Of a DNA stretch of 64,000 nt, positions 1 through 64,000 are shown in pieces. The position numbers were made by a program, and so were the translations under genes. Position 1 is the stretch's first letter. The number at the start of each line of letters is the position of its first letter. Source of the stretch: Halobacteriovorax sp. JY17 (lineage in GTDB: Bacteria; Bdellovibrionota; Bacteriovoracia; Bacteriovoracales; Bacteriovoracaceae); the NCBI RefSeq assembly GCF_002753895.1, contig NZ_NJER01000002.1, positions 186,001 to 250,000 of the forward strand, given 5' to 3'. The notes under the pieces were generated by a model that saw nothing but the letters and a program-made list of their open reading frames with translations, ran no database searches and had not been told where the DNA came from.

Positions 1-385
1 TCAATTCATCAATCACTTCGCAGACTTTCTTTAATTGTTTTTCATTGTCTAAAATGAGAAGGGAAGATTCAGAGTGATTTATAATATAGCTTATTTCGTC
101 ATCAGTGTAGGTTGGATAGATCGGTACAACTGTTGCGTTTAAGCAGAGGCACGACAGATCATAAATATTCCAAATGTAGGATGTGTCAGCGAGAATAGAA
201 ACTTTGTCGTTTGGTCTAAGTCCAATTTCTTCGAGTGCCGTAGTTATCTTTGAAATATACTCATAGTATTCATGTGTATTTAAAGTTGTAACCTTATTGT
301 TCTTTATCCATCCAATAGCCTTTGATTGAGAGTTTGTTTTGTACTTATTAAAGAGTAGTGATGGAATATTTTTTTTAATTATCAT
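1..385 (-). CDS. Long-chain acyl-CoA synthetase, N-terminal part (partial)
   Basis: The reverse strand reads from an ATG at 385 off the left edge of the window, giving 128 residues without a stop. The translation begins MIIKKNIPSLLFNKY and holds stretches typical of the N-terminal part of AMP-forming acyl-CoA synthetases (FadD/FAA1 type), such as VSILADTSYIWNIYDLSCL followed by VVPIYPTYTDDEI. The family activates fatty acids to acyl-CoA with ATP. The P-loop and adenylate-binding motifs lie outside the window, so substrate class is inferred. A thiolase gene near 46 kb would act in the same broad pathway but is far away. Confidence 0.75.
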   Translation of the reverse strand, partial: MIIKKNIPSLLFNKYKTNSQSKAIGWIKNNKVTTLNTHEYYEYISKITTALEEIGLRPNDKVSILADTSYIWNIYDLSCLCLNATVVPIYPTYTDDEISYIINHSESSLLILDNEKQLKKVCEVIDEL

Positions 386-493
386 TTATTAAATGTCCTC
401 TAGAAACTATTTAGAAAAATCAGTTACTTATCAAATTAATTTATACTTCTAATTTTAATATATCTAAGGAGGAAAAGGAAATAGGAGAAAGTT

Positions 494-745
494 TTGGATG
501 AAATAATAGTTATTTCAATTTGTGAAAAGGCCATCAACAAAAAGAGACCTACTGGTTATGAATTTCACTTTAAGGGATACTTTAGAGGAGAGAGGATCAA
601 CAAAATAAATGTAAAGACACAGTGGAGTCTTTCGCTCGGAGAAGAGTATCTCTTACTGCTTTCTGTGGATAAGGTCATTTCAAATTGTCTAAACACTGAA
701 CTAATAAAGTCTACAGAGTTAAAAAAAATTAATTTTCCCAACTAG
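494..745 (+). CDS. Small conserved-looking protein of unknown function
   Basis: An 83-residue ORF that starts with TTG. The TTG is supported by AGGAGA about 6 bases upstream; the only nearby ATG (498) is in another frame and is closed at once by a stop. The middle (GYEFHFKGYFRGERINKINVKTQ to LGEEYLLLLSVDKV) alternates polar and hydrophobic residues as in a small beta-barrel of the OB type, but no family is recognised. It has no signal peptide or membrane segment. It sits 31 bases before the next small ORF on the same strand and may be cotranscribed with it. Confidence 0.55.
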   Translation: MDEIIVISICEKAINKKRPTGYEFHFKGYFRGERINKINVKTQWSLSLGEEYLLLLSVDKVISNCLNTELIKSTELKKINFPN

Positions 746-776
746 TAGTTATGTTATTATTGTTTAGGGAGTCTGT

Positions 777-1028
777 ATGGAAATGACTATTGAAGAGCTG
801 GCCTTAGGGGAAAGAAAATTCTTACATGAATTAAGTAATCAAATTGTTGTGGCACAAGGAATGAGTAATGTTGCTTTAAGGAATCTTCAGATTAGTGATG
901 ATCTTGATTCTCTGGACCCTAAGACTATTGATAAGCTTGAAAAATCAGTTAATGCTATTAATAAGATGATTATTTTGGTGAAAGAGCGTAGAGGAGTTCT
1001 ACACTCTTTAAGTAGTAAGACTATTTAA
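777..1028 (+). CDS. Small all-helical protein with a histidine-kinase-like H-box
   Basis: An 83-residue ORF with no membrane segment. The part from about residue 12 (ERKFLHELSNQIVVAQGMSN) looks like the first helix of a dimerisation/phosphoacceptor domain, with His17 in the place of the phosphorylated histidine. A second helix (about 47-75) would complete a two-helix DHp hairpin. No ATPase domain is present, so if the reading is right it is a phosphotransfer or anti-kinase protein, not a kinase. Its 3' end overlaps the convergent gene by 8 bases. The assignment rests on pattern only. Confidence 0.55.
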   Translation: MEMTIEELALGERKFLHELSNQIVVAQGMSNVALRNLQISDDLDSLDPKTIDKLEKSVNAINKMIILVKERRGVLHSLSSKTI

Positions 1029-1422
1029 CTTTAACGTTAACCTTGTCTCCAATCATAAAACCGCCAATATCATATACTTTTAGATCTTTTCCAACATAGC
1101 TATCTTTTAAAGTCGCAATTGCTGTATCTTTTTCAGTATGAAGAACTTCTAGCTCTCCAATCTTTACTTGATATTGATAACGTTGTTTTGTTTCATATGG
1201 ATCAAGTCTTGATATCGTTCTGTAAACATCGAGTGTTGTTCCCGAATCGAGTCCTTGTTCACTACCAATATTAACGTAGAAATTCTTATTTACGACTTCG
1301 TTCGTGTATCCCATAGGTAAATCTTGAACAATACTAAAAATAATAAAATCACGCGCAAATGCCATACTTGCGGTAAACATAAAAATTAATATAGCGATAA
1401 TTTGCAGGTTTATCTTTTTCAT
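1021..1422 (-). CDS. Secreted protein of unknown function
   Basis: A 133-residue protein with an N-terminal signal peptide (MKKINLQIIAILIFMFTASMAFA, cleavage probably after AFA). The ATG at 1422 is chosen because GGGA lies just upstream; a TTG at 1434 would place that sequence inside the gene. The mature part is a mixed beta protein with a C-terminal IGDKVNV segment, as seen in periplasmic proteins that carry a short beta-barrel module. No family is recognised. A perfect inverted repeat ACCAAG-N5-CTTGGT at 1446-1462 lies in its upstream region. The gene stands alone and converges on the H-box gene. Confidence 0.6.
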   Translation of the reverse strand: MKKINLQIIAILIFMFTASMAFARDFIIFSIVQDLPMGYTNEVVNKNFYVNIGSEQGLDSGTTLDVYRTISRLDPYETKQRYQYQVKIGELEVLHTEKDTAIATLKDSYVGKDLKVYDIGGFMIGDKVNVKVK

Positions 1423-1445
1423 TACAATTCCCAAGTAGCAGGTTA

Positions 1446-1462
1446 ACCAAGGTTTTCTTGGT
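1446..1462. repeat. Inverted repeat upstream of the secreted protein gene
   Basis: ACCAAG at 1446-1451 and CTTGGT at 1457-1462 form a perfect 6-bp inverted repeat around GTTTT. It lies about 24-40 bases before the start codon at 1422 and could be a small leader hairpin or an operator. Confidence 0.35.
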
Positions 1463-1564
1463 CATACTTACTAATCGTAAGAAAAACTCATAAACTAAAA
1501 TGCTCAGGAGTTTTGATGGAATTGTGGGAAGAATGGTGGAGTTTTTTACCTAGTTAGTATGTGA

Positions 1565-1584
1565 AAGGGGCTACTTAGCCCCTT
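1565..1584 (-). terminator. Hairpin at the 3' end of the oligopeptide-binding protein gene
   Basis: AAGGGGCT at 1565-1572 pairs perfectly with AGCCCCTT at 1577-1584 around a 4-base loop. The stem overlaps the stop codon region of the minus-strand gene by two bases and is followed on that strand by TTTCAC, a weak T tract. Confidence 0.55.
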
Positions 1585-3307
1585 ACTTTTGATTCAGTCT
1601 CAGGTATTTAAAGTTGTTATATATAAGATCTGAGTGGCGGTAATTATTAAGTCTTTCATGATAGAGAATATAGTTTCTTGAATAATACTGCATGACCCAC
1701 GGTAAATCATGAACAATAATTCTTTCCATCTCTTTCATTATTTCAATTTTTTCTTCTCCATTTGGAAGAACTTTCATTTTATTAAACAATTTATCAAATT
1801 TTGCATTCGAGTAGAAAGTAGAGTTTGGGCCTGGTGCATGGTTCTTTGAAATTAAAAGTTGAAGAACATTTTCCGAATCTGGATAGTCTAATGCCCAACC
1901 ATCTTGCCAGAATTGAAGTTTCCCCTGCCTCGCTTTTTCTAAAAAAGCAGGAAAATTATTAAGAGCAACTTGGACTTTAATCCCTACTTTTCCAAGCTCT
2001 GATTTAACGAAGTCTGCTTGTTGTCTATTGGTTGCACTAACTCCTCTTACATCATAGGTTAGGGTTGGTAGTCCTTTTCCATTTGGGTAGCCAGCTTTCT
2101 TTAAAAACTCTTTTGCCTTTTCCATATTGTATTCATATGGAAGCTGTGATGAAGGATCATATCCAGGAATACCCGGAGGGTAGATAGAGTTAGATTTTTG
2201 ACCGATATTATTCGTGAATACTTTTATATATCTCTCTACATCAATGGCGTGTGCAATTGCTTTTCTGAGATTTAGATTTTTTCCTAGGAGTGGGTCCTGC
2301 ATGTTAAATGACAGCCACCAATATGTTAGAGTTGGAAAAATCTGCAATTTAATTTTTTCCTCCTGCAATTCCTTTGTTAAGTTCCCATTTGGATCAACTG
2401 CGGAGCTATAGTTATCTTTTGGAATAATAAGAAAATCAATCTTCTTCGCTTTAAAGTTTAACCATCTTGTTTGTGCTTCTTTGTAGACGTTATATTCAAC
2501 CTTATCGATAAATGGAATCACCTTTCCAGAGTCTTTTAAGAGATTTCTACTGTTGGCTATTCGATCCCCTTGTCCAGGGTAGAAGGACTTTCTATATTGG
2601 TCATTTTTAACTAGTCTTAATTTTGTTGAAGAAACCCATGAGTCTAATTTAAAAGGTCCTGTTCCTATAATCTTATCATTAAGATTATTTTCATACATCT
2701 CAATGGCCTCGATAGGCATTGGTGAAGTAAAGCTCATTGCTAGAGTATAGAGCATTTGAGGATAAGCTTCGTTAAGCTCAATTACTAACGTCTGATCGTC
2801 TATAGCCTTTAAGCCTTCAATATTTGTTCCCTTAAACTTTAAAAAATCTCTTCCTACAGTTTCACGAAATTTATTCAATCCTTTTATTTTCTGATCAAAT
2901 AACCACCAACCATTACTATTTGTTGGTAAGAAAGCTAGTCTCTTAATTTGATTTATAAAATCTTCTGCCTTAACAAAACGTGGATTTCCTTTAAATGCAG
3001 GATCATCGTGGTATTTAATTCCTTTTTTTATTTTAATTGTGTATTTCTTCCCATTATTTTCAACTAAGGGAAGACTTTCAGCTAAAAGTGGTTGAAGAGT
3101 GTAAGGGCGTTTTAAGTAGTGATATTCAAATAATTGCTCGTATCCTTGATAGACAATAGACGCAGATATTGTATCGTAACTATTAGCTGGATCTAGAGTT
3201 GAGATTTCTCCAGAAATAGAGACATTTAAAGTATTAGAGTCATCTTTCTTCTTACATGAAAAAATTAATAAAGCCGATATCAGTATTAGTAACTTTGCAA
3301 AATTCAT
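1583..3307 (-). CDS. ABC transporter oligopeptide-binding lipoprotein (family 5)
   Basis: A 574-residue solute-binding protein of the OppA/DppA class (SBP family 5). The N-terminus is a lipoprotein signal with the lipobox LIFSC, so Cys18 should be acylated and the protein anchored in an envelope membrane. Family hallmarks are visible: ISTLDPANSYDTISASIVYQGYEQLFEY near the start, GTGPFKLDSW near the middle, and LRKAIAHAIDVERYI plus WALDYPDSENVLQLL later. It would deliver peptides to an ABC permease, but no permease or ATPase genes lie beside it, so it may serve a remote transporter or work as an orphan. Peptide uptake fits a predator that feeds on digested prey protein, which is inference. Confidence 0.9.
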   Translation of the reverse strand: MNFAKLLILISALLIFSCKKKDDSNTLNVSISGEISTLDPANSYDTISASIVYQGYEQLFEYHYLKRPYTLQPLLAESLPLVENNGKKYTIKIKKGIKYHDDPAFKGNPRFVKAEDFINQIKRLAFLPTNSNGWWLFDQKIKGLNKFRETVGRDFLKFKGTNIEGLKAIDDQTLVIELNEAYPQMLYTLAMSFTSPMPIEAIEMYENNLNDKIIGTGPFKLDSWVSSTKLRLVKNDQYRKSFYPGQGDRIANSRNLLKDSGKVIPFIDKVEYNVYKEAQTRWLNFKAKKIDFLIIPKDNYSSAVDPNGNLTKELQEEKIKLQIFPTLTYWWLSFNMQDPLLGKNLNLRKAIAHAIDVERYIKVFTNNIGQKSNSIYPPGIPGYDPSSQLPYEYNMEKAKEFLKKAGYPNGKGLPTLTYDVRGVSATNRQQADFVKSELGKVGIKVQVALNNFPAFLEKARQGKLQFWQDGWALDYPDSENVLQLLISKNHAPGPNSTFYSNAKFDKLFNKMKVLPNGEEKIEIMKEMERIIVHDLPWVMQYYSRNYILYHERLNNYRHSDLIYNNFKYLRLNQK

Positions 3308-3371
3308 AATAATCCTTGGTTCATTAGAAATTTAACATAAATAATTTTGAGTGTGAACTTTGTTTAGTGGA

Positions 3372-3869
3372 TCATTTTGATTTGAGACTAATTAACTCGT
3401 CAAATAAGAACTTTATTTCTTCTAAATCGTGACCCTTTGTTAAGATATAGCGTATTAGCTTAAATCTTAGCTGGTCCATTCTTTCTTGGTCTTTCTCAAA
3501 GTCAATTGAGCGCATTTTTTTAGAGAGAAGAGTTAGGATTTGATCTCTTGTTGTAACTTTATATTCTTTGAAAACCTCGTTAATCTCTTCGATTGTAATT
3601 TGAATATGCTCTTCTTCTAATTTTGTTTGAATAAAACTTGGATGAAGACCTTTATGTATCAATCCCTTTACCTTTGCAGTGGTATAGGTCTCTTCCTTTA
3701 AATAACCTTTTTCGATAATTTCATCAACGGCGTCTTGGATATGTTCCTCGTCGTAACCTCTTGTCTTTAATTTAAGTTGAAGTTTATGTTTTGAATAATC
3801 TCTTTTTGTGAGTAGCTTTATAGCGTAGAGATAGGCTGTTTTTTGAGTAGAGAGTTCTTGATCTTTCAT
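3372..3869 (-). CDS. recX: Regulatory protein RecX
   Basis: A 165-residue, all-helical protein built from tandem three-helix RecX repeats. The segment LLTKRDYSKHKLQLKLKTRG is the characteristic first repeat, followed by EIIEKGYLKEETY. RecX binds RecA filaments and limits their activity. The gene lies 54 bases downstream of recA on the same strand, the standard recA-recX order, with a terminator-like hairpin between them that should reduce recX expression. Confidence 0.88.
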   Translation of the reverse strand: MKDQELSTQKTAYLYAIKLLTKRDYSKHKLQLKLKTRGYDEEHIQDAVDEIIEKGYLKEETYTTAKVKGLIHKGLHPSFIQTKLEEEHIQITIEEINEVFKEYKVTTRDQILTLLSKKMRSIDFEKDQERMDQLRFKLIRYILTKGHDLEEIKFLFDELISLKSK

Positions 3870-3874
3870 AGTCT

Positions 3875-3907
3875 AAAAATCAAGGGCCAGATATTCATCT
3901 GGGCCCT
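3875..3907 (-). terminator. Intrinsic terminator between recA and recX
   Basis: On the minus strand AGGGCCC-AGAT and ATCT-GGCCCT form a stem with one bulge and a 4-base loop (3883-3907), followed by TTGATTTTTAG. It sits after the recA stop at 3924 and before the recX start. In Escherichia coli recX is likewise expressed by read-through of a terminator behind recA. Confidence 0.75.
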
Positions 3908-3923
3908 GATTGTGTGATAGAAG

Positions 3924-5051
3924 TTATTGAATTACTTTTTCTGCTTTCTTTGATTTCTTTACTTTCTTTTCAACTGGGGCATCTTCTAGAATTTCACCAG
4001 TTGCTTCATCGATAATCTCTTCTTCCATTGCAATAAGACCATTCTTTGCGAGTACTTTATTTTTAATTTCTTCAAAGATTTCGGCATTCTCACTTAAGTA
4101 TGTTTTTGAGTTTTCTCTACCTTGTCCAATCTTTGCATTATTATAAGAGAACCAAGCTCCGGCTTTTTCTACAACACCATGTTCAACAGCTAGGTCTAGA
4201 ACATCTCCAGTCTTAGATATTCCTTCTCCATACATAATATCAAATTCAATTTGCTTAAATGGTGGAGCTACTTTATTTTTTACAATCTTTACTCTTGTTC
4301 TGTTACCAACGACTTGGTCACCATTTTTAATTGCACCAATTCTTCTAATATCAATTCTTACTGATGCGTAGAACTTAAGTGCATTACCACCTGTCGTTGT
4401 TTCAGGATTTCCAAACATAACACCAATTTTCATTCTTAATTGATTAATGAAAATTACTGTTGTGTTTGACCTTGAAATTGAACCCGTTAACTTTCTTAGA
4501 GCTTGGGACATAAGTCTTGCTTGAAGACCCATGTGAGAATCTCCCATGTCACCTTCAAGTTCAGCCCTTGGAGTTAGAGCAGCTACGGAGTCGACTATTA
4601 GTAGGTCAACGGCTCCAGAACGAACAAGCATATCAGCTATTTCTAAAGCTTGTTCACCTGAGTCTGGTTGAGATATAAGTGTGTTGGGAACGTCGACCCC
4701 AAGCTTCTCGGCATAATATGTATCTAAAGCATGTTCAGCATCAATGAAAGCAACTGTTCCACCAGCTTTTTGGCATTCAGCTGCCGCATGTAATGTAAGA
4801 GTTGTTTTACCAGAAGATTCTGGACCATATACTTCAATAATTCTTCCTTGAGGGATTCCACCAACACCTAGAGCAAGGTCAAGTCCAAGACATCCAGTAG
4901 AAATAGCAGGTACTTTTTCTAATTTAGTTCCAGCATCTAATTTCATGATTGCACCTTTACCAAATTGTTTTTCAATAGTGGCTAGGGCCAGGTCGAGCGC
5001 TTTAGTCTTGTTCGCATCAGTTGATGGTGTGTTTGTTGTTTTTGAAGCCAT
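3924..5051 (-). CDS. recA: Recombinase RecA
   Basis: A 375-residue RecA, slightly longer than typical because of short additions at both ends. The Walker A motif GPESSGKT is at residues 76-83. The Walker B region [10 protein letters not shown], the DNA-binding loop area [20 protein letters not shown] and [22 protein letters not shown] are all present, so the protein should be active in homologous recombination and DNA repair. The C-terminus is lysine and glutamate rich. It forms a minus-strand group with pgpA upstream and recX downstream. A possible promoter and four 9-bp repeats lie upstream. Confidence 0.98.
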
Positions 5052-5109
5052 TTTTTCTTACTCCTGCATTAATTATTGAAATGTGTGATTACGTAACGCT
5101 ATCACTTCT

Positions 5110-5140
5110 ATTATCGTTAAGCACGACGAAACTTGTGCAA
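5110..5140 (-). promoter_or_regulatory. Possible recA promoter
   Basis: On the minus strand TTGCAC (5135-5140) and GATAAT (5110-5115) are separated by 19 bases, which is long for a sigma-70 promoter. An imperfect GCAC...GTGC inverted repeat lies in the spacer, and the palindrome TTACGTAA lies at 5089-5096 between promoter and start codon. Either could be an operator. Assignment is tentative. Confidence 0.35.
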
Positions 5141-5245
5141 AAAAATTCTCTTTATTGAAATTCAAGTGCTTGTAATTAATGATTTTAATACAGACACATT
5201 CCAATATGTTCCAAACTTATTGATCAGTTTATATATTCTATTGTT

Positions 5246-5294
5246 TGCGTAAGTGGTGCGTAAGTCAAGAACAAAATGCGTAAGTTGCGTAAGT
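5246..5294. repeat. Four direct copies of TGCGTAAGT upstream of recA
   Basis: The 9-mer TGCGTAAGT occurs at 5246-5254, 5257-5265, 5277-5285 and 5286-5294. Start-to-start spacings are 11, 20 and 9 bases, close to whole turns of the helix, so the copies face roughly the same side of the DNA. They fill the gap right after the pgpA stop codon and lie about 195-245 bases upstream of recA. They look like binding sites for a regulator, which is inferred. Confidence 0.75.
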
Positions 5295-5783
5295 TTAAAT
5301 GATGCCGAGCGAATTAATGGCTAAGTAGCTGAATCCTGCAAAAAAGCCGCTGATAATATCATCTAAAATAGTCCCTGCTCCATGTTTTACTTTCTTGTCG
5401 AAATAGCTTGCGGGCCATATTTTCACAATATCAAAGAATCGAAACAGAGCGAAAATTACTATATAATGTACTACCGATTGGTTTTGCAGAAAAAGCCAAG
5501 TTGTTGCGATGCCTAGGGATTCATCAATTACAATCCAAGAAGGATCATGTAGGTTGTAGGTTCTTTGAGTGAAGTCAGCTACGAAACATGCTCCAGCTGT
5601 CGCTATAACAAGAAATGGAATGTACATAAAGAATGGAGCGCCAAGAGTTCCAAGTCCGTAAAGGAAAGGCATAGTCACAAGAGTGCCAAATGTTCCTGGG
5701 GCCCAAGGAAAAAAGCCTGAACCAAATACTGAGAGGAATAAAATATCTATGTTTTTGACACTAGGCTTATTTTTTTCTGACAT
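5295..5783 (-). CDS. pgpA: Phosphatidylglycerophosphatase A
   Basis: A 162-residue integral membrane protein of the PgpA family, which dephosphorylates phosphatidylglycerol phosphate in phospholipid synthesis. The family motifs are seen in order: GSGFFPWAPGTFGTL near residue 20, DPSWIVIDESLG in the middle with its acidic residues, and FRFFDIVKIWPASYFDKKVKHGAGTILDDIISG, the conserved C-terminal signature. About four membrane segments are predicted by eye. It is the first gene of a pgpA-recA-recX group; pgpA often neighbours recA in bacteria. Confidence 0.92.
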   Translation of the reverse strand: MSEKNKPSVKNIDILFLSVFGSGFFPWAPGTFGTLVTMPFLYGLGTLGAPFFMYIPFLVIATAGACFVADFTQRTYNLHDPSWIVIDESLGIATTWLFLQNQSVVHYIVIFALFRFFDIVKIWPASYFDKKVKHGAGTILDDIISGFFAGFSYLAINSLGII

Positions 5784-5826
5784 GAGTTCATGGTATTTTA
5801 TTTTACACTTTAAGGAAATAGATTAA

Positions 5827-7053
5827 ATGGTAAGACCAGATTATTTATCAAATTATATGTTCGATTGGGAAATCCTAGACGTAGTTGTTGGTGGAAGATC
5901 AGCGCTCGATTCTAAGTTCTTTGTATCTCCACTAATGGGCTCTGAGCAGGTAAACCAGTTTTTGAAAGGATATGGGCTTGATCCTAATGATCCTGTTAGT
6001 AAGGCAGAGCTATTTGGTAACTTCCAAGAGGCAATGCAGTTTGTAAGAAGATACTTTTTAAAAGAAGGCAATAATGAAGGCCTCGATTTAAAAATTCCAA
6101 ACTCTCTTTACATGATCACCGATGTGGGTGAGCTTCTAACAATGGCAACTGGTCAGAAGGAAGGCATAGAGAGAGAAGATGAACTTTGGGCAGAAATAAT
6201 TCTAAAAGTGATGCACACAATTCTTCATGTTGATAAAGATTTAAGATCAACTTATTTTTCTGTCATACAAACACAGATATTTGATAAATTTTATAAATAT
6301 ATTTCAAGGGACGCAGATAGCCTCTATCTTTCCAATGGTGTTGAGAAAATAAAGTTAGTCGATTTTGAAACGAAATCTAAGAAAGCTAGAGAGAGTGTAA
6401 TTATTAAACTCCTCCATAAAGTTGAAAATGTTGCAGAAGAACTTTTTGATAGAGTCGGTGTTCGCTTCATTACAGAAACAAAGTTTGACGCCTTGAGAGT
6501 TGTTAATTTTCTTGTTAGAGAAAATATTATTATTCCACATAATATAAAGCCAAGTAGATCAATCAACACACTCGTTAATTTACAAGAATTAAAAGAAAAA
6601 TATCAAAATATAATTAAAATGAGTCTGCGTAATGATCTTGCTGAAGATAGATTTATTAATGCAATTGAAAGAGAGATTGCTGAGAGTGAGTCATCAATTG
6701 ATCAAGATAGAAATAAACATACTTCTAAAAAATATAAGGCCATTCAATTTACTTGTAGGCAGTTAATCAAATATAAGAATCCTTTCTTTAAAGAATTTAG
6801 TGCTGTGAGAAAAGCTGCTAAAGAAGATAAAGAGAGTGAGCTTGCAAAGAGTATAATGAACTTAGACTTATCTATGATCGCTCGTGATGTGAGGTTCTTC
6901 TATCCTTTTGAAGTGCAAATTGCAGACCTCAAGTCGCATAAGGAAAACACTGAAGGGGAAGCCTCTCATGCTGAATACAAGAAAGCGCAAACGCGATCGG
7001 CAATGAAGAGAGTTTTTGGGAGCTTAATTAAATATAAGAATTTAGAGGCCTAG
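5827..7053 (+). CDS. RelA/SpoT-like nucleotidyltransferase-fold protein, function unknown
   Basis: A 408-residue soluble protein. The central part, from about residue 200, resembles the (p)ppGpp synthetase fold: DRVGVRFITETKFDALRVVNFL matches the DLxGvRii...D...v segment of RelA/SpoT, KKYKAIQFTCRQL matches the GYxaiH strand, and FPFEVQI followed by EASHAEYKK matches the EVQI...H.AEY element. The N-terminal 200 residues contain no HD hydrolase motif. I believe similar proteins occur in Bdellovibrio and myxobacteria, but I cannot check this. Product and substrate are unknown. It is divergent from pgpA and overlaps the next convergent gene by 4 bases. Confidence 0.6.
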   Translation: MVRPDYLSNYMFDWEILDVVVGGRSALDSKFFVSPLMGSEQVNQFLKGYGLDPNDPVSKAELFGNFQEAMQFVRRYFLKEGNNEGLDLKIPNSLYMITDVGELLTMATGQKEGIEREDELWAEIILKVMHTILHVDKDLRSTYFSVIQTQIFDKFYKYISRDADSLYLSNGVEKIKLVDFETKSKKARESVIIKLLHKVENVAEELFDRVGVRFITETKFDALRVVNFLVRENIIIPHNIKPSRSINTLVNLQELKEKYQNIIKMSLRNDLAEDRFINAIEREIAESESSIDQDRNKHTSKKYKAIQFTCRQLIKYKNPFFKEFSAVRKAAKEDKESELAKSIMNLDLSMIARDVRFFYPFEVQIADLKSHKENTEGEASHAEYKKAQTRSAMKRVFGSLIKYKNLEA

Positions 7054-7934
7054 GCTCTCTTTATAAAAGCTTCTATCCGCGAGTTAGTCAGTTCTGGAAA
7101 ATCTATTTGAGGGACATGGCTTCCATCTTTTAAAATATATAATTTAGAGTTCGGTAAGTATTGGTGAAGTATCCTCTGCAAATAGTTTGGAATAACTTTG
7201 TCTGAATCTCCTCCTATAATAAGTGTTGGTGTGAGGATATTCTCAAGTGATGAAATAATATCGTGCTCTTTCATCTGTTCCAAAAGGTGAAAGAAAATAT
7301 CCTTTGGAAGCTCACTTATTTTCTTCATATATACTTGGACAAATGAGTCTTCTACTTTCTTAGTATTAAATCCACCGTCGAGAACAATCTTTCTCGCAAT
7401 TGGATTTTTATAAGAGTTCTTCCATATAAACTCAAATATTCTTGGTCTAGTCTTTGCAAATTTCTGTAGGAAAGGTGAGGCAACATCAACAACATTTGAG
7501 TCGAACATAATATCCTGAGGAGGAAGTACTGTCCCTGAAATTAAAATTGATTTATAAATTGCATTTGGATAATTTTTAGCAAATTCAAGAGTGACATTCA
7601 CTCCCATACTATGACCTATCATAATTGGTTTAGTTATTGTAAGTATGTCGAGAACACCTTTTAGATCGGAGGTTATATTCTTAAAGGTACAACTTTCAAT
7701 TTGATCTTGCCCGGAAGAGCTGTAGTGTGCACGGTAATCATGTATAAGAATCTTATATCCTAAATCGTCAAAATATTTTTCTTGAGGAGTGAAGTGACTT
7801 CTATTGCAAACAAGTCCGTAGTTAAAAACAATAACTTCTTCATCTAAAGCTAGCTCCTCTCTCTTAAAGTTTGTAAGATAGAATATTCGAGTGCCGTCTT
7901 GAGCGTAATAGTAGTCAGGGAATTCATTTTTCAT
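7050..7934 (-). CDS. Alpha/beta hydrolase
   Basis: A 294-residue alpha/beta-hydrolase-fold protein. The nucleophile elbow GHSMG puts Ser at 109; the likely acid is in GGDSDKVIP near residue 249, and the base is the His in DGSHVPQIDFP near residue 276. FNYGLVCNRSHF provides the oxyanion-hole region. The order and spacing of the triad fit lipase/esterase or haloperoxidase-like members. No signal peptide is seen, so it is cytoplasmic; the substrate cannot be read from sequence. It overlaps the upstream FHA-like gene by 11 bases and ends the greA-recG operon. Confidence 0.85.
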   Translation of the reverse strand: MKNEFPDYYYAQDGTRIFYLTNFKREELALDEEVIVFNYGLVCNRSHFTPQEKYFDDLGYKILIHDYRAHYSSSGQDQIESCTFKNITSDLKGVLDILTITKPIMIGHSMGVNVTLEFAKNYPNAIYKSILISGTVLPPQDIMFDSNVVDVASPFLQKFAKTRPRIFEFIWKNSYKNPIARKIVLDGGFNTKKVEDSFVQVYMKKISELPKDIFFHLLEQMKEHDIISSLENILTPTLIIGGDSDKVIPNYLQRILHQYLPNSKLYILKDGSHVPQIDFPELTNSRIEAFIKRA

Positions 7935-8349
7935 GATATTTTAGCTTCTCGAGATGAATAAATTCTTGCTCAATATAGATTAATATTTGTTCAATTTCCG
8001 GAGATTCTTCAATTCTCTTCTTGTATAGATTGTCGATGTCTGTCATTGGGTCTATATGACTATATTCAAATGCAGAAATTTTGAAATGAAATTCCTTACA
8101 TCTTAATTCATCGCCTATGTTAAGAGATTTTTTGCCGGATATTTTCTTTCCATTTATATTGTAAAAAACTCCGGCGACAATATTTTCAATGTATAACTTA
8201 TCTCTTTCAACAGAAAGTTTAAAGTTATCAAAAGAGGGGTCTGTTAGATTATATTTACTAGATTTTCCAAATAAGAAAATATTACCATAGTTCTTATGGT
8301 GGCCTAGAAGATAGGGATTAATCGAATTTAATACTTCTATTTTAATCAT
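7924..8349 (-). CDS. FHA-domain-like protein
   Basis: A 141-residue protein. Residues about 20-95 follow the forkhead-associated pattern: a GNIFLFGKSSKYNL strand pair, a variable middle, then VFYNINGKKISGKKSLNIGDELRCKEFHFKIS, which matches the NG..l..g....L..GD.i..g...f end of FHA domains. The usual GR...N and S..H phosphothreonine-binding residues are not clear, so phosphopeptide binding is uncertain. The C-terminal 40 residues are helical and charged. It sits between recG and a hydrolase gene. Confidence 0.6.
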   Translation of the reverse strand: MIKIEVLNSINPYLLGHHKNYGNIFLFGKSSKYNLTDPSFDNFKLSVERDKLYIENIVAGVFYNINGKKISGKKSLNIGDELRCKEFHFKISAFEYSHIDPMTDIDNLYKKRIEESPEIEQILIYIEQEFIHLEKLKYHEK

Positions 8350-8377
8350 GAATCTATTTTAACAAATAATAGAAGGG

Positions 8378-10519
8378 CTATACAGTAGAAAATACCTTAG
8401 CATCTTTTGCCAATTGATCTAGCTTTTGGTCGATGATTGTACTTTTTTGCTTAAGTATTGTGAGAGCATCTTCTCGAGCTTGTTGTAGAAGAGGAAAGTC
8501 TGTAATAATATTTGCAATTCTCTTATTGTTTGAGCTTCCGGATTGATCCTTACCAAAAATATCGCCAGCACCTCTTATTTTTAAATCTTCTTCAGCAATT
8601 TTAAACCCATCAAGATTATTTTCAATTACCTTGAGTCTGTTATTACTTTCTGCTGAAATACGACTATCAATAACTAGAAAACAAAATCCTGGCTTGTCAC
8701 CTCTTCCCACTCGGCCACGAAGCTGATGTAGTGAACTTAGTCCAAATCTCTCTGGGTTCATAATGGCCATAATCGTTGAATTAATAATATTAATTCCTAC
8801 TTCGATAACACTAGTTGCAATCAAAATCTTAATATCTCTATCTTTAAAAGATTTGATGATATCATTTTTCTCTTGAGACTTTTGTTGTCCATGAAGACCT
8901 TGAATATTAAAGTTTGGAAAAAATGTCTTAAACCTTTGAAGAACATCCTCTAGATTTAACATATCTTGTGCGGGGTTATCAGTGATGGCGGGGACGACAA
9001 TATAGGCCTGCTCTCCCATTTCAACTCGCGTTTTAACAAAGCTTAAAAACTTTCCAAAGTTTTCGGGCTGTACGATACGTGTCTTACATCCCTTTCTTCC
9101 ACTTGGAAGAGTTGTTATTGTTGATATATTCAAGTCTCCAAATTGAGTCATGCTAAGACTTCGAGGAATTGGAGTCGCAGACATTATTAAACAGTGTGAG
9201 CCAAGACCTTTCTTTACTAATTTTAGCCTTTGTTCAACACCAAACTTATGTTGTTCATCTATTATTGCGAGACCAAGGTTTTTAAAGTTAATCGAGTCTT
9301 GAATAAGAGAGTGGGTTCCGATAATGAATTGAGATTCACCTGTACTACATTTTTGAAGAACCTCACTTTTCTTTTTAGGAGTGAGTGATCCAATAAGCAG
9401 AGAAACCTCAAACCCCATAGTGTCGCAGTAGCTTTTTACTTCTTGGTAATGTTGGACAGAGAGTGCTTCTGTAGGGCACATCAATGCAACTTGGTAGCCT
9501 GACTCAATTGCAATAAGGCCAGCGGTAATTGCGACAGATGTTTTTCCACATCCAACATCTCCTTGTAGAAGTCGCATCATTGGCTTTCCAGATTGAAAAT
9601 CAATACTAATTTCTTTTAAGACTTTCTCTTGATCTACTGTTAGGTCATAAGGGTAAATAGAGGAGTACTTCTTTAGAGTGCTGTCGCTACACTTTATTTC
9701 AAGACCTTTTGGTCTTAGGTTTTCTTTTCTTCGTAAATGAATTTTAAATTGTTCCTCTAGAAACTCTTCGTAAATAAGTCTTTTACGAGCTTCTTCATAG
9801 AGTCCTAAATTCCACTCTTTTAGCAGTAGAGACTTTCCATGTATTAGTAAGAATGATTCTCTTAAGTTTAAGAGTTTTCTACTTTGTATTAAGTCTTTGG
9901 GAAGAATATCTTGAATGTTTTCCCAAAGAGTATCGGGAATTTTGTCTATAATATTTTTGATATTTGTCGAATTAACACCATTGGTAGTCGGATATTGTAT
10001 CTTTAATTCTGGAAGTAACTCGTCCTTTTCTTCAGTGGAGGGAAGGCTTTCTTCCAAGTAGCTTTCAAAGTCTGGATTAATAATTTGTTTACTATCTTGA
10101 TAGATTTGAACTTTTCCTGTGAACTTTATAAAGAGTAGTTTTTGAATATTTTGAGATAAAGAAGGGTAGGCATTAAACCATTTTAGCTCAATGATATTCT
10201 TTGATAAATGATCTTGCACAAGAGCTGTAATATTTAATAGCTGCGCTCTATTTTTTCCTTTTCCATGAAAGCTTGGTAGGGATCTAACTGAGAGAACTTT
10301 TGCTATTCCGGTAAAGAGGCATTCTTCATAAGCGTGTTCAAAATTCTTTATAACTGGTGTTGGCAATATTCGAAGCGGGAGTAACCAAAGTAGAGAGTTA
10401 AGGGTAGAGTAGCCAGAGTCAATTAATGCTTGAATGCTCTTAGATGGACCTTTGTGAGAAAGGTCCAAGAGGCTTGAGTTCCAGGAAAGTTTAGATGTAT
10501 TCGAAGGACTCGACTTCAT
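8378..10519 (-). CDS. recG: ATP-dependent DNA helicase RecG
   Basis: A 713-residue superfamily 2 helicase that remodels stalled replication forks and branched DNA. The N-terminal wedge/OB region covers about 1-250. Motif I LQGDVGCGKT is near residue 320, motif II is IDEQHKFG, motif III SATPIPRS, and motif VI QLRGRVGRGDKPGFCFL. The C-terminal segment RGAGDIFGKDQSG is typical of RecG. The start codon lies 29 bases inside greA; its Shine-Dalgarno is weak, so translational coupling to greA is likely. Confidence 0.95.
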   Translation of the reverse strand: MKSSPSNTSKLSWNSSLLDLSHKGPSKSIQALIDSGYSTLNSLLWLLPLRILPTPVIKNFEHAYEECLFTGIAKVLSVRSLPSFHGKGKNRAQLLNITALVQDHLSKNIIELKWFNAYPSLSQNIQKLLFIKFTGKVQIYQDSKQIINPDFESYLEESLPSTEEKDELLPELKIQYPTTNGVNSTNIKNIIDKIPDTLWENIQDILPKDLIQSRKLLNLRESFLLIHGKSLLLKEWNLGLYEEARKRLIYEEFLEEQFKIHLRRKENLRPKGLEIKCSDSTLKKYSSIYPYDLTVDQEKVLKEISIDFQSGKPMMRLLQGDVGCGKTSVAITAGLIAIESGYQVALMCPTEALSVQHYQEVKSYCDTMGFEVSLLIGSLTPKKKSEVLQKCSTGESQFIIGTHSLIQDSINFKNLGLAIIDEQHKFGVEQRLKLVKKGLGSHCLIMSATPIPRSLSMTQFGDLNISTITTLPSGRKGCKTRIVQPENFGKFLSFVKTRVEMGEQAYIVVPAITDNPAQDMLNLEDVLQRFKTFFPNFNIQGLHGQQKSQEKNDIIKSFKDRDIKILIATSVIEVGINIINSTIMAIMNPERFGLSSLHQLRGRVGRGDKPGFCFLVIDSRISAESNNRLKVIENNLDGFKIAEEDLKIRGAGDIFGKDQSGSSNNKRIANIITDFPLLQQAREDALTILKQKSTIIDQKLDQLAKDAKVFSTV

Positions 10520-10967
10520 ATTCTATGTCGCCTTTGGGTGCCCTAACAATAACAGTGTCACCCTCTTCTTTACCAATAATTGCCTTACCTAGTGGAGACT
10601 TATATGAAATTTTTCCTTCCTTCATATTTGATTCAATTTCACCAACAATTTTATAAACAACGGTTTCGTCTTTTTCTACATCTAATAACGTAACAGTAGC
10701 ACCAAATACAACTTTATCAGTTGAAACTTCTTTTGGATCAATAACTTGAGCACTTGCAATCACCCCTTGAAGTTGCATAATTCTTCCTTCAAGTACTGAT
10801 TGCTTTTCTTTTGCTGCATGATATTCTGCGTTTTCTTTTAAATCACCCAAATCTCTAGCGTCAGAAATGATAACTTTGAGCTCCTCTCTTTCAACTCTAA
10901 TTAGCTGATCGAGCTCTGCTTGAACTTTGTCATATCCTTCTTTTGTAATTGGTGTATCGTTATTCAT
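10491..10967 (-). CDS. greA: Transcription elongation factor GreA
   Basis: A 158-residue Gre factor. The N-terminal coiled coil includes DARDLGDLKENAEYHAAKEKQ, whose two acidic residues at the tip activate RNA cleavage in backtracked RNA polymerase. The C-terminal FKBP-like domain includes YKIVGEIESNMKEGKISYKSPLGKAIIGKEEGD, the Gre signature. Length is normal for the family. It follows a zinc-ribbon gene by 9 bases and overlaps recG. Confidence 0.95.
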   Translation of the reverse strand: MNNDTPITKEGYDKVQAELDQLIRVEREELKVIISDARDLGDLKENAEYHAAKEKQSVLEGRIMQLQGVIASAQVIDPKEVSTDKVVFGATVTLLDVEKDETVVYKIVGEIESNMKEGKISYKSPLGKAIIGKEEGDTVIVRAPKGDIEYEVESFEYI

Positions 10968-10976
10968 AGTTAACCC

Positions 10977-11276
10977 TTAATTTTTAAATAGTGAATTAGC
11001 AGCACTTAATAAATCATCTTTATCGTTTCCGCCAGTACCATTTCCTTTTAAAATGAAATAGTCACAGAAGTTTGCTTTATTTTTTTCTACAATACGGTCA
11101 GCACTAGTTTCTCGGCACTCATTATAAGCTGTTTTATCATAGAATCCACACATTCTACAGCAATGCACACTGGCATAGCAATATGGGCACTCTTCACTTC
11201 TGAGAACTCTAGCGTTTTGTTCAAGTTCTAAGCTTTTGTTACATGAATGGCAGTTAATAGTATTTTCTTGAACCAT
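10977..11276 (-). CDS. Small multi-cysteine (zinc-ribbon-like) protein
   Basis: A 99-residue protein with nine cysteines arranged as CHSCNKS, CPYCYASVHCCRMCGFYD, an isolated NECRE and NFCDYF. CxxC pairs suggest two bound zinc ions. The block HCCRMCGFYDKTAYNECRE followed by ANFCDYF recurs, to my knowledge, in uncharacterised proteins of other proteobacteria, but no function is established. Its ATG overlaps the stop of the upstream gene by one base (TAATG), so the two are translationally coupled, and greA follows 9 bases later. Confidence 0.75.
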   Translation of the reverse strand: MVQENTINCHSCNKSLELEQNARVLRSEECPYCYASVHCCRMCGFYDKTAYNECRETSADRIVEKNKANFCDYFILKGNGTGGNDKDDLLSAANSLFKN

Positions 11277-11782
11277 TAGAAGCTCCAGTTTTTCTCAAAA
11301 TATACCGTTTTATAGCTTTTACTCTTCTCATTGCCTAGACTTGTTTGGTTATATTCTATCTGAGGTAAGTTCCTCTTGTTATATTCAAGAATTGCTCTAT
11401 CTAAGTTCTTTTCGTTAGAAGATTCAAACGTTCTCGCCATTAGAAAATTGACAACAATTGAAGTTATTCCACCGATTAGTAATGTTTTCTTATTACTTCC
11501 TGTTGAATTTACAAAAAAGCTTGAAATAATCATTGTCGTACCAATTGTTCCGAGAGCAGCGTTGTGCCATTTCACTTTAGTACCATCTTGATACTTCTCT
11601 AGGAAGTCTGAGGCTACCTTATCCTTTTCAAGATAGTGACGTAGGCCTTCTCCTTTTTGCGTTGAGTTCGAATCAATTAGAACTTCTTGCTGATTAATGG
11701 TGGCAGTTCTTGAGCACGTATCTTGGGCAAAAATATTTGCAAAAGTGAAAATAAATATAAATATGACTTTGATTGTTTTAAT
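11276..11782 (-). CDS. Secreted or membrane protein with probable ATT start
   Basis: A conventional start would be GTG at 11575 (99 residues), but the open frame runs a further 69 codons upstream to ATT at 11782, preceded by TAGGAG six bases away and by an in-frame TAA two codons earlier. That stretch holds no ATG, GTG or TTG. It encodes a clear signal peptide (IKTIKVIFIFIFTFANIFA, then QDTCS), so the full product is 168 residues. The mature part has two hydrophobic segments around GTIGTTMIISSFFV and KTLLIGGITSIVVNFLMA. No family is recognised. It starts the operon with the zinc-ribbon gene, greA and recG. Confidence 0.7.
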   Translation of the reverse strand: MKTIKVIFIFIFTFANIFAQDTCSRTATINQQEVLIDSNSTQKGEGLRHYLEKDKVASDFLEKYQDGTKVKWHNAALGTIGTTMIISSFFVNSTGSNKKTLLIGGITSIVVNFLMARTFESSNEKNLDRAILEYNKRNLPQIEYNQTSLGNEKSKSYKTVYFEKNWSF

Positions 11783-11900
11783 CGGTTACTCCTAAAATAG
11801 TTCCTTAAATTCTAGCTTAATTTCCCTTCTTTTTAAATAGACATCGGTGGGAGGCTTTTGCCCGTTATTTGTGTAGTGTGTAATGAGTTAAGATAAGTCT

Positions 11901-13619
11901 ATGGATTTAATTAAAACAGGCATTGGAATTACAAAGACATTTCGAAATGTTTCTCGTTTGAGAGAAATTGTTCTCATATTTGCGAGGCATGGTTTTGATG
12001 AATTCATATCAGGCTCTATCACGCAGCTAATCCCCAATTTTGTACTACCTAGAAGTAAGAAAAGCATAAAGAAGGAGCTGGAAGAGCAGGGACATAAAGA
12101 CTGGGGGGATCTTCTTGGTTTTAGGCTTAGAAAGTGTTTTGAGGAACTTGGGCCGGCCTTCGTAAAGTTTGGCCAACTGCTCTCGTCTAGAGAAGATATA
12201 TTTGATGAATCATTTATTTCTCAAATGAAAATTCTTCGCGACCAAGTAAAGCCGGTTCCATTTGATGAGTCAGTTAAAATTATCAATGAGAGTTTAGGTG
12301 AGCCATGGAAGAATGTTTTCACAGAGATAAACCCTCACCCTATTGGGACAGCTTCTATTGGGGTTGTTTATAAGGGAAAACTCTTAGATGGAACAAAAGT
12401 TGTTTTAAAAGTTCAAAGACCTAATATTAAAAAAGAGATGATAACAGATTTTTCAATTATGAGCTTCGTTTCTACTCAGATTGAAAAAGTTAGTGATGAA
12501 ATTCGCTTCTTGGGAATCTCTAGAATAGTAAAAGACTTTTCAATTTCTCTCCAGAACGAGCTTAATTTTAATATCGAAGCGCTTAATAGTGAAAAGTTGA
12601 AAAAGAATTTAAAGAATCATGATGCTGAAGAGCTATTTTACATTCCTAAGGTTTATAAGGAAATAAGTTCGGAGAAAGTTTTAGTCATGGAGCTTCTAGA
12701 TGGAACTCCTTTTAGTGAAGCAGAACATATTGAAGGTTTGGTTGAAAATATAGCACCACTCCTTCAAAAGGGTCTAAACACATTTATTAAAACATTCTTA
12801 ACTGATGGATTCTTTCACGCTGATCTTCATGGTGGAAACTTCTTCTATTTGGAAAATGGAAAGATTGGATTGATTGATTTTGGCCTGATGGGGCACTTAA
12901 GTAAAAAGGGACGCGAAAACTTTATCGCCATAATTTATGCTCTTCTAACTTTTAATTATGAAAATCTGGTCTACGAGTTCTTAGATGTCGCTGAATATGA
13001 ATCAATTCCTGATATTGATGAACTGACTTCAGATATTAGAGATGCTCTCTCTCCCTTTGTTGGGCTCACTGTTCAGCAAACAAATTTCACCGTTGTTTTA
13101 AGAGAAGTCATAACGACACTTCGAAAACATGAAATTTTTCTCCCTAGAGAATGGTTTATTGTCTTTAGAGCTTTAATTACTTTAGATGGTGTTGGAAAGA
13201 GCTTAAATATGGATATAGATCTCTTTTCTCTTATGGAAAATGATATCTATAATATTGTAAAAGATAGTTTTAAAAAAGAAGATCTTATTGAAGAAGCGGT
13301 CTGGTTAGGGCGAGACTTTCTTTCAAGTTCAAAAGTTTTACCAAGACATATAAAGTGGTTCTTAAAAGATTTTTCTAAAAAAGGGTACGCCTTTGAGGTA
13401 ATTCATAAAGGGCATGAAAAGCAATTCGATCAAGTGACTACAGCAATATTATTCTTAAGTCATTCTCTTCTTGCTTCGGTGTTCTTTGGATCGGGTGTAT
13501 TTCTACTTGGTGAGCGTGTTATAAATCACTTTGTGGATATTCCAACTGTGACCTATATACTTTGGGTTATTGCCTTTGCTTTACTCATGAAGGGATTTAA
13601 TCTTGCGCGAAAATTATAA
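11901..13619 (+). CDS. UbiB/ABC1-family protein kinase-like protein
   Basis: A 572-residue member of the ABC1/ADCK/UbiB family of atypical kinases or ATPases linked to quinone synthesis. The family KxGQ motif is in FVKFGQLLSSRED (about residue 90). The nucleotide-loop region reads PIGTASIGVVYKG, the lysine strand KVVLKVQRPN, the catalytic loop FFHADLHGGNFF and the metal site IDFGLMG. The alanine-rich loop (AAASIGQVH in UbiB) is changed to GTASIGVVY. Two hydrophobic helices at the C-terminus (about 510-565) should anchor it in the membrane. It ends one base before the convergent GNAT gene. Confidence 0.88.
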   Translation: MDLIKTGIGITKTFRNVSRLREIVLIFARHGFDEFISGSITQLIPNFVLPRSKKSIKKELEEQGHKDWGDLLGFRLRKCFEELGPAFVKFGQLLSSREDIFDESFISQMKILRDQVKPVPFDESVKIINESLGEPWKNVFTEINPHPIGTASIGVVYKGKLLDGTKVVLKVQRPNIKKEMITDFSIMSFVSTQIEKVSDEIRFLGISRIVKDFSISLQNELNFNIEALNSEKLKKNLKNHDAEELFYIPKVYKEISSEKVLVMELLDGTPFSEAEHIEGLVENIAPLLQKGLNTFIKTFLTDGFFHADLHGGNFFYLENGKIGLIDFGLMGHLSKKGRENFIAIIYALLTFNYENLVYEFLDVAEYESIPDIDELTSDIRDALSPFVGLTVQQTNFTVVLREVITTLRKHEIFLPREWFIVFRALITLDGVGKSLNMDIDLFSLMENDIYNIVKDSFKKEDLIEEAVWLGRDFLSSSKVLPRHIKWFLKDFSKKGYAFEVIHKGHEKQFDQVTTAILFLSHSLLASVFFGSGVFLLGERVINHFVDIPTVTYILWVIAFALLMKGFNLARKL

Positions 13620-14648
13620 TTAAATAGAATCAAGCCCGGCGATATAAAAGTTGGGCATAATTTCTGAAAACTCTTCAATTGGGTTCGGCCCAAAGATTCC
13701 AGTTAAAAATTCTTCAACTTTAAAATCAAATTCAGCTTCTTTGTATTTTACAGTTATTTTATCTCCTTCAAGTTTGGAAATAGAAAGTTGGTTCTTTGTG
13801 AGATCACTTAGGAAAATTGAAAGTAGTTTAAAGTTAGAAATTCTAAGAAACGCTCCAAAGAAAATATCTTTCTTATTAAAAACTTTGTTGAAAGATTCTG
13901 GGAGCCATAGCTGATAATCGATAAAGTCATCTATGGCCTCAACGTATGATGCATTCTTTGTGACAAACTCGTGAATAATGCCGTTTAAATCATTTCCTTT
14001 GTCTTTTACAAAGTAAGAGACGATATTTTGATTCTTTCTTTTTATATATAATGATGCAGAGGAAATCTCTTTAATTTGATCCCAGTCACCTTCACTTCTT
14101 TCAAGAGTGAGAAGTTCCTGATCTTTGTAGAGAGTTTTTATTTCTTCAAATTCTTTTACATTAAGGTCTTTAAAGTTATGAATGGCCCAGCCGTTTGGAA
14201 GGTTTTCATTAAGTAATTTCTTTTTTCCAGTTTGAATAACACCGCCGGCTTCAAAGAAGTTAAATCTATTATAAAGAGGCTTAAGGTCTGACCATAAAAG
14301 AAGAAGTGAATTTTCTGCACTATAGATCTCTATAACTTTCTGAAAGAAAGGAGTGAAGTTTCCCTGCTGTTGGTATTTTTCATCTAGGGCAATGGCTCCA
14401 ATAAGAGCGACTCTAGTGCTTGTATTTTTAAAGCTTAATATTCTTTCTTTAACAGCAATATGACCAATAACTTTATTGTCATCTATAAGGATGTGACAAT
14501 GTTCGTGATTTAAAGGGCCCATTAGAGGATAGAAGTCGGTTAAAAATTTGTGATGAGTGGGATATTTAAATTCTCTCTCAATTAACATAAGAGTTTCTTC
14601 GAAGAAGTCGGGAAATTGAGCAAGTGTACTTTGAATAAATTTAGTCAT
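13620..14648 (-). CDS. GNAT-family acetyltransferase
   Basis: A 342-residue protein with an N-terminal GNAT fold. The core IGHIAVKERILSFKNTSTRVALIGAIALDEKYQQQGNFTPFFQKVIE follows the GNAT pattern of two beta strands, an acetyl-CoA-binding loop (QQQGNF in place of RgxGxg) and a helix. The remaining 200 residues may form a second, degenerate GNAT-like or sterol-carrier-like domain, as in Eis-type proteins. The acceptor is unknown. It is a single gene, convergent with the UbiB-like gene and divergent from the flagellin genes. Confidence 0.75.
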   Translation of the reverse strand: MTKFIQSTLAQFPDFFEETLMLIEREFKYPTHHKFLTDFYPLMGPLNHEHCHILIDDNKVIGHIAVKERILSFKNTSTRVALIGAIALDEKYQQQGNFTPFFQKVIEIYSAENSLLLLWSDLKPLYNRFNFFEAGGVIQTGKKKLLNENLPNGWAIHNFKDLNVKEFEEIKTLYKDQELLTLERSEGDWDQIKEISSASLYIKRKNQNIVSYFVKDKGNDLNGIIHEFVTKNASYVEAIDDFIDYQLWLPESFNKVFNKKDIFFGAFLRISNFKLLSIFLSDLTKNQLSISKLEGDKITVKYKEAEFDFKVEEFLTGIFGPNPIEEFSEIMPNFYIAGLDSI

Positions 14649-14776
14649 ACTAATATTTTAACTTTAATTTTATGAAAAATAATTTTATTTTTGCCTATTC
14701 TTTAGGCATATAGTCTTGGGTGAAGGCCTTGTTTGTAGCATTTTATCTGTCTAACCTCGCGTTTTTATTGGCTATG

Positions 14777-14791
14777 AGGCAAGGTTTGCCT
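14777..14791. repeat. Inverted repeat AGGCAA-N3-TTGCCT
   Basis: A perfect 6-bp inverted repeat lies about 130-145 bases upstream of the first flagellin gene, in the flagellin promoter region. It may be an operator; nothing else identifies it. Confidence 0.3.
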
Positions 14792-14854
14792 GTCTAAAGA
14801 TTAAACACTTTTTTCTAAAGAAAGAAGTTTATGCGTCGAAGAGACTCATGAAGG

Positions 14855-14915
14855 ATATGTCACGGACGACATATTAGTTAGTAAAACGAGTTTACTGACA
14901 CTCACATCAAGGAGG
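14855..14915 (+). promoter_or_regulatory. Structured flagellin leader with two hairpins and CsrA-type sites
   Basis: Two hairpins lie directly before the first flagellin gene. The first pairs ATATGTC (14855-14861) with GACATAT (14868-14874) around the loop ACGGAC. The second pairs GTTAGTAAA (14877-14885) with TTTACTGAC (14891-14899) around ACGAG, with one G-T pair. The first loop region TCACGGACGA and the Shine-Dalgarno region TCAAGGAGGA both fit the CsrA/RsmA consensus (A/U)CANGGANG(U/A). One site in a hairpin loop and one over the ribosome-binding site is the usual layout of CsrA repression. Confidence 0.5.
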
Positions 14916-14921
14916 ATGAAA

Positions 14922-15770
14922 ATGGGACTTCGAATAAACACAAACGTTGCATCACTTAATGCACAAAGAAATTTAAGTGGTACACGTATCAACATGAACA
15001 AGTCGTTAGAGAAACTATCGTCTGGTCAAAGAATTAACAGAGCTGGTGACGATGCTGCCGGTCTCGCAATTTCAGAAAATTTAAAAGCACAAATCAAAGG
15101 GCTTGGACAAGCTAAGAGAAATGCTGAAGATGGTATTTCATTAGTTCAAATTGCTGAAGGTGCACTTGGAGAAGTTTCAAATATCTTGATCCGTCTTAGA
15201 GAGCTATCAGTACAAGCAGCTTCTGATACAATTGGTTCAACAGAGAGAAAGTTTCTTAACGTTGAATTTGAGCAGTTAACTTCAGAGATGGACAGAATCG
15301 CAAACTCAACAGAGTTTAACAGAGTTCCACTTCTAAATGGTACTGGTGCAGTATTTGATATCCAAATCGGAACGAGAAATGACCCTATCAGTGACAGATT
15401 AACATTTGATGCTTCAAGCGCAGACGTTAATGTGGCTGCTTTAGGATTAAACCTTGCTTCAGTTGCAGATAAGATTTCTTCACAGAACTCTCTATCATCA
15501 ATTGACTCGGCGATTGTCTCTGTTTCAGGAATTAGAGCTGACTTCGGTGCTCTTCAGAATAGACTTCAATCAACAATAAATAACATTGCTGTAAGTGTTG
15601 AAAACTTATCTGCAGCTAACTCAAGAGTTAGAGATACAGATATCGCTGCAGAGACTGCAGAGCTAACTAAGCAAAACATACTTATGACAGCAGGTACATC
15701 GGTTCTATCACAGGCGAACTCTAGTACAAAGAATGCACTAAGCTTAATTCAATCGGCCGCTCAAGGGTAA
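14922..15770 (+). CDS. Flagellin
   Basis: A 282-residue flagellin with conserved D0/D1 ends and almost no variable central domain. The N-terminus MGLRINTNVASLNAQRNL and the block LSSGQRINRAGDDAAGLAISENLKAQ are standard, as are the C-terminal RVRDTDIAAETAELTKQNIL and TSVLSQANSSTKNALSLIQ. The second ATG (14922) is chosen because AAGGAGG ends seven bases upstream; the ATG at 14916 overlaps that sequence. The product forms the filament of a flagellum. A UUCG-type hairpin follows the stop codon. The gene is likely well expressed, and its leader suggests post-transcriptional control. Confidence 0.96.
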   Translation: MGLRINTNVASLNAQRNLSGTRINMNKSLEKLSSGQRINRAGDDAAGLAISENLKAQIKGLGQAKRNAEDGISLVQIAEGALGEVSNILIRLRELSVQAASDTIGSTERKFLNVEFEQLTSEMDRIANSTEFNRVPLLNGTGAVFDIQIGTRNDPISDRLTFDASSADVNVAALGLNLASVADKISSQNSLSSIDSAIVSVSGIRADFGALQNRLQSTINNIAVSVENLSAANSRVRDTDIAAETAELTKQNILMTAGTSVLSQANSSTKNALSLIQSAAQG

Positions 15771-15771
15771 T

Positions 15772-15794
15772 CCAGTGACTTCGGTCACTAGGAT
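15772..15794 (+). terminator. Hairpin with TTCG loop after the first flagellin gene
   Basis: AGTGAC and GTCACT enclose a TTCG tetraloop, extended by CC/GG beyond one unpaired A. The sequence ATTTTGAATT follows, a weak T tract. It may be a partial terminator or a 3' stabilising hairpin. Confidence 0.55.
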
Positions 15795-15830
15795 TTTGAA
15801 TTAACTTAAACTTTGTATGAGGAGGCCCAG

Positions 15831-15851
15831 ATGTTTGGACCAAACGGATAA
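15831..15851 (+). other. Minimal ORF MFGPNG with strong Shine-Dalgarno
   Basis: GAGGAGG lies six bases before ATG at 15831, which opens a six-codon frame (MFGPNG) ended by TAA. The coding part includes the inverted repeat GTTTGG-A-CCAAAC. A long imperfect hairpin (AATTGATCT-GCAG with CTGC-AGATTCAATT) starts right after the stop. It resembles the mini-ORF before the second flagellin and may be a leader peptide, or the remnant of a lost flagellin leader. Confidence 0.35.
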
Positions 15852-15903
15852 AATTGATCTAGCAGTTGCTTATCCTGCAAGATTCAATTGCTTTATAAAA
15901 TAA

Positions 15904-15972
15904 GATTACAAAAGAACAAAGAATAAGAACAAGTAATTAAAGAATAAAGAATAAAGAAGAAAGAATAAAAAA
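15904..15972. repeat. Purine-rich tract with AAAGAAT repeats
   Basis: This stretch between the flagellin genes is nearly all purine on the plus strand, with repeated AAAGAAT units near 15939-15967. It is low-complexity sequence in the upstream region of the second flagellin gene, with no coding signal. Confidence 0.5.
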
Positions 15973-16027
15973 CTAATAATAACTTTTTTTGAACAAGAAG
16001 TTCGAAGTACGCCACAGGAGGTTGCAG

Positions 16028-16045
16028 ATGTTTGAAGGGGATTAA
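16028..16045 (+). other. Minimal ORF MFEGD directly before the second flagellin
   Basis: AGGAGG lies six bases before ATG at 16028, opening a five-codon frame (MFEGD) that stops at TAA 16043-16045, two bases before the flagellin ATG at 16048. The flagellin's own Shine-Dalgarno (AAGGGG) lies inside this ORF. The arrangement would allow translational coupling, in which ribosomes finish the mini-ORF and restart on the flagellin. Confidence 0.4.
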
Positions 16046-16047
16046 TC

Positions 16048-16881
16048 ATGGGAATGAGAATTAATACTAACGTGTCTTCGCTATCAGCACAGAGAACGTT
16101 AAGTACTACAAATAGAAATATGAATGACAACCTGAGAAAATTATCTTCGGGTGAGAGAATAACTAGAGCCGCAGATGATGCAGCAGGACTCGCTATAAGC
16201 GAAAACTTGAGGGCCCAGATTAGAGGGATGAGACAAGCAAAGCGTAACGCAAATGATGCTATCTCTCTAATTCAAACAGCCGAAGGTGGATTAAATGAGA
16301 TTTCAAACATTGTTATTAGACTTCGAGAACTCTCAGTACAAGCTGCCAACGACACACTTGGACCAGAGGAAAGAAAGTTTTCCGATATTGAATTTCAAAA
16401 CCTCAAAGAGGAGATTGACAGAATATCTCAATCAAATGAATTCAATGGAGTTAAACTCCTCGACGGAACAGGTGGAAGGATGGAGTTTCAAGTCGGTATC
16501 CACAACGATCCTATCAATGACAGACTTGTCTATGATGGAACTGGTTCGGACGCTACGATTGCAACTCTTGGACTCGCAGTTGATAATGTTGCCTCTAAAG
16601 AGGGAGCTCAGTCTTCTCTACAGAAACTTGATGATGCACTTGTGCACATCAATGGAATTAGGGCCAATATGGGTGCCCTACAAAACAGACTCTCGTCAAC
16701 AGTCAACAACTTGGGGATTAGTGATGAGAATTTAAGTGCGGCTAAGTCAAGAATTAGAGATGTGGACATCGCTGCTGAAACAGCAGATTTGGCCAAAAAC
16801 AACATTCTAATTCAGGCGGGAACATCTGTGTTATCGCAAGCTAACCAGCTCCCGGCCATAGCTAACAAATTACTTGGTTAA
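16048..16881 (+). CDS. Flagellin (second copy)
   Basis: A 277-residue flagellin paralogous to the one 278 bases upstream. It has MGMRINTNVSSLSAQRTL at the N-terminus, LSSGERITRAADDAAGLAISENL, and at the C-terminus RIRDVDIAAETADLAKNNIL and TSVLSQANQLPAIANKLLG. Like its neighbour it lacks a large variable domain. The start is the ATG at 16048, preceded by AAGGGG and by a five-codon leader ORF. A strong terminator follows. Two differing flagellins suggest a filament of mixed composition, as in Bdellovibrio, which is inference. Confidence 0.96.
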   Translation: MGMRINTNVSSLSAQRTLSTTNRNMNDNLRKLSSGERITRAADDAAGLAISENLRAQIRGMRQAKRNANDAISLIQTAEGGLNEISNIVIRLRELSVQAANDTLGPEERKFSDIEFQNLKEEIDRISQSNEFNGVKLLDGTGGRMEFQVGIHNDPINDRLVYDGTGSDATIATLGLAVDNVASKEGAQSSLQKLDDALVHINGIRANMGALQNRLSSTVNNLGISDENLSAAKSRIRDVDIAAETADLAKNNILIQAGTSVLSQANQLPAIANKLLG

Positions 16882-16895
16882 ATATTGTTCTTTAT

Positions 16896-16929
16896 TGCCC
16901 TTGCTTCGAATGAAGCACGGGCATTTTTT
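16896..16929 (+). terminator. Rho-independent terminator after the second flagellin
   Basis: TGCCC-TT-GCTTC pairs with GAAGC-AC-GGGCA around the loop GAAT, followed by TTTTTT. This is a classic intrinsic terminator, 15 bases after the stop codon. Confidence 0.92.
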
Positions 16930-16970
16930 CGTTTATTCACCTTAAAATTAAATAGTGGTATGATATTTCT

Positions 16971-17969
16971 ATGGAAAATGTCACAACTCTCGTACCTAAA
17001 AGAGAAAAAACAATTTTAATTTTTGGTCTGTCATCTTTTGTGGGGTCAAACCTTGCTGAGTTCTTTAAAAAGGACTTTAGAGTTGTTGGTACCTACAATA
17101 AGAATCCAATTTTTATTCCAGGAGTACTCGCTCTTCCATGTGATGTTTTAAATAAAGAAGAAGTACAATTAGCGCTCTATGCGTTTAAGCCAGATATTAC
17201 TATTTATGCAATAGGGCTTTCATCGATAATGGAGTGCTCGAGAAGCGCAGAGCTTGCAGATGCTTTAAATGCAAGTGGGCTCTATAATGTGGTTGAGTAC
17301 TGCCAGAGATATAAGTCTCAGGTCTGTTATTTGTCTTCAGGGTTTGTCTTTGCTGGTGAGGATAAGCAGTATATTGAAATGGATATTCCTGATCCAAATA
17401 CTAGTTATGGTAAGAGTCAGGCTTCAGCAGAGTTCTATATTCAGAAATCATCCCTTAATTACATTATCTTTAGAAGCTGTAAGCTTTACGGAAGAGGACA
17501 TCTTGAAAATAGATTAACCTTCTTTGAAAAAATCCAAAAAGACTTTATGGATAGAAAGAATGTTTCCTGTGATGACAATGTCAGAACAGGATATTTAGAT
17601 ATCTATTATCTTGGGATGATTTTAAAAATTTGTTTTGAAAAAAGTGTAAAGAATAGACTCTTTCAAATTAGCTCGAAAGATACTTCTACTTTTCACGACT
17701 TTGTTAAAGAGTATTGTTCCGTATTTTCCGAGGGAACGGGGTTGGTGCAAAGAGGAAGGTGGAGTTTTCCATTCTTGCCATCGGCGGCGACTGTTCCAGC
17801 AGGCGATAAAATTATTTTTGATTTAGATATTTCTAATATAGAAGGATTTTTAAATATAAATATGCCATCCGTTAAGGAATCTTTGGAATTTACTTTTAAG
17901 AGATTTATGGGAAAAGCAAAAACCGGTAGAGGAAGCTCTTCCGGTGGTGATGACGTAACTTTTATTTAA
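16971..17969 (+). CDS. NAD(P)-dependent SDR-family protein (dTDP-4-dehydrorhamnose reductase-like)
   Basis: A 332-residue extended short-chain dehydrogenase/reductase. The N-terminal Rossmann motif reads IFGLSSFVGSNLAEFF, so the first glycines of GxxGxxG are partly replaced by serine. PDITIYAIGLSSIMECSRS resembles the RmlD strand after the cofactor loop, and the catalytic YxxxK is SYGKSQASAEFYI. The later RTGYLDIYYLG fits sugar-nucleotide reductases. The C-terminal tail KTGRGSSSGGDDVTFI is low-complexity. It may act on a sugar for surface glycans or flagellin modification, suggested only by position after the flagellins. The convergent gene begins at the next base. Confidence 0.75.
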   Translation: MENVTTLVPKREKTILIFGLSSFVGSNLAEFFKKDFRVVGTYNKNPIFIPGVLALPCDVLNKEEVQLALYAFKPDITIYAIGLSSIMECSRSAELADALNASGLYNVVEYCQRYKSQVCYLSSGFVFAGEDKQYIEMDIPDPNTSYGKSQASAEFYIQKSSLNYIIFRSCKLYGRGHLENRLTFFEKIQKDFMDRKNVSCDDNVRTGYLDIYYLGMILKICFEKSVKNRLFQISSKDTSTFHDFVKEYCSVFSEGTGLVQRGRWSFPFLPSAATVPAGDKIIFDLDISNIEGFLNINMPSVKESLEFTFKRFMGKAKTGRGSSSGGDDVTFI

Positions 17970-18503
17970 TTATCTAGCAGAGTTTCTAATAAATTCTGAA
18001 AGGTAGTGCCTAACTAACGCTTCAGTCTCTACTATTTCACCATTGAATCGCCAAGTGATATCATTGAATGGACCTAAGTGGGCCCTAACTTCATGAACAC
18101 CTTGAGAGCCTGTAGAATCAGTTGATCTCAAGCGTGCAGAGAAAACTTCTTTTCCATTTGCTAAGAAACCAATGGTAATGAGGTCAGCGGCTTTTCTGGC
18201 TACAATCAATCTTAAGCTATTTCTAAAAAGCATGAAGTCGTTAATAGTGTTTGAGATCTTAAAAATTTTGATTGCTGAACCAGATTGTTGAGAGCCACGA
18301 TATTCATTAAACTTTGAAACAAAGATTTCAAATTTTTCTCGTAGCTCATCCATGAAATCAATAGAAGATTCTTCCAACATATGAAGAGGGTTTAGATGGT
18401 CGTTGAAGTTTACAACCCCAGACTCTTCCATATTTATCTCTTCAAGAGCTAGGCTCTCTATCCACTTTGTTGAAACTTCTTTTTGCTGATTTATTTGATC
18501 CAT
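17970..18503 (-). CDS. Conserved-looking cytoplasmic protein, unknown function
   Basis: A 177-residue soluble protein with an acidic N-terminal third and a helical middle (ESSIDFMDELREKFEIFVSKFNEYRG). The C-terminal half is richer in strand: SLRLIVARKAADLITIGFLANGKEVFSARLRS and VRAHLGPFNDITWRFNGEIVETEALVRHYLSEFI. No signal peptide, membrane segment or family motif was recognised. Its stop codon is directly adjacent to that of the SDR gene, and its upstream region leads into the 6S RNA gene on the same strand. Confidence 0.6.
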   Translation of the reverse strand: MDQINQQKEVSTKWIESLALEEINMEESGVVNFNDHLNPLHMLEESSIDFMDELREKFEIFVSKFNEYRGSQQSGSAIKIFKISNTINDFMLFRNSLRLIVARKAADLITIGFLANGKEVFSARLRSTDSTGSQGVHEVRAHLGPFNDITWRFNGEIVETEALVRHYLSEFIRNSAR

Positions 18504-18588
18504 ATAACAATCATCGGTAACTGTTCGTTTTCTGTCAAATTTTTAGTGGAATTAAAGAAAAGAAAAGAGGGTCAGGAGCTGTCAATTT

Positions 18589-18754
18589 GGAGTCTTCCGC
18601 CCGCCATTAGACAGGTGGTTGCAGTAAGTAATTATTTAAGGCTTCTCACTCCTTAAGATTTCTCTAAAGTGCAAGCTTGCTCACCATAATCAGGGACCGC
18701 CTCCGTGAAAGAAATTGTAGGGCGAAAAAACTATTATTGCCAACTACAAGACCC
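18589..18754 (-). ncRNA. ssrS: Probable 6S RNA
   Basis: The minus strand carries GGTGAGCAAGCTTGC and, further on, GAGAAGCCTTAAA, then ACTGCAACCACC. Escherichia coli 6S RNA has GGTGAGCATGCTCGG and GAGAAGCCTTAAAACTGC in the same order, flanking its apical stem. Here the apical stem is longer: GCTT-CACT pairs with AGTG-AAGC, capped by a GAAA loop. The ends GGGTCTT and AAGACTC pair as a closing stem. A TATAAT box (18761-18766) lies six bases before the likely start at 18754. 6S RNA binds sigma-70 RNA polymerase in slow growth. The exact ends are estimates. Confidence 0.68.
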
Positions 18755-18760
18755 ATAATC

Positions 18761-18766
18761 ATTATA
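18761..18766 (-). promoter_or_regulatory. -10 box of the 6S RNA gene
   Basis: The minus strand reads TATAAT, six bases before the predicted first G of the 6S RNA. No convincing -35 box is found 16-18 bases upstream. Confidence 0.5.
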
Positions 18767-18856
18767 CCGTTCTTTCTGAGGATTTATATAATAAAGAATA
18801 CATTTGTGTAATTTTAATAGGTTGATGGAAACGTGTGGGAAAATGTTGAAAATGCT

Positions 18857-18884
18857 TTGGTGTGTCACGGGGTGGGTGTATAAT
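18857..18884 (+). promoter_or_regulatory. Sigma-70-type promoter for the Tad pilin operon
   Basis: TTGGTG (18857-18862) and TATAAT (18879-18884) are separated by 16 bases. Transcription would start near 18891, giving a leader of about 100 bases before the Flp pilin start at 18995. Confidence 0.6.
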
Positions 18885-18994
18885 TAAGTATAAGCTTGAG
18901 TGATTTGGTATGTTATTGAAATATCTAAACTCAGAGAATTTTTTCTTAAGTTTAGCAAGATAATGACCGACAAAGTTATTCAAAGGAGTAAGTT

Positions 18995-19180
18995 ATGAAA
19001 AAAACTTTGCTGGCCTATTTAAAAGACGAAAGTGGGCAAACTTCAACAGAATATATTCTTCTGGTTGCGGTTGTAGCGTTAATTGTTTTCAAGTTCAAAG
19101 ATGTTGCCTCAACTAGATTAAATAAGATCACTGAGGACGTTTTTGGTAAAGCAGAGAGCTTTGTTGATCAAATAGAATAG
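18995..19180 (+). CDS. Flp-type major pilin
   Basis: A 61-residue prepilin of the Flp/Tad class. A short charged leader (MKKTLLAYLKDESG) is followed by the cleavage site G/QTSTEYILLVAVVALIVF, with Glu at +5 and Tyr at +6, as required for Flp prepilins, and a single hydrophobic helix. The mature pilin would be 47 residues. AAGGAG lies before the ATG. It heads the Tad cluster and is separated from the next gene by hairpins, which would allow it to be made in excess of the machinery. It is the best candidate for the structural subunit. Confidence 0.85.
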   Translation: MKKTLLAYLKDESGQTSTEYILLVAVVALIVFKFKDVASTRLNKITEDVFGKAESFVDQIE

Positions 19181-19242
19181 TAGACTAGACTACCTAAAGT
19201 TTTGGTTGTTAGTCTATTGTTCTAGTTGAACAGCACTTCATT

Positions 19243-19271
19243 GCTAGGAATTATATTCCTAAGCGTCTTTT
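19243..19271 (+). terminator. Hairpin after the major pilin gene
   Basis: TAGGAAT (19245-19251) pairs perfectly with ATTCCTA (19255-19261) around TAT, extended by GC/GC past one bulged A, then GTCTTTT. An upstream TAGACTA...TTAGTCTA pairing (about 19190-19216) adds a second structure. Together they may act as a leaky terminator between pilin and the rest of the operon. Confidence 0.5.
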
Positions 19272-19300
19272 CGTATTCAAAATTCTGTTAATTTAGATAC

Positions 19301-19510
19301 ATGGTAAAAGGTAGAGCCGGACAGGCCCTCATTGAGTATCTCATTCTATTTGCATTCATGTCCCTAATTGCTCTTAATATGGTCAAGGGAATGGGTGGAA
19401 TGATGTCTAATTCTATTAGAAGTATTGGTTATCAACTTACTCAGCAGTTAACTATTGGAGTATGCGCTGAAGAGTGTTGGTATTCTGATTATCAAAATAG
19501 GACTAGATAA
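19301..19510 (+). CDS. Pilin-like protein of the Tad cluster
   Basis: A 69-residue protein with a very short leader MVKGRAG, the cleavage motif G/QALIEYLILFAF and one hydrophobic helix. Glu at +5 and Tyr at +6 match the Flp prepilin pattern. The C-terminus contains two cysteines (VCAEECWY) that could form a disulphide outside the membrane, unlike the major pilin. No clear Shine-Dalgarno precedes its ATG. Its stop overlaps the start of the prepilin peptidase gene by one base. Likely a minor pilin. Confidence 0.75.
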   Translation: MVKGRAGQALIEYLILFAFMSLIALNMVKGMGGMMSNSIRSIGYQLTQQLTIGVCAEECWYSDYQNRTR

Positions 19511-20016
19511 TGCCAATCGCAGTCTATCTCTTCTTAGTCGTTCAACTCTTCTTCGTCGCCTCTAATGATATTGCACATAAGAAGATTTCAAACTTCTGGC
19601 CACTTATTAATATAGGATTTTATATTATCAGTGTCTTTCTCTTTCCAAATCAATATATGTTCAGTTTTTCAACGTTTGTTTTTCCTATTGCATTCTTTGT
19701 GGTGGGAGTATTTCTTTTTAGTTTGAAAATTATGGGAGCAGGAGATTCAAAATATCTTCTTTCTTTTTATTTATTAATTCCTGTTTCTTTTCATGAATCA
19801 GCATTTATTTTCTTGGCATACTCAACTGTTGTTGTCGGACTCTCTCTTCTGTTAACTAATATAATGAAAAGATTTGATATAATTAAACTTGCAATAAGAA
19901 CAAGAAATATAAGATTAATAAAAACAATATTTGGACAAAGATTTTCTTATGCTCCAGTAATACTTGTTTCATGGCTGTGGTTTGGATGGACAATAAGACA
20001 AAAAATATTTTATTAA
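19510..20016 (+). CDS. Prepilin peptidase, CpaA/TadV type
   Basis: A 168-residue membrane protein of the A24 aspartic peptidase family, the short CpaA/TadV form without the N-methylase domain. The two catalytic aspartates are visible in ASNDIAHKKISN (about residue 20) and in KIMGAGDSKYLLS (about residue 78, the GxGD motif). About five membrane helices are predicted by eye. It should cleave the prepilin motifs encoded around it. The end overlaps the following pilin-like gene. Confidence 0.88.
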   Translation: MPIAVYLFLVVQLFFVASNDIAHKKISNFWPLINIGFYIISVFLFPNQYMFSFSTFVFPIAFFVVGVFLFSLKIMGAGDSKYLLSFYLLIPVSFHESAFIFLAYSTVVVGLSLLLTNIMKRFDIIKLAIRTRNIRLIKTIFGQRFSYAPVILVSWLWFGWTIRQKIFY

Positions 20017-20300
20017 ATGAAGTGGGGCAGAGTGCTGTGGAGTACATAATGCTTTTGGCCATAATAAGTGTCATTACTTTTTCTATTATCAATTCTGATA
20101 GGTTCAAAAACTTCATGGGTAAAGATTCTTCATTCTTTGCTGGTCTTAGATCACAAGTAGAGTATGCTTATAGACATGGTTATTTAAATAACGAAACAGA
20201 TAGAAGTGATAATAATTATAGTGGTCCTCATGAGACCTATTATAATATTGATGATGGACAGACTCGATTTTTCTCAGGAGGAAAGCAATATCCACGATAA
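19986..20300 (+). CDS. Pilin-like protein with long C-terminal part
   Basis: The product starts most likely at ATG 19986 (104 residues); an ATG at 19971 is also in frame. Leader MDNKTKNILLNEVG is followed by G/QSAVEYIMLLAIISVITF, again with Glu +5 and Tyr +6. The mature protein has a hydrophobic helix and a polar C-terminal region of about 65 residues rich in Asn, Tyr and Gly. It overlaps the prepilin peptidase gene by 31 bases. It is probably a minor pilin or pseudopilin. Confidence 0.72.
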   Translation: MDNKTKNILLNEVGQSAVEYIMLLAIISVITFSIINSDRFKNFMGKDSSFFAGLRSQVEYAYRHGYLNNETDRSDNNYSGPHETYYNIDDGQTRFFSGGKQYPR

Positions 20301-20812
20301 TTAAAAGAGAGGAAGGTCAATCAACGATTGAATTCTTAATGACATTTGTTTTCTCATTTGGATTTATTCTTCTTTTCTATAAAATATCAATTGATGCAAC
20401 AAGTGGATTCTATATTCACTACGCGAATTATATGGCGTCTAGAACATATCTGACGGTTGAAAATAATAGTGCCAATATTGCAGGATCTGATAACTTTGCC
20501 TTTGAAAGAGCAAAGGCCGTATTTGAGAGCTATAAGCCGGAAGTTATGATTGTTGGATTTAATGGTGTGATGAGTGTTAATGATCCTGAGGCAACCCCAA
20601 ATAAGCTCTATGTTGGAACAATTGTTGATTACTCTATTCCATTTTCTTTTAGTGAACTCGTAGGTGGCAGAGATCCTGTCTTTTATAAATCAGAGTCATT
20701 CTTGGGGCGAGAGCCAACTAGAGCGGAGTGCCTCGCAAGAGTATGTAAAACGATGCAAGAAATTGGTGCGGAATGCAATACTCATATAACTTTCTTTGAT
20801 AATGGCTGTTAG
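20288..20812 (+). CDS. TadE-like pseudopilin with probable ATA start
   Basis: The first ATG in frame (20339) lies inside the membrane segment. Upstream, the same frame continues without ATG, GTG or TTG to ATA at 20288, which has AGGAGG six bases before it. The extra 17 residues (ISTIIKREEGQSTIEFL) supply a basic leader and the prepilin motif G/QSTIEF, which the short form lacks. The full product would be 174 residues with one helix and a large C-terminal domain with four cysteines. Position and motif suggest a TadE/TadF-type pseudopilin. Other possibilities are ATT at 20300 as start, or frameshifting from the previous gene. Confidence 0.68.
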   Translation: MSTIIKREEGQSTIEFLMTFVFSFGFILLFYKISIDATSGFYIHYANYMASRTYLTVENNSANIAGSDNFAFERAKAVFESYKPEVMIVGFNGVMSVNDPEATPNKLYVGTIVDYSIPFSFSELVGGRDPVFYKSESFLGREPTRAECLARVCKTMQEIGAECNTHITFFDNGC

Positions 20813-21332
20813 AAACAAAAAGAAGAAAATTCTAAATGAAAAAGGTCAGGCGATATTTGAATTCGTTGTGTTTCTTCCATTTATTATTTTTCTTTATACA
20901 GTTTTAATAAATTTAACGAACTCAATAAATGGATCCATCAATCAACAGAAGGCTACCAGAGGCTACTTCTATAGGCTCTTAAAGCAAGACTCAAGAACTC
21001 CAAATAGAATAGATATAGACTTTCTTATAGGAAGTGGCTTAAACGTTGTTGGACCTGTAAGTGTTGGCTGGAGAAGAAAGTCGATAGGACAAACGCAATC
21101 TTTTGGAACCTGCTATAAATTTATGAACTTCTTTGGAAATGAAACTGATGAAGAGTGTGATGAGCCTAGAGATGGCGAAGTATCATCTAATTTTGTGAAG
21201 CTCTTTACGTTCTACGGTGTTTGCGGAGAAACCTATATGAAATCTGATGATGGATATGTAGAGCAGACTAATTTCCTCAGGAATGGCCGCTTTGCAGACC
21301 AGCTTGGATACGATCAATGTGTTCAAAAATAA
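20802..21332 (+). CDS. TadE-like pseudopilin
   Basis: A 176-residue protein. Its basic leader MAVRNKKKKILNEKG is followed by G/QAIFEFVVFLPFIIFLYTVL, a prepilin motif with Glu +5 and Phe +6 and a proline-containing helix typical of TadE-like proteins. The C-terminal domain has four cysteines. The ATG at 20802 is chosen; it overlaps the preceding gene by 11 bases, suggesting translational coupling. It is the last of five prepilin-motif proteins in a row. Confidence 0.78.
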   Translation: MAVRNKKKKILNEKGQAIFEFVVFLPFIIFLYTVLINLTNSINGSINQQKATRGYFYRLLKQDSRTPNRIDIDFLIGSGLNVVGPVSVGWRRKSIGQTQSFGTCYKFMNFFGNETDEECDEPRDGEVSSNFVKLFTFYGVCGETYMKSDDGYVEQTNFLRNGRFADQLGYDQCVQK

Positions 21333-21419
21333 CTATTTAGACTGACACTTCTTTCCCCATTCTCAACTACTCGTAATTATTTGCTAAAATTAATGGTAGT
21401 CACTTAATAAGGTAAGAGA

Positions 21420-22235
21420 ATGAACACTAGAGCACTTACATTAGCCTTGATTATCGCAGTCTTTGCGATGTTTATGGTTTACACGTATATCGACGATGAA
21501 AAGACAAAGATCATAAAGAAGTATGGTAAAGAGCAATCGGTCGTAATCGCGAAGGTAGATATCAAAGAACTCGAGTTGATCGATGATTCGAAGGTTACAG
21601 TAACTTCGATGCCATCTAACTTTGTTCATGAGAAGGCCTTTAAAACAATTAAAGAAATTCAAAATACTGTGGCAACAGTTCCCATTCTTAAAGGGGAGCA
21701 GATTACAAAACCTAGAGTGAGTTGGCCCGATGAAAGAAGTGGTCTCTCTAGACAAGTTGCTGTTGGTAAGAGAGCGATCTCGCTCGATGTTTCTGAAAGA
21801 GCTTCCGTTGGTAAGTTAATTAAGCCGGGGGATCGCGTTGATATTCTTGCAGGTATTGATTATGCCGGAGGTAGAAAAGACTTACAAAAAATGAAAACAA
21901 TTCTTCAAGATGTACTTATTCTTTCAACAGGTAAGAGTATATCAGGGAACCTACCGATCATTGGAGTGAAAACGCCAAGGGTGATTAAGCAAATGAAACT
22001 TAATACATATAGTGATTACGGAACTGTTACCTTAGAGCTTGATCCATATGAAGTTCAAAAGCTCGTTTTTATTCTGAGTTATAACTCTGGTACACCACCA
22101 TACTTAGCTCTTAGAAATAATACAGATAAAGAAGTTGTTAGAATTAAATCAACGAAGTTATTTGATATTCTTGGAGAGGATGCTTCAGAAGCTAAAATAT
22201 TCTTTTCTGAAAAATATAAAAGCCAAGGCAATTAA
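21420..22235 (+). CDS. Flp pilus assembly protein CpaB/RcpC
   Basis: A 271-residue protein with one N-terminal membrane helix (LTLALIIAVFAMFMVY), then a SAF domain (VVIAKVDIKELELIDDSKV) and the CpaB core GKRAISLDVSERASVGKLIKPGDRVDILAGIDY. The family sits in the periplasm and is thought to help the secretin. A possible promoter (TTGCTA-N17-TTAATA) ends just before the start. The stop codon overlaps the start of the secretin gene (TAATG). Confidence 0.85.
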   Translation: MNTRALTLALIIAVFAMFMVYTYIDDEKTKIIKKYGKEQSVVIAKVDIKELELIDDSKVTVTSMPSNFVHEKAFKTIKEIQNTVATVPILKGEQITKPRVSWPDERSGLSRQVAVGKRAISLDVSERASVGKLIKPGDRVDILAGIDYAGGRKDLQKMKTILQDVLILSTGKSISGNLPIIGVKTPRVIKQMKLNTYSDYGTVTLELDPYEVQKLVFILSYNSGTPPYLALRNNTDKEVVRIKSTKLFDILGEDASEAKIFFSEKYKSQGN

Positions 22236-23716
22236 TGAAATTAGTAAGCTCAATTTTAATATTCATGATTTCTCTAAGTTGTTTTGGACAGCAAGGAAAG
22301 AATGTACCTGAGAAGAAAGTTGAGGTTGTCTTAGGAATTGATCATGTTGAAAAATTGGACTTTGCACCCTCGACAAAAGTTCAAGTAGGTAATGATACTA
22401 TTTTAAATCATGTGATAATTCCTCAAAAGAGAGAAATTACTTTTAAAGGATTAAAGCCAGGACAGACTTCTGTCATGATAAGAAATACTGTTGGAGATAT
22501 AAAAGCTAAATTTCTTGTGAATATAACTGCAACTGATCAGTCAAAGGTCGTACAGGAGCTTAAAGAGTTTCTCGGTGATGTGGAAGGTTTAGAAATAGGA
22601 ATTAAGGGAAACAAAGTCTATGTTGGAGGAGAAATTGTTGTTCCTTCAGATATTGGAAAGGTGATTGTTGTTCTTGGTGGATATCCCGACGTTGTTCAGC
22701 TTGTAGAACTCTCTCCGCAGACTCAGAGAGTTATCGCAAGAAATATGCAAAAAGAAATTCAAAAAAGTAATATGCCAGATGTTACGGTAAGAGTGGCCAA
22801 TGGACTCTTTATGTTAGAGGGCGTTGTAAGTGCTGATGTTGATAAGACAAGGGCCGAGCAAATTGCAGCCGTCTATGTTCCGGACATGATTCAAAACCTT
22901 GCAAGAAGAACTGAATCTGTTAAGGCAGCAGAGAAAGATATTATTCAAAACTTCATTAGTGTGAATTCAAAGAAAAAACCAGCACCAATTCCAAAGCTTA
23001 TAAAAATATCCGCTCAATTTGTTGAGCTAACAAAAGATTATAATAAAATTTTTGGATTTAAGTGGGAACCTGTTCTGGCCGGAGGCGGGGGAACAATTAA
23101 TATTGGGAAGGGGAATGATGGTGGAGTCACAAGTTCATCTCAGGGAACCCTTGCTGGAACAATTTCAAACTTATTCCCAAGACTTGCTTCGGCTAAGAGT
23201 GCAGGATACGCGCGTGTTATTCAGTCTGGGGTTATAATAACAAAAGATAAAATTGCAAGTAAGATTGTGAAAAGAAGTGAGAAGCCTTTTGCAATTGGTA
23301 CGGGAGAATTTGTTCGTACAGAGAAGGCTTCTGCTGGATTTGACTTAGCAATAACACCGACAATACTTCCGCAAGAAAAAATTGATTTAAGTATGGGGAT
23401 TACTGTTAGCGCAAATGTTGGAGACCCTCCAGAGACTACTTCAAATACTATACAAACAGCTTTGGTTGTTAAGAGTAAAGAAAGTGCTGTTGTTGGTGGA
23501 GTCGTGGTCAATAAGTCTTCTACTGACTTTGATAGAAATCCTCCTGGAGGAGTAGATGATGTTGAAGACGGAAATAAATTATTCTCTTTTGTTAAGTCAA
23601 AAGCTTATTTAACCAATAAATCTCAATTCGTCGTTTTTGTGACTCCTGAAATTATTGAGTCAGCTTCAAGCGGAACGGAAGAAATTAAACGTAAGTTTAG
23701 AAGTAGAAGAAGATAA
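22235..23716 (+). CDS. Flp pilus secretin CpaC/RcpA
   Basis: A 493-residue outer-membrane secretin of the type II/Tad class. It has a signal peptide (MKLVSSILIFMISLSCFG), an N-terminal pilus-secretin domain (to about residue 110), a BON-like domain (VTVRVANGLFMLEGVV), and the secretin core with IQSGVIITKDKIASK, LAITPTILPQEKIDLSM and SQFVVFVTPEII. Cys16 lies before Phe-Gly, so a lipobox is not convincing. It would form the channel for the pilus. It overlaps both neighbours by one base. Confidence 0.88.
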   Translation: MKLVSSILIFMISLSCFGQQGKNVPEKKVEVVLGIDHVEKLDFAPSTKVQVGNDTILNHVIIPQKREITFKGLKPGQTSVMIRNTVGDIKAKFLVNITATDQSKVVQELKEFLGDVEGLEIGIKGNKVYVGGEIVVPSDIGKVIVVLGGYPDVVQLVELSPQTQRVIARNMQKEIQKSNMPDVTVRVANGLFMLEGVVSADVDKTRAEQIAAVYVPDMIQNLARRTESVKAAEKDIIQNFISVNSKKKPAPIPKLIKISAQFVELTKDYNKIFGFKWEPVLAGGGGTINIGKGNDGGVTSSSQGTLAGTISNLFPRLASAKSAGYARVIQSGVIITKDKIASKIVKRSEKPFAIGTGEFVRTEKASAGFDLAITPTILPQEKIDLSMGITVSANVGDPPETTSNTIQTALVVKSKESAVVGGVVVNKSSTDFDRNPPGGVDDVEDGNKLFSFVKSKAYLTNKSQFVVFVTPEIIESASSGTEEIKRKFRSRRR

Positions 23717-25944
23717 TGGCCGGACATATAATTACAATTATTGGTGGAAAAGGTGGACAGGGTAAGTCTCAGGTCGCAGCAAATTTAGCTTTTGCTTATG
23801 CTGCAGAATCGAGAGCGAAGGTTCTTCTTCTAGACTTTGATAAGAGAGCTAGTGGAGATCAGAACTTCATTACTGGGATGAAGTCAAAGAAGACAGTTAA
23901 AGATCTCTCGGAGTTTAGTGGTGCAATAGATCCAAGATCTATTATGCAATTTATTACACCACACCCTGCGGGAGTTAGTTATATTGGAATGCCAAGTGAT
24001 CCAACTGCAAGTGATGGTATCAATGCAGATGGGCTTGGGAAAAGTCTTAAGGCCATAACTAATATTTTTCCTCTTACAATTATAGATGGTGGAAGTGAGA
24101 TGAATGATCTCGCCGCAAAGGCGTTAGAGTTTTCAACAATGATTTTTCTTGTTGTGACTCCTGATATTCTTGCTCTCAATCAAACCAAGAGGCTGTACTC
24201 AGACCTTGTTACGATGATGTTTCCAAAAGATATGATGCAAGTGATTTTAAATCAACATCAGAAAGGTCACCCTGTTACTCCTGAGGTTGTTGGAAAGGCG
24301 ATGGGAAAACTACCCTTCGCAAATATTCCAAAAGATGATCAAACCTGTGTTATGGCCTTAAATCAAAAGAAGCCCGTCATGGTTATTGCAAAGAAGAGTA
24401 ACTTTGCTAAAGGGGTTGTTGAGTGTGCAAGAAAGATTATTCAAAAAAATATTCTTAAATCTCTAGCAAAGCTAAATAAACCTACAAACGTTGGGGCGAG
24501 TACTGATGCAAACGCTCCAATGGATGGAAAAGCAAAGAGTGCTTGGACTGAACTTAAATCTAGAATACATAAAGCTCTTGTGGATGAAATGGATTTAAAG
24601 AATTCAGATGATAATGACCCTAAGGCCTCTGTTATTATGAGAGAACAGACAAAGAAAATGGTCGTAGAACTTCTTGGTAAAGAAGACACAAAGAGTATCT
24701 TTCAGTCTAGAGAAGATATGAATAGAATCGTAAAAGAAATCTTAGATGAGGCTCTTGGGCTTGGTCCTCTCGAAGATTTACTCGCCGACAAAGATTGTTC
24801 TGAAATCATGGTAGTTGGGCCTGATAAAATATTCTATGAAAAAGATGGAAAAGTTAAAAAGTCTGAAATTACATTTACTAATGATAGACAAGTTTTAAAC
24901 GTTATCGAAAGAATTGTGGCTCCCATTGGTAGACGAATTGATGAGAAGACTCCGTATGTGGATGCTCGTCTAAAAGATGGATCAAGAGTTCACGCTATTA
25001 TTCCACCATCAGCACTTGATGGTTGTTGTATTACAATTAGAAAATTTCCTGAGGAAGTTCTTACTTATAAAAACTATGTTCAGTGGGGATCTCTCACTCA
25101 AAATATGGCCGATTTTTTAAGGATCGCTGTTGAGGGGCATAGAAATATTGTTGTAAGTGGTGGTACGGGTTCGGGTAAAACAACACTAATTAATATTCTT
25201 GGAGGGTTTATTCCTGCCAATGAACGTATCATTACATGTGAAGACTCGGCTGAACTTAATTTTCCTCAAGACCACGTGGTAAGACTAGAAACAAGGCCTC
25301 CATCTCTTGAAGGTGAGGGCGAAATTGATATTAGATGTCTTGTGAAGCAAACACTTAGAATGCGTCCTGAAAGAATTGTTGTGGGAGAGTGTCGTGGTGG
25401 AGAAACTTTAGACATGCTTCAAGCAATGGGGACCGGGCACGACGGTTCCATGACGACAGTTCACTCTAATAACCCAAGAGAGTGTATCGGACGATTAGAA
25501 ACACTTGTTCAATATGCAGGAGCAGGTCTAAGTCCAAAAGCAATTAGAGAAATGATTGCAAACTCTGTTCATATGATTATTCAGCAAAAGAGATTAGATG
25601 ACGGTTCCAGAAAAATTACACACATCTCCGAAATCGGTGGAATCCAGGGAGAAGTAATTACTCTTCAAGATATTTTTCTCTTTCAACAAAGAGATATAGA
25701 CAAGAATGGGAAAATTATTGGTGAATTTCAGGCGACGGGTTTTATTCCAAAGTTTATCGAAGTCTTGGAAAGGAAGGGCTATAACGTTCCGAGAGGATTG
25801 TTTAGCAATAGTACAAATGAAAATAAAGGAGGAGGATCGACGCCTCCTGCAAGCTCTGGTGGCGGTTCCACAGGAGGAGATGGGAAACCTAATCCAAAGC
25901 AAAGACCTCCAGGCGCTCGTCCAGTAAAGAAGAGGCCTAGCTAA
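23716..25944 (+). CDS. Fusion of TadZ/CpaE-like ATPase and TadA/CpaF secretion ATPase
   Basis: A 742-residue protein joining two Tad ATPases that are normally separate. Residues 1 to about 240 are a MinD/ParA-type domain with the deviant Walker A GGKGGQGKSQVAANLA, as in TadZ/CpaE, without the receiver-like N-terminus of TadZ. Residues about 290-700 are CpaF: DLLADKDCSEIMVVG, the P-loop VSGGTGSGKTTLINIL, RIVVGECRGGETLDMLQAMGTGHDGSMTTVHSN. The tail is rich in Gly, Pro and Lys. The fusion would tether the localisation factor to the assembly motor. No stop or frameshift lies between the halves. Confidence 0.9.
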   Translation: MAGHIITIIGGKGGQGKSQVAANLAFAYAAESRAKVLLLDFDKRASGDQNFITGMKSKKTVKDLSEFSGAIDPRSIMQFITPHPAGVSYIGMPSDPTASDGINADGLGKSLKAITNIFPLTIIDGGSEMNDLAAKALEFSTMIFLVVTPDILALNQTKRLYSDLVTMMFPKDMMQVILNQHQKGHPVTPEVVGKAMGKLPFANIPKDDQTCVMALNQKKPVMVIAKKSNFAKGVVECARKIIQKNILKSLAKLNKPTNVGASTDANAPMDGKAKSAWTELKSRIHKALVDEMDLKNSDDNDPKASVIMREQTKKMVVELLGKEDTKSIFQSREDMNRIVKEILDEALGLGPLEDLLADKDCSEIMVVGPDKIFYEKDGKVKKSEITFTNDRQVLNVIERIVAPIGRRIDEKTPYVDARLKDGSRVHAIIPPSALDGCCITIRKFPEEVLTYKNYVQWGSLTQNMADFLRIAVEGHRNIVVSGGTGSGKTTLINILGGFIPANERIITCEDSAELNFPQDHVVRLETRPPSLEGEGEIDIRCLVKQTLRMRPERIVVGECRGGETLDMLQAMGTGHDGSMTTVHSNNPRECIGRLETLVQYAGAGLSPKAIREMIANSVHMIIQQKRLDDGSRKITHISEIGGIQGEVITLQDIFLFQQRDIDKNGKIIGEFQATGFIPKFIEVLERKGYNVPRGLFSNSTNENKGGGSTPPASSGGGSTGGDGKPNPKQRPPGARPVKKRPS

Positions 25945-26834
25945 TGAGTTTCTTTCTTGCTCTCATTGGTAAATCTGGGCTCATAGGGCTTATTGGCCTA
26001 GCCCTCTTTCTTCTTTGTTATAAGTATTCTCAAGGTATTTTTGATTGGATTGAAAATCAAACTTTTGGAACGAGAAGCTACATCATGGAGAAGTTAGAGC
26101 TTCTCTTTATTGAAATTCCTGAACAAAGAATTACTTATGCACTTCTTGGATGCTCTGTAGGGCTAGGGTGCTTTATGTTCTTATTTCTAGGGCTATTTAG
26201 TCAGTGGGTTCTAGGCTTTATACTAGGGTTAGTATTTGGTTTTATAGGATTTAAAATACCAAAGCCCATTATAAATTATCTTGTTGAGAGACGAATTAAT
26301 GAATATTCAGGTCAAATGGTAGATGCTCTTACTCTCTTGTCTAATGGAATTAGGGCAGGACTCTCAGTTCCTCAGGCCATTGGAATGGTTGTAGACGAAA
26401 TGCCAGCTCCAGTTTCTCAAGAGTTTAATATGATTCTTCAGCAAAATAGAATTGGTGTTCCCCTCGAAGAGTGCTTTGATAACTTAGCAAAGAGAGTTCC
26501 TACAGAAGACAATGACATGTTTGTCTCCTCTATAAATATCCTAAGAGAGACAGGTGGTAACCTTGCAGAGGTCTTCGACACAATTGTTGAAGTGATTAGA
26601 GAAAGAGTTAGGCTTAAGCAGAAGATTGATACCTACACTGCTCAGGGGATGTTTCAGGGAATGACAATTTTTCTCATGCCTTATGGAATTGGACTTATCT
26701 ACTTTGTATCAGATCCTGATTCAGTGAAGCCAATGTTTACCCATCCCCTTGGAATTTTACTTACTTTGGTGGCGCTCGCCTTTGATTTTGCCGGAGGCTT
26801 TGTCATTATGAAGATAGTAAAAATAAAGGTTTAG
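25944..26834 (+). CDS. Tad platform protein, TadB-type
   Basis: A 296-residue inner-membrane protein with a T2SSF domain. The helix-rich cytoplasmic part reads MVDALTLLSNGIRAGLSVPQAIGMV and continues to LRETGGNLAEVFDTIVEVIRERVRLKQKI, the signature of GspF/TadB-type platforms. Membrane helices lie near residues 8-25, 62-105 and 235-290. Tad systems usually have a TadB-TadC pair; here only one is present and the operon seems to end, so it may act as a homodimer or TadC may be elsewhere. Confidence 0.85.
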   Translation: MSFFLALIGKSGLIGLIGLALFLLCYKYSQGIFDWIENQTFGTRSYIMEKLELLFIEIPEQRITYALLGCSVGLGCFMFLFLGLFSQWVLGFILGLVFGFIGFKIPKPIINYLVERRINEYSGQMVDALTLLSNGIRAGLSVPQAIGMVVDEMPAPVSQEFNMILQQNRIGVPLEECFDNLAKRVPTEDNDMFVSSINILRETGGNLAEVFDTIVEVIRERVRLKQKIDTYTAQGMFQGMTIFLMPYGIGLIYFVSDPDSVKPMFTHPLGILLTLVALAFDFAGGFVIMKIVKIKV

Positions 26835-26922
26835 CTTCTTTCTAAAAATAGTTTAAAGTTTTAAATTTGAATTACCGATATAATATACGAGAGAATTATA
26901 GTGCTCAAAAAAGGATTAATAC

Positions 26923-28551
26923 ATGAAGCTTGTTAAATTACTCCTATTATTATTTTTAATTCCAGCGACTGTGTTTGGTGGGGTTAATCTTAAGAACGGA
27001 AACTTCTACATTTCTTATACTGACATCATCGTTCCAGGTGGAGGTCATGACCTTGAAGTTGTAAGAACTTACAATTCAAAATCTACCGAAAAAGGCTGGT
27101 TTGGTTTTGGCTGGGGTTCTGATTATGAAACATTTCTTACAGTATCAGCTGATGGCTCTGTGATTGTTCATGAGAATGGTAGCGGTGCTAATACAAGATT
27201 TGTTCCTAAGGAAGCGGTTGATCCAGTTTCTGCAGCTCAAAGAATTATTGAGGCCATGAGAAAGAGAACAAGTGTAACTGAACAAGTTGCAAAGTCTTTA
27301 AAAGTGAAGTTAACAAATGATGCTGAACTTAGACAGGCCTATGCAAGAAAATTTAGTGTTAAGGCACAGATTGCGAATGGAACAGTTCTCTATTCAAATA
27401 CTAGGGGACTACAACAAGTTCATAAAGTAAAAGATGGATTTAAGCGTGTTTACAATGATGGTAAAGTTCAATTCTTTAATAAAGATGGAAAACTTGCTCA
27501 AATTAAAGACAAGCATGGATATACAATTTCTTTTGAATACAAGAATGGAAACCTTCTAAAAATTAAAGATTCTCAAGCAAAGCAACTATTCTTTGATTGG
27601 TTTCAAAATGGAAGAATCAAGAGCATCTCTTCTACTGCAAATAAAAAAACAGCGTATAAGTTCGAAGGTGATGACCTTGTAGAGTCGAAAGATGTTGCAG
27701 GAAATATCTTTAAATACTCTTACGATGCAAACCATAATATGAAAGCGATTAGCTATTCTGATGATTCTAAAATGGAAGTAGAGTACACTCCTAGAACTCA
27801 GTTTGTTGAATCAGTTAAAAGTAGAAGTGGTGATTTAACAAGCTATAAGTATGACTCTAATCCAAAAAATCCTGATTTTCACTACTGGACAGTTGTGACG
27901 AAGAAGTCTCCAAACGGAAAGTCAGTATCAAATAGATATGAGTATGAGATCAAGGCCAGACCTGATGGTTCACAGTATACTTATAGAATCTTAACTCAAA
28001 TTAATGATCTTAAGACAGAAACTATTTATTCAGAGTGTTGTTCACTTCCACTTAAAATTACAAGAGGAAATCACGTAACTTCTTTTGAATATAATAGTAA
28101 GGGTCTTCTTACTAAGAAAACTTCAACGAAAGGTGATTACATTGAACTTTCTTATCACAAGAAGTTTAACAAAATTACTAAAGTTGTGAATAAGAAAGGT
28201 TGGACTAACTTTAAGTACGATGAGAAAAGTGGGAACCTAGCTAAAGCTGAAAATAGTTTTGGTAAGTCTGTTCTTCTTATCTACGATAGAAAGGGACGTA
28301 TCACAAAAATGCACGACTATGACAAGAATACTAAGAAGAAAAGATCACTCTCTTTTGTGTATAACGCTCAAGGGAAACCAGTTGAGATTAAAATGGACAG
28401 TATTGGTAAAATCAATGTTCAGTATGACAACTATGGTGAGATCAAGAAAGTTGAGTCTAAAGCAGGTCACAAAATGGCTTTACAGGTCACACAAGCTTTC
28501 CAGTCTCTCTTAGCGATTGTTAAGCCAGCGGGTGTTAACCTTAACTTATAA
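26923..28551 (+). CDS. Secreted YD-repeat (RHS-like) protein
   Basis: A 542-residue protein with a signal peptide (MKLVKLLLLLFLIPATVFG). The next 70 residues, DLEVVRTYNSKSTEKGWFGFGWGSDYETFL, match the N-terminal domain (DUF6531) that precedes RHS repeats. From about residue 165 there are YD-type repeats such as KDGKLAQIKDKHGYTISFEY and YDANHNMKAISYSD. Neither the RHS core end motif nor a C-terminal toxin domain is seen, and the repeat number is small. It may be a surface or periplasmic beta-rich protein. It follows the Tad operon by 88 bases and may be transcribed separately. Confidence 0.75.
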   Translation: MKLVKLLLLLFLIPATVFGGVNLKNGNFYISYTDIIVPGGGHDLEVVRTYNSKSTEKGWFGFGWGSDYETFLTVSADGSVIVHENGSGANTRFVPKEAVDPVSAAQRIIEAMRKRTSVTEQVAKSLKVKLTNDAELRQAYARKFSVKAQIANGTVLYSNTRGLQQVHKVKDGFKRVYNDGKVQFFNKDGKLAQIKDKHGYTISFEYKNGNLLKIKDSQAKQLFFDWFQNGRIKSISSTANKKTAYKFEGDDLVESKDVAGNIFKYSYDANHNMKAISYSDDSKMEVEYTPRTQFVESVKSRSGDLTSYKYDSNPKNPDFHYWTVVTKKSPNGKSVSNRYEYEIKARPDGSQYTYRILTQINDLKTETIYSECCSLPLKITRGNHVTSFEYNSKGLLTKKTSTKGDYIELSYHKKFNKITKVVNKKGWTNFKYDEKSGNLAKAENSFGKSVLLIYDRKGRITKMHDYDKNTKKKRSLSFVYNAQGKPVEIKMDSIGKINVQYDNYGEIKKVESKAGHKMALQVTQAFQSLLAIVKPAGVNLNL

Positions 28552-28665
28552 TAGTGCCCACTATTTGTGGTGGGAGGGCTTTCGAACTTTAAGTAGGTTA
28601 GCCCATTGAGTGAAAAGATTTAAGAATAAGAGTATAATAAAGTTAGAAATAGTTAGGAGAATAAC

Positions 28666-28854
28666 ATGAAAAAAATAATAGCTCTTTTACTTGTCCTAGG
28701 TTTTACGATGCCAGCAATGGCCGATGGAGTAGGTGAGAACAAAGATGATAATGTTAAGTGTGAAGAGATCTTTCAAGGTTCTGAAGCAAAGGCTGCTGAT
28801 GTTCCAGCTGGTGAGGAAACACCTAAAGGAACAAATAAAGAAACGCAAAGATAA
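28666..28854 (+). CDS. Small secreted protein (VGE family, divergent member)
   Basis: A 62-residue ORF with a signal peptide (MKKIIALLLVLGFTMPAMA) and a short, charged mature part starting DGVGENKDDNVKC. It shares the post-signal VGE, a single cysteine and a lysine/glutamate-rich tail with the two proteins at 29042 and 30848, but not their KNQSTQAR block. AGGAG precedes the ATG. A strong terminator follows. Function unknown. Confidence 0.65.
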   Translation: MKKIIALLLVLGFTMPAMADGVGENKDDNVKCEEIFQGSEAKAADVPAGEETPKGTNKETQR

Positions 28855-28883
28855 TTCTTACTAAAAGAAAGTATAAAATAATA

Positions 28884-28918
28884 AAGCCTAGACTTTGCGT
28901 CTAGGCTTTTTTATTTTT
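28884..28918 (+). terminator. Rho-independent terminator
   Basis: AAAGCCTAGAC pairs with GTCTAGGCTTT around TTTGC and is followed by TTTATTTTT. It closes the small secreted protein gene. Confidence 0.9.
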
Positions 28919-28995
28919 AGCTGTTTAATTCTTTGTCAGTGTCATGTAATTAACAAATTTCTTCATTGTAAGCTCCCATAATTTCGAAGAAATAT

Positions 28996-29011
28996 TGGCA
29001 TGTTTTGTGCT
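28996..29011 (+). promoter_or_regulatory. Sigma-54-type promoter
   Basis: TTGGCATG-TTTT-GTGCT matches the -24/-12 consensus TTGGCACG-N4-TTGCW except for two bases. The GG (28997-28998) and GC (29009-29010) doublets are exactly 12 bases apart. The start would be near 29022, 20 bases before the small secreted protein gene. Confidence 0.6.
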
Positions 29012-29041
29012 CTTAAATAAGAACACACATGGGAGATATTT

Positions 29042-29236
29042 ATGAAAAAATTAATGACTTTTACAATCCTTTCACTTCTATCAATCTCTTCGCTTGCAAG
29101 CGTTGGAGAAGGCTCAACAGAATGTTCTAAGAATCAGTCTACTCAAGCGAGAGTTTCTGGTAAGTCTAAGTCAGTGCAAGACTCAAGCTCTAAGCCGTCT
29201 GAGAAGCCCGCAGAGTCAACTTCTCGCGAAAGTTAG
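29042..29236 (+). CDS. Small secreted protein, KNQSTQAR family
   Basis: A 64-residue ORF with a signal peptide (MKKLMTFTILSLLSISSLA) and a 45-residue mature part starting SVGEGSTECSKNQSTQAR, then a Ser/Lys/Glu-rich, probably disordered tail. The protein at 30848 has the same layout and motif. The ATG is preceded by GGGAG. A sigma-54-type promoter lies just upstream and a terminator hairpin follows. The single cysteine could allow dimerisation or modification. Function unknown. Confidence 0.75.
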   Translation: MKKLMTFTILSLLSISSLASVGEGSTECSKNQSTQARVSGKSKSVQDSSSKPSEKPAESTSRES

Positions 29237-29247
29237 GGAAATGCAAG

Positions 29248-29287
29248 AGGTGTAAACAAGTGCTGAAATAGGCCTTGTTTACCTTTA
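29248..29287 (+). terminator. Hairpin after the small secreted protein gene
   Basis: AGG-TG-TAAACAAG pairs with CTTGTTTA-CCT across a 13-base loop, followed by TTTAAT. It is a weak intrinsic terminator. Confidence 0.55.
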
Positions 29288-29339
29288 ATCGTCTATCTAT
29301 AAGTGATATAATTCTAATTCTTTCTTAATTAGGATCTAT

Positions 29340-30722
29340 ATGAAACTCGAAGATATTGATAATGCTGTTCTATTACAAAGACAAAAGTACCTGGAAAACT
29401 CTTATATCGAATTAGATAAGCGTTTAGAGCTCTTAAAGAAGGTTCAAGAGTCTATTGAGGACAATGAAAAGGAAATACTAGAGGCCCTTAAATTAGACCT
29501 TGGTAAGCCAACCTACGAGTCTCAATTATCTGAAATTCTCTTTGTTCAAAACGAGATCAGATCAATTAAAAAGAATTTAAAGAAATGGATGAGAAAGAAG
29601 AAGGTTAAAACACCTCTCATTCACTTTCCAGCAAAGAGCTATATTCAGCCTGAAGCTTACGGGAGTATTCTTATTATTTCTCCTTGGAACTATCCTTTTC
29701 AACTTCTTTTTTCTCCTCTCATTGGAGCTATCGCAGCAGGAAATAGAGTCGTATTAAAGCCTAGTGAAATCTCTAGTAATACATCAAGGGTAATTAAGAA
29801 AATAATTACTGAAAACTTTGAGACTGAATTCATCACTTGTGTGGAGGGAGGAGTCGAGGAGACGACGCGTCTTTTAAACAATAGGTTTGATTATATTTTC
29901 TATACAGGTAATGGGCATGTCGGAAGAATTATTATGGAAAAAGCCGCGAAAAATCTTACTCCTGTAACATTGGAACTTGGTGGAAAGAGCCCTACATTTG
30001 TCTTTGGAGACTCCAATTTAGATTTAGTCGCTAAGAGAATAGTTTCCGGGAAGTTTTTTAATGCAGGGCAGACTTGTATTGCTCCTGATTATGTACTTGT
30101 TCAGGAGAATAAGTATGAAGAACTTGTGGATAAGTTGAAGATATATATTGATAAGTTCTATGGGAAAGATCCCCTTAAAAGTAAGGACTATGGAAGGATT
30201 ATTAATAGCTCTCACTTTGAGAGATTATTAAAGCTTATTTCTGAGGATAAAGTCTTGTATGGAGGAAAGCACTCCGTTGAAGAGAAGTATATTTCTCCAA
30301 CGATTGTAAGTGTTGAGGGCGAGGATACTTGTATGGAAGAGGAAATTTTTGGACCTATTCTTCCAGTATTAAAAATGACAAACTTAAAATCTGCTATTGA
30401 TTATGTTACTGAAAGAGAAAAGCCACTTGCTATGTATATTTTCAGTAATGAAAAAAAGGTTAGAGACTCTATTTTAAAGAGAGTGAGCGCAGGAGGAGTT
30501 ACGATTAACGATACCCTTATGCATATAACAAATGAGCATTTGCCTTTTGGTGGTGTTGGAGAAAGTGGGATGGGAGCATACCATGGAAGAAATTCCTTTG
30601 ATCTCTTCTCTCATCAAAAATCTATTTTTAATGCTTCAACAGCTCTTGATTTGCCGGCCAAGTATCCTCCTTATTTTGGTAAATTCCGTCTTGTGAAGTG
30701 GTTGTTGAGATTTTTTGGCTAA
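29340..30722 (+). CDS. Aldehyde dehydrogenase, class 3-like
   Basis: A 460-residue NAD(P)-dependent aldehyde dehydrogenase, short and without the N-terminal extension of class 1/2 enzymes, as in the ALDH3/fatty aldehyde group. The catalytic Cys246 lies in NAGQTCIAPDYVLV and the general base Glu212 in LELGGKSPTFV. SPWNYPFQLLFSPLIGAIAAGN is the cofactor entrance motif and EEIFGPILPVL a conserved late motif. The C-terminus is hydrophobic. It could oxidise long-chain or lipid-derived aldehydes. It lies between two small secreted protein genes but has its own leader. Confidence 0.92.
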   Translation: MKLEDIDNAVLLQRQKYLENSYIELDKRLELLKKVQESIEDNEKEILEALKLDLGKPTYESQLSEILFVQNEIRSIKKNLKKWMRKKKVKTPLIHFPAKSYIQPEAYGSILIISPWNYPFQLLFSPLIGAIAAGNRVVLKPSEISSNTSRVIKKIITENFETEFITCVEGGVEETTRLLNNRFDYIFYTGNGHVGRIIMEKAAKNLTPVTLELGGKSPTFVFGDSNLDLVAKRIVSGKFFNAGQTCIAPDYVLVQENKYEELVDKLKIYIDKFYGKDPLKSKDYGRIINSSHFERLLKLISEDKVLYGGKHSVEEKYISPTIVSVEGEDTCMEEEIFGPILPVLKMTNLKSAIDYVTEREKPLAMYIFSNEKKVRDSILKRVSAGGVTINDTLMHITNEHLPFGGVGESGMGAYHGRNSFDLFSHQKSIFNASTALDLPAKYPPYFGKFRLVKWLLRFFG

Positions 30723-30792
30723 AGTTTAGACAGGTGTTGGAAAACATACAGGGTGGACGTACCTAAGTAGCTGTAAATATAATGGTTTGTCT

Positions 30793-30808
30793 TGGCACAA
30801 TAGGTGCA
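30793..30808 (+). promoter_or_regulatory. Sigma-54-type promoter
   Basis: TTGGCACA-ATAG-GTGCA fits the -24/-12 consensus, with GG (30794-30795) and GC (30806-30807) 12 bases apart. It shares the variant GTGC with the promoter at 28996. The start would be near 30819, before the gene at 30848. Confidence 0.65.
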
Positions 30809-30847
30809 TTAATAGTAGTAAAACAATATTATCCTCGGGAGGGATTT

Positions 30848-31036
30848 ATGAAAAAGCTACTATTACTAACAGCACTTATTGCAGGATTTTCAACAACTTC
30901 ATTCGCAGGAACTGTAGGTGAGTCGTCTACAAGCTGTGTTAAGAATCAATCAACTCAAGCTCGTGCTGAGAAGAAAGTTCAAGAAGCTGAAGTACAAGTT
31001 GAGCAAGAGAAAAAGAGCTCAGACAAAGAATCGTAA
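30848..31036 (+). CDS. Small secreted protein, KNQSTQAR family (second copy)
   Basis: A 62-residue ORF. The ATG at 30848 is chosen because GGGAGGG lies just before it and a signal peptide (MKKLLLLTALIAGFSTTSFA) begins there; an upstream in-frame ATG at 30782 precedes the predicted promoter. The mature part starts GTVGESSTSCVKNQSTQARAEKK, matching the protein at 29042, and ends in a charged, probably helical or disordered tail. It has a sigma-54-type promoter and a bidirectional terminator. Function unknown. Confidence 0.78.
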   Translation: MKKLLLLTALIAGFSTTSFAGTVGESSTSCVKNQSTQARAEKKVQEAEVQVEQEKKSSDKES

Positions 31037-31060
31037 TTATAAATTTCCATGTGTAATAAT

Positions 31061-31092
31061 AAAAGCCGAGTTAATATGACTCGGCTTTTTTT
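31061..31092. terminator. Bidirectional terminator
   Basis: AAAAGCCGAGT (31061-31071) pairs perfectly with ACTCGGCTTTT (31079-31089), followed by TTT on the plus strand and preceded by A-rich sequence that gives a T tract on the minus strand. It serves both the small secreted protein gene and the convergent minus-strand gene. Confidence 0.88.
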
Positions 31093-31427
31093 AGGACTTT
31101 TTTCAAGAGTTCTTTTTCTTCGACAGTAAAACTATCGTGATTCTTTTCAATTTCATCATCAATTTGCTTCATTGATTTCTTAACTGAAGAATACTTCGTT
31201 TTTACTTGGTCACTTTTGGCCGAAGTATTAGAGAATAGGTCTTTTCCCATCTGCGAGCCCTGCTCAATACCAGAATTAAAATTTGATTTAACAGCTTTAT
31301 ATATATTGGCCGTATAAGGCTTTGTGAATTGATTCATATATTCAAATATAGGTTTATTCGCTAGTGGAAATGAGAGGATGATAAAACTTATTGAAAAATA
31401 GAGACAAAATTTAAACATAAAAAACAT
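31071..31427 (-). CDS. Membrane-anchored helical protein of unknown function
   Basis: A 118-residue product when started at ATG 31427, one base after the stop of the response regulator gene, with AAGGAT upstream; a longer frame would overlap that gene. The N-terminus is one hydrophobic helix (MFFMFKFCLYFSISFIILSFPLA), either a signal peptide or an anchor. The rest is charged and helical (MKQIDDEIEKNHDSFTVEEKELLKKVLKK). It appears to be cotranscribed with the response regulator. No family is recognised. Confidence 0.6.
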   Translation of the reverse strand: MFFMFKFCLYFSISFIILSFPLANKPIFEYMNQFTKPYTANIYKAVKSNFNSGIEQGSQMGKDLFSNTSAKSDQVKTKYSSVKKSMKQIDDEIEKNHDSFTVEEKELLKKVLKKAESY

Positions 31428-31428
31428 C

Positions 31429-31824
31429 TTAACTATCCTTTTCCATTTCAATTTCAATTTTTTCAATTGAGCGTATTAAATCTTTTTCTCCAAAAGGCTT
31501 AGTGAGGAAATCAACAGCTCCGTTTGAAATTGATTCTATAATAATACTTTCCATATTTAAGGAAGACATCATTATGATTTTAGTGTTTTTAGAATTTTCA
31601 GAAATAATTTTTGAGAGTTCAATTCCGCTTACTTCTGGCATCACTATATCAATTAGAAAGAGATTAGCCCCTGTTCCAAGAAGAGGAACGGCCTCATTTG
31701 CGCTAGAAGCTTGTCCGACAACACTGAACCCATTTTTTTCAAGAATTTCTATAAGTGAGTTTCTGGAAAAGTCCGAGTCGTCTACTACGACAATTTTAAG
31801 GTCTTTATTTCTTGTGTTGCTCAT
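31429..31824 (-). CDS. Single-domain response regulator (CheY-like)
   Basis: A 131-residue receiver domain with no output domain. The acidic pair is VVDDSD (Asp15, Asp16), the phosphorylated residue is Asp59 in LFLIDIVMPEVSG, the switch Ser is in MMSSL (about 88), and Lys109 is in FLTKPF. It would be phosphorylated by an unlinked histidine kinase and act by protein contact, as CheY does. The next gene encodes a small membrane-anchored protein. Confidence 0.92.
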   Translation of the reverse strand: MSNTRNKDLKIVVVDDSDFSRNSLIEILEKNGFSVVGQASSANEAVPLLGTGANLFLIDIVMPEVSGIELSKIISENSKNTKIIMMSSLNMESIIIESISNGAVDFLTKPFGEKDLIRSIEKIEIEMEKDS

Positions 31825-31914
31825 AAATTACTCATCCATGTGTTTTTTAATAATTGTAGCATATTTTTTGAGAGTTAAAAGGAGGTAGGTTCTTATCTAG
31901 CAATAGGAGGAATA

Positions 31915-31940
31915 AAAAAAGGGAGCTATTAGCTCCCTTT
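31915..31940. terminator. Terminator of lon
   Basis: AAAGGGAGCT (31918-31927) and AGCTCCCTTT (31931-31940) form a perfect 10-bp stem with a 3-base loop. On the minus strand it is followed by a run of seven T. It lies five bases after the lon stop codon. Confidence 0.9.
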
Positions 31941-31944
31941 AAAA

Positions 31945-34362
31945 TTATGCCGCAACTGGCGGTAATGTGTTCTTACTTTGTTTTCGTTTTGGCTTCTCTT
32001 CTTTCTTTTTCCAACCAACTAGTGCTACTTCTAGTACTTCATCAATTGTTTTTACAGGAATGAAATTAAGCTTCTTTCTATACTCTTCAGGAATGTCGAT
32101 AAGATCTTTCTTGTTCTTCCACGGAATAACAATTGTCTTAATATTCATCCTCATGGCCGCAAGAGCTTTTTCTTTTAATCCACCAATTGGTAGCACTTTT
32201 CCAGTTAGAGTAATCTCACCAGTCATAGCAACTTCTTTACTGATTGGAGTATCAGTTAGAAGAGATACGATTGTCGTGGCCAGTGTGATACCGGCACTTG
32301 GACCATCTTTTGGTGTCGCACCAGCAGGTAAGTGAATATGAATTTCATTTTCTTCAAAGTCTTGTTCATTAACACCAAGTTCAGCCGCTCTACTTCTAAT
32401 ATACCCAATTGCTGTTTGAGCAGACTCTTTCATGACATCTCCAAGCTGACCTGTAAGAGTTAGTCCCTTACCCTTCATTTTGGTAGACTCAATGTATAGG
32501 ATTTCTCCACCATGAGCTGTCCATGCAAGACCTGTTGCTACACCAACTTCATCAAATTCTTTTTCGTCTTCCTTTGTATAAATTGGAGGACCGAGAAGAG
32601 TTTCAACTTCATTTGGTATAATTTGTGTTTTGGTGACTTCACCTTTAGCGATTTTAGTAGCAACTTTTCTACAAAGAGCACCAATTCTTCTCTCTAGATT
32701 TCTAAGTCCAGCTTCTGAAGTAAAGTTCTTTATAACTGTTTGCACACCTTCGTCGGTGAACTCAATATGGTCCTCTGTAATACCATTTTCCGTCATTTGC
32801 TTTGGAATAAGGTACTTCTTTGTAATGGCAACTTTCTCTTCTTGTGTATAACCAGAGAGATTAAGTACTTCCATTCTATCTCTGAGTGGTCCCGGTATTT
32901 GCTCCAGAACATTTGCTGTCGCAATAAACATTACATTTGAAAGATCAAATGGAACATTTAGATAGTGATCTCTAAAGTTCATATTCTGTTCAGGATCTAG
33001 TACTTCTAAGAGAGCACTTGAAGGATCACCTTTAAAGTCTCCGCCAAGTTTATCTACCTCATCAAGTAGGATCACTGGATTATTTGTTTTTGCTTGCTTT
33101 AGCGCCTGAATAAATCTACCTGGCATTGAACCAACATATGTTCTTCTGTGTCCTCTAATCTCTGCTTCATCTTTTACGCCACCGAGAGAAATTCTAACAA
33201 ACTCTCTTCCTGTTGCTTTTGCGATAGATTTCCCAAGAGAAGTCTTACCAACACCCGGAGGTCCTGATAGACAAAGGATTGGTCCTTTCATTTGACCGTC
33301 CTTGAGTTTTCTAACAGCAAGGTACTCTAGAATTCTTTCTTTAACCTTTTCAAGGTCAAAGTGATCTTCGTCTAGAATTGCTTGTGCTTCGTCAAGGTCA
33401 TAAATTTCATCTGAAGATGCTGACCAAGGAAGATCTGTTAACCATTCAAGATAAGATCTTAAAATGCTAGACTCCGAGGAATCCGGGTGCATTTTCTCTA
33501 GTCTTAGAAGTTGTTTAAGAGCTTCTTTATTGGCCTCTTCTGGCATTTTACAATCTGAAATTTTATTTCTAAATTCTTCGAACTCATCTTCTGGCTGATC
33601 AGATCCTTCGTCTCCGAGTTCACTTTTTATCGCCTTTATTTGCTCTCTAAGAAAATATTCTTTTTGTGATTTATTTATTTCATCTTTAGCAACATGCTTA
33701 ATCTTTTGTTGCATGGCCAGAATCTCTAGCTCTCTTGAAAGGATATCATTAATTTTATGAAGTCTTTCAACAGGGTCTAGAACTTCTAGAATCATTTGTG
33801 CTTCACCAACATGGAGATTGAGGTTTGAAGCTACTAGGTCAGCTAGGCGACCAGGGTCTTGGATATCTTCAAGAACCATTAGAATATCTGGAGAGAGAAC
33901 TTTTCCAAGAGTAATCACTCTTTCAAGTTGTTCTCTAATATTTCTCATTAAAGCATTAACTGCAACAGCTCCCGATTCAACAGCTACATCTTCAACTTTT
34001 GCAACTTTAGTTACAAAGAATGGCTCTGTTTGATCGAAGTTTACAATTCTTGCTTTTGAAAGTCCTTGAACGAGAATTTTAATTCTTCCGTCTGGGAGTT
34101 TTCTCATTCTCATAATCATGGCAACTGTACCAAGCTCATAAATTTCAGATGGCTCTGGAGCTTCGGCCGTAATATCTTTTTGGCTGGCCAAAAGGATTAA
34201 TCTATCCGTCTTATTGAGAGCGTGCTCGACCGCTTGAATAGATGATTCTCTACCAACAAATAACGGCAGGATCATAAATGGGTAAACAACGATATCTCTG
34301 ATCGGTAGGAGGGGAAGTTCCTCTTTGAACTCAATGTTATCACCCTCGTAGTTAGTAACCAT
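31945..34362 (-). CDS. lon: ATP-dependent protease Lon
   Basis: An 805-residue Lon protease. The N-terminal substrate-binding domain starts ELPLLPIRDIVVYPFMILPLFVGR. The AAA+ domain has Walker A GPPGVGKTSLGK near residue 365 and Walker B PVILLDEVDKLG. The protease domain has the catalytic Ser in PKDGPSAGITLA (about residue 690) with the partner Lys in TGKVLPIGGLKEKALAA. It degrades damaged and regulatory proteins in the cytoplasm. The upstream region has a sequence resembling a heat-shock promoter. Confidence 0.97.
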   Translation of the reverse strand: MVTNYEGDNIEFKEELPLLPIRDIVVYPFMILPLFVGRESSIQAVEHALNKTDRLILLASQKDITAEAPEPSEIYELGTVAMIMRMRKLPDGRIKILVQGLSKARIVNFDQTEPFFVTKVAKVEDVAVESGAVAVNALMRNIREQLERVITLGKVLSPDILMVLEDIQDPGRLADLVASNLNLHVGEAQMILEVLDPVERLHKINDILSRELEILAMQQKIKHVAKDEINKSQKEYFLREQIKAIKSELGDEGSDQPEDEFEEFRNKISDCKMPEEANKEALKQLLRLEKMHPDSSESSILRSYLEWLTDLPWSASSDEIYDLDEAQAILDEDHFDLEKVKERILEYLAVRKLKDGQMKGPILCLSGPPGVGKTSLGKSIAKATGREFVRISLGGVKDEAEIRGHRRTYVGSMPGRFIQALKQAKTNNPVILLDEVDKLGGDFKGDPSSALLEVLDPEQNMNFRDHYLNVPFDLSNVMFIATANVLEQIPGPLRDRMEVLNLSGYTQEEKVAITKKYLIPKQMTENGITEDHIEFTDEGVQTVIKNFTSEAGLRNLERRIGALCRKVATKIAKGEVTKTQIIPNEVETLLGPPIYTKEDEKEFDEVGVATGLAWTAHGGEILYIESTKMKGKGLTLTGQLGDVMKESAQTAIGYIRSRAAELGVNEQDFEENEIHIHLPAGATPKDGPSAGITLATTIVSLLTDTPISKEVAMTGEITLTGKVLPIGGLKEKALAAMRMNIKTIVIPWKNKKDLIDIPEEYRKKLNFIPVKTIDEVLEVALVGWKKKEEKPKRKQSKNTLPPVAA

Positions 34363-34418
34363 ATATTCTCCTTCAGATGGTCTATTCTTGTAACCTTACT
34401 TCTTTCACATAAATCATC

Positions 34419-34444
34419 GGGGAAATGCCTCTAAGTCTTTAAAC
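34419..34444 (-). promoter_or_regulatory. Possible heat-shock-type promoter of lon
   Basis: On the minus strand GTTTAAA and CCCCGATGAT are 15 bases apart, which partly fits the sigma-32 consensus CTTGAAA-N11-16-CCCCATNT. It lies about 57 bases upstream of lon. Confidence 0.3.
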
Positions 34445-34541
34445 TTTTTATAATTTTTGGTATATTTTTTTCTAAGTATTTAAGTAACTTAGTCGGGTAT
34501 TGACCCAAACTTGGCTACTTAGACTACGTAGTGTTGTGAAT

Positions 34542-34568
34542 TGATCGGATGTTTCAAATATGCGATCA
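34542..34568. repeat. Inverted repeat upstream of glmU
   Basis: TGATCG (34542-34547) and CGATCA (34563-34568) form an inverted repeat with 15 bases between, about 36-62 bases before the glmU start. It may be an operator. The rest of the 34363-34603 gap holds the lon and glmU promoter regions, with no gene seen. Confidence 0.35.
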
Positions 34569-34603
34569 TTTCCCTCTAGTTCTATTATAGATAAAGGATA
34601 TTT

Positions 34604-36004
34604 ATGAAATATGAAGTTGGTACGGTAATTCTTTCCGCAGGAGCGGGGACTCGAATGAGTCTAAGTCTTCCAAAACCTTTGGCGCCTTTTCTAGGGAAAA
34701 GCTTAGTTGATTACCCACTAAGTGAAAGTCTTAAAATGATGAGCTCTATTGCTGACTCAAAGTCTTTTACGGGGCTTGTTACAGGACATGGAAAAGAGTT
34801 AGTTGAAGAGTATGTTAATAAGAATTATGGGAATCATCAAATTTCGTATGCTTACCAAAAAGAGCAGTTAGGAACGGCTCACGCTCTAAGATGCTACTTT
34901 GATCAAATTGAAGATGCTAAAGAGTGTGAGTATACGCTCGTTATGTGCGCAGATACCCCTTTGATTGAAAGCGAATCATTAATCTCTTTATATAGAGAAG
35001 CTAAGGATAAGAATCTGGATGGTGTTGCGGCAACTTTCAAAGTTGCTACACCAAAAGGTTATGGAAGAATCATCAGGTCAAAAAATAGTGGTTTTCATAT
35101 TGTTGAAGAGAAAGATGCTAATGATGTAGAAAGGCAGGTTCAGGAAGTAAACTCTGGAATGTATGTTTTAAAGACATCGTTTATTTTAGAACATCTCTAT
35201 TCAATTGGATCATCTAATAAAGCAGGGGAGTTCTACCTCACAGATCTATTTAAAGATGAGTATAATGTTTCACCAATTCTCTTTGAAAGTGCTTCCTCAT
35301 TTGTGGGAGTGAATAATTTAGAGCAACTTGAAAAAGCTGAAATAGCAATGAGGAAGCGTATTATTTCTTCCCTACGAGAAACAGGTGTTCGCTTTGTCGA
35401 TTCAAGACATACTTATATAAATACAAGCAATATTGGAAAAGGAAGTTTTATTCATCCTAATGTCTCTATCGACAATTTAAGTAGGGTTGGAGAAAATGTC
35501 ACACTTGAGCCTGGTTGTATTATTGTAAATTCGACAATTGAAGACGGAGTTACAGTAAAAGCCTATTCACACCTTGAAGAAGTTATTCTTAGAAAAAGCT
35601 CGGTTGTCGGTCCTTATGCTAGGTTAAGACCCGGAGCAGATATTGGAGAAGAGGCGAAAATTGGAAACTTTGTTGAAGTAAAGAAATCCAAGCTCGAAAA
35701 AGGTGTTAAGGTCTCTCATTTAAGTTATGTGGGTGACGCAGAAATTGGTGAAGAAACAAATATTGGTTGCGGCTTTATCACTTGTAATTATGACGGAGCG
35801 AAAAAACATAAGACGATAATAGGAAAGAGAAGCTTCATTGGTTCTGACTCTCAAACTGTTGCACCTGTAACAATAGGTGATGATTGCTTTGTGGCCAGCG
35901 CCTCAACTATTACCCACGATATGAAGGATGGAAGTTTCGCTATCTCTAGGCCAAAACAGGCAACAAAAGAGGGAATGGCCAAGCGCTTCTTAAAATCTAA
36001 ATAG
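34604..36004 (+). CDS. glmU: Bifunctional GlmU (UDP-N-acetylglucosamine synthesis)
   Basis: A 466-residue enzyme that acetylates glucosamine-1-phosphate and then joins it to UTP, making UDP-GlcNAc for peptidoglycan and lipopolysaccharide. The N-terminal uridyltransferase has LSAGAGTRMSLSLPKPLAPF (residues 10-29) and QLGTAHALRC. The C-terminal left-handed beta helix has hexapeptide repeats and the acetyltransferase segment RLRPGADIGEEAKIGNFVEVKKSKL and GDAEIGEETNIGCGFITCNYDGAKKHKT. It precedes glmS, the previous step of the pathway. Confidence 0.96.
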   Translation: MKYEVGTVILSAGAGTRMSLSLPKPLAPFLGKSLVDYPLSESLKMMSSIADSKSFTGLVTGHGKELVEEYVNKNYGNHQISYAYQKEQLGTAHALRCYFDQIEDAKECEYTLVMCADTPLIESESLISLYREAKDKNLDGVAATFKVATPKGYGRIIRSKNSGFHIVEEKDANDVERQVQEVNSGMYVLKTSFILEHLYSIGSSNKAGEFYLTDLFKDEYNVSPILFESASSFVGVNNLEQLEKAEIAMRKRIISSLRETGVRFVDSRHTYINTSNIGKGSFIHPNVSIDNLSRVGENVTLEPGCIIVNSTIEDGVTVKAYSHLEEVILRKSSVVGPYARLRPGADIGEEAKIGNFVEVKKSKLEKGVKVSHLSYVGDAEIGEETNIGCGFITCNYDGAKKHKTIIGKRSFIGSDSQTVAPVTIGDDCFVASASTITHDMKDGSFAISRPKQATKEGMAKRFLKSK

Positions 36005-36141
36005 AAAATTTAAAATAATGGTCTTCTAAGAGGTGTTTGTGCACCTTTAGAGGCCTTCTGAATTGGCAAAAAGCCCTCCAAGGTGATATCTTCATTCGAT
36101 TATAATTTGTTTAATGGCGCGTAGCGTACCAAGGAAGATAT

Positions 36142-37965
36142 ATGTGTGGAATTGTTGGCCATATTGGTCCTAAAGATTCAGTTAATATTGTTTTAGAAGG
36201 TCTAAGAAGATTAGAGTATCGTGGCTATGATTCAGCCGGTGTCAGCTTTATTGATGAAAGTGATGAACTTCAAATATATAAGAAAAGTGGAAAGCTAGAT
36301 AATTTAAAAGGACTCCTAGAAGGCAAGGACTTTAAGGCGAGAATGTGTATTGGGCACACTCGCTGGGCCACTCATGGGGAAGTGAATGATACAAATTCAC
36401 ATCCACATATGAAAGATCATATTTCTATTGTTCATAATGGAATAATTGAAAATGCATCAGCTCTTAGAAAAGAACTCGCGGCCGGGGGATATGAATTTCA
36501 ATCACAAACAGATTCAGAAGTCTTTCTCTCTCTTTTAACAAGAGAGCTTGCTACAGGAAAAAGTTTTAAACAAGCAATGCTCGATAGCTTTTCATTAGTT
36601 GAAGGAAATTCTGCTTTTGTTGTTTTAAATAAAGACGTCTTTGAAATTATGTCTATTAAAAAAGGTGCGCCGCTTGTTTGTGGAATAAATACTGTGGACT
36701 CAGAAGCATTTGTTTCTTCTGATCCATACGCTCTCGCTGGTATGGCCTCTAGACTTTACTTTCCTGCTGATAATGTTCTCTGCCATTTAAGCGCTAAGAA
36801 TAAAAACTTAATTAACTTCTATGATTCTGAGGGAAATCCAACAGAGAATTACATGTCTAAAAAACAAGATATGTCTGTAGGGCCTACAGATAAGGGTGAA
36901 TTTGAGCACTTTATGCTTAAAGAAATTCACGAACAGCCAGAGCTTATTCGCTCTCTTACTCAGTTCTATTTTCACGGAGAAGGGTTAGAGAGTTTATTAA
37001 AAGCAGGTGAGTTTGTTCCTAGTAAATTTCATATGACTGCCTGTGGAACTGCTTACTACGCGGGTCTTTTAATAAGAGATTTCTTAGAAGCCTATAATAG
37101 AATTCCTTGTTCTCCTGAGCTTGCAAGTGAATTTAGATATAGAAAGCCTCTTCTTCAAGAAGGTGAGAGTGGTCTCTTTATCTCTCAATCAGGTGAGACT
37201 GCTGATACTCTGGCAGCTCAAGAATTATGTACAGAGAACAACATTAAAACACTTTCAATTGTAAATGTTGATGGATCAACTCTCTTTAGAAATTGTGATA
37301 ATAACTTACTAATTAGAGCAGGAATGGAAATTGGAGTTGCTTCAACAAAGGCTTTCACCCAACAAGTGTTAACAGGAAGACTATTATCACTTGCCTTAAG
37401 TAAAGAGATGAATGAGGAAGCATCTAGAGTGAAGCTTACTGCTAAGTTTTCTCTACTTGCTGAAAAAATTGATCATCTTATTTCAAGATCAGAAGAAATT
37501 AAAAATATTGCAGAGTCTATTTATAACCATAAAGGCTTCTTTTATACAGGAAGAGGTATTTACTTTCCTGTGGCGTTAGAGGGAGCACTTAAGCTTAAAG
37601 AAATTGCTTACGTTCATGCAGAAGGCTACGCCGCTGGTGAGTTAAAGCATGGTCCAATTGCGATGATTGATGAAGATATGGTTAATGTTGCACTTGTAGG
37701 CCCAGAGTTATTTGAAAAGACAGTGTCAAATATTCAAGAGATTAAAGCTAGAAAGGGAGTGATTCTCACAATTGGCCCTAAAGATCATGAAGAGTTAGCA
37801 GAACTTTCTGACTACTACTTTGGAATAGACTTTGATGGGCTTGAGGAACTTTCTCCAATCTATATCAATATTGTAAATCAATTATTGGCCTATTATATTG
37901 CAAAATATAAAGGAACAGATATTGATAAGCCTAGGAATTTAGCGAAGTCAGTAACGGTTGAGTAA
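36142..37965 (+). CDS. glmS: Glutamine-fructose-6-phosphate aminotransferase GlmS
   Basis: A 607-residue enzyme converting fructose-6-phosphate and glutamine to glucosamine-6-phosphate. The N-terminal glutaminase begins MCGIVGHIG with the catalytic Cys exposed after Met removal, and has GHTRWATHGEVNDTNSHPH. Two SIS domains follow, with CGTAYYAGLL, SQSGETADTLAAQ and the C-terminal DKPRNLAKSVTVE. It lies 137 bases after glmU. That gap contains a stem (AGGTG/CACCT region near 36034-36048) but nothing I can match to a glmS ribozyme. Confidence 0.97.
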   Translation: MCGIVGHIGPKDSVNIVLEGLRRLEYRGYDSAGVSFIDESDELQIYKKSGKLDNLKGLLEGKDFKARMCIGHTRWATHGEVNDTNSHPHMKDHISIVHNGIIENASALRKELAAGGYEFQSQTDSEVFLSLLTRELATGKSFKQAMLDSFSLVEGNSAFVVLNKDVFEIMSIKKGAPLVCGINTVDSEAFVSSDPYALAGMASRLYFPADNVLCHLSAKNKNLINFYDSEGNPTENYMSKKQDMSVGPTDKGEFEHFMLKEIHEQPELIRSLTQFYFHGEGLESLLKAGEFVPSKFHMTACGTAYYAGLLIRDFLEAYNRIPCSPELASEFRYRKPLLQEGESGLFISQSGETADTLAAQELCTENNIKTLSIVNVDGSTLFRNCDNNLLIRAGMEIGVASTKAFTQQVLTGRLLSLALSKEMNEEASRVKLTAKFSLLAEKIDHLISRSEEIKNIAESIYNHKGFFYTGRGIYFPVALEGALKLKEIAYVHAEGYAAGELKHGPIAMIDEDMVNVALVGPELFEKTVSNIQEIKARKGVILTIGPKDHEELAELSDYYFGIDFDGLEELSPIYINIVNQLLAYYIAKYKGTDIDKPRNLAKSVTVE

Positions 37966-37966
37966 T

Positions 37967-40213
37967 ATGGACTTAAATGGATTAAATGAACAACAAAGAA
38001 AAGCAGTTTTAAAAACTGACGGTCCAGTAATGATCTTGGCCGGAGCGGGCTCAGGAAAGACGAAGACCTTAGTCACAAGAATAGCTTATCTTTTAGAAGA
38101 GTTGCACGTTAGTCCATTCCAGGTCTTAGCTCTCACATTTTCTAATAAAGCCGCCAGAGAAATGCGTGAGCGTATTAGCACAATGGTTGAAGCAGATATT
38201 GGCTCTCTACAAATTACGACCTTTCACGCTTTTTGCGCGAGAATACTTAGAAGTGAAGCGAATTACTTAGGACTTTCTAAGAACTTCACTATTTATGATA
38301 CATCTGAACAGAAGGCCGTTGCTAAGGCAATTCTTGGTCGTCACGGAATATCTACAAAAGAGATTTCTCCATTTGAAATTCTCTACTATATGGATGATTT
38401 AAAAAATCATGGACACTATCCTGGAAGAGATATTTCTGAGTGTGATTATGAAATAGATGAGAGTGATTCTTTTTTCACTTTCTATCAAGAGTATGAAGCA
38501 GAACTTCATAAGGCGAATGCAGTAGATTTTGGAAGCTTAATTACAGGGGTTATTCAGCTCTTTGAAAAATTTCCAGATGTGCTTAAGAGGTATCAAGAAC
38601 GCTTTAAATACCTATTGGTAGACGAGTATCAAGATACTAATAGGGCCCAGTTTGAATTAGTTAAAATGCTTAGTGAAAAATCTCGTAACGTCTGCGTAGT
38701 AGGAGATGAAGATCAATCTATCTATTCATGGCGTGGAGCAGATATAAGAAATATCCTAGACTTTGAAGAGATGTTTTCTGATGCGAAAATTTTAAAGCTA
38801 GAGCAAAACTATAGATCGAGTAAGAATATTATTGAGGCAGCCACTCATGTCATCGCTAGAAATTCCCAAAGAAAAGGGAAGGAGATGTGGACGAATAATC
38901 CCCATGGTGAGGACATCGAAATTATAGAGTGTTTCAACGATAAGACAGAAGCAGAGTTTATTGCAGATAAAATAAAAACTCTTTCAAAAGAAGGGCACCC
39001 TCACAAAGAGATGGCAGTATTTTATAGAACGAATACTCAATCTAGACTTATTGAAGATTACTTAAGAAAGAGTAATATTCCTTACAGGGTTGTTGGTGGT
39101 GTAAAGTTCTATGAAAGAAAAGAAATTAAAGACCTAATCGCCTATATAAGAGTTGTAGTTAATGAAAAGGACTCTTTGGCCTTAAGCCGAATTATAAATG
39201 TTCCAGCGAGAGGTATTGGTGCGACGACTCTTCGTAAATTAGAGAATGAAGCTGTTACAAATGGTTGCTCCCTCTGGGAGATGTTAGATACCGTCGTTTC
39301 AAATCCAGAAGACTATAAGCATATTAGATTATCAGCTAAAGTTAAGTCGGCCCTCAATCACCTGGTAACTCTTATAAATGAAGTGAAGGTATCTGTTGAT
39401 TCAGTTGCTCCAAGCTCTCTTTATGAAAAGCTTCTTCACGAATCAGGTTATTGGGAGTTTTTAAAGTCTAGTAAAGATTATGAATCACAAGCTCGAATGG
39501 AAAATCTTGAAGAGCTTCAGAGTGCACTTGTGCAGTATGAAGAATCAAATAAGGCCCCGACTCTAATAAATTTTCTCGAAACGATTACTTTAGATACCAC
39601 TAGTGAAAGTGACGAAGTCACAAATACTGGTGAAGTTTCTCTTATGACTATTCACGGAGCCAAGGGACTTGAATTTCTCTACGTCTTTGTAACAGGAGCT
39701 GAGGAAAATATCTTCCCGAGCTATAAGAGTCTTGAAAATGGAGAGACTGCTATAGAAGAAGAGAGAAGACTCTTCTATGTGGCAATGACAAGAGCAATGG
39801 AGAAGCTTTATATAACTTTTGCTCAAGGACGAATGCTCTTTGGTCAGTTGCGCTTTAATGGACCGAGTAGATTCTTAAATGAAATTCCTGATAAATTCTA
39901 CCAATGGAAGAAGCCAAGTGGTGGAACTATGACTACTGGAAGTTCTTGGGGCGATGGAAATGACTTCGATGATTTCAATCAAGATCAATCGTTTGATGAT
40001 GAAGCTGTGTTTCAGGTCGCTTCATACGAAGATGAGAATAGAGCACCTAAGGCAAAATTTCCAAAAGGCGTAAGAATTGTTCATTCTCTCTATGGTGAGG
40101 GGACTGTTCTTGATTCAAGTGGATTTGGTCCAGACGAGAAAGTTTCAATTAAATTTTCCGATGGAGCTCGCAAGAAGTTCCTCGTGAAATTTGCTCCTCT
40201 AGTACTTGCCTAG
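37967..40213 (+). CDS. UvrD/PcrA-family DNA helicase
   Basis: A 748-residue superfamily 1A helicase for repair and clearing of DNA. Motifs in order are LNEQQRKAV (Q motif), ILAGAGSGKTKTLVTRIAYLL, TFHAFCARILR, LVDEYQDTN, VVGDEDQSIYSWRGAD, LEQNYRSS, MTIHGAKGLEFLYVFVTGAEENIFPS and EERRLFYVAMTRA. The C-terminus has an acidic linker and a small beta-barrel (GVRIVHSLYGEGTVLDSSG), as in PcrA proteins that touch RNA polymerase. ATG 37967, one base after the glmS stop, is preferred; an in-frame TTG at 37958 is possible. Confidence 0.93.
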   Translation: MDLNGLNEQQRKAVLKTDGPVMILAGAGSGKTKTLVTRIAYLLEELHVSPFQVLALTFSNKAAREMRERISTMVEADIGSLQITTFHAFCARILRSEANYLGLSKNFTIYDTSEQKAVAKAILGRHGISTKEISPFEILYYMDDLKNHGHYPGRDISECDYEIDESDSFFTFYQEYEAELHKANAVDFGSLITGVIQLFEKFPDVLKRYQERFKYLLVDEYQDTNRAQFELVKMLSEKSRNVCVVGDEDQSIYSWRGADIRNILDFEEMFSDAKILKLEQNYRSSKNIIEAATHVIARNSQRKGKEMWTNNPHGEDIEIIECFNDKTEAEFIADKIKTLSKEGHPHKEMAVFYRTNTQSRLIEDYLRKSNIPYRVVGGVKFYERKEIKDLIAYIRVVVNEKDSLALSRIINVPARGIGATTLRKLENEAVTNGCSLWEMLDTVVSNPEDYKHIRLSAKVKSALNHLVTLINEVKVSVDSVAPSSLYEKLLHESGYWEFLKSSKDYESQARMENLEELQSALVQYEESNKAPTLINFLETITLDTTSESDEVTNTGEVSLMTIHGAKGLEFLYVFVTGAEENIFPSYKSLENGETAIEEERRLFYVAMTRAMEKLYITFAQGRMLFGQLRFNGPSRFLNEIPDKFYQWKKPSGGTMTTGSSWGDGNDFDDFNQDQSFDDEAVFQVASYEDENRAPKAKFPKGVRIVHSLYGEGTVLDSSGFGPDEKVSIKFSDGARKKFLVKFAPLVLA

Positions 40214-40227
40214 TAACCACCTTCTTT

Positions 40228-40256
40228 GGTCAAGCACCTAGTATTAGTGTTTGACC
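40228..40256. repeat. 10-bp inverted repeat between the helicase gene and the AsmA-like gene
   Basis: GGTCAAGCAC (40228-40237) pairs with GTGTTTGACC (40247-40256), with one G-T pair and a 9-base loop. No T tract follows. Its right arm contains the -35 box of the next gene, so it can be either a weak terminator or an operator. Confidence 0.55.
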
Positions 40257-40279
40257 CAACCCCTCTAAATTGTGATAAT
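40251..40279 (+). promoter_or_regulatory. Sigma-70-type promoter of the AsmA-like gene
   Basis: TTGACC (40251-40256) and GATAAT (40274-40279) are separated by 17 bases. It would serve the run of genes from 40312 to 44987, which overlap or nearly touch each other. Confidence 0.65.
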
Positions 40280-40311
40280 GACTTCTAGCAATACTCAAAA
40301 GGAATTGAAGC

Positions 40312-42576
40312 ATGAAGTCAAAAAAGCTAGTCATTATAGCCTCTATTATAGGTGTTCTGTGTCTTGGAACTTTTGTTGGGGCCTATTTCTATGCAAAATC
40401 ATTAGTGACACCCGAAAAAGTTAGAGAAATGTCGCTAACATTTCTTAAGAAGACTTTTCCAAAATCAAAGATAGAACTTGGAAAAACGGAAATTAATTTT
40501 GGTTTTTCCATAAAAGTAAATGTTGATAGTCTCTCAATTCATGGGCCGAAGTATAATCTTGCTTCACTTGAAAATTTAACAATTGATGTTCCTATTTTCT
40601 CCATTTTAACTGGTGGAGGAGATTTAACAATCTCTTTAAATTCTCCAAATATACATTATATTGAAACAGAGAAATCAAATAATTGGAGCATTGCCTTAGA
40701 GGGCCCAATTAAGAAAGCTTCAAAGAAAGATGCTGGAAAAAAAGCAACAGAGGATATTTCAAAAGCTGCAACAATTGGTATTCCTACTTTTCTTTTAAAT
40801 AGTACCGCAAGTTTAAATATTAAAAATTTGATTCTTCATTATGAACTCAAGGATAGTAGTAAGGGAAGTGTAACCTTAGAAAAGGTTCTCTTTAAAAAGA
40901 TTGGTATAAAAAACTCTAGTGCTTACGAAATAAGTTCTAAGTTAGATTATAAAATGAAATCAGGAGAATCACTTAATTTAGATGCACTTCTAATTGGACA
41001 ATTTAATTTAACGGAAATTATTTCAAAGCAAAAAATAGAAACAGTTTCAGTTCTAAAAATTAAAAATATGAAAGTCCCTGGAATTAAGAATACTCTTCCA
41101 GAAATAAAAGCAGAGATTAATACTGCTATTGAGAAAAATGGAAAAGTTCTTGTAGATTCAAATATAACTTTTCTTGATAAGAATAGAATTGCGATGAAGA
41201 TCAATATTGATAGTGGGAGAGTTAGGGTTGATAAAATTGATACAGAGTTAATTCTTAAAGACTTATTAACTATTAGTGGAATAAGTATTAGCTCCCTGGA
41301 CCCTAAAACAAGTAGTATTAAATTATCTGGAAGTGTGAGTGTAAGTAAGAAGGGAACTATTACACCCAATCTGAATTTCTCTCTAGGCCCAAACCTTACT
41401 TATGTAGATAAGAACTTTACAACCAGAACTACTTTGGCAGGCTCTCTCGTCAATAAGAGTTTCAAGGCGAAAGCTGAAGCAAAAGTTTTAGATGGAACGA
41501 TAATATTTCAAAACGTGATGACTATTGATTTAAATAATCTGCCAACAGAAAAAAATCTTCCAAAGAGTAATACTCTTCTAAATATTCAAAATATTTCTCT
41601 TACTGAAAACCTTATTCAAGAGATGCTCTATAGTGGTTCTCAAAGCACTTCTGCTGCAGAAGTAGATTCTTCAAGTAGGGAAGCTGAGCAAGTGAAGAAT
41701 ACGGCTCCAGCCTCGGCACCAATCATCATTCCTCCTGGAGATTTAACCGTTAAGATGAATAATGTTAAAATTGGAAATAAACCATTTTCATTAGAATCAA
41801 AGATAAATCTCTCTCCAAAAAAGATCGAAGTAAGCGATACGACATTTCATTTCTCAAGTGGTAGTGGTTCTTCATCTGCAGTCGTAAGCTTAGGAAAGAA
41901 CGCAACAACAGGTGTTTTTGATTTTGATTTAAAAAACTTTGATCTTATTGCTCTGAAGCCATTTCTTCCAAAGAATGTTCTCTCTGCAGTTCTAGGAGTC
42001 TTTTCAGGTAAGGCAAATGGGAAATTTACAGTAGGGGCTAAAGGGGCAAGTTATGATGTTCTCACAAATGTTAAGGCAGTAAATGGTGAATTAAAAGATA
42101 TAAATATTGGAGATTATGTAAAGCCAATACTTAATTCTATTCCAAAGCTGGGGGAAAAGTATGCAGGTAAAGAGATTGATGTAGATGGAAAGTTTTCAAG
42201 CCTTTCTTTAAATGGAAGATTTACAGACTCGATGTACTCAATCAAATCTACAAAGTTTATAGATGCAAAGAAGTATCTTGAAATTACTGGAAATGGAAAT
42301 GTAAGTCCTCTACCGACTAAGAATAGTGTTTTTAATGTGAATTATAGAGATCTTTCGGGAAAGATTTCGAAAGTATTAACGAAAGAAATCGGAACGAATA
42401 TTGTCCCATTAAAACTTGTTGGGAAGGGATTTTCTTTGAAACCTGATATTGAATATACTCTTAAGAAAGTTTCAAAAACAGCAGTGAAAGTTCAAGCGAA
42501 GAAGCAAATAAAGAAGCTTTTAAATGAAGATGGGAAGAAGAAGATTAATAAACTATTAAAAGGATTATTTAATTGA
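40312..42576 (+). CDS. AsmA-like envelope protein
   Basis: A 754-residue protein with one N-terminal membrane helix (LVIIASIIGVLCLGTFVGAYFYA) and a long beta-rich periplasmic part. SKIELGKTEINFGFSIKVNVDSLSIHG and FVLKNFDLIALKPFLPKNV-type segments resemble AsmA/TamB-like bridge proteins, thought to carry phospholipid between the membranes. The C-terminus SGKANGKFTVGAKGASYDVLTNVKAVNGELKDINIGDYV fits the AsmA C-terminal domain. Codon use is Lys and Ser rich like the rest of the window. It overlaps mtnA by four bases. Confidence 0.8.
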   Translation: MKSKKLVIIASIIGVLCLGTFVGAYFYAKSLVTPEKVREMSLTFLKKTFPKSKIELGKTEINFGFSIKVNVDSLSIHGPKYNLASLENLTIDVPIFSILTGGGDLTISLNSPNIHYIETEKSNNWSIALEGPIKKASKKDAGKKATEDISKAATIGIPTFLLNSTASLNIKNLILHYELKDSSKGSVTLEKVLFKKIGIKNSSAYEISSKLDYKMKSGESLNLDALLIGQFNLTEIISKQKIETVSVLKIKNMKVPGIKNTLPEIKAEINTAIEKNGKVLVDSNITFLDKNRIAMKINIDSGRVRVDKIDTELILKDLLTISGISISSLDPKTSSIKLSGSVSVSKKGTITPNLNFSLGPNLTYVDKNFTTRTTLAGSLVNKSFKAKAEAKVLDGTIIFQNVMTIDLNNLPTEKNLPKSNTLLNIQNISLTENLIQEMLYSGSQSTSAAEVDSSSREAEQVKNTAPASAPIIIPPGDLTVKMNNVKIGNKPFSLESKINLSPKKIEVSDTTFHFSSGSGSSSAVVSLGKNATTGVFDFDLKNFDLIALKPFLPKNVLSAVLGVFSGKANGKFTVGAKGASYDVLTNVKAVNGELKDINIGDYVKPILNSIPKLGEKYAGKEIDVDGKFSSLSLNGRFTDSMYSIKSTKFIDAKKYLEITGNGNVSPLPTKNSVFNVNYRDLSGKISKVLTKEIGTNIVPLKLVGKGFSLKPDIEYTLKKVSKTAVKVQAKKQIKKLLNEDGKKKINKLLKGLFN

Positions 42577-43628
42577 AGAATATAATTAAACCACTCTCTT
42601 GGAACAATGGTGTTTTAAATTTATTAGATCAAAGACTTCTACCTCTTGAAGAAGTCATTATTGAAAATCATACTGTTGAAGATGCTTTTAACTCAATTAA
42701 AGATATGGTTGTGAGGGGAGCTCCTCTTATTGGCTTTACGGGTATTTTTGGAATGGCCTTATTTGCAAGATCTAAGAAAGATGCGAGCTTTGAGGAATTT
42801 CAAAATGCAGCAGACTATCTAAACTCTTCTAGACCTACTGCAGTTAATCTTGCCTATGAGTTAGATCGTTGTATGGAAATTATTAAGGAAGCTTTTGAGG
42901 CCAAGACCATAGACAAAATAGAAGTAGATCTTGTGAATTTTGGGCATGCTCAACTTGAGCTCATTCATAGAGATAACCTGTCTATGGCCAATACTGCGCT
43001 GAAAGACTTAGAAGAAAGGTTAGGGAAGAGAAAGTACCGAATCATGACTCTTTGTAATACGGGGTATCTTGCCTGTGGTCCAATGGGAACTGCCCTTGGC
43101 GTAATTTCTCACTTATTTGAAAATGATAGAATTGAACACGTCTACGCTTCTGAAACAAGACCTTATATGCAAGGAATTAGGTTAACTTCGTATGAGCTTA
43201 AGAAGCAAGAAATCCCCCATGATATCGTAGTAGAAGGATCTTTTTCTTATCTTATGAAGAATAAATTAATTGATGCCATTTTTATTGGAGCTGATAGGAT
43301 TGTTCGAAACGGGGACACCGCTAATAAAATTGGGTCTTCAACTCTTAGTATCGTGGCCAAGCATTACGGAGTACCATTCTTCGTTGTTGCTCCCACAAGT
43401 TCTTTTGATTTTACAGCAGAAACAGGAATAGAGATTCCTATTGAAATGAGAGATCAAGATGAAATACTTTCTATTAGAGGTAACAGGGTAGCTCCTCTTG
43501 AAACAACAGCTTTAAATCCGAGTTTTGATGTTACAGATGCTAATTGTATAACAGGAATTATTTGCGAAGAGGGAATGATTTCTCCTGTGAGTAAAGAAAA
43601 ACTATTAATGGTGACAGGTAGAGAATGA
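42573..43628 (+). CDS. mtnA: S-methyl-5-thioribose-1-phosphate isomerase
   Basis: A 351-residue MtnA of the eIF2B-like isomerase fold, which converts methylthioribose-1-phosphate to methylthioribulose-1-phosphate in methionine salvage. Motifs seen are MVVRGAPLIGFTGIFGMAL, TLCNTGYLA with the catalytic Cys, ASETRPYMQGIRLTSYEL, and FIGADRIVRNGDTANKIGSSTL with the catalytic Asp. The start is TTG, overlapping the upstream TGA as TTGA, with AAGGA upstream, so translation is coupled. No other methionine-salvage gene is nearby. Confidence 0.93.
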   Translation: MKNIIKPLSWNNGVLNLLDQRLLPLEEVIIENHTVEDAFNSIKDMVVRGAPLIGFTGIFGMALFARSKKDASFEEFQNAADYLNSSRPTAVNLAYELDRCMEIIKEAFEAKTIDKIEVDLVNFGHAQLELIHRDNLSMANTALKDLEERLGKRKYRIMTLCNTGYLACGPMGTALGVISHLFENDRIEHVYASETRPYMQGIRLTSYELKKQEIPHDIVVEGSFSYLMKNKLIDAIFIGADRIVRNGDTANKIGSSTLSIVAKHYGVPFFVVAPTSSFDFTAETGIEIPIEMRDQDEILSIRGNRVAPLETTALNPSFDVTDANCITGIICEEGMISPVSKEKLLMVTGRE

Positions 43629-44533
43629 TAAGAGCAAGTATTGATATTGGCTCTAATAGTTGTCTTCTCTTAGTCTTAGAGGTTGAAGGACATTCTTTTA
43701 AAACTCTAGAAAGTCATTCAAGAATTACCTCTTTGGGAAAGAATTTAGATATAAATAAGAAGTTTTTAAAAGAGTCAGTCGATGCGACATTAAATGCTCT
43801 TAGAGACTACTGTGAAATTTTATCAAATTATAAAATTAATCTTCCTGACGTCATCGTCACCGCAACTGAAGCATCAAGAGTGGCTTCAAATTTTAATGAA
43901 TTAGCAGATCCTGCTAAGGATAGTCTTGGTTTAAAAATACAAAGAATTTCTGGTGAAGGAGAGGCCTATTACACTGCTCTTGGCGTCGCCAAAGGTGTTC
44001 ATGGTAATTCGTCGCTAATCACAATAATGGACATTGGTGGAGCTTCCACAGAATTAATTAATGTAGAGCTAAAAGATTTTAAAATTTTAAACTCGATTAG
44101 TCTTCCTGTTGGTTCTGTTAGGGCGACTGATTGGCTCGCTGAAGGTCGATTCAAGGATAAAATGTTAGAGATTTTTAAAGAATTTGATTTAGAGAATTTT
44201 TCAGTTGATAAATTAGTTTGTGTTGCAGGAACGATGACAACACTTGCTGCACTTCTTTCGGGTATGAAGAAATTCGATGAAAATAAAGTTCACGAACAAG
44301 TATTTTTTAAAGATGACTTAGAGAATATTTTAACAAAATTAAAAGAAAGAACCTCTACAGAGATTCTTGAAGAATTTCCTATATGTGGGAAAAGAGCTTT
44401 CAGCATCTATGGTGGAGCCCTTGTGGCAAGTGAGATCGCTAAGCATTTAAATATATCGCAGTTTGAAATCTCTACATATGGACTTCGTTACGGGGTCGCA
44501 CTAGAAGGAAGGGTTGATGAACGATTTATCTAA
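43625..44533 (+). CDS. Ppx/GppA-type phosphatase
   Basis: A 302-residue protein of the exopolyphosphatase/pppGpp phosphohydrolase family, with the actin-like ATPase fold. IRASIDIGSNSCLLLVLEV is the phosphate-1 motif, VIVTATEASRVA follows the family pattern, and IMDIGGASTELI is the second phosphate motif. It lacks the C-terminal HD-like domains of long Ppx. It could hydrolyse polyphosphate or pppGpp; sequence alone does not decide. Its ATG overlaps the mtnA stop codon (ATGA). Confidence 0.88.
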   Translation: MIRASIDIGSNSCLLLVLEVEGHSFKTLESHSRITSLGKNLDINKKFLKESVDATLNALRDYCEILSNYKINLPDVIVTATEASRVASNFNELADPAKDSLGLKIQRISGEGEAYYTALGVAKGVHGNSSLITIMDIGGASTELINVELKDFKILNSISLPVGSVRATDWLAEGRFKDKMLEIFKEFDLENFSVDKLVCVAGTMTTLAALLSGMKKFDENKVHEQVFFKDDLENILTKLKERTSTEILEEFPICGKRAFSIYGGALVASEIAKHLNISQFEISTYGLRYGVALEGRVDERFI

Positions 44534-44987
44534 AAATGATAACTTTAGTGATGTCATAAAAATTAAAAAAGGTGCAGTTCTCTTTCATGAAGGAGAAAAA
44601 TCTAACTTTCTCTACATTATTGCAAAGGGAAAAATTCAACTTATAAAAGAAGATGATAATGGAATTCATCCATTGGCCTCAATTGGAGAAAAGAACTTTA
44701 TCGGTGAACTTTCAATGTTTAATGATGAGAAGAGATATGCGTCTGCAATCGCTTTGGAAGAAACAGAAGTTTATATGATAAAGAAGACAGATATCAGAAA
44801 GGTTTTAAAAGAGTGTCCAGAATGGGTAACAAATATTATGGTTACGCTGACGGACCGTCTACGTGATGTTGATGAACTTATGCGTGAACATAGAGTTTCT
44901 GATAGTGATATTGCAAATTTAAGTAGTGGTGAACAAAAAGATATGAGAACAGCTCTTAAAGAATATAGAGGTAGGAGAGGTCTTTAA
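44517..44987 (+). CDS. Cyclic nucleotide-binding domain protein
   Basis: A 156-residue protein with one cNMP-binding domain: IKIKKGAVLFHEGEKSNFLYIIAKGKIQLIKED, then IGEKNFIGELSMFNDEKRYASAIALEETEVYMIKK. The phosphate-binding cassette reads IGELSMFNDEKRYASA, in which the usual arginine-threonine pair (R-A/S) is only partly kept, so ligand binding is uncertain. The C-terminus is helical and charged with no DNA-binding domain. It overlaps the Ppx gene by 17 bases, with AGGAAGGG before the ATG. Confidence 0.85.
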   Translation: MNDLSKNDNFSDVIKIKKGAVLFHEGEKSNFLYIIAKGKIQLIKEDDNGIHPLASIGEKNFIGELSMFNDEKRYASAIALEETEVYMIKKTDIRKVLKECPEWVTNIMVTLTDRLRDVDELMREHRVSDSDIANLSSGEQKDMRTALKEYRGRRGL

Positions 44988-45011
44988 GTTGATCTCTCCT
45001 AAATATAGTAA

Positions 45012-45446
45012 TTAGTTTAGTTTGATTTGCTGTCTTCTATTTAATGTCGCAATTACTTGAACAATTTTTTCTCTAGCTTTTGAAATAGAGTCATTTTCGT
45101 TATTTAATCTGGCCTTCATTGCATGATAAGATTTCTCGGCATATTCTCTTGGCAGTGTAGAAAGAGCTTTCTTTTGAAATTCAAGTGTACAGGCGCGAAT
45201 GGCGACTCCAAAAACACCAGAATGAACATTTCTACAAAGAGTCTGAAGATCAAATTCATTTAATTTATAAATATCATTGAAAGAAATACTTTTCTCAAGG
45301 AGCTCAGCAGCGAGTTGAGGATTTCTCTTTTGAATATTTCTAAAGAGAGTTGCCTTCTCTTCTTCTGGCATGATTTGGAGCATTTCAATTATTTGCGCTT
45401 TACCGTTAATAAAGACTCCACTTGGTGTATTATTATTTGCGTCCAT
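45012..45446 (-). CDS. FliG C-terminal-domain-like protein
   Basis: A 144-residue helical protein. Residues about 52-110 (SFNDIYKLNEFDLQTLCRNVHSGVFGVAIRACTLEFQKKALSTLPREYAEKSYHAMKAR) follow the FliG-C pattern F.D...LD...IQ.lLr.v......LA.kGa...l..k.l..ms.RaAe.l. The first 50 residues resemble the preceding FliG armadillo-like helices, and the end (SISKAREKIVQVIATL) resembles its last helix. No FliF-binding domain is present. FliG transmits torque in the flagellar motor; a free C-domain might be a modulator or have a separate job. A coiled-coil gene lies 17 bases upstream. Confidence 0.6.
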   Translation of the reverse strand: MDANNNTPSGVFINGKAQIIEMLQIMPEEEKATLFRNIQKRNPQLAAELLEKSISFNDIYKLNEFDLQTLCRNVHSGVFGVAIRACTLEFQKKALSTLPREYAEKSYHAMKARLNNENDSISKAREKIVQVIATLNRRQQIKLN

Positions 45447-45463
45447 GATTTATTCTCCGGTTA

Positions 45464-45889
45464 TTAGGCTTGGTCTTCCCACTTCATCTTTTCTTTCATA
45501 TATCTTTGGCGGGCATTATCGACAGTATTTTTATGCGATTCAACAAGGTGTTGGATTTCACTTTCCTGGCCCTCTCTTACTTCGTTAACTTGATCATCGT
45601 GGGCTTTCTTTAAGTTTGAAAGTTCTTCTTTCAGTCTTTCATTTTCCATTGCAACATTCTTATTTTGCTTAGAGCGAACACTTGTAAGTTTTTGCTCAAG
45701 CTCTATCTCAAGAGCATTGATTTGTTTCTCATAATCATTTCTTAGTCGTGATATTTGCGCTTCGTTCTTTTTGACTTCTTTACCAAATTCATTCTCGTGC
45801 TCAGTTCTAAGCTTTTTTAATTCCGAATTATATCTCTTATCCTCAGCTTCTTTGAACCTTGTGGCCTTGAGATGGGTAATATTTGTCAT
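45464..45889 (-). CDS. Coiled-coil protein of unknown function
   Basis: A 141-residue protein that is almost entirely a charged coiled coil (about residues 12-135), rich in Glu, Lys, Gln and Asn, with no cysteine and no membrane segment. Long coiled coils of this size occur in flagellar export regulators such as FliH and FliJ and in cytoskeletal proteins, but no specific match is seen. It precedes and is likely cotranscribed with the FliG-C-like gene, so the two products may interact. Confidence 0.6.
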   Translation of the reverse strand: MTNITHLKATRFKEAEDKRYNSELKKLRTEHENEFGKEVKKNEAQISRLRNDYEKQINALEIELEQKLTSVRSKQNKNVAMENERLKEELSNLKKAHDDQVNEVREGQESEIQHLVESHKNTVDNARQRYMKEKMKWEDQA

Positions 45890-45912
45890 AATTAGACTCG
45901 CGAGAAAATGTT

Positions 45913-45942
45913 TTGCAGATACGTACTCTGCGACACTATAAT
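45913..45942 (+). promoter_or_regulatory. Promoter with operator-like palindrome before the thiolase gene
   Basis: TTGCAG (45913-45918) and TATAAT (45937-45942) are 18 bases apart. The near-palindrome GCAGATACGTACTCTGC (45915-45931) spans the -35 box and spacer, where a repressor of the TetR type could bind. Confidence 0.6.
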
Positions 45943-45980
45943 TTTACGAGATCAGTACCAGTTGTTACAAGGAGGCAAAT

Positions 45981-47162
45981 ATGACGTCTATTGATTCAGG
46001 TAAAATATATCTAGTTAGCGGTAAGAGAACACCCTTTGGTAAGTTCGGAGGATCATTAAAGGATATCTCTCCTGTGGATCTCGCTGTAACAGCAGCGAAG
46101 GCAACATTAGAGGAAATTAACCTCTCTGCTTCAAAAATTCAGCACGTTATCCTAGGTAATGTTGTAACTTCAACAACTGATACTATTTATGGAGGAAGAC
46201 ACTTGGCCTTAAAGTTGGGTTGCCCTGAAGAGGTTCCTGGATATAATGTTAACCGACTTTGTGGGTCGGGTATTCAGTCAATACTTGATGGTTTTAGAAT
46301 GATTAAAACTGGTGAGCACGATTGTGTTCTTGCAGCAGGTGCTGAAAATATGTCACTCGTTCCCCATTTAACTTATGGATCCCGTTTTGGAACGAAGTAT
46401 GGACCACTTAAAAGTGTGGATATGCTCCTAGATTCTCTCACTGATAAGTTTACGAATTCGCCAATGGGTATAACGGCAGAAAAGCTCTCAAAGAAATTTA
46501 ATGTTACAAGAGAGCAATGCGATGAGTATTCGTTACAATCCCATCAAAAAGCAACTAAGGCCTATGCTGATGGTCACCTTCAGGGAGAAATTACACCTGT
46601 TGAACTTAAACGTGGCTCTTGTGAGAAAGACGAGCATTTGAGAGAAAATGCATCACTTGAAGATATGAGTAAGCTACGTGCTTCTTTTCAAGAGGGAGGG
46701 GTCGTAACTCCAGGTTCTGCTTCTGGAATTGTTGATGGTGCCGTTGCTGTTGTTTTAGCGTCAGGAAAATTCTGTCAGGAAAATAATTTAACACCAATCG
46801 CTGAGATTGTTGATGGATGTGTTGTTGGAGTTGATCCTACAATTATGGGAATTGGTCCAAGTCCTGCGATTAAGAAATTACTTGCAGCAAATAAAATGGA
46901 ATTGAAAGATATTGATCTTGTTGAAATTAACGAAGCTTTTTCAGGCCAAACTCTTTCATGTGTAAAGGATTTAGAGTTAGATGAGTCGAAGTTAAATATT
47001 TGGGGAGGGGCAATTGCGCTTGGCCATCCTCTTGGAGCCTCAGGAACTCGAATTACTTTAACGCTTGCTAGACAATTACATGCCGTTAAGGGAGAATTTG
47101 GAATAGCTTCGGCTTGCATCGGTGGTGGACAAGGAATCGCTGTTTTAATTAAAAAGGTTTAG
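45981..47162 (+). CDS. Acetyl-CoA acetyltransferase (thiolase)
   Basis: A 393-residue thiolase of standard length. The acylated Cys94 is in NVNRLCGSGIQSI, His349 in ALGHPLGASGTR and Cys379 in ASACIGGGQG, so all three catalytic residues are present. It could condense two acetyl-CoA molecules or cleave acetoacetyl- or longer 3-ketoacyl-CoA; the direction cannot be told from sequence. AAGGAGG precedes the ATG. It stands first on its strand after a promoter with a palindromic operator. Confidence 0.95.
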   Translation: MTSIDSGKIYLVSGKRTPFGKFGGSLKDISPVDLAVTAAKATLEEINLSASKIQHVILGNVVTSTTDTIYGGRHLALKLGCPEEVPGYNVNRLCGSGIQSILDGFRMIKTGEHDCVLAAGAENMSLVPHLTYGSRFGTKYGPLKSVDMLLDSLTDKFTNSPMGITAEKLSKKFNVTREQCDEYSLQSHQKATKAYADGHLQGEITPVELKRGSCEKDEHLRENASLEDMSKLRASFQEGGVVTPGSASGIVDGAVAVVLASGKFCQENNLTPIAEIVDGCVVGVDPTIMGIGPSPAIKKLLAANKMELKDIDLVEINEAFSGQTLSCVKDLELDESKLNIWGGAIALGHPLGASGTRITLTLARQLHAVKGEFGIASACIGGGQGIAVLIKKV

Positions 47163-47171
47163 TTGTAATAG

Positions 47172-48473
47172 ATGGAAAAAATCTTAGTTCATAAAGAAGA
47201 TTTTGATGAGTTTCGCTCTTGGCTTGGTTTGAATATTGAATCAATTACTTGGCAAGGGCGATTTCAGCATGAGTTTGAAGAATTTTGGAAGCTGTTTTTT
47301 TTGGATGGCCTTTCTCTTCTTCAGGTTTCTGCGCGCTTTGAGTACGCAACTTCAAATACTAAGATAGGACCAATTATTTCGTGGTTCCAATGGGTGAGAG
47401 ATAAATTTATAAGTTTTATCTTCATTAAGAACGACGTCTCTGTTTTAGAATTAGCAAATCAATTAGATATGGGAGTTTCAGAGCTCGCTTCAACTCTTAG
47501 AGTATTCTTTGTAGAAGTATATCCACACTATGAGGACCATTTTTCCGATGTTTTTCAAGTTGGAAACAAAGCTTCACCAAATATTTATCACAAGTATAGT
47601 GGTTTAAAAGAAAAGTATAATCTAGAAGAAATTTTTAGAGGAAGTCATGATGAAGAAATAATGCCTTCTCTTGAAGTTACTCTCTATGATGAGTGGTCTA
47701 TTTTCTTAGAAAAAATGAAGAAAGATCTTTTTCATCCAGAATTTAATTTATCAAAAATAAGAAAGAATGCCTCTCTCAGAAAGCAGGCTATATTTGTAGC
47801 TGAAGTTCTTGTCCTTCTCGCAGTTGGAACAAGTCTCTTCTATATTTTAAAATATGGAAATGAAAGCTTTGAAAAATATCTAACAGATAAAATTTCTGTT
47901 TATGAGCCACAGTTTAAATGGCTTGATAAGAATTTAACTTTTAAGTCTACTGAGAAAGTAGAGGAGAAATCTTTCCCTTTAAATATTGGCGCAATCGAAG
48001 AAGTTGATGATTCAGCCAGTCAGCTGGGAGAAGTCCTCGTTGAAGAGTCTCGTTTTGAAGCGGAGTCAGAGGTTGTATTAACGTCAATGGACTCTCTTCC
48101 AAAAGATTTTGAAATTGCAGGGTTAGAACAATCCGAATATGAAGAATTAAGACAACGTGGTTATAGAGACTCGATGTATGGTAATACTAAAGTTTACCGA
48201 GTTATGATGAAGTCTGTCGATACCGATAGAGTTAGAACAAACCTTGCTGACTTATTGAAAAAGTATGAGGTAACTCAAGTTGATAACGTTAAGCCAGGCC
48301 TCGCCGTTCCTGGAGGCTATTATTATAACCTCTATGTTTCAAGAGCAAAGCTCAAAGAGTTTATGGCCCAGGTTAATGAAGTCGACGACACTGTTATTTA
48401 TGAAAGTAGAACTAGGACGGTACGAAACCCTCCTGGAAAAAATAAAGTATTTATATGGGTGAAAAGATTATGA
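47172..48473 (+). CDS. Membrane protein with N-terminal helical and C-terminal extracytoplasmic domain, unknown
   Basis: A 433-residue protein with a single membrane helix at about 212-227 (AEVLVLLAVGTSLFYILKYG). The cytoplasmic N-terminal part contains two short stretches that resemble helix-turn-helix units (LSLLQVSARFEYATSNTKI and VSVLELANQLDMGVSELASTL). The outer part has an acidic linker and a C-terminal folded domain (YRVMMKSVDTDRVRTNLADLLKKYEVTQ...). This one-pass layout recalls transmembrane regulators, but I recognise no family. It follows the thiolase gene by 9 bases and overlaps a lipoprotein gene. Confidence 0.6.
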   Translation: MEKILVHKEDFDEFRSWLGLNIESITWQGRFQHEFEEFWKLFFLDGLSLLQVSARFEYATSNTKIGPIISWFQWVRDKFISFIFIKNDVSVLELANQLDMGVSELASTLRVFFVEVYPHYEDHFSDVFQVGNKASPNIYHKYSGLKEKYNLEEIFRGSHDEEIMPSLEVTLYDEWSIFLEKMKKDLFHPEFNLSKIRKNASLRKQAIFVAEVLVLLAVGTSLFYILKYGNESFEKYLTDKISVYEPQFKWLDKNLTFKSTEKVEEKSFPLNIGAIEEVDDSASQLGEVLVEESRFEAESEVVLTSMDSLPKDFEIAGLEQSEYEELRQRGYRDSMYGNTKVYRVMMKSVDTDRVRTNLADLLKKYEVTQVDNVKPGLAVPGGYYYNLYVSRAKLKEFMAQVNEVDDTVIYESRTRTVRNPPGKNKVFIWVKRL

Positions 48474-48646
48474 AAAAAATTCTATGCTTAACGTTATTAG
48501 TAGGCGTATTTGCTTCTTGTTCTTCTAGTACAAACAAAGCTGTAAAAGAGGATGTTAATGAGAAAACTGAGGAAGTGACTAAGAAAATCAAGAAGAGAAA
48601 AGGTTATTGTTCTCCTCTAGATAAGGCCATGAATAAGTGTGATTAA
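48470..48646 (+). CDS. Small lipoprotein
   Basis: A 58-residue ORF starting at ATG 48470, inside the last codons of the preceding gene. MKKILCLTLLVGVFASC is a lipoprotein signal with lipobox VFASC. The mature part is about 42 residues, Lys/Glu rich, and ends in GYCSPLDKAMNKCD with two cysteines. It may be a small partner of the membrane protein encoded upstream. Confidence 0.7.
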   Translation: MKKILCLTLLVGVFASCSSSTNKAVKEDVNEKTEEVTKKIKKRKGYCSPLDKAMNKCD

Positions 48647-48649
48647 TTT

Positions 48650-49195
48650 CTACATTTGTCCATCTGGAATTTCAAAGAGTCCTTTTACTTTACGAAGTAG
48701 AACGTGGCTCTTTCCTAGATAGTACCACTGTCTAAAAAAACCAATTACCATTGAAGCAATAAATCCGTAGATTACTCCGGAGTGAGTTGTTTTTGCTACA
48801 AGGCCTGTGTCGTGTGCTCCTCCGAGTAAGAATCCTATCATTCCAAGGATAAGCATTAGAATTGTCCAAGGGATAGTTTGTCTTTTACAAAGATCAGCTT
48901 CGTGAACAAATCTCTTAACTTTTTTAATATACGGTTCTAAATCTTCCGGAGCTTCTTCAAAAAGTTCAGCAAGATTATTTTCAGAGTGAAGAATTAGATC
49001 AATATTATTTACTAGTCTTGCAACACCTATGAAGTAGAACATCACAAATGCTTGTGCAAAAATTGTATATATAAAGACTGTTATTGCTAAATGAATATGA
49101 GAAAGTTCGACAAGGTCATAACCAAGCGCCTTTGAAGCAGTGAGTAAGACTGACGCAACCATGATTAAGATCAATGTTCTAAGTAAATTTGCCAT
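48650..49195 (-). CDS. Four-helix inner membrane protein, unknown
   Basis: A 181-residue protein with hydrophobic helices at about 5-25, 35-62, 108-127 and 138-155, and a charged cytoplasmic loop (ENNLAELFEEAPEDLEPYIKKVKRFVHEADLCKRQ). Several histidines lie near the helix ends (ELSHIHLA, GAHDTG, THSGV), which could bind a cofactor. It is divergent from the bc-complex operon and sits next to it, so a role in respiration is possible but only suggested by position. Confidence 0.6.
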   Translation of the reverse strand: MANLLRTLILIMVASVLLTASKALGYDLVELSHIHLAITVFIYTIFAQAFVMFYFIGVARLVNNIDLILHSENNLAELFEEAPEDLEPYIKKVKRFVHEADLCKRQTIPWTILMLILGMIGFLLGGAHDTGLVAKTTHSGVIYGFIASMVIGFFRQWYYLGKSHVLLRKVKGLFEIPDGQM

Positions 49196-49224
49196 TATGT
49201 ATGTCCGTATAAGTTTTTATTCAA

Positions 49225-49253
49225 TTGTCATAATAGTGTAGATTTGCTACTAA
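49225..49253 (+). promoter_or_regulatory. Sigma-70-type promoter of the bc-complex operon
   Basis: TTGTCA (49225-49230) and TACTAA (49248-49253) are 17 bases apart, about 60 bases before the first gene of the respiratory operon. Confidence 0.5.
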
Positions 49254-49315
49254 AAGCACTACTAAACTGAAAATGAACATAGTCCAATAAGCGGCAATTG
49301 AAAAGGCTCAATTCG

Positions 49316-50188
49316 ATGACGGAAGTTGAAAAAGAACCAAAGAAATTAATCTTAAAAGGTGACAAGAAATTACTTGAGAATCCTTTTGTAGGAAGTTTGA
49401 TTGTGCCAATAGCAATAGTGTTAGTGGGAGCTTTGATTATTTTTGGTGTAACAAAAATGTTATCTACAGAGTCTTCATACAAAGATCACGTCCGTGAACT
49501 TCAGTCTAAGGCTTTTGGAAATAAGTGGATTGCAGCTTACGAGTTAAGTAAGAAAATCGGGTCTTCGCAGATTCCTGATGAGGACATTCCATGGCTAGTG
49601 GAAAATTTATCCGATGTTTATTCTAATTCTCCTGACCCTAGAACAAGAGACTTTGTTGTGGTGGCACTTGGTGGACTGAGAAGTGAGCTGGCTTTCCCTG
49701 TTTTAGAAATGGCCTTAAAAGACAAGAGTTCAGATGTTCGCTTCCATACTTTAGTAGCTCTTGGAAATATGCCTCAAGGGGTGGCTTTTAATTGGGAATC
49801 ATTAAAACCATATTTTACTGATGAAGATCATGCGATTAGACAAGCTGTTGTTCTCGCAGTTGGGACGCATAAAGTAAAGGCCTTGGAAGGCTCAGTTGTA
49901 GGAAGTCTTCGAGACGAAAGTATTGCTGTTAGATATTCAGCTGCAACGGCGCTTATTTACTATGAAAATGATGCGTCGATCCAGACAATTAAGCAAATTT
50001 TAGAAACTGGTGTAAGTTCGGTTTTTGATGTGAATCAAGTGACGAATTTAAAACTAAATATATTGAATGCAATTGAAAAAATGAAGTGGAAGAAGATGAC
50101 GACTGTTGTGCAAAGTGTTGTTGATGGGAATAATAATCCAAAAGTTACAACAAAAGCCCAGCAAGTTTTAAATGAATTGAAAAATTAA
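49316..50188 (+). CDS. HEAT-repeat membrane-anchored protein
   Basis: A 290-residue product from ATG 49316 (an in-frame TTG at 49298 would add six residues). One membrane helix lies at about 26-46 (SLIVPIAIVLVGALIIFGV). The rest folds as HEAT repeats: DPRTRDFVVVALGGLRSELAFPVLEMALKDKSSDVRFHTLVALGNM and DHAIRQAVVLAVGTHKVKALEGSVVGSLRDESIAVRYSAATALIYY. Such repeats mediate protein contacts. As first gene before the Rieske and cytochrome b genes it may be an accessory or assembly subunit of that complex. Confidence 0.75.
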   Translation: MTEVEKEPKKLILKGDKKLLENPFVGSLIVPIAIVLVGALIIFGVTKMLSTESSYKDHVRELQSKAFGNKWIAAYELSKKIGSSQIPDEDIPWLVENLSDVYSNSPDPRTRDFVVVALGGLRSELAFPVLEMALKDKSSDVRFHTLVALGNMPQGVAFNWESLKPYFTDEDHAIRQAVVLAVGTHKVKALEGSVVGSLRDESIAVRYSAATALIYYENDASIQTIKQILETGVSSVFDVNQVTNLKLNILNAIEKMKWKKMTTVVQSVVDGNNNPKVTTKAQQVLNELKN

Positions 50189-50303
50189 GACATTGTCGGC
50201 ATAATCTAACTACGTAATTTTTTAGAATTAATATTAAATAAACCCTGTTAACGGAGCCGGAGTGCTTGGTTTTCGGGGTATTAAACTTTTTAAAGGTTTG
50301 AGA

Positions 50304-50807
50304 ATGAGTACTGAAATGAAACAAAGTTTAAACCGTAGAGAGTTCTTTAGTTATCTCTCTGTTGCTTGGATTGCATTCTCTGCTGCATGTGCAGGTCTTG
50401 CAACTTTAGCATTTCGTTTTTCTTATCCGAATGTGAGCTTTGATCCTGAAATGGATTTCATTGCTGGTAGACCAGGTGATTATGAGGCCGGTGTTGATGA
50501 GCGTTGGAAGAATGGTTACGGTGTTTGGATGGTTAAGCAAGAAGGTAAACTGGTAGCTCTTTCAAATATTTGTACGCACCTTGGTTGTATTCCTAACTGG
50601 CTTCCTGCTGAATTAAAATTTAAGTGTCCTTGTCATGGTTCTGGTTACTATATGAGTGGTGTGAACTTTGAGGGACCAGCACCACGCCCATTAGAAAGAT
50701 ATAAAATTTCTCTCACAGCAGAGGGAACAATTAAAGTAGATAAGACGAAAGTTTACCGTTCAGAAAAAGGTCAATGGGATAATCCAGACTCTTTTTTAAA
50801 CGTTTAA
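50304..50807 (+). CDS. Rieske iron-sulfur subunit of a bc-type complex
   Basis: A 167-residue protein from ATG 50304 (GTG at 50262 would add 14 residues). One membrane helix near the N-terminus (about 17-38) follows RREFF and may include a Tat-like RR. The Rieske ligands are CTHLGC (90-95) and CPCHGS (108-113), giving two Cys and two His for a 2Fe-2S centre, plus the disulphide cysteines. It takes electrons from quinol and passes them to cytochrome c. The next gene is cytochrome b. Confidence 0.92.
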   Translation: MSTEMKQSLNRREFFSYLSVAWIAFSAACAGLATLAFRFSYPNVSFDPEMDFIAGRPGDYEAGVDERWKNGYGVWMVKQEGKLVALSNICTHLGCIPNWLPAELKFKCPCHGSGYYMSGVNFEGPAPRPLERYKISLTAEGTIKVDKTKVYRSEKGQWDNPDSFLNV

Positions 50808-50857
50808 TTTAATTTTTAATTTAAAAGATAGTGAAATAACTACAAAGGTAGAAAAAG

Positions 50858-51640
50858 ATGTCAGAAAAAGGTTTGGCACAAAAAGTTCGTGAGACACAAG
50901 TTTGGAAGTCTATTTTTAGACATGGACCTCCAGATAATGCGCGTAATAGAGCAAGTGTTGTAGCGGGTAACGTGTTTCTTCATTTACACCCAATTAAGTT
51001 AAAGAAGTCTGGTGTTCAGCTAGGATACACATGGTGTATGGGTGGACTTACATTCTTTATTTTCTTAGCGCTAACTGTGACAGGACTTTTATTAATGTTC
51101 TACTACAGACCTACTGCTGAGTATGCATACAATGATATTATAGCACTTAAAGAGCACGTTCCTCTCGGGATTATGAGAGAGATTCATAGATGGGGTGCTC
51201 ACGCCATGGTTATTACGGTTTGGTTACATATGTTCAGAGTCTTTATGACTGGTTCGTATAAGCCACCTCGTGAATTCAACTGGGGTATTGGTGTAATCCT
51301 TTTAGTATTAACACTACTTTTATCATTCACAGGTTACCTACTTCCTTGGGATCAGCTTGCAATTTGGGCGATTACAGTTGGGGCGAATATGGCAAAAGCA
51401 ACTCCATTTATGGGTCACGGTGGTCCAGGTGCAGCTCTTGCTCAGATTGGTGACTTTGTAATGGTTTCAGATAAGAACGACGTGCGTTTTCAACTTCTAG
51501 CGGGACGTTTCGTTGGTGAGCCAGCACTGTTAAGATTCTATATTCTTCACTGTGTATTCATCCCACTTGTTGTAGGTGTGTTGATTGCAGTTCACTTTTG
51601 GAGAGTAAGAAAAGACGGTGGGATTTCGGCTCCACTTTAG
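50858..51640 (+). CDS. Cytochrome b, N-terminal part (split)
   Basis: A 260-residue b-type cytochrome of the b6-like split form, with four membrane helices. The two heme-ligand histidine pairs can be placed in [25 protein letters not shown] and in [29 protein letters not shown]. The quinone-site segment [19 protein letters not shown] is clear. The C-terminal half of cytochrome b is encoded by the following gene, as in b6f-type and many deltaproteobacterial complexes. Confidence 0.93.
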
Positions 51641-51669
51641 TTGGTAGTTTTTAATTTTAAGGATATGAA

Positions 51670-52746
51670 ATGAAAGAATTAATTAACTGGTTAGCTGATC
51701 CAATTAGATCGTTTCCAATTTTTACAATCTTGTTCTTCTTGATGATTAGATATTACAAGGTTGTTGGGACTAAGAAATTTGCTTACTGGGGGCTTGCTGT
51801 AACTCTTCCTGTTGTAGCTTGGTTTTGTGCAGACCCTAACTTTATTAAAATTATACTTTGGCCGGATAATATTCCGATCAATATCATTATTATCATGCTT
51901 ACGTTCTTAACTTGGCTCAGTCTTTATAAGTGTGCTGAAAATGATAAGAGAATTGAAGCTGGAGAGTGTCCAATTGAAGCACTTCCGGAGAATAGAGAGA
52001 AAGTTTGGTGTTGGCCAAACCTTGTATATACAGAGCTATTTGTAATAATTGCTACAACAATTTTTCTAGTTGTTTGGGCAATTATCTTCAAAGCTCCTCT
52101 TGAAGAGCCAGCAAACGTTACATGGGCACCAAACCCAGCAAAAGCACCATGGTACTTTCTTGGTCTTCAAGAAATGCTTGTTTACTTTGACCCTTGGATG
52201 GCCGGAGTTCTTCTTCCTGGAGTTATCGTTGTTGGATTAATTGCGATTCCATATATTGATACGAACCCTAAAGGGAATGGTTACTATACTTTTGTTGAAA
52301 GAAAGTTAGCAGTAACTTCATTCTTATTTGGTTGGTTAGTTCTTTGGATTTATCTAATTATTGTAGGAACATTTCTTCGAGGACCTAACTGGACATTCTA
52401 TGGACCATTTGAGTACTGGGATTTTCATAAGGTTGTTGCTGAATACAATATTAATCTTTCTGAATATATTTGGATTAAGATTTTAAATGTTCCAATGCCA
52501 AAGAATTTACTGGTAAGAGAAATTTTCGGAATTCTGGCAACTGTTGGTTACTTAGTTGTTCTACCTCTTGTTTCTCTTAAGTCAAAGTACTGTAAAGAGC
52601 TTTATGAAAAGTCTGGAGCTATTAGATACTACATCTTTATATTCTTATTCATTATTATGATGAGTTTACCAATAAAGATGGTTTTAAGATGGTTAATTAA
52701 TTTGAAATATATTGTTGCACTACCAGAGTGGGAATTAAACTTATAA
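51670..52746 (+). CDS. Cytochrome b, C-terminal part (subunit IV-like)
   Basis: A 358-residue membrane protein with about eight hydrophobic helices, longer than cytochrome b6f subunit IV. WAPNPAKAPWYFLGLQEMLVYFDPWMAGVLLPG is the conserved quinol-oxidation segment, with APWYF where mitochondrial cytochrome b has PEWY. It completes the quinol oxidation site together with the preceding subunit. The extra N-terminal helices and the C-terminal extension have no assigned role. Confidence 0.9.
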   Translation: MKELINWLADPIRSFPIFTILFFLMIRYYKVVGTKKFAYWGLAVTLPVVAWFCADPNFIKIILWPDNIPINIIIIMLTFLTWLSLYKCAENDKRIEAGECPIEALPENREKVWCWPNLVYTELFVIIATTIFLVVWAIIFKAPLEEPANVTWAPNPAKAPWYFLGLQEMLVYFDPWMAGVLLPGVIVVGLIAIPYIDTNPKGNGYYTFVERKLAVTSFLFGWLVLWIYLIIVGTFLRGPNWTFYGPFEYWDFHKVVAEYNINLSEYIWIKILNVPMPKNLLVREIFGILATVGYLVVLPLVSLKSKYCKELYEKSGAIRYYIFIFLFIIMMSLPIKMVLRWLINLKYIVALPEWELNL

Positions 52747-52775
52747 CCCCTCGGGTGTGAAAAAAGGGAATACTG

Positions 52776-55616
52776 ATGAGTAAGAAGCAAGAGCCAGGAA
52801 TGGCTTGGAACATGCAGAAACTTAATAAGATCTTTGCATTTCTTTCTGTTGCATTTTTAATAACTGTTGTTTGGGTTTTTCTTGATGACTATATTCGTCC
52901 GTGGAAAGCTGTTCAGTTAAAGGGAATGGAAATAAAGAAGCAGAAAATTGCTAAAGATATTAAAGCAGCAAAAGAAGAAATTAATGAAGATGAGCTCGCA
53001 AAACTTGATATGCAATTAGAGGCTTCTCAAAAGACTGTTGACTCAAGAAAGAAAGATATAGTCGCAGCTGAAGAAGAGCTTAGACTTGTTAAGAAAGATC
53101 TAAAAAATGAGACAATTGTTGGTGGTATTGCTAACTCTCAAGTTTCTGCTGTTGGTTTCCAGTACGGTGTTGCTCATGCAGAACACGCAAGTAATGCAGA
53201 TTCTCTATATGCAAAACTTCAAGTGAAGAAGAAAGAATTTGCAGACTCTTCTGAGAGAAAGAAAATCCTTCAAGCTAAGGAAAAAGAATTAAGTAGAAAA
53301 ATTAGATCTTATAACAAAGAAGTTACAGATACTGAAAGAAGTATTGAAAATATTGTAGGTAAGAAGAATTTACTCCAAGGTGCAAAAGATAAACTAAATG
53401 TTAATCCAGTATTTGTACTTAGAAATCTACCATTCATTGATTTCATGGACCCAACAGTAAAAATTCATCAAGTTGTTCTAGATAATATTACAGATGATAG
53501 ATACTTTAGACATGTTCCTAAAGTTGACCGTTGTATGACTTGTCACGTTTTCATTGATCAAGAAGGTTATGAAGCTCAAGAAAACCCATACAAGACTCAC
53601 CCTAACTTAGACCTAATGGTTGGAGCTAAGGGGAAACACCCAATGAAACAATTTGGGTGTACAACTTGTCACGGTGGAGAAGGACATAGAGTTAATGATT
53701 TCAATGCAGCAGCTCACATGCCAAAAGACGATGCCCAAAAGAAAGAGTGGGAAGAGAAATATAATTGGCATGAGCCACATAAGGTTCCAATCGTTCAGTT
53801 CCGTAAGGGTCAGTACGAAGCAGGTTGTGTAAAATGTCACAATAATGTTGAGTATATTCCAGAGGGAACAGTCGTCAATGATGGTAAGAGAAATATTAGA
53901 AAGTTTGGTTGTTATGCTTGTCACAAAATTGAAGGGTGGGAGCATAATAGAAAACCAGGTCCAAGTTTAGAGAAAATTGCCTCTAAGGTAAGCAAAGAAT
54001 TCTTTATGAATTGGGTTTGGGATCCAAAAGCATTTAATAAGCATGCAAAAATGCCTCAGTTCTTTAATCAGACGAATAACAACTCTGCTGAATTTGTTAA
54101 GAAGAACGTAACTGAAGTAAATGCAATTGCTGAGTTCGTATTTGAGAAATCAAAAAAATATAAGCCATTTGCTAAATACACTGGTGGAAATACTGAAAGA
54201 GGTAAGAAGCTAGTTCGTGAAGTTGGTTGTATGGGATGCCACGGAGTTGAAGACTTTGCGGTAGAGTCTAAGAAAGTTGATGCCTTTGTTGGTCCTCATC
54301 TTTCGGGAATTGGCTCAAAAGTTAAGAACTCTGACTGGATGGTTTCATGGTTATTAAAACCAGATCACTATCAAGAAGATACAATTATGCCATCTTTTAG
54401 ACTTTCTAATAGAGAAGCAAATGATATTACAGCTTACTTAATGTCTAAGAAGAATAAGAAATTTGAAGAGTTAAAGTTTGAGAATATCGATAATGATTTA
54501 AGAGATGAATTACTTGTAGAGTACTTCGCAGCATTTGACCCTGAAGATGTAGCGAAAGCTAGACTTGCTAAAATGAGTGATCATGAAAGAACTATGGAGC
54601 TGGGTTATAGATCTGTTGGTAAGTACGGATGTTACTCTTGTCACAATATTGAAGGTTTCGAAGGACGTGCTCCAATTGGGCCAGAGTTAACGAAGCTTGG
54701 TTCTAAGCCACTTACTCAATTTGGTTTTGGTCATGAGAAAGTTGAGCATAGTAGAGATAAATGGATTGAAGCCCATTTACTTAACCCAAGAAGATGGGAC
54801 AATGGTGCAGATAAGCCATTTAAAGATTTACTTAGAATGCCTCAGTTTAATATGACTGAAAAACAGGCGAGTGACATTACTGTTGCTCTACTTGGACAAG
54901 TTTCAGACAGAGTTCCCGTTACAGGTGTTAAGCAACTTGATAAAGATGAAGCAGTTGTTGCGGAAGGAATGAAAGTTGTAACGAAATATAACTGTATTGG
55001 TTGTCATCAGATTGATGGAGACTTTGGAGATATTCTTTCTCTTTATGAAGATGATATCAATCAAGGACCACCAAGACTTGTTGGTCAAGGACATAGAGTT
55101 CAAGCAGATTGGTTTAATTACTTCTTAAGTAATGTTTATCCAATTAGACATTTTGATAAGGACTTCGCTGGAACACCGATTAGAATGCCATCGTTTAATC
55201 TTTCTAATGAAGAGAGAAATAAGCTTGTGGCCATGTTCCAACATAAGTCTAAGCAGAAAACATTTGAAAACTTACCTGCGAAAGTTGAATGGTTACCAGG
55301 TGAGAGAAATGGTGCTCTTAAGTTAATTCAGTCTCTTGGTTGTAATACTTGTCACGGCGGATTACCTGGAAGTACGACTGAGCCAACAGCTCCGAATTTG
55401 AAGTTTGCTAAGCATCGTCTTCGTCCATCTTGGATTAAGAAGTGGTTAAGTAATCCTCAAGCAATTCTAGAAGGTACGCTGATGCCATCGTTCTGGGAAG
55501 ATGGGGAGAGTATGGATTCTGAAGTATTTGGTGGAGACGCTGAGAAGCAAAAAGATGCTCTAGTTAAATACTTACAAGAAATCGGTGAAGATAAATTTTC
55601 ACCAAACCAGAAATAA
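52776..55616 (+). CDS. Membrane-anchored octaheme cytochrome c of the bc operon
   Basis: A 946-residue protein with one membrane helix (about 17-34), a long charged coiled coil (about 45-210), and eight CxxCH heme-binding motifs with first cysteines at residues 253, 295, 351, 379, 485, 619, 740 and 856. From about 460 onward there are at least two class I cytochrome c-like domains that end in MPSF/MPQF segments, possible Met ligands. In this operon it takes the place of cytochrome c1 and could carry electrons on to the oxidase. No separate c1 gene is seen nearby. Confidence 0.88.
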   Translation: MSKKQEPGMAWNMQKLNKIFAFLSVAFLITVVWVFLDDYIRPWKAVQLKGMEIKKQKIAKDIKAAKEEINEDELAKLDMQLEASQKTVDSRKKDIVAAEEELRLVKKDLKNETIVGGIANSQVSAVGFQYGVAHAEHASNADSLYAKLQVKKKEFADSSERKKILQAKEKELSRKIRSYNKEVTDTERSIENIVGKKNLLQGAKDKLNVNPVFVLRNLPFIDFMDPTVKIHQVVLDNITDDRYFRHVPKVDRCMTCHVFIDQEGYEAQENPYKTHPNLDLMVGAKGKHPMKQFGCTTCHGGEGHRVNDFNAAAHMPKDDAQKKEWEEKYNWHEPHKVPIVQFRKGQYEAGCVKCHNNVEYIPEGTVVNDGKRNIRKFGCYACHKIEGWEHNRKPGPSLEKIASKVSKEFFMNWVWDPKAFNKHAKMPQFFNQTNNNSAEFVKKNVTEVNAIAEFVFEKSKKYKPFAKYTGGNTERGKKLVREVGCMGCHGVEDFAVESKKVDAFVGPHLSGIGSKVKNSDWMVSWLLKPDHYQEDTIMPSFRLSNREANDITAYLMSKKNKKFEELKFENIDNDLRDELLVEYFAAFDPEDVAKARLAKMSDHERTMELGYRSVGKYGCYSCHNIEGFEGRAPIGPELTKLGSKPLTQFGFGHEKVEHSRDKWIEAHLLNPRRWDNGADKPFKDLLRMPQFNMTEKQASDITVALLGQVSDRVPVTGVKQLDKDEAVVAEGMKVVTKYNCIGCHQIDGDFGDILSLYEDDINQGPPRLVGQGHRVQADWFNYFLSNVYPIRHFDKDFAGTPIRMPSFNLSNEERNKLVAMFQHKSKQKTFENLPAKVEWLPGERNGALKLIQSLGCNTCHGGLPGSTTEPTAPNLKFAKHRLRPSWIKKWLSNPQAILEGTLMPSFWEDGESMDSEVFGGDAEKQKDALVKYLQEIGEDKFSPNQK

Positions 55617-55623
55617 TATAAAA

Positions 55624-55662
55624 AGGATCTAGTGAAGACTAGGTCCTATCTACAGAGTGTAG
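55624..55662 (+). other. Tandem hairpins between the octaheme cytochrome and oxidase subunit III genes
   Basis: AGGATCTAGT (55624-55633) pairs with ACTAGGTCCT (55638-55647) around GAAG, with one G-T pair, and CTACA (55650-55654) pairs with TGTAG (55658-55662). No T tract follows, so RNA processing or stability is more likely than termination. Confidence 0.5.
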
Positions 55663-55671
55663 GAGAATTAT

Positions 55672-56307
55672 ATGTCCGGACATAATACAAAAACTGTCGC
55701 TCACGATGGAATTATTGATTTCCCAAATGATCCAGATTTTGGAAAAGCGAGTCCAAATAAGATTGGAATGTGGCTATTCTTAGGAACAGATGGAATGTCC
55801 TTTTCAGGACTTTTAATTGCTTATGCAGTTCTTAGATGGACAAGGCATTGGCCAGTTCCTGTTGAGGCCCTTGGTGGTGTAGCTCTTTCTGGTTTCATGA
55901 CTTTTATACTAATTTGTTCTTCTGTTTCAATGGTTCTCTGTATTGATTCATGTAAGCAAAGAGATAGAAAGGGAATTTTGATGTGGCTTGGGCTCACAAT
56001 TCTTGGAGGAGCAATCTTCTTAGGGATTCAGGCTTATGAGTATATCCATCTTCACCATGCAATGGGGATGACTTTTTCTACATACGCTCACGGAAATAAC
56101 CTCTTCTCCTCAACATTCTTTGCGATTACAGGGTTTCACGGACTCCATGTTTTTACAGGAGTTTGCTATCTTTGCTATATGTGGAAACTTGCTTATGAGG
56201 GAAGATTTGATAAAGGCGATTATACATTACTAGAGCTTGCTGGACTATTTTGGCACTTTGTAGACCTTGTATGGATTCTCGTTTTTACTTTTATCTATTT
56301 ACTATAA
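55672..56307 (+). CDS. Cytochrome c oxidase subunit III
   Basis: A 211-residue membrane protein of the heme-copper oxidase subunit III family, in the short form with five helices. NKIGMWLFLGTDGMSFSGLL opens the first helix, and NNLFSSTFFAITGFHGLHVFTGVCYL and ELAGLFWHFVDLVWILVFTFIYLL are the family signatures. It sits after the bc-complex genes, away from the subunit II gene at the right edge of the window. Confidence 0.92.
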   Translation: MSGHNTKTVAHDGIIDFPNDPDFGKASPNKIGMWLFLGTDGMSFSGLLIAYAVLRWTRHWPVPVEALGGVALSGFMTFILICSSVSMVLCIDSCKQRDRKGILMWLGLTILGGAIFLGIQAYEYIHLHHAMGMTFSTYAHGNNLFSSTFFAITGFHGLHVFTGVCYLCYMWKLAYEGRFDKGDYTLLELAGLFWHFVDLVWILVFTFIYLL

Positions 56308-56308
56308 T

Positions 56309-56539
56309 ATGAATAAGCTTAGACTAATTACATTTATTTCTTTGATTACTCTTCTTGAGAGCGCCCATGCTTGTCCTGGGTGCGCAGGCTCTATGGGAAA
56401 CCCAAGAGATAAGTACTTAGTCTATATTCTCACAGTATTCATTATCCTTTGCTATATTCCATTTTATTTTCTCTATAAGACTATAATTAAGCATAGAGAT
56501 TTTAATAATCACATAGATCATGCTGGAAAAGCAGAATAA
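56309..56539 (+). CDS. Small membrane protein with CPGC motif
   Basis: A 76-residue product from ATG 56309, just after the subunit III stop. It has a signal peptide or first helix (LITFISLITLLESAHA), then CPGCAGSMGNPRDKYLVY, a second helix (VYILTVFIILCYIPFYFLY) and a charged tail. The CxxC lies outside the membrane in the likely topology and might bind copper or act in thiol exchange for oxidase assembly, which is inferred. It overlaps the DUF420 gene. Confidence 0.65.
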   Translation: MNKLRLITFISLITLLESAHACPGCAGSMGNPRDKYLVYILTVFIILCYIPFYFLYKTIIKHRDFNNHIDHAGKAE

Positions 56540-57056
56540 TACAAAAGCATACACGATCATTGGAGTTGTAAGTACTATTACAATCTCCTTTCTTGTGTGG
56601 CTTATTTATTTTAAAACTCCCCATGAAACGTCTGCAAGTTGGGTAGGGACTTTACCTGCTACTAACGCTCTTTTAAATTCAATTTCATTTATTCTTCTCT
56701 GTTGTGGACTATTCTTTATTAAGACTGGCTATAGAGCGCTTCATATCAAATGTATGATTGCGGCGACTTTTTCTTCATTCTTATTTGTTATTAGCTACAT
56801 TACTTATCACCACTTTCACGGAGATACGAAATTTCTAGCGACGGGTTTAATAAAGTATATCTACTTTACTATTCTTATTACTCATATTCTTCTTTCAATT
56901 CCTCTCGTTCCTCTTGTCTTGGCAACTCTTTGGAATGCTTATAAAGAAAATTTTGATACGCATAAGAAGTTAGCCCGTATAACTTTTCCTATCTGGGTTT
57001 ATATATCTATTACTGGTGTTTTAATTTATTTAATCTTAAACAACTTCAATGTTTAG
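56520..57056 (+). CDS. DUF420-family membrane protein (oxidase assembly-associated)
   Basis: A 178-residue protein with five hydrophobic helices. The DUF420 pattern is clear: LPATNALLNSISFILLCCGLFFIKTGYRALHIKCMIAA, YITYHHFHG and FDTHKKLARITFPIWVYISITGVLIY. Members such as CtaM in Firmicutes are needed for maturation of cytochrome oxidases. The four conserved histidines are present. The position beside oxidase genes agrees. It overlaps the previous gene by 20 bases. Confidence 0.82.
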   Translation: MLEKQNNTKAYTIIGVVSTITISFLVWLIYFKTPHETSASWVGTLPATNALLNSISFILLCCGLFFIKTGYRALHIKCMIAATFSSFLFVISYITYHHFHGDTKFLATGLIKYIYFTILITHILLSIPLVPLVLATLWNAYKENFDTHKKLARITFPIWVYISITGVLIYLILNNFNV

Positions 57057-57108
57057 TTGAAAAATTAGTCTTAAAAATATAGAAGTAATCTTCATCACTA
57101 GGTAGTTT

Positions 57109-58113
57109 ATGAAGATTATACTTTCACTTGTACTTACATTTTTTTTAAATGGTGCTTTTGCAAAAGAGTATCAGATATTTGATCCAAAGAAGAATTCTAT
57201 ATGGACTCCTTATACATATGTTATTAACGGAACTTTTGATGTTATTCAAAATCCTTATTGGTTTTCACAGAAGAATTACTCTGAAAAAATGACCGTTGTT
57301 TGGAATAGAATCAAAGAACCTGACAAGAATATTAAACGTGATGGAGGCTACGGGAAATTAATCAAAGATGAATTCTTTAGCTCAAGAGTTGTTCCAAATA
57401 TAGGACTTCATTTTATTGGAGGCTCTTACGATACGCTAATGCTTAGGGAGTACTTTGAGTACAATGGTTATCCCGCTCCTGCTGTTTGGTCATTTCTTTT
57501 TACTTATGCTGCACATATGGGGAATGAGGCTCTAGAAACCAGCCATCATGAAATATCTAGCCATGACCATATTGCAGATCTCTACGTCTTTGACCTAGCT
57601 GCTTTTATTATGTCTTACAATAAGACCTATATGAATTTTCTCTTAGATGAAATGGAAGTAAAGGCCTGGCATTTTCAGCCTGTCTGGTCTCTTAAGTCAG
57701 ATGACTTTTTTAATGCAGGATTAAATTATATCACGAGACCAAAGGTACTTCAGTTTAATGATGGGAAGCTTAAGCCTTTCATTTATTTTGGAATGCAAAA
57801 TATTGCGGGCTTAAGTTTTACTTACAAAGAGGAGAGAGTGATCTCTGTAGGTGGAGGAATGTCATTAACTGATCCTCTAGAACAAAAAGGGAGATTTGTT
57901 GTTTCTCTCTTTCATGAGACTAATGGAGAGCTAGATGGTTCTCTCTTTATAAATGGAAGTGAGGATATGAGTTGGAGATTAAACCTCTATCCTAATCTCT
58001 TAAAGTATAAAGATGTTGATCCTGGGTTTATTGTTGGAAATAAACGAGGTGGTGGAATTAGTCTTGGACTCACTGTCAATATGCCATTTGGACTTGGAAC
58101 AGATCATCTCTAG
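57109..58113 (+). CDS. Secreted or outer-membrane protein, unknown
   Basis: A 334-residue protein with a signal peptide (MKIILSLVLTFFLNGAFA). A His/Glu-rich centre, NEALETSHHEISSHDHIADLYVFDLAAFIMSYNK, recalls a family of uncharacterised outer-membrane proteins (DUF3943/DUF2279 type) but the match is weak. The C-terminal half has alternating strands such as VISVGGGMSLTDP and GRFVVSLFHETNGELDGSLFIN, suggesting a beta-barrel or beta sandwich. It follows the DUF420 gene by 52 bases and may be in the same transcript. Confidence 0.55.
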   Translation: MKIILSLVLTFFLNGAFAKEYQIFDPKKNSIWTPYTYVINGTFDVIQNPYWFSQKNYSEKMTVVWNRIKEPDKNIKRDGGYGKLIKDEFFSSRVVPNIGLHFIGGSYDTLMLREYFEYNGYPAPAVWSFLFTYAAHMGNEALETSHHEISSHDHIADLYVFDLAAFIMSYNKTYMNFLLDEMEVKAWHFQPVWSLKSDDFFNAGLNYITRPKVLQFNDGKLKPFIYFGMQNIAGLSFTYKEERVISVGGGMSLTDPLEQKGRFVVSLFHETNGELDGSLFINGSEDMSWRLNLYPNLLKYKDVDPGFIVGNKRGGGISLGLTVNMPFGLGTDHL

Positions 58114-58121
58114 TTATCTGT

Positions 58122-59276
58122 TTAAACGTTAAACTTCTCTAATTGATAATCATTACTGTCGTGATAAATAGAAAAACCAAAACGCAGACGATTCTTTCTA
58201 GAATCAGTAAGAATTCCGTTTTCTTCTAACTTCTTCTTTATAGAGTTTACAATTTCTGGAGATTCAAGATTGAAGGTTAGAAAGTGCCCATGGTGGTGAA
58301 GGTCTTGTAGAATTAAATTTTCTCTATTTAAATGTGGATGAGACATCTCCTCAATGATTTTCAAGAAAACTTCTTGGCAAATCTTTACATGATTGTGAAT
58401 AAATTCAGAATTTATTTCTTCTCTCTCATACATTTCTAAAACAGAGACCATTCGGTAGAGAGAAGTAAAGTCTAGAGTTGATCCAGCGAACCGAAGTCCA
58501 TCATTTGGAAATCCAACTTGATTTTCATTCACGTTATCAAGCGCTGAAAGTTCAGCAAACCATCCCGTATTCTTTGGTCTAAGTTTGCAGTCCTTAGGTA
58601 TGGTCATGAAGCAACATCCTTCTCCAGCTCCTAGGTACTTATAGCTGCCTGCTAGGTAGAAAATCTTGTCACCAATGGAAGAAAGGTTTATTGGGAGGGC
58701 CATAAAAGCGTGGTAACCATCTATTATAATATTAGAATTATTCTCGGCAATCTCTTCAACAAAACCTTCAAGGTTGTTGATCGCCAGCCCGCTATTAAAG
58801 AAAACATGAGAAGTAAAAACGATATCATAGCCGGACTTACTTTCTTGAATAAATCTTTCTTCAAAATTTTCAAATGGGAGTGTCGCAATAATAGTGGCTT
58901 CAATAACTCCCGCTTCAATAAGTCTATTGAGCTGTCTGGAGAAAGAGTAGAATTCGGAGTCTGTCGTTAAGAGTTTGATTTTACCATCAAATGAGCTGAG
59001 TATTCTATTTACAAGCTCATGGGTATTAGGAGCAAAAGTAATATCGCTAGATCTAGTGAAGTTTAAAACTTCTGATAGTAGCTCTTGTGCTCTTGGGATT
59101 TTATTTGAAAAAATATATTCCCATTTATCATCTACCATTTTACTGGAGTCTTCCCAGTACTCAAGTTGTGCTTCTCTGGTGCAGTCTGGCCAGTAGTGAT
59201 GACTGTGGCACGCAAAGTGAATCTTTCCATGATTCTTTTTAATGAAATTTGAAAAAAGCTTTTGGTACTTATTCAT
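58122..59276 (-). CDS. kynU: Kynureninase-like PLP enzyme
   Basis: A 384-residue fold-type I PLP enzyme of the class V aminotransferase group. FACHSHHYWPDCTREAQLEYWEDSSKMVDDKWEYIF matches the kynureninase N-terminal pattern, IIIDGYHAFMALPINL contains the PLP-contacting Asp, and FYLAGSYKYLGAGEGCCFM holds the Schiff-base Lys. Kynureninase cleaves kynurenine to anthranilate and alanine. It overlaps the tryptophan 2,3-dioxygenase gene by 8 bases, which supports the assignment. Confidence 0.82.
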   Translation of the reverse strand: MNKYQKLFSNFIKKNHGKIHFACHSHHYWPDCTREAQLEYWEDSSKMVDDKWEYIFSNKIPRAQELLSEVLNFTRSSDITFAPNTHELVNRILSSFDGKIKLLTTDSEFYSFSRQLNRLIEAGVIEATIIATLPFENFEERFIQESKSGYDIVFTSHVFFNSGLAINNLEGFVEEIAENNSNIIIDGYHAFMALPINLSSIGDKIFYLAGSYKYLGAGEGCCFMTIPKDCKLRPKNTGWFAELSALDNVNENQVGFPNDGLRFAGSTLDFTSLYRMVSVLEMYEREEINSEFIHNHVKICQEVFLKIIEEMSHPHLNRENLILQDLHHHGHFLTFNLESPEIVNSIKKKLEENGILTDSRKNRLRFGFSIYHDSNDYQLEKFNV

Positions 59277-60369
59277 TGAAGTGAAATCCTAAATTTTTCT
59301 TAATGTCTTCAGGAAGTGTTGGGAGTTTTGACCTTGGGATAAGAAAAGTCGAGAGATTAAATAGGTCTAAGTAGACTCTATTATTTTCAGCGGCCATCTT
59401 TAAATAGTGATGACCAGAAGATCCTCCTGTTCCAATCTTAGTTCCAAGCATTCTCTGCGCCATAATGGCGTGTCTGTATCTCCATGTAGTAAAGAGTTCA
59501 TCCATGTCCATTAAAGTTGTAAGAAATCGGTATGGGAGATGAAGAATAGGCTCGTCCCTATAAAGAAGGATAAAGAGAGCATTTAAAGTGGCTTCTCTAG
59601 ATAAGGTTCTTTTACCAATTTTTATAAGTTGCTTATGTCTACTATCATCTAAAAGAGAAGCAAAAGTTTCACGAGTGGCATTTAAGTTCTCTAGTTGCAT
59701 GGCCATTCCTCTTGAATCAAGAGTAGCCTGGTTTTCATGAATGGTTTTTTCGTCATCGTCCAAAATAATGTTAATTTGCTTTTCGTACTCACTCCAAAAA
59801 TCGAATTTTTCACTCTTAGTGAAAGGGATTCTTTCAAGCCAGGCCTCTGCTAGTTCTAAAATTGAGGCAGATGATTCAATTTCTAGTATTCTCTTCTTGT
59901 CTTCGTCATTTAGTCGTCCAAGAAAGTATTCTCTATCAACTTCTTTTCTGTTATTTGTTTTTAGACCCATCAAGACTTCAATTTCTCTGAATTGGACACT
60001 TTGAAATCCAGATGCAGGAACAAGAAGATCTCTAAATTCAAGAAAGTCCATAGGTGTCATGGTCTCCATAACTCCTAATTGGTCAACTAAGAGACCTTGA
60101 ATTTTTGTAATTCTTTCAAGTCTTGCGACAACAGTGGTTAAGTCACTCTCATGAACTGTTTTTCCTGAAAACATTGTAACGATAGATTTTAATTCATGAA
60201 TTATTTGTTTAAACCATAGTTCATAAACTTGGTGGACAATAATAAATAAAGTTTCATCATGAGCTTCATTATTTTCTATTTCTAATGATTTAGGTAACTG
60301 GGTATCAAGTAGTTTATTTAGTTGAAGATAGTCGCCATAGTAAACGGGCTCGTGAGGTTTTCTGGACAT
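59269..60369 (-). CDS. kynA: Tryptophan 2,3-dioxygenase
   Basis: A 366-residue heme dioxygenase opening the indole ring of tryptophan to N-formylkynurenine. VYYGDYLQLNKLLDTQ is the N-terminal signature, FIIVHQVYELWFKQIIHELKS a substrate-site helix, WRYRHAIMAQRMLGTKIGTGGSSGHHYL contains the heme-ligand His region and the conserved GTGGSSG. It is longer than many bacterial enzymes and nearer in length to animal ones. It is the first gene of a pair with kynU; a formamidase gene is not seen. Confidence 0.93.
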   Translation of the reverse strand: MSRKPHEPVYYGDYLQLNKLLDTQLPKSLEIENNEAHDETLFIIVHQVYELWFKQIIHELKSIVTMFSGKTVHESDLTTVVARLERITKIQGLLVDQLGVMETMTPMDFLEFRDLLVPASGFQSVQFREIEVLMGLKTNNRKEVDREYFLGRLNDEDKKRILEIESSASILELAEAWLERIPFTKSEKFDFWSEYEKQINIILDDDEKTIHENQATLDSRGMAMQLENLNATRETFASLLDDSRHKQLIKIGKRTLSREATLNALFILLYRDEPILHLPYRFLTTLMDMDELFTTWRYRHAIMAQRMLGTKIGTGGSSGHHYLKMAAENNRVYLDLFNLSTFLIPRSKLPTLPEDIKKNLGFHFNE

Positions 60370-60520
60370 TATATTTCCTTATTCTTTCTTTTAAGGTTAA
60401 CCAACTTGGGAGGAAATGAAAATAGATATCAAACTCACTTGGCTTGAGATTTTCGAACTTTTATTGCTCAATAGCATTAGATTTGATAACTCTAATTTAA
60501 AGTAATTAATTGGAGAAGAA

Positions 60521-61489
60521 ATGTTGTCTGGTCATAGTCACCCTAAATTTAGAAAGCTCTTAAGTATCTGTATTTTTACAGTGTTCTTTCTGATTTTAGT
60601 TGGAGGATTGGTTAGGAGTACTGGCTCAGGGCTAGGATGTCCCGATTGGCCAAAGTGTTTTGGACAATATGTTCCTCCTACGGATATTTCACAATTACCG
60701 CTAGATTATAAAGAGAGATTTAAAGTCTCTGGAAAGGTAATTGCTGATTTTAATCCTGTTAAGACCTGGATTGAATATATAAATAGACTCGTTGGCGCAA
60801 CAACTGGAATACTTGTCTTTTTAATGGCGCTAGCTTCTTCAAGTTATAAGTCAGAAAATAAATCTATTATTTACCTCTCGTGGGCAACTGTATTTGCTGT
60901 TGGTTTTAACGGTTGGTTGGGCTCTATTGTCGTTTCTACTAATTTAAAGCCCGTCATTATCACACTCCATATGCTAGCAGCCGTGGTGACAATATTTCTC
61001 TTATTGGAAGCAAGAGTTAGATCTGATGAGAATAATTTTATTTTTCATTTGAAAAAAGAATCAGGAGCACCACTTAAGAAACTTCTTCTCTTTTTAATTT
61101 TACTTACATTTGGACAAATAATTCTTGGAACCCAAGTTAGAGAAGATATTGATCACCTGTCTCGAGATGGAATTGTTCGAAATTTATGGATCTCTAAACT
61201 TGGACTTGAGTATCTCATTCACCGCTCGTATTCAATTTTAATTGTTGTGGTCCATGTATTCTTATTTATAAAGGTCTCTAAATTATCCAATGTTCATTCT
61301 AGAATTATTGGATGGACTAGATTTACGTGTGGCATCGTCTTTGTGAATATTCTTTCTGGAATTGCACTGGCCTATGGGGGAGTACCTCCTGCTGTACAGC
61401 CAGTTCACTTACTTTTTGGGTTGATGTTGGCCTGTGCCCAGTATTTTTTATTCACTTTAATCTCAAAATCTTCTGCCCTTGAAGTGTAG
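60521..61489 (+). CDS. ctaA: Heme A synthase (CtaA/COX15 family)
   Basis: A 322-residue, eight-helix protein of the CtaA/COX15 family, which turns heme O into heme A. Both halves carry heme-ligand histidines except that the first-half motif, EYxHR in most members, here reads EYINR (Asn88). The other histidines are in ITLHMLAAV, LIHRSYS and VQPVHLLFG. A cysteine pair, GCPDWPKCFG (about 39-48), and an insert of about 40 residues follow the first helix, as in members that I recall from Bacteroidetes. It precedes a second copy fused to CtaB. Confidence 0.85.
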   Translation: MLSGHSHPKFRKLLSICIFTVFFLILVGGLVRSTGSGLGCPDWPKCFGQYVPPTDISQLPLDYKERFKVSGKVIADFNPVKTWIEYINRLVGATTGILVFLMALASSSYKSENKSIIYLSWATVFAVGFNGWLGSIVVSTNLKPVIITLHMLAAVVTIFLLLEARVRSDENNFIFHLKKESGAPLKKLLLFLILLTFGQIILGTQVREDIDHLSRDGIVRNLWISKLGLEYLIHRSYSILIVVVHVFLFIKVSKLSNVHSRIIGWTRFTCGIVFVNILSGIALAYGGVPPAVQPVHLLFGLMLACAQYFLFTLISKSSALEV

Positions 61490-61516
61490 GTCGATACAGA
61501 GTATATAGAACAGATA

Positions 61517-63340
61517 ATGCACTTTTTAATTAACCTCACAATTTTTTTGACTTACCTCCTAATTATACTAGGGGGTGTAGTTCATAATACTGGTTCAGGT
61601 CTAAGCTGTCCTGATTGGCCGCTATGTTATGGAAAGATCATTTCCACAGCTTCGTCACAAGGAGCATTTTTAGAGCAATTACATCGTTTCTTAGCAAGCG
61701 CTATTGGTTTTTTAACTCTTGTTATTTTTTGGATGGGAAGAGCTCACAAAGAAAGTTATAGCAAATTTTATAAATATACTTTTGGATGCTTCTTCTTAGT
61801 TCTTCTTCAGGGAGGATTAGGAGCATCGACATTCTTTTATAAGTTACCAACTTTAATTTCGACGACACATCTTTGCATTAGCTTAGTTTTTCTCTGTAGC
61901 CTTCTCTCGATGAGAAGTGAATTTAGATCAAGCATGCAAAAGAGAGGTCTTTCGATAGATTCCAAGAGTTTTAAGAATCTCTTTGATCCTACTTTAAAGG
62001 ATGGGGTATTTTTCTCTCTACTTGCCGTATCGGTTCAAATTTTCTTAGGAGCAGTTCTTAGACATAGTGGAGCGGGAAAAATTTGTGGAGCGGGAGAGTT
62101 CTTTCTGCAATGTGTACATCATCAAAGTCATGAAATCCTTTACTGGTCTAGCATTCCTAAGGTTCAGCTGAATCTTGCTCATAAGTATTTTGCAATAGTA
62201 TCTCTTGTGACTGTCGTTTGGAATTGCTCAAGAGTTTTCTTTTCAGGGCATAAGTGGGAAGGAGTTTCTAATAAATTTAAAAATTCTCTAAAAGCTCATT
62301 CTGTTTTGATAACCACTGTTATTTTAATTCAAGCATTCTCAGGTTCACTTGTTGCTAAGTCTAGTGTGAGTGTTATCCCTACAACTGTACATTTAGCGAT
62401 AGGGACATTACTTATTTGTCTCCTTTGGAATTTTAGAAATAAATTAAAGTACACGGAGCTAGAAGCCCTAGGTGAAAACCAGCATACTTTTGTTAGTGAT
62501 GTTCTAGAGATTACAAAGCTTAGGCTTGGAACTTTAGTTGTTGTGACAATCGTTGTTGGAATATTTGCGGCACCCGGTGAGCTCAACTTCTTTAAGGCCA
62601 TATTCTCGCTTATTTTGATGACGATGGTTGTCTGTGGGGCGACGACTTTAAATTGTTATATTGAAAGAGACGTCGATAAATTAATGGACCGTACAAAGAA
62701 TAGAGCTCTTCCATCTGGAAGAATGAAGCCCTCGACTTCTCTAATTATTGGTTACGGAATGATTGTTATAGCTCTTCCTCTAATTGCAATTTTTGTTAAT
62801 TGGCCAACAATGATTCTCTCATTGTTAGCAGCAGTTCTCTATTTATTTGCCTACACACCTATGAAGTTAAAGAGTGAATTGGCCCTCTTTGTTGGAGCGA
62901 TACCAGGGGCAATTCCTCCTGTGATGGGTTGGACAACAGTGACCGGCAAAATTGATGCTATGGCAATTATACTTTTTTCAATTCTTTTTGTTTGGCAGAT
63001 CCCTCATTTTCTAGCTATCGCAATTTATTACTCTAAAGATTATGACGCGGGTCATATTAAAGTTTATCCAAATAAGACAGGTTTCGATAAATCTAAACGA
63101 GATATCTTTATTTATACTATTGTATTGGTACTAACTTCACTGACCCCTTATTTAATCGGCTATGCGAGCGTTGGCTACTTGAATACATCTCTTGTTTTAG
63201 GCGCATTATTTATAATTCTCTCTATTTTAGGATTTTTTAAAGACACGGAATTGAAGACTGATCGTTGGGCAAGGCAGTATTTTCTCGCCTCAATTATCTA
63301 TCTACCAATTCTTTTATCATCTTTGATTTTCTTTAGCTGA
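61517..63340 (+). CDS. Fusion of heme A synthase-like and heme O synthase (CtaA-CtaB)
   Basis: A 607-residue protein with about 16 membrane helices. Residues 1 to about 305 are CtaA-like, with GCPDWPLCYG and His in EQLHR, STTHLCIS, LAHKYFAI and TTVHLAIG, so all four ligands are present. From about 320 the sequence is CtaB (protoheme IX farnesyltransferase): EITKLRLGTLVVVT and the Asp-rich NCYIERDVDKLMDRTKNRALPSGR (about 379-402), then LKSELALFVGAIPGAIPPVMGW. One polypeptide would make heme O and perhaps pass it on for conversion to heme A. Confidence 0.9.
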   Translation: MHFLINLTIFLTYLLIILGGVVHNTGSGLSCPDWPLCYGKIISTASSQGAFLEQLHRFLASAIGFLTLVIFWMGRAHKESYSKFYKYTFGCFFLVLLQGGLGASTFFYKLPTLISTTHLCISLVFLCSLLSMRSEFRSSMQKRGLSIDSKSFKNLFDPTLKDGVFFSLLAVSVQIFLGAVLRHSGAGKICGAGEFFLQCVHHQSHEILYWSSIPKVQLNLAHKYFAIVSLVTVVWNCSRVFFSGHKWEGVSNKFKNSLKAHSVLITTVILIQAFSGSLVAKSSVSVIPTTVHLAIGTLLICLLWNFRNKLKYTELEALGENQHTFVSDVLEITKLRLGTLVVVTIVVGIFAAPGELNFFKAIFSLILMTMVVCGATTLNCYIERDVDKLMDRTKNRALPSGRMKPSTSLIIGYGMIVIALPLIAIFVNWPTMILSLLAAVLYLFAYTPMKLKSELALFVGAIPGAIPPVMGWTTVTGKIDAMAIILFSILFVWQIPHFLAIAIYYSKDYDAGHIKVYPNKTGFDKSKRDIFIYTIVLVLTSLTPYLIGYASVGYLNTSLVLGALFIILSILGFFKDTELKTDRWARQYFLASIIYLPILLSSLIFFS

Positions 63341-63450
63341 AATCTATAGTAGAAGAATCTAGAATTATCATACTTTTATATATAGAATATAGTGACTTAG
63401 AACTCTAATTTACTAATTCTAACTTCATAGTTTATTGAAAGGTTTTATCT

Positions 63451-64000
63451 ATGACTGTTTTATCTGCTGCAGTTGCAAATACTGCAAAAACTTGGACTCT
63501 TTGGGAGAGAATGCAAACTCCTGAGGATATTTCTGTTAATGGCCATCTTATTGACTGGCTTTTTAACTTCACGACTTACCTGAATTTATTCTTTTTCATC
63601 CTAGTATGTGCAGGGATTTTTGGTTTTTCTTATCTGTATAGCGCTAAGAGAAACAAGAAGGCTTACTATACTTATGGAAATAAGAAAATTCACATCATCG
63701 TTTTAACGGTAATTGGTCTATCAGTATTCCTTGGTATTGATATGAACATTACAAGAATTTCGAATCAAGACTACGTTGAAGTATTCGCAAATTGGCCGAA
63801 AGAAGATGAGAAGCCACTTCGTATAGAAGTTATGGCGCAACAGTGGGCATGGCATTTTAGATATGCGGGTCGTGATGGTGTTTTTAATACTGAAGATGAC
63901 GTAGTTCAACTAAATGATCTTAGACTACCTGTTGGTAGAAAAGTTATTTTCCAAGTTGTTTCTAAAGACGTTATTCACTCTCTCTATTTTCCAAATACGA
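63451..64000 (+). CDS. Cytochrome c oxidase subunit II (partial)
   Basis: An ORF from ATG 63451 that runs off the right edge, 183 residues without a stop. It has two membrane helices (about 37-62 and 79-99), then the subunit II periplasmic domain: IEVMAQQWAWHFRYAGRDGVFNTEDDVV and VVSKDVIHSLYFPNT. The first CuA-ligand His is in DVIHSLY; the Cys ligands would lie beyond the window. AAAGG lies before the ATG. It follows the heme A genes and probably starts the oxidase operon. Confidence 0.9.
   Translation, partial: MTVLSAAVANTAKTWTLWERMQTPEDISVNGHLIDWLFNFTTYLNLFFFILVCAGIFGFSYLYSAKRNKKAYYTYGNKKIHIIVLTVIGLSVFLGIDMNITRISNQDYVEVFANWPKEDEKPLRIEVMAQQWAWHFRYAGRDGVFNTEDDVVQLNDLRLPVGRKVIFQVVSKDVIHSLYFPNT

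Follow-up and report, generated by a model that had tools for sequence, protein, structure and literature searches.

Where does translation of a pilin gene begin when no ordinary start codon precedes the segment by which the protein is recognized as a pilin? This question is raised by an open frame on the forward strand of the window, a stretch of 64,000 nucleotides that was analysed here and that comes from the 3.47 Mb genome of a Halobacteriovorax-type predator, whose near relatives in the named genome collection are UBA3083 and a Halobacteriovorax marinus isolate. The frame (20255-20812) follows the stop codon TGA at 20252-20254 and closes with TAG at 20810-20812. It encodes the prepilin peptidase motif G|QSTIEF at 20315-20335, with cleavage expected after the glycine at 20315-20317, and its first ATG is located downstream of the motif, at 20339-20341. 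No ATG, GTG or TTG occurs in this frame between the TGA and GQSTIEF. An earlier note, made from the letters of this DNA, had described the locus as a pseudopilin gene starting with ATA, and the observations on which that reading was built were confirmed, including the Shine-Dalgarno (SD) sequence AGGAGG at 20276-20281, which is separated by the six nucleotides AAAGCA from the ATA at 20288-20290. The coding sequence proposed from this ATA (20288-20812) comprises 174 codons and the TAG. The SD lies within the 3' end of an upstream pilin gene, whose stop codon TAA (20298-20300) stands just 3' of the proposed start, giving an overlap of 13 nt between the two genes (20288-20300). In the predicted RNA structure, the ATA is unpaired.

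A TadE/F-like protein in a Tad locus

The gene is part of a Tad pilus locus spanning 18995-26834, all on the forward strand, which encodes Flp-type pilins, a TadV-like peptidase, CpaB, a secretin and a TadZ-TadA fusion. The locus opens with a Flp-type pilin (18995-19180; motif GQTSTEY; Flp_Fap E 3e-4, under the curated cut-off), a Flp-like pilin (19301-19510; GQALIEY) and a TadV-like prepilin peptidase (19510-20016; Peptidase_A24 E 1e-4, under the curated cut-off). These are followed by the Flp-like pilin gene directly upstream of the ATA (19986-20300; GQSAVEY), for which ATG 19971 is an alternative start and whose product has a conserved C-terminus, RFF..YP. On the other side, a pseudopilin gene with an ATG start and the motif GQAIFEF (20802-21332) overlaps the 3' end of the ATA gene, so the claim that four neighbours share the prepilin motif proved correct. 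The remaining genes (21420-26834) encode CpaB/RcpC, the secretin, the TadZ-TadA fusion and a TadB/C-like protein, with matches to RcpC, Secretin, T2SSE and ParA/CbiA; the TadB/C-like label of the last gene was assigned from its position alone. In the fusion, ParA/MinD-like (TadZ) and TadA ATPase domains are joined in a single 742-aa open reading frame (23716-25944, forward strand). The pseudopilin is thus accompanied by a peptidase, a secretin and an ATPase, of which the peptidase, like the Flp pilin, was matched under the curated cut-off. Three Tad-associated flp pilins and TadV have been described in H. marinus (PMC5430801).

The protein read from the ATA contains the pattern G|xxxxE/F followed by a hydrophobic helix (GQSTIEFLMTFVFSFGFILLF), and the G, Q, E and F of the motif are invariant across 41 orthologs. 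In the structure model, an N-terminal helix of 55 residues (2-56) is followed by a small strand domain, an arrangement that is pilin-like by eye. Searches of the PDB with the pseudopilin, by sequence and by fold, gave no match, and the window protein did not match Pfam TadE (PF07811). Weak TadE matches were obtained for 5 of the 41 orthologs (best E 0.0054); because these stay under the Pfam curated cut-off, the protein is labelled here only as TadE/F-like, an assignment suggested by the motif and the gene position. It resembles TadE, TadF and TadG, as well as the Kil 'Tip' minor pilins of Myxococcus (PMC12075869), in the prepilin motif, in its place in the Tad locus of a predator and, according to the model, in the long N-terminal helix followed by strands; it differs from them in having neither a Pfam TadE match over the cut-off nor a PDB match. 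Minor pilins form the pilus tip; those of Myxococcus need a prepilin peptidase for their processing, and killing depends on them (PMC12075869).

Conservation and selection around the ATA codon

Orthologs were sought in 129 genomes of the family and the gene was found in 120. The genus forms a clade in the protein tree (100/100), and the proteins of the four congeners are 72-86% identical to that of the window. None of the five genus genomes has a canonical start in the interval from the in-frame stop to the motif, and since this holds for five species at such distances, the missing start is not explained by a sequencing error or by a recent mutation. The comparison of orthologous Tad loci that the earlier note had proposed therefore yielded a normal start codon in none of the five, and often an ATG in other genera of the family. 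The only near-cognate codon common to all five species at the same place is the ATA at codon -9, counted from the motif glycine. It is preceded by AGGAG in every case, extended to AGGAGG in three species and to AGGAGC in two (L004 and L005), so that an AUH codon behind a strong SD is kept throughout the genus, with a weaker SD in L004 and L005. The leaders implied by this start are MSTIIKREEG, MSVTLNKEEG, MSTLIRKEEG, MSLITKKEDG and MSTIIKRDEG.

Calculated from few codons in five related species, pN/pS is 0.02 for GQSTIEFL (pS 0.81, pN 0.02) and 0.16 in the pseudopilin frame from just 3' of the upstream stop towards the first ATG, compared with about 1.7 in the two other frames. On the 5' side of the ATA, the pseudopilin frame gives 1.3-1.5; over nt -60 to -28 relative to the motif, its ratio is 1.3 and that of the upstream gene's frame 0.5. 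Such substitution patterns indicate that the stretch before the first ATG, including GQSTIEFL, is translated. Protein-level selection on the pseudopilin frame is absent 5' of the ATA and clear soon 3' of it, which favours an internal start; from the ATA to the upstream stop, the codons overlap the upstream gene and selection on the two frames is not separable.

The SD itself is preserved at synonymous sites within the pilin gene upstream. That gene has 33 columns with a largely free third base, and only 5 of them show the same third base in every species. The 2 codons forming AGGAG are among these 5, even though the residues encoded there differ between species (S/T-G-G/A); if the kinship of the species is ignored, two particular columns would both belong to the set of five with a probability of 10/528, about 0.02. 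The initial A of the ATA is likewise kept while its codon in the upstream gene varies (CAA, CCA, GGA). The hexamer ATATCC is mostly imposed by the conserved Tyr-Pro of the upstream protein (A|TAT|CC), and for this reason conservation of the ATA alone is weak evidence. The duplexes predicted between SD and anti-SD have energies of -10.3, -10.8, -10.8, -6.6 and -6.6 kcal/mol in the five species, as against a median of -3.5 kcal/mol in ATG-started orthologs, and a value of -10 is reached by 0.8% of 4,911 ATA triplets in the loci compared. A weak codon combined with a stronger than usual SD is also the pattern of non-canonical starts in Staphylococcus aureus (PMC13009471), and the pseudopilin start conforms to it.

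Alternative starts and the wider genomic context

A programmed -1 frameshift at the Phe-Phe T-run of the upstream gene, which would produce a pilin-pseudopilin fusion and which the earlier note had named, at 20300, as the event that would overturn the ATA reading, is very unlikely. The pseudopilin frame is indeed -1 relative to the upstream gene, and in each of the five species no stop interrupts it between the T-run and the motif, with T TTT TTT in L003 and T TTT TTC in L005, but a full X XXY YYZ heptamer is present in just these 2 of the 5, and no heptamer is common to them all. The two phenylalanines are kept across the family whatever the frame relation of the genes, and they are thus a protein motif. 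Frameshifting is also disfavoured by the lack of protein-level selection 5' of the ATA, a stretch that the fusion would include. Moreover, prepilin peptidase acts at the cytoplasmic side of the membrane, as follows from pilin topology, and a fusion would place the K/R-rich leader and the cleavage site in the periplasm, beyond its reach. Within the genus, the ATA reading consequently stands. A similarly slim chance is given to termination-reinitiation at one of the near-cognate codons at the upstream stop, ATA 20297 or ATT 20300. The former overlaps the TAA as ATAA, much like an ATGA overlap, and at the equivalent codon L078, from another genus, has GTG; against this, L002 has ACT and L003 has CTA at this codon, which in the window stands at a distance of 15 nt from the SD, and the codon overlapping the stop differs over the five species (ATA, GTA, CTA, TTA, ATA).

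It is highly improbable that translation begins at ATG 20339 and that the motif upstream is untranslated. This ATG is the first canonical start of the frame, except for a TTG directly before it in L004, and it is likely the wrong start that automatic annotation would choose. It has no SD at a usable distance, and a protein started there would be without the prepilin processing site; the preceding GQSTIEFL is kept despite saturated synonymous change, and the four motif residues are invariant in orthologs of which many have an ATG before the motif. Loss of a normal start codon through an error of sequencing or assembly, for which general caution alone speaks, has a negligible probability, as the same arrangement is found in five separate species genomes, one of them complete-looking with 2 contigs. 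The ATA start of the pseudopilin gene is accordingly well supported by the absence of canonical starts in 5/5 genomes, the maintained SD and ATA, and the signs of translation in the extension.

The earlier note had also pointed to a second gene in the window with an AUH start, the 'ATT case', evidently the minus-strand gene at 11782-11276, and had suggested relaxed start selection as one explanation. The second gene was corroborated. It encodes a secreted-protein-like product of 168 aa (11276-11782, reverse strand) with ATT behind TAGGAG, an arrangement seen in three species of the genus; the fourth has TTG and the start in the fifth is unclear. No convincing Pfam or NCBIfam family was found for this product. 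Relaxed start selection, on the other hand, was not borne out. A mechanical scan covered 400 kb on both strands for open reading frames of at least 100 codons led by an AUH or CTG codon behind AGGAG or GGAGG and lacking any canonical start either further 5' in the same frame or at the codon that follows, and only two were retrieved, the pseudopilin gene (ATA) and the ATT gene at 11782. In the accompanying survey, 400 kb of the window genome were compared with the matching 400 kb of one congener, leaving about 317 conserved gene pairs after a filter had removed antisense frames of real genes, and only these two cases emerged. Outside the window, infC keeps its usual AUH start, ATT behind GGAGGTGA, in 5/5 genus genomes, a useful control which implies that AUH initiation operates in these cells. 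At L084 1432-2046 (reverse strand), the infC ATT stands behind TGGAGGTGATTT, an extended SD that is strongly conserved in 5/5 genomes. Of 32 tRNA matches, 30 loci were examined; three had the anticodon CAT, and an odd initiator-like anticodon was seen in none.

Across the family, start codons of the pseudopilin gene turn over fast; most genera use ATG, often in ATGA or TAATG overlaps, and no ATA start was found at this gene in any other genus among the family orthologs. Where a nearby ATG is lacking, the gene is almost always in frame +1 relative to the upstream stop, and some of these orthologs (L051, L037) carry a good TTG or GTG. Genus g16 has the same ATA triplet, and a few codons 3' of it stand an ATG in L013 and, overlapping the stop of the upstream gene, a GTG in L078. 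Many of the genomes without a nearby ATG are fragmented, and for a few of these orthologs inspection of start codons and SDs revealed no convincing start. Among orthologs with no nearby convincing canonical start, CTG stands behind a good SD in L133 and L049 (both genus g9) and in L009, as does ATC in L130; these are possible independent non-AUG starts and are given here as a lead. In L008 and L012 (genus g10), an ATT located 4-5 codons ahead of the prepilin motif overlaps the stop of the upstream gene, forming ATTAG, and L016 and L074 (genus g12) have ATG at codon -5 or nearby, where g10 has ATT. In genus g17, the codon eight positions ahead of the motif is ATG in L118 and AAG in L019; the latter has no close start, so that its start may have moved upstream. 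Frameshifting in the +1 direction at the upstream stop was considered for the other frame +1 genera and dropped, as they share no slippery codon, and many of them have an upstream ATG, GTG or TTG, or CTG, ATC or ATT behind an SD.

A weak start codon for a minor pilin

The best explanation, to which we assign a probability of roughly 0.83, is AUA initiation by means of a strong SD, coupled to the upstream gene and giving a low output of a TadE/F-like minor pilin. The initiator fMet-tRNA would start translation at AUA 20288, a weak codon selected by the AGGAGG that precedes it by 6 nt within the terminal part of the upstream gene, and ribosomes finishing that gene at the overlapping stop (20298-20300) could feed the AUA through translational coupling. 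The predicted preprotein, MSTIIKREEG|QSTIEF..., would be cleaved by the TadV-like peptidase of the same locus to release the minor pilin. The AUA would hold output to a fraction of the AUG level, which may suit a putative pilus-tip subunit needed in few copies. The earlier suggestion of a low-expression device thus fits the behaviour of AUA and AUU starts as well as the probable needs for a minor pilin. In S. aureus reporters, AUA and AUU starts with strong SDs gave about 10-30% of the AUG level (PMC13009471).

In E. coli, infC starts with AUU. This gene and pcnB share with the pseudopilin gene a rare AUH start, AUU in their case and AUA here, and infC is autoregulated by IF3, whereas no such loop is known for the pseudopilin gene. 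In both E. coli genes the rare AUH start serves to limit expression; pcnB and the autoregulation of infC are cited in PMC13009471. The S. aureus genes ccpN, citZ and infC (AUA) and cvfC1 (AUU) likewise begin with an AUH codon that follows a strong or extended SD; the starts of ccpN and cvfC1 are conserved across species, and the non-canonical starts lower reporter output (PMC13009471). That set comprises regulators, metabolic genes and translation factors with mapped starts, whereas the present case is a pilus structural gene with a predicted start, and only the pseudopilin gene has its SD within an upstream gene. The ATA-started pseudopilin is therefore a well-supported new case of a phenomenon known from infC, pcnB and ccpN, and is unusual in being genus-wide, in its AUA codon and in having a ribosome-binding site inside the coding sequence of another gene.

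Genus-wide AUA starts have rarely been documented in bacteria, and gene finders taking only ATG, GTG and TTG would start this protein past its processing site and hide it from pilin searches. The locus also offers a clean test case for comparative work on weak starts that are rescued by an SD lying within a different gene. A further, rather doubtful idea is that the whole ribosome-binding site, SD and AUA, is kept in the synonymous positions of the upstream gene across the genus as a selected dose control of a tip subunit, with other genera independently using CTG or ATT. If this were true, such control would set the number of tip subunits in the Tad pilus of the predator. The ATA start also provides a way to approach the dosage of minor pilins in a kind of pilus that serves related predators in predation.
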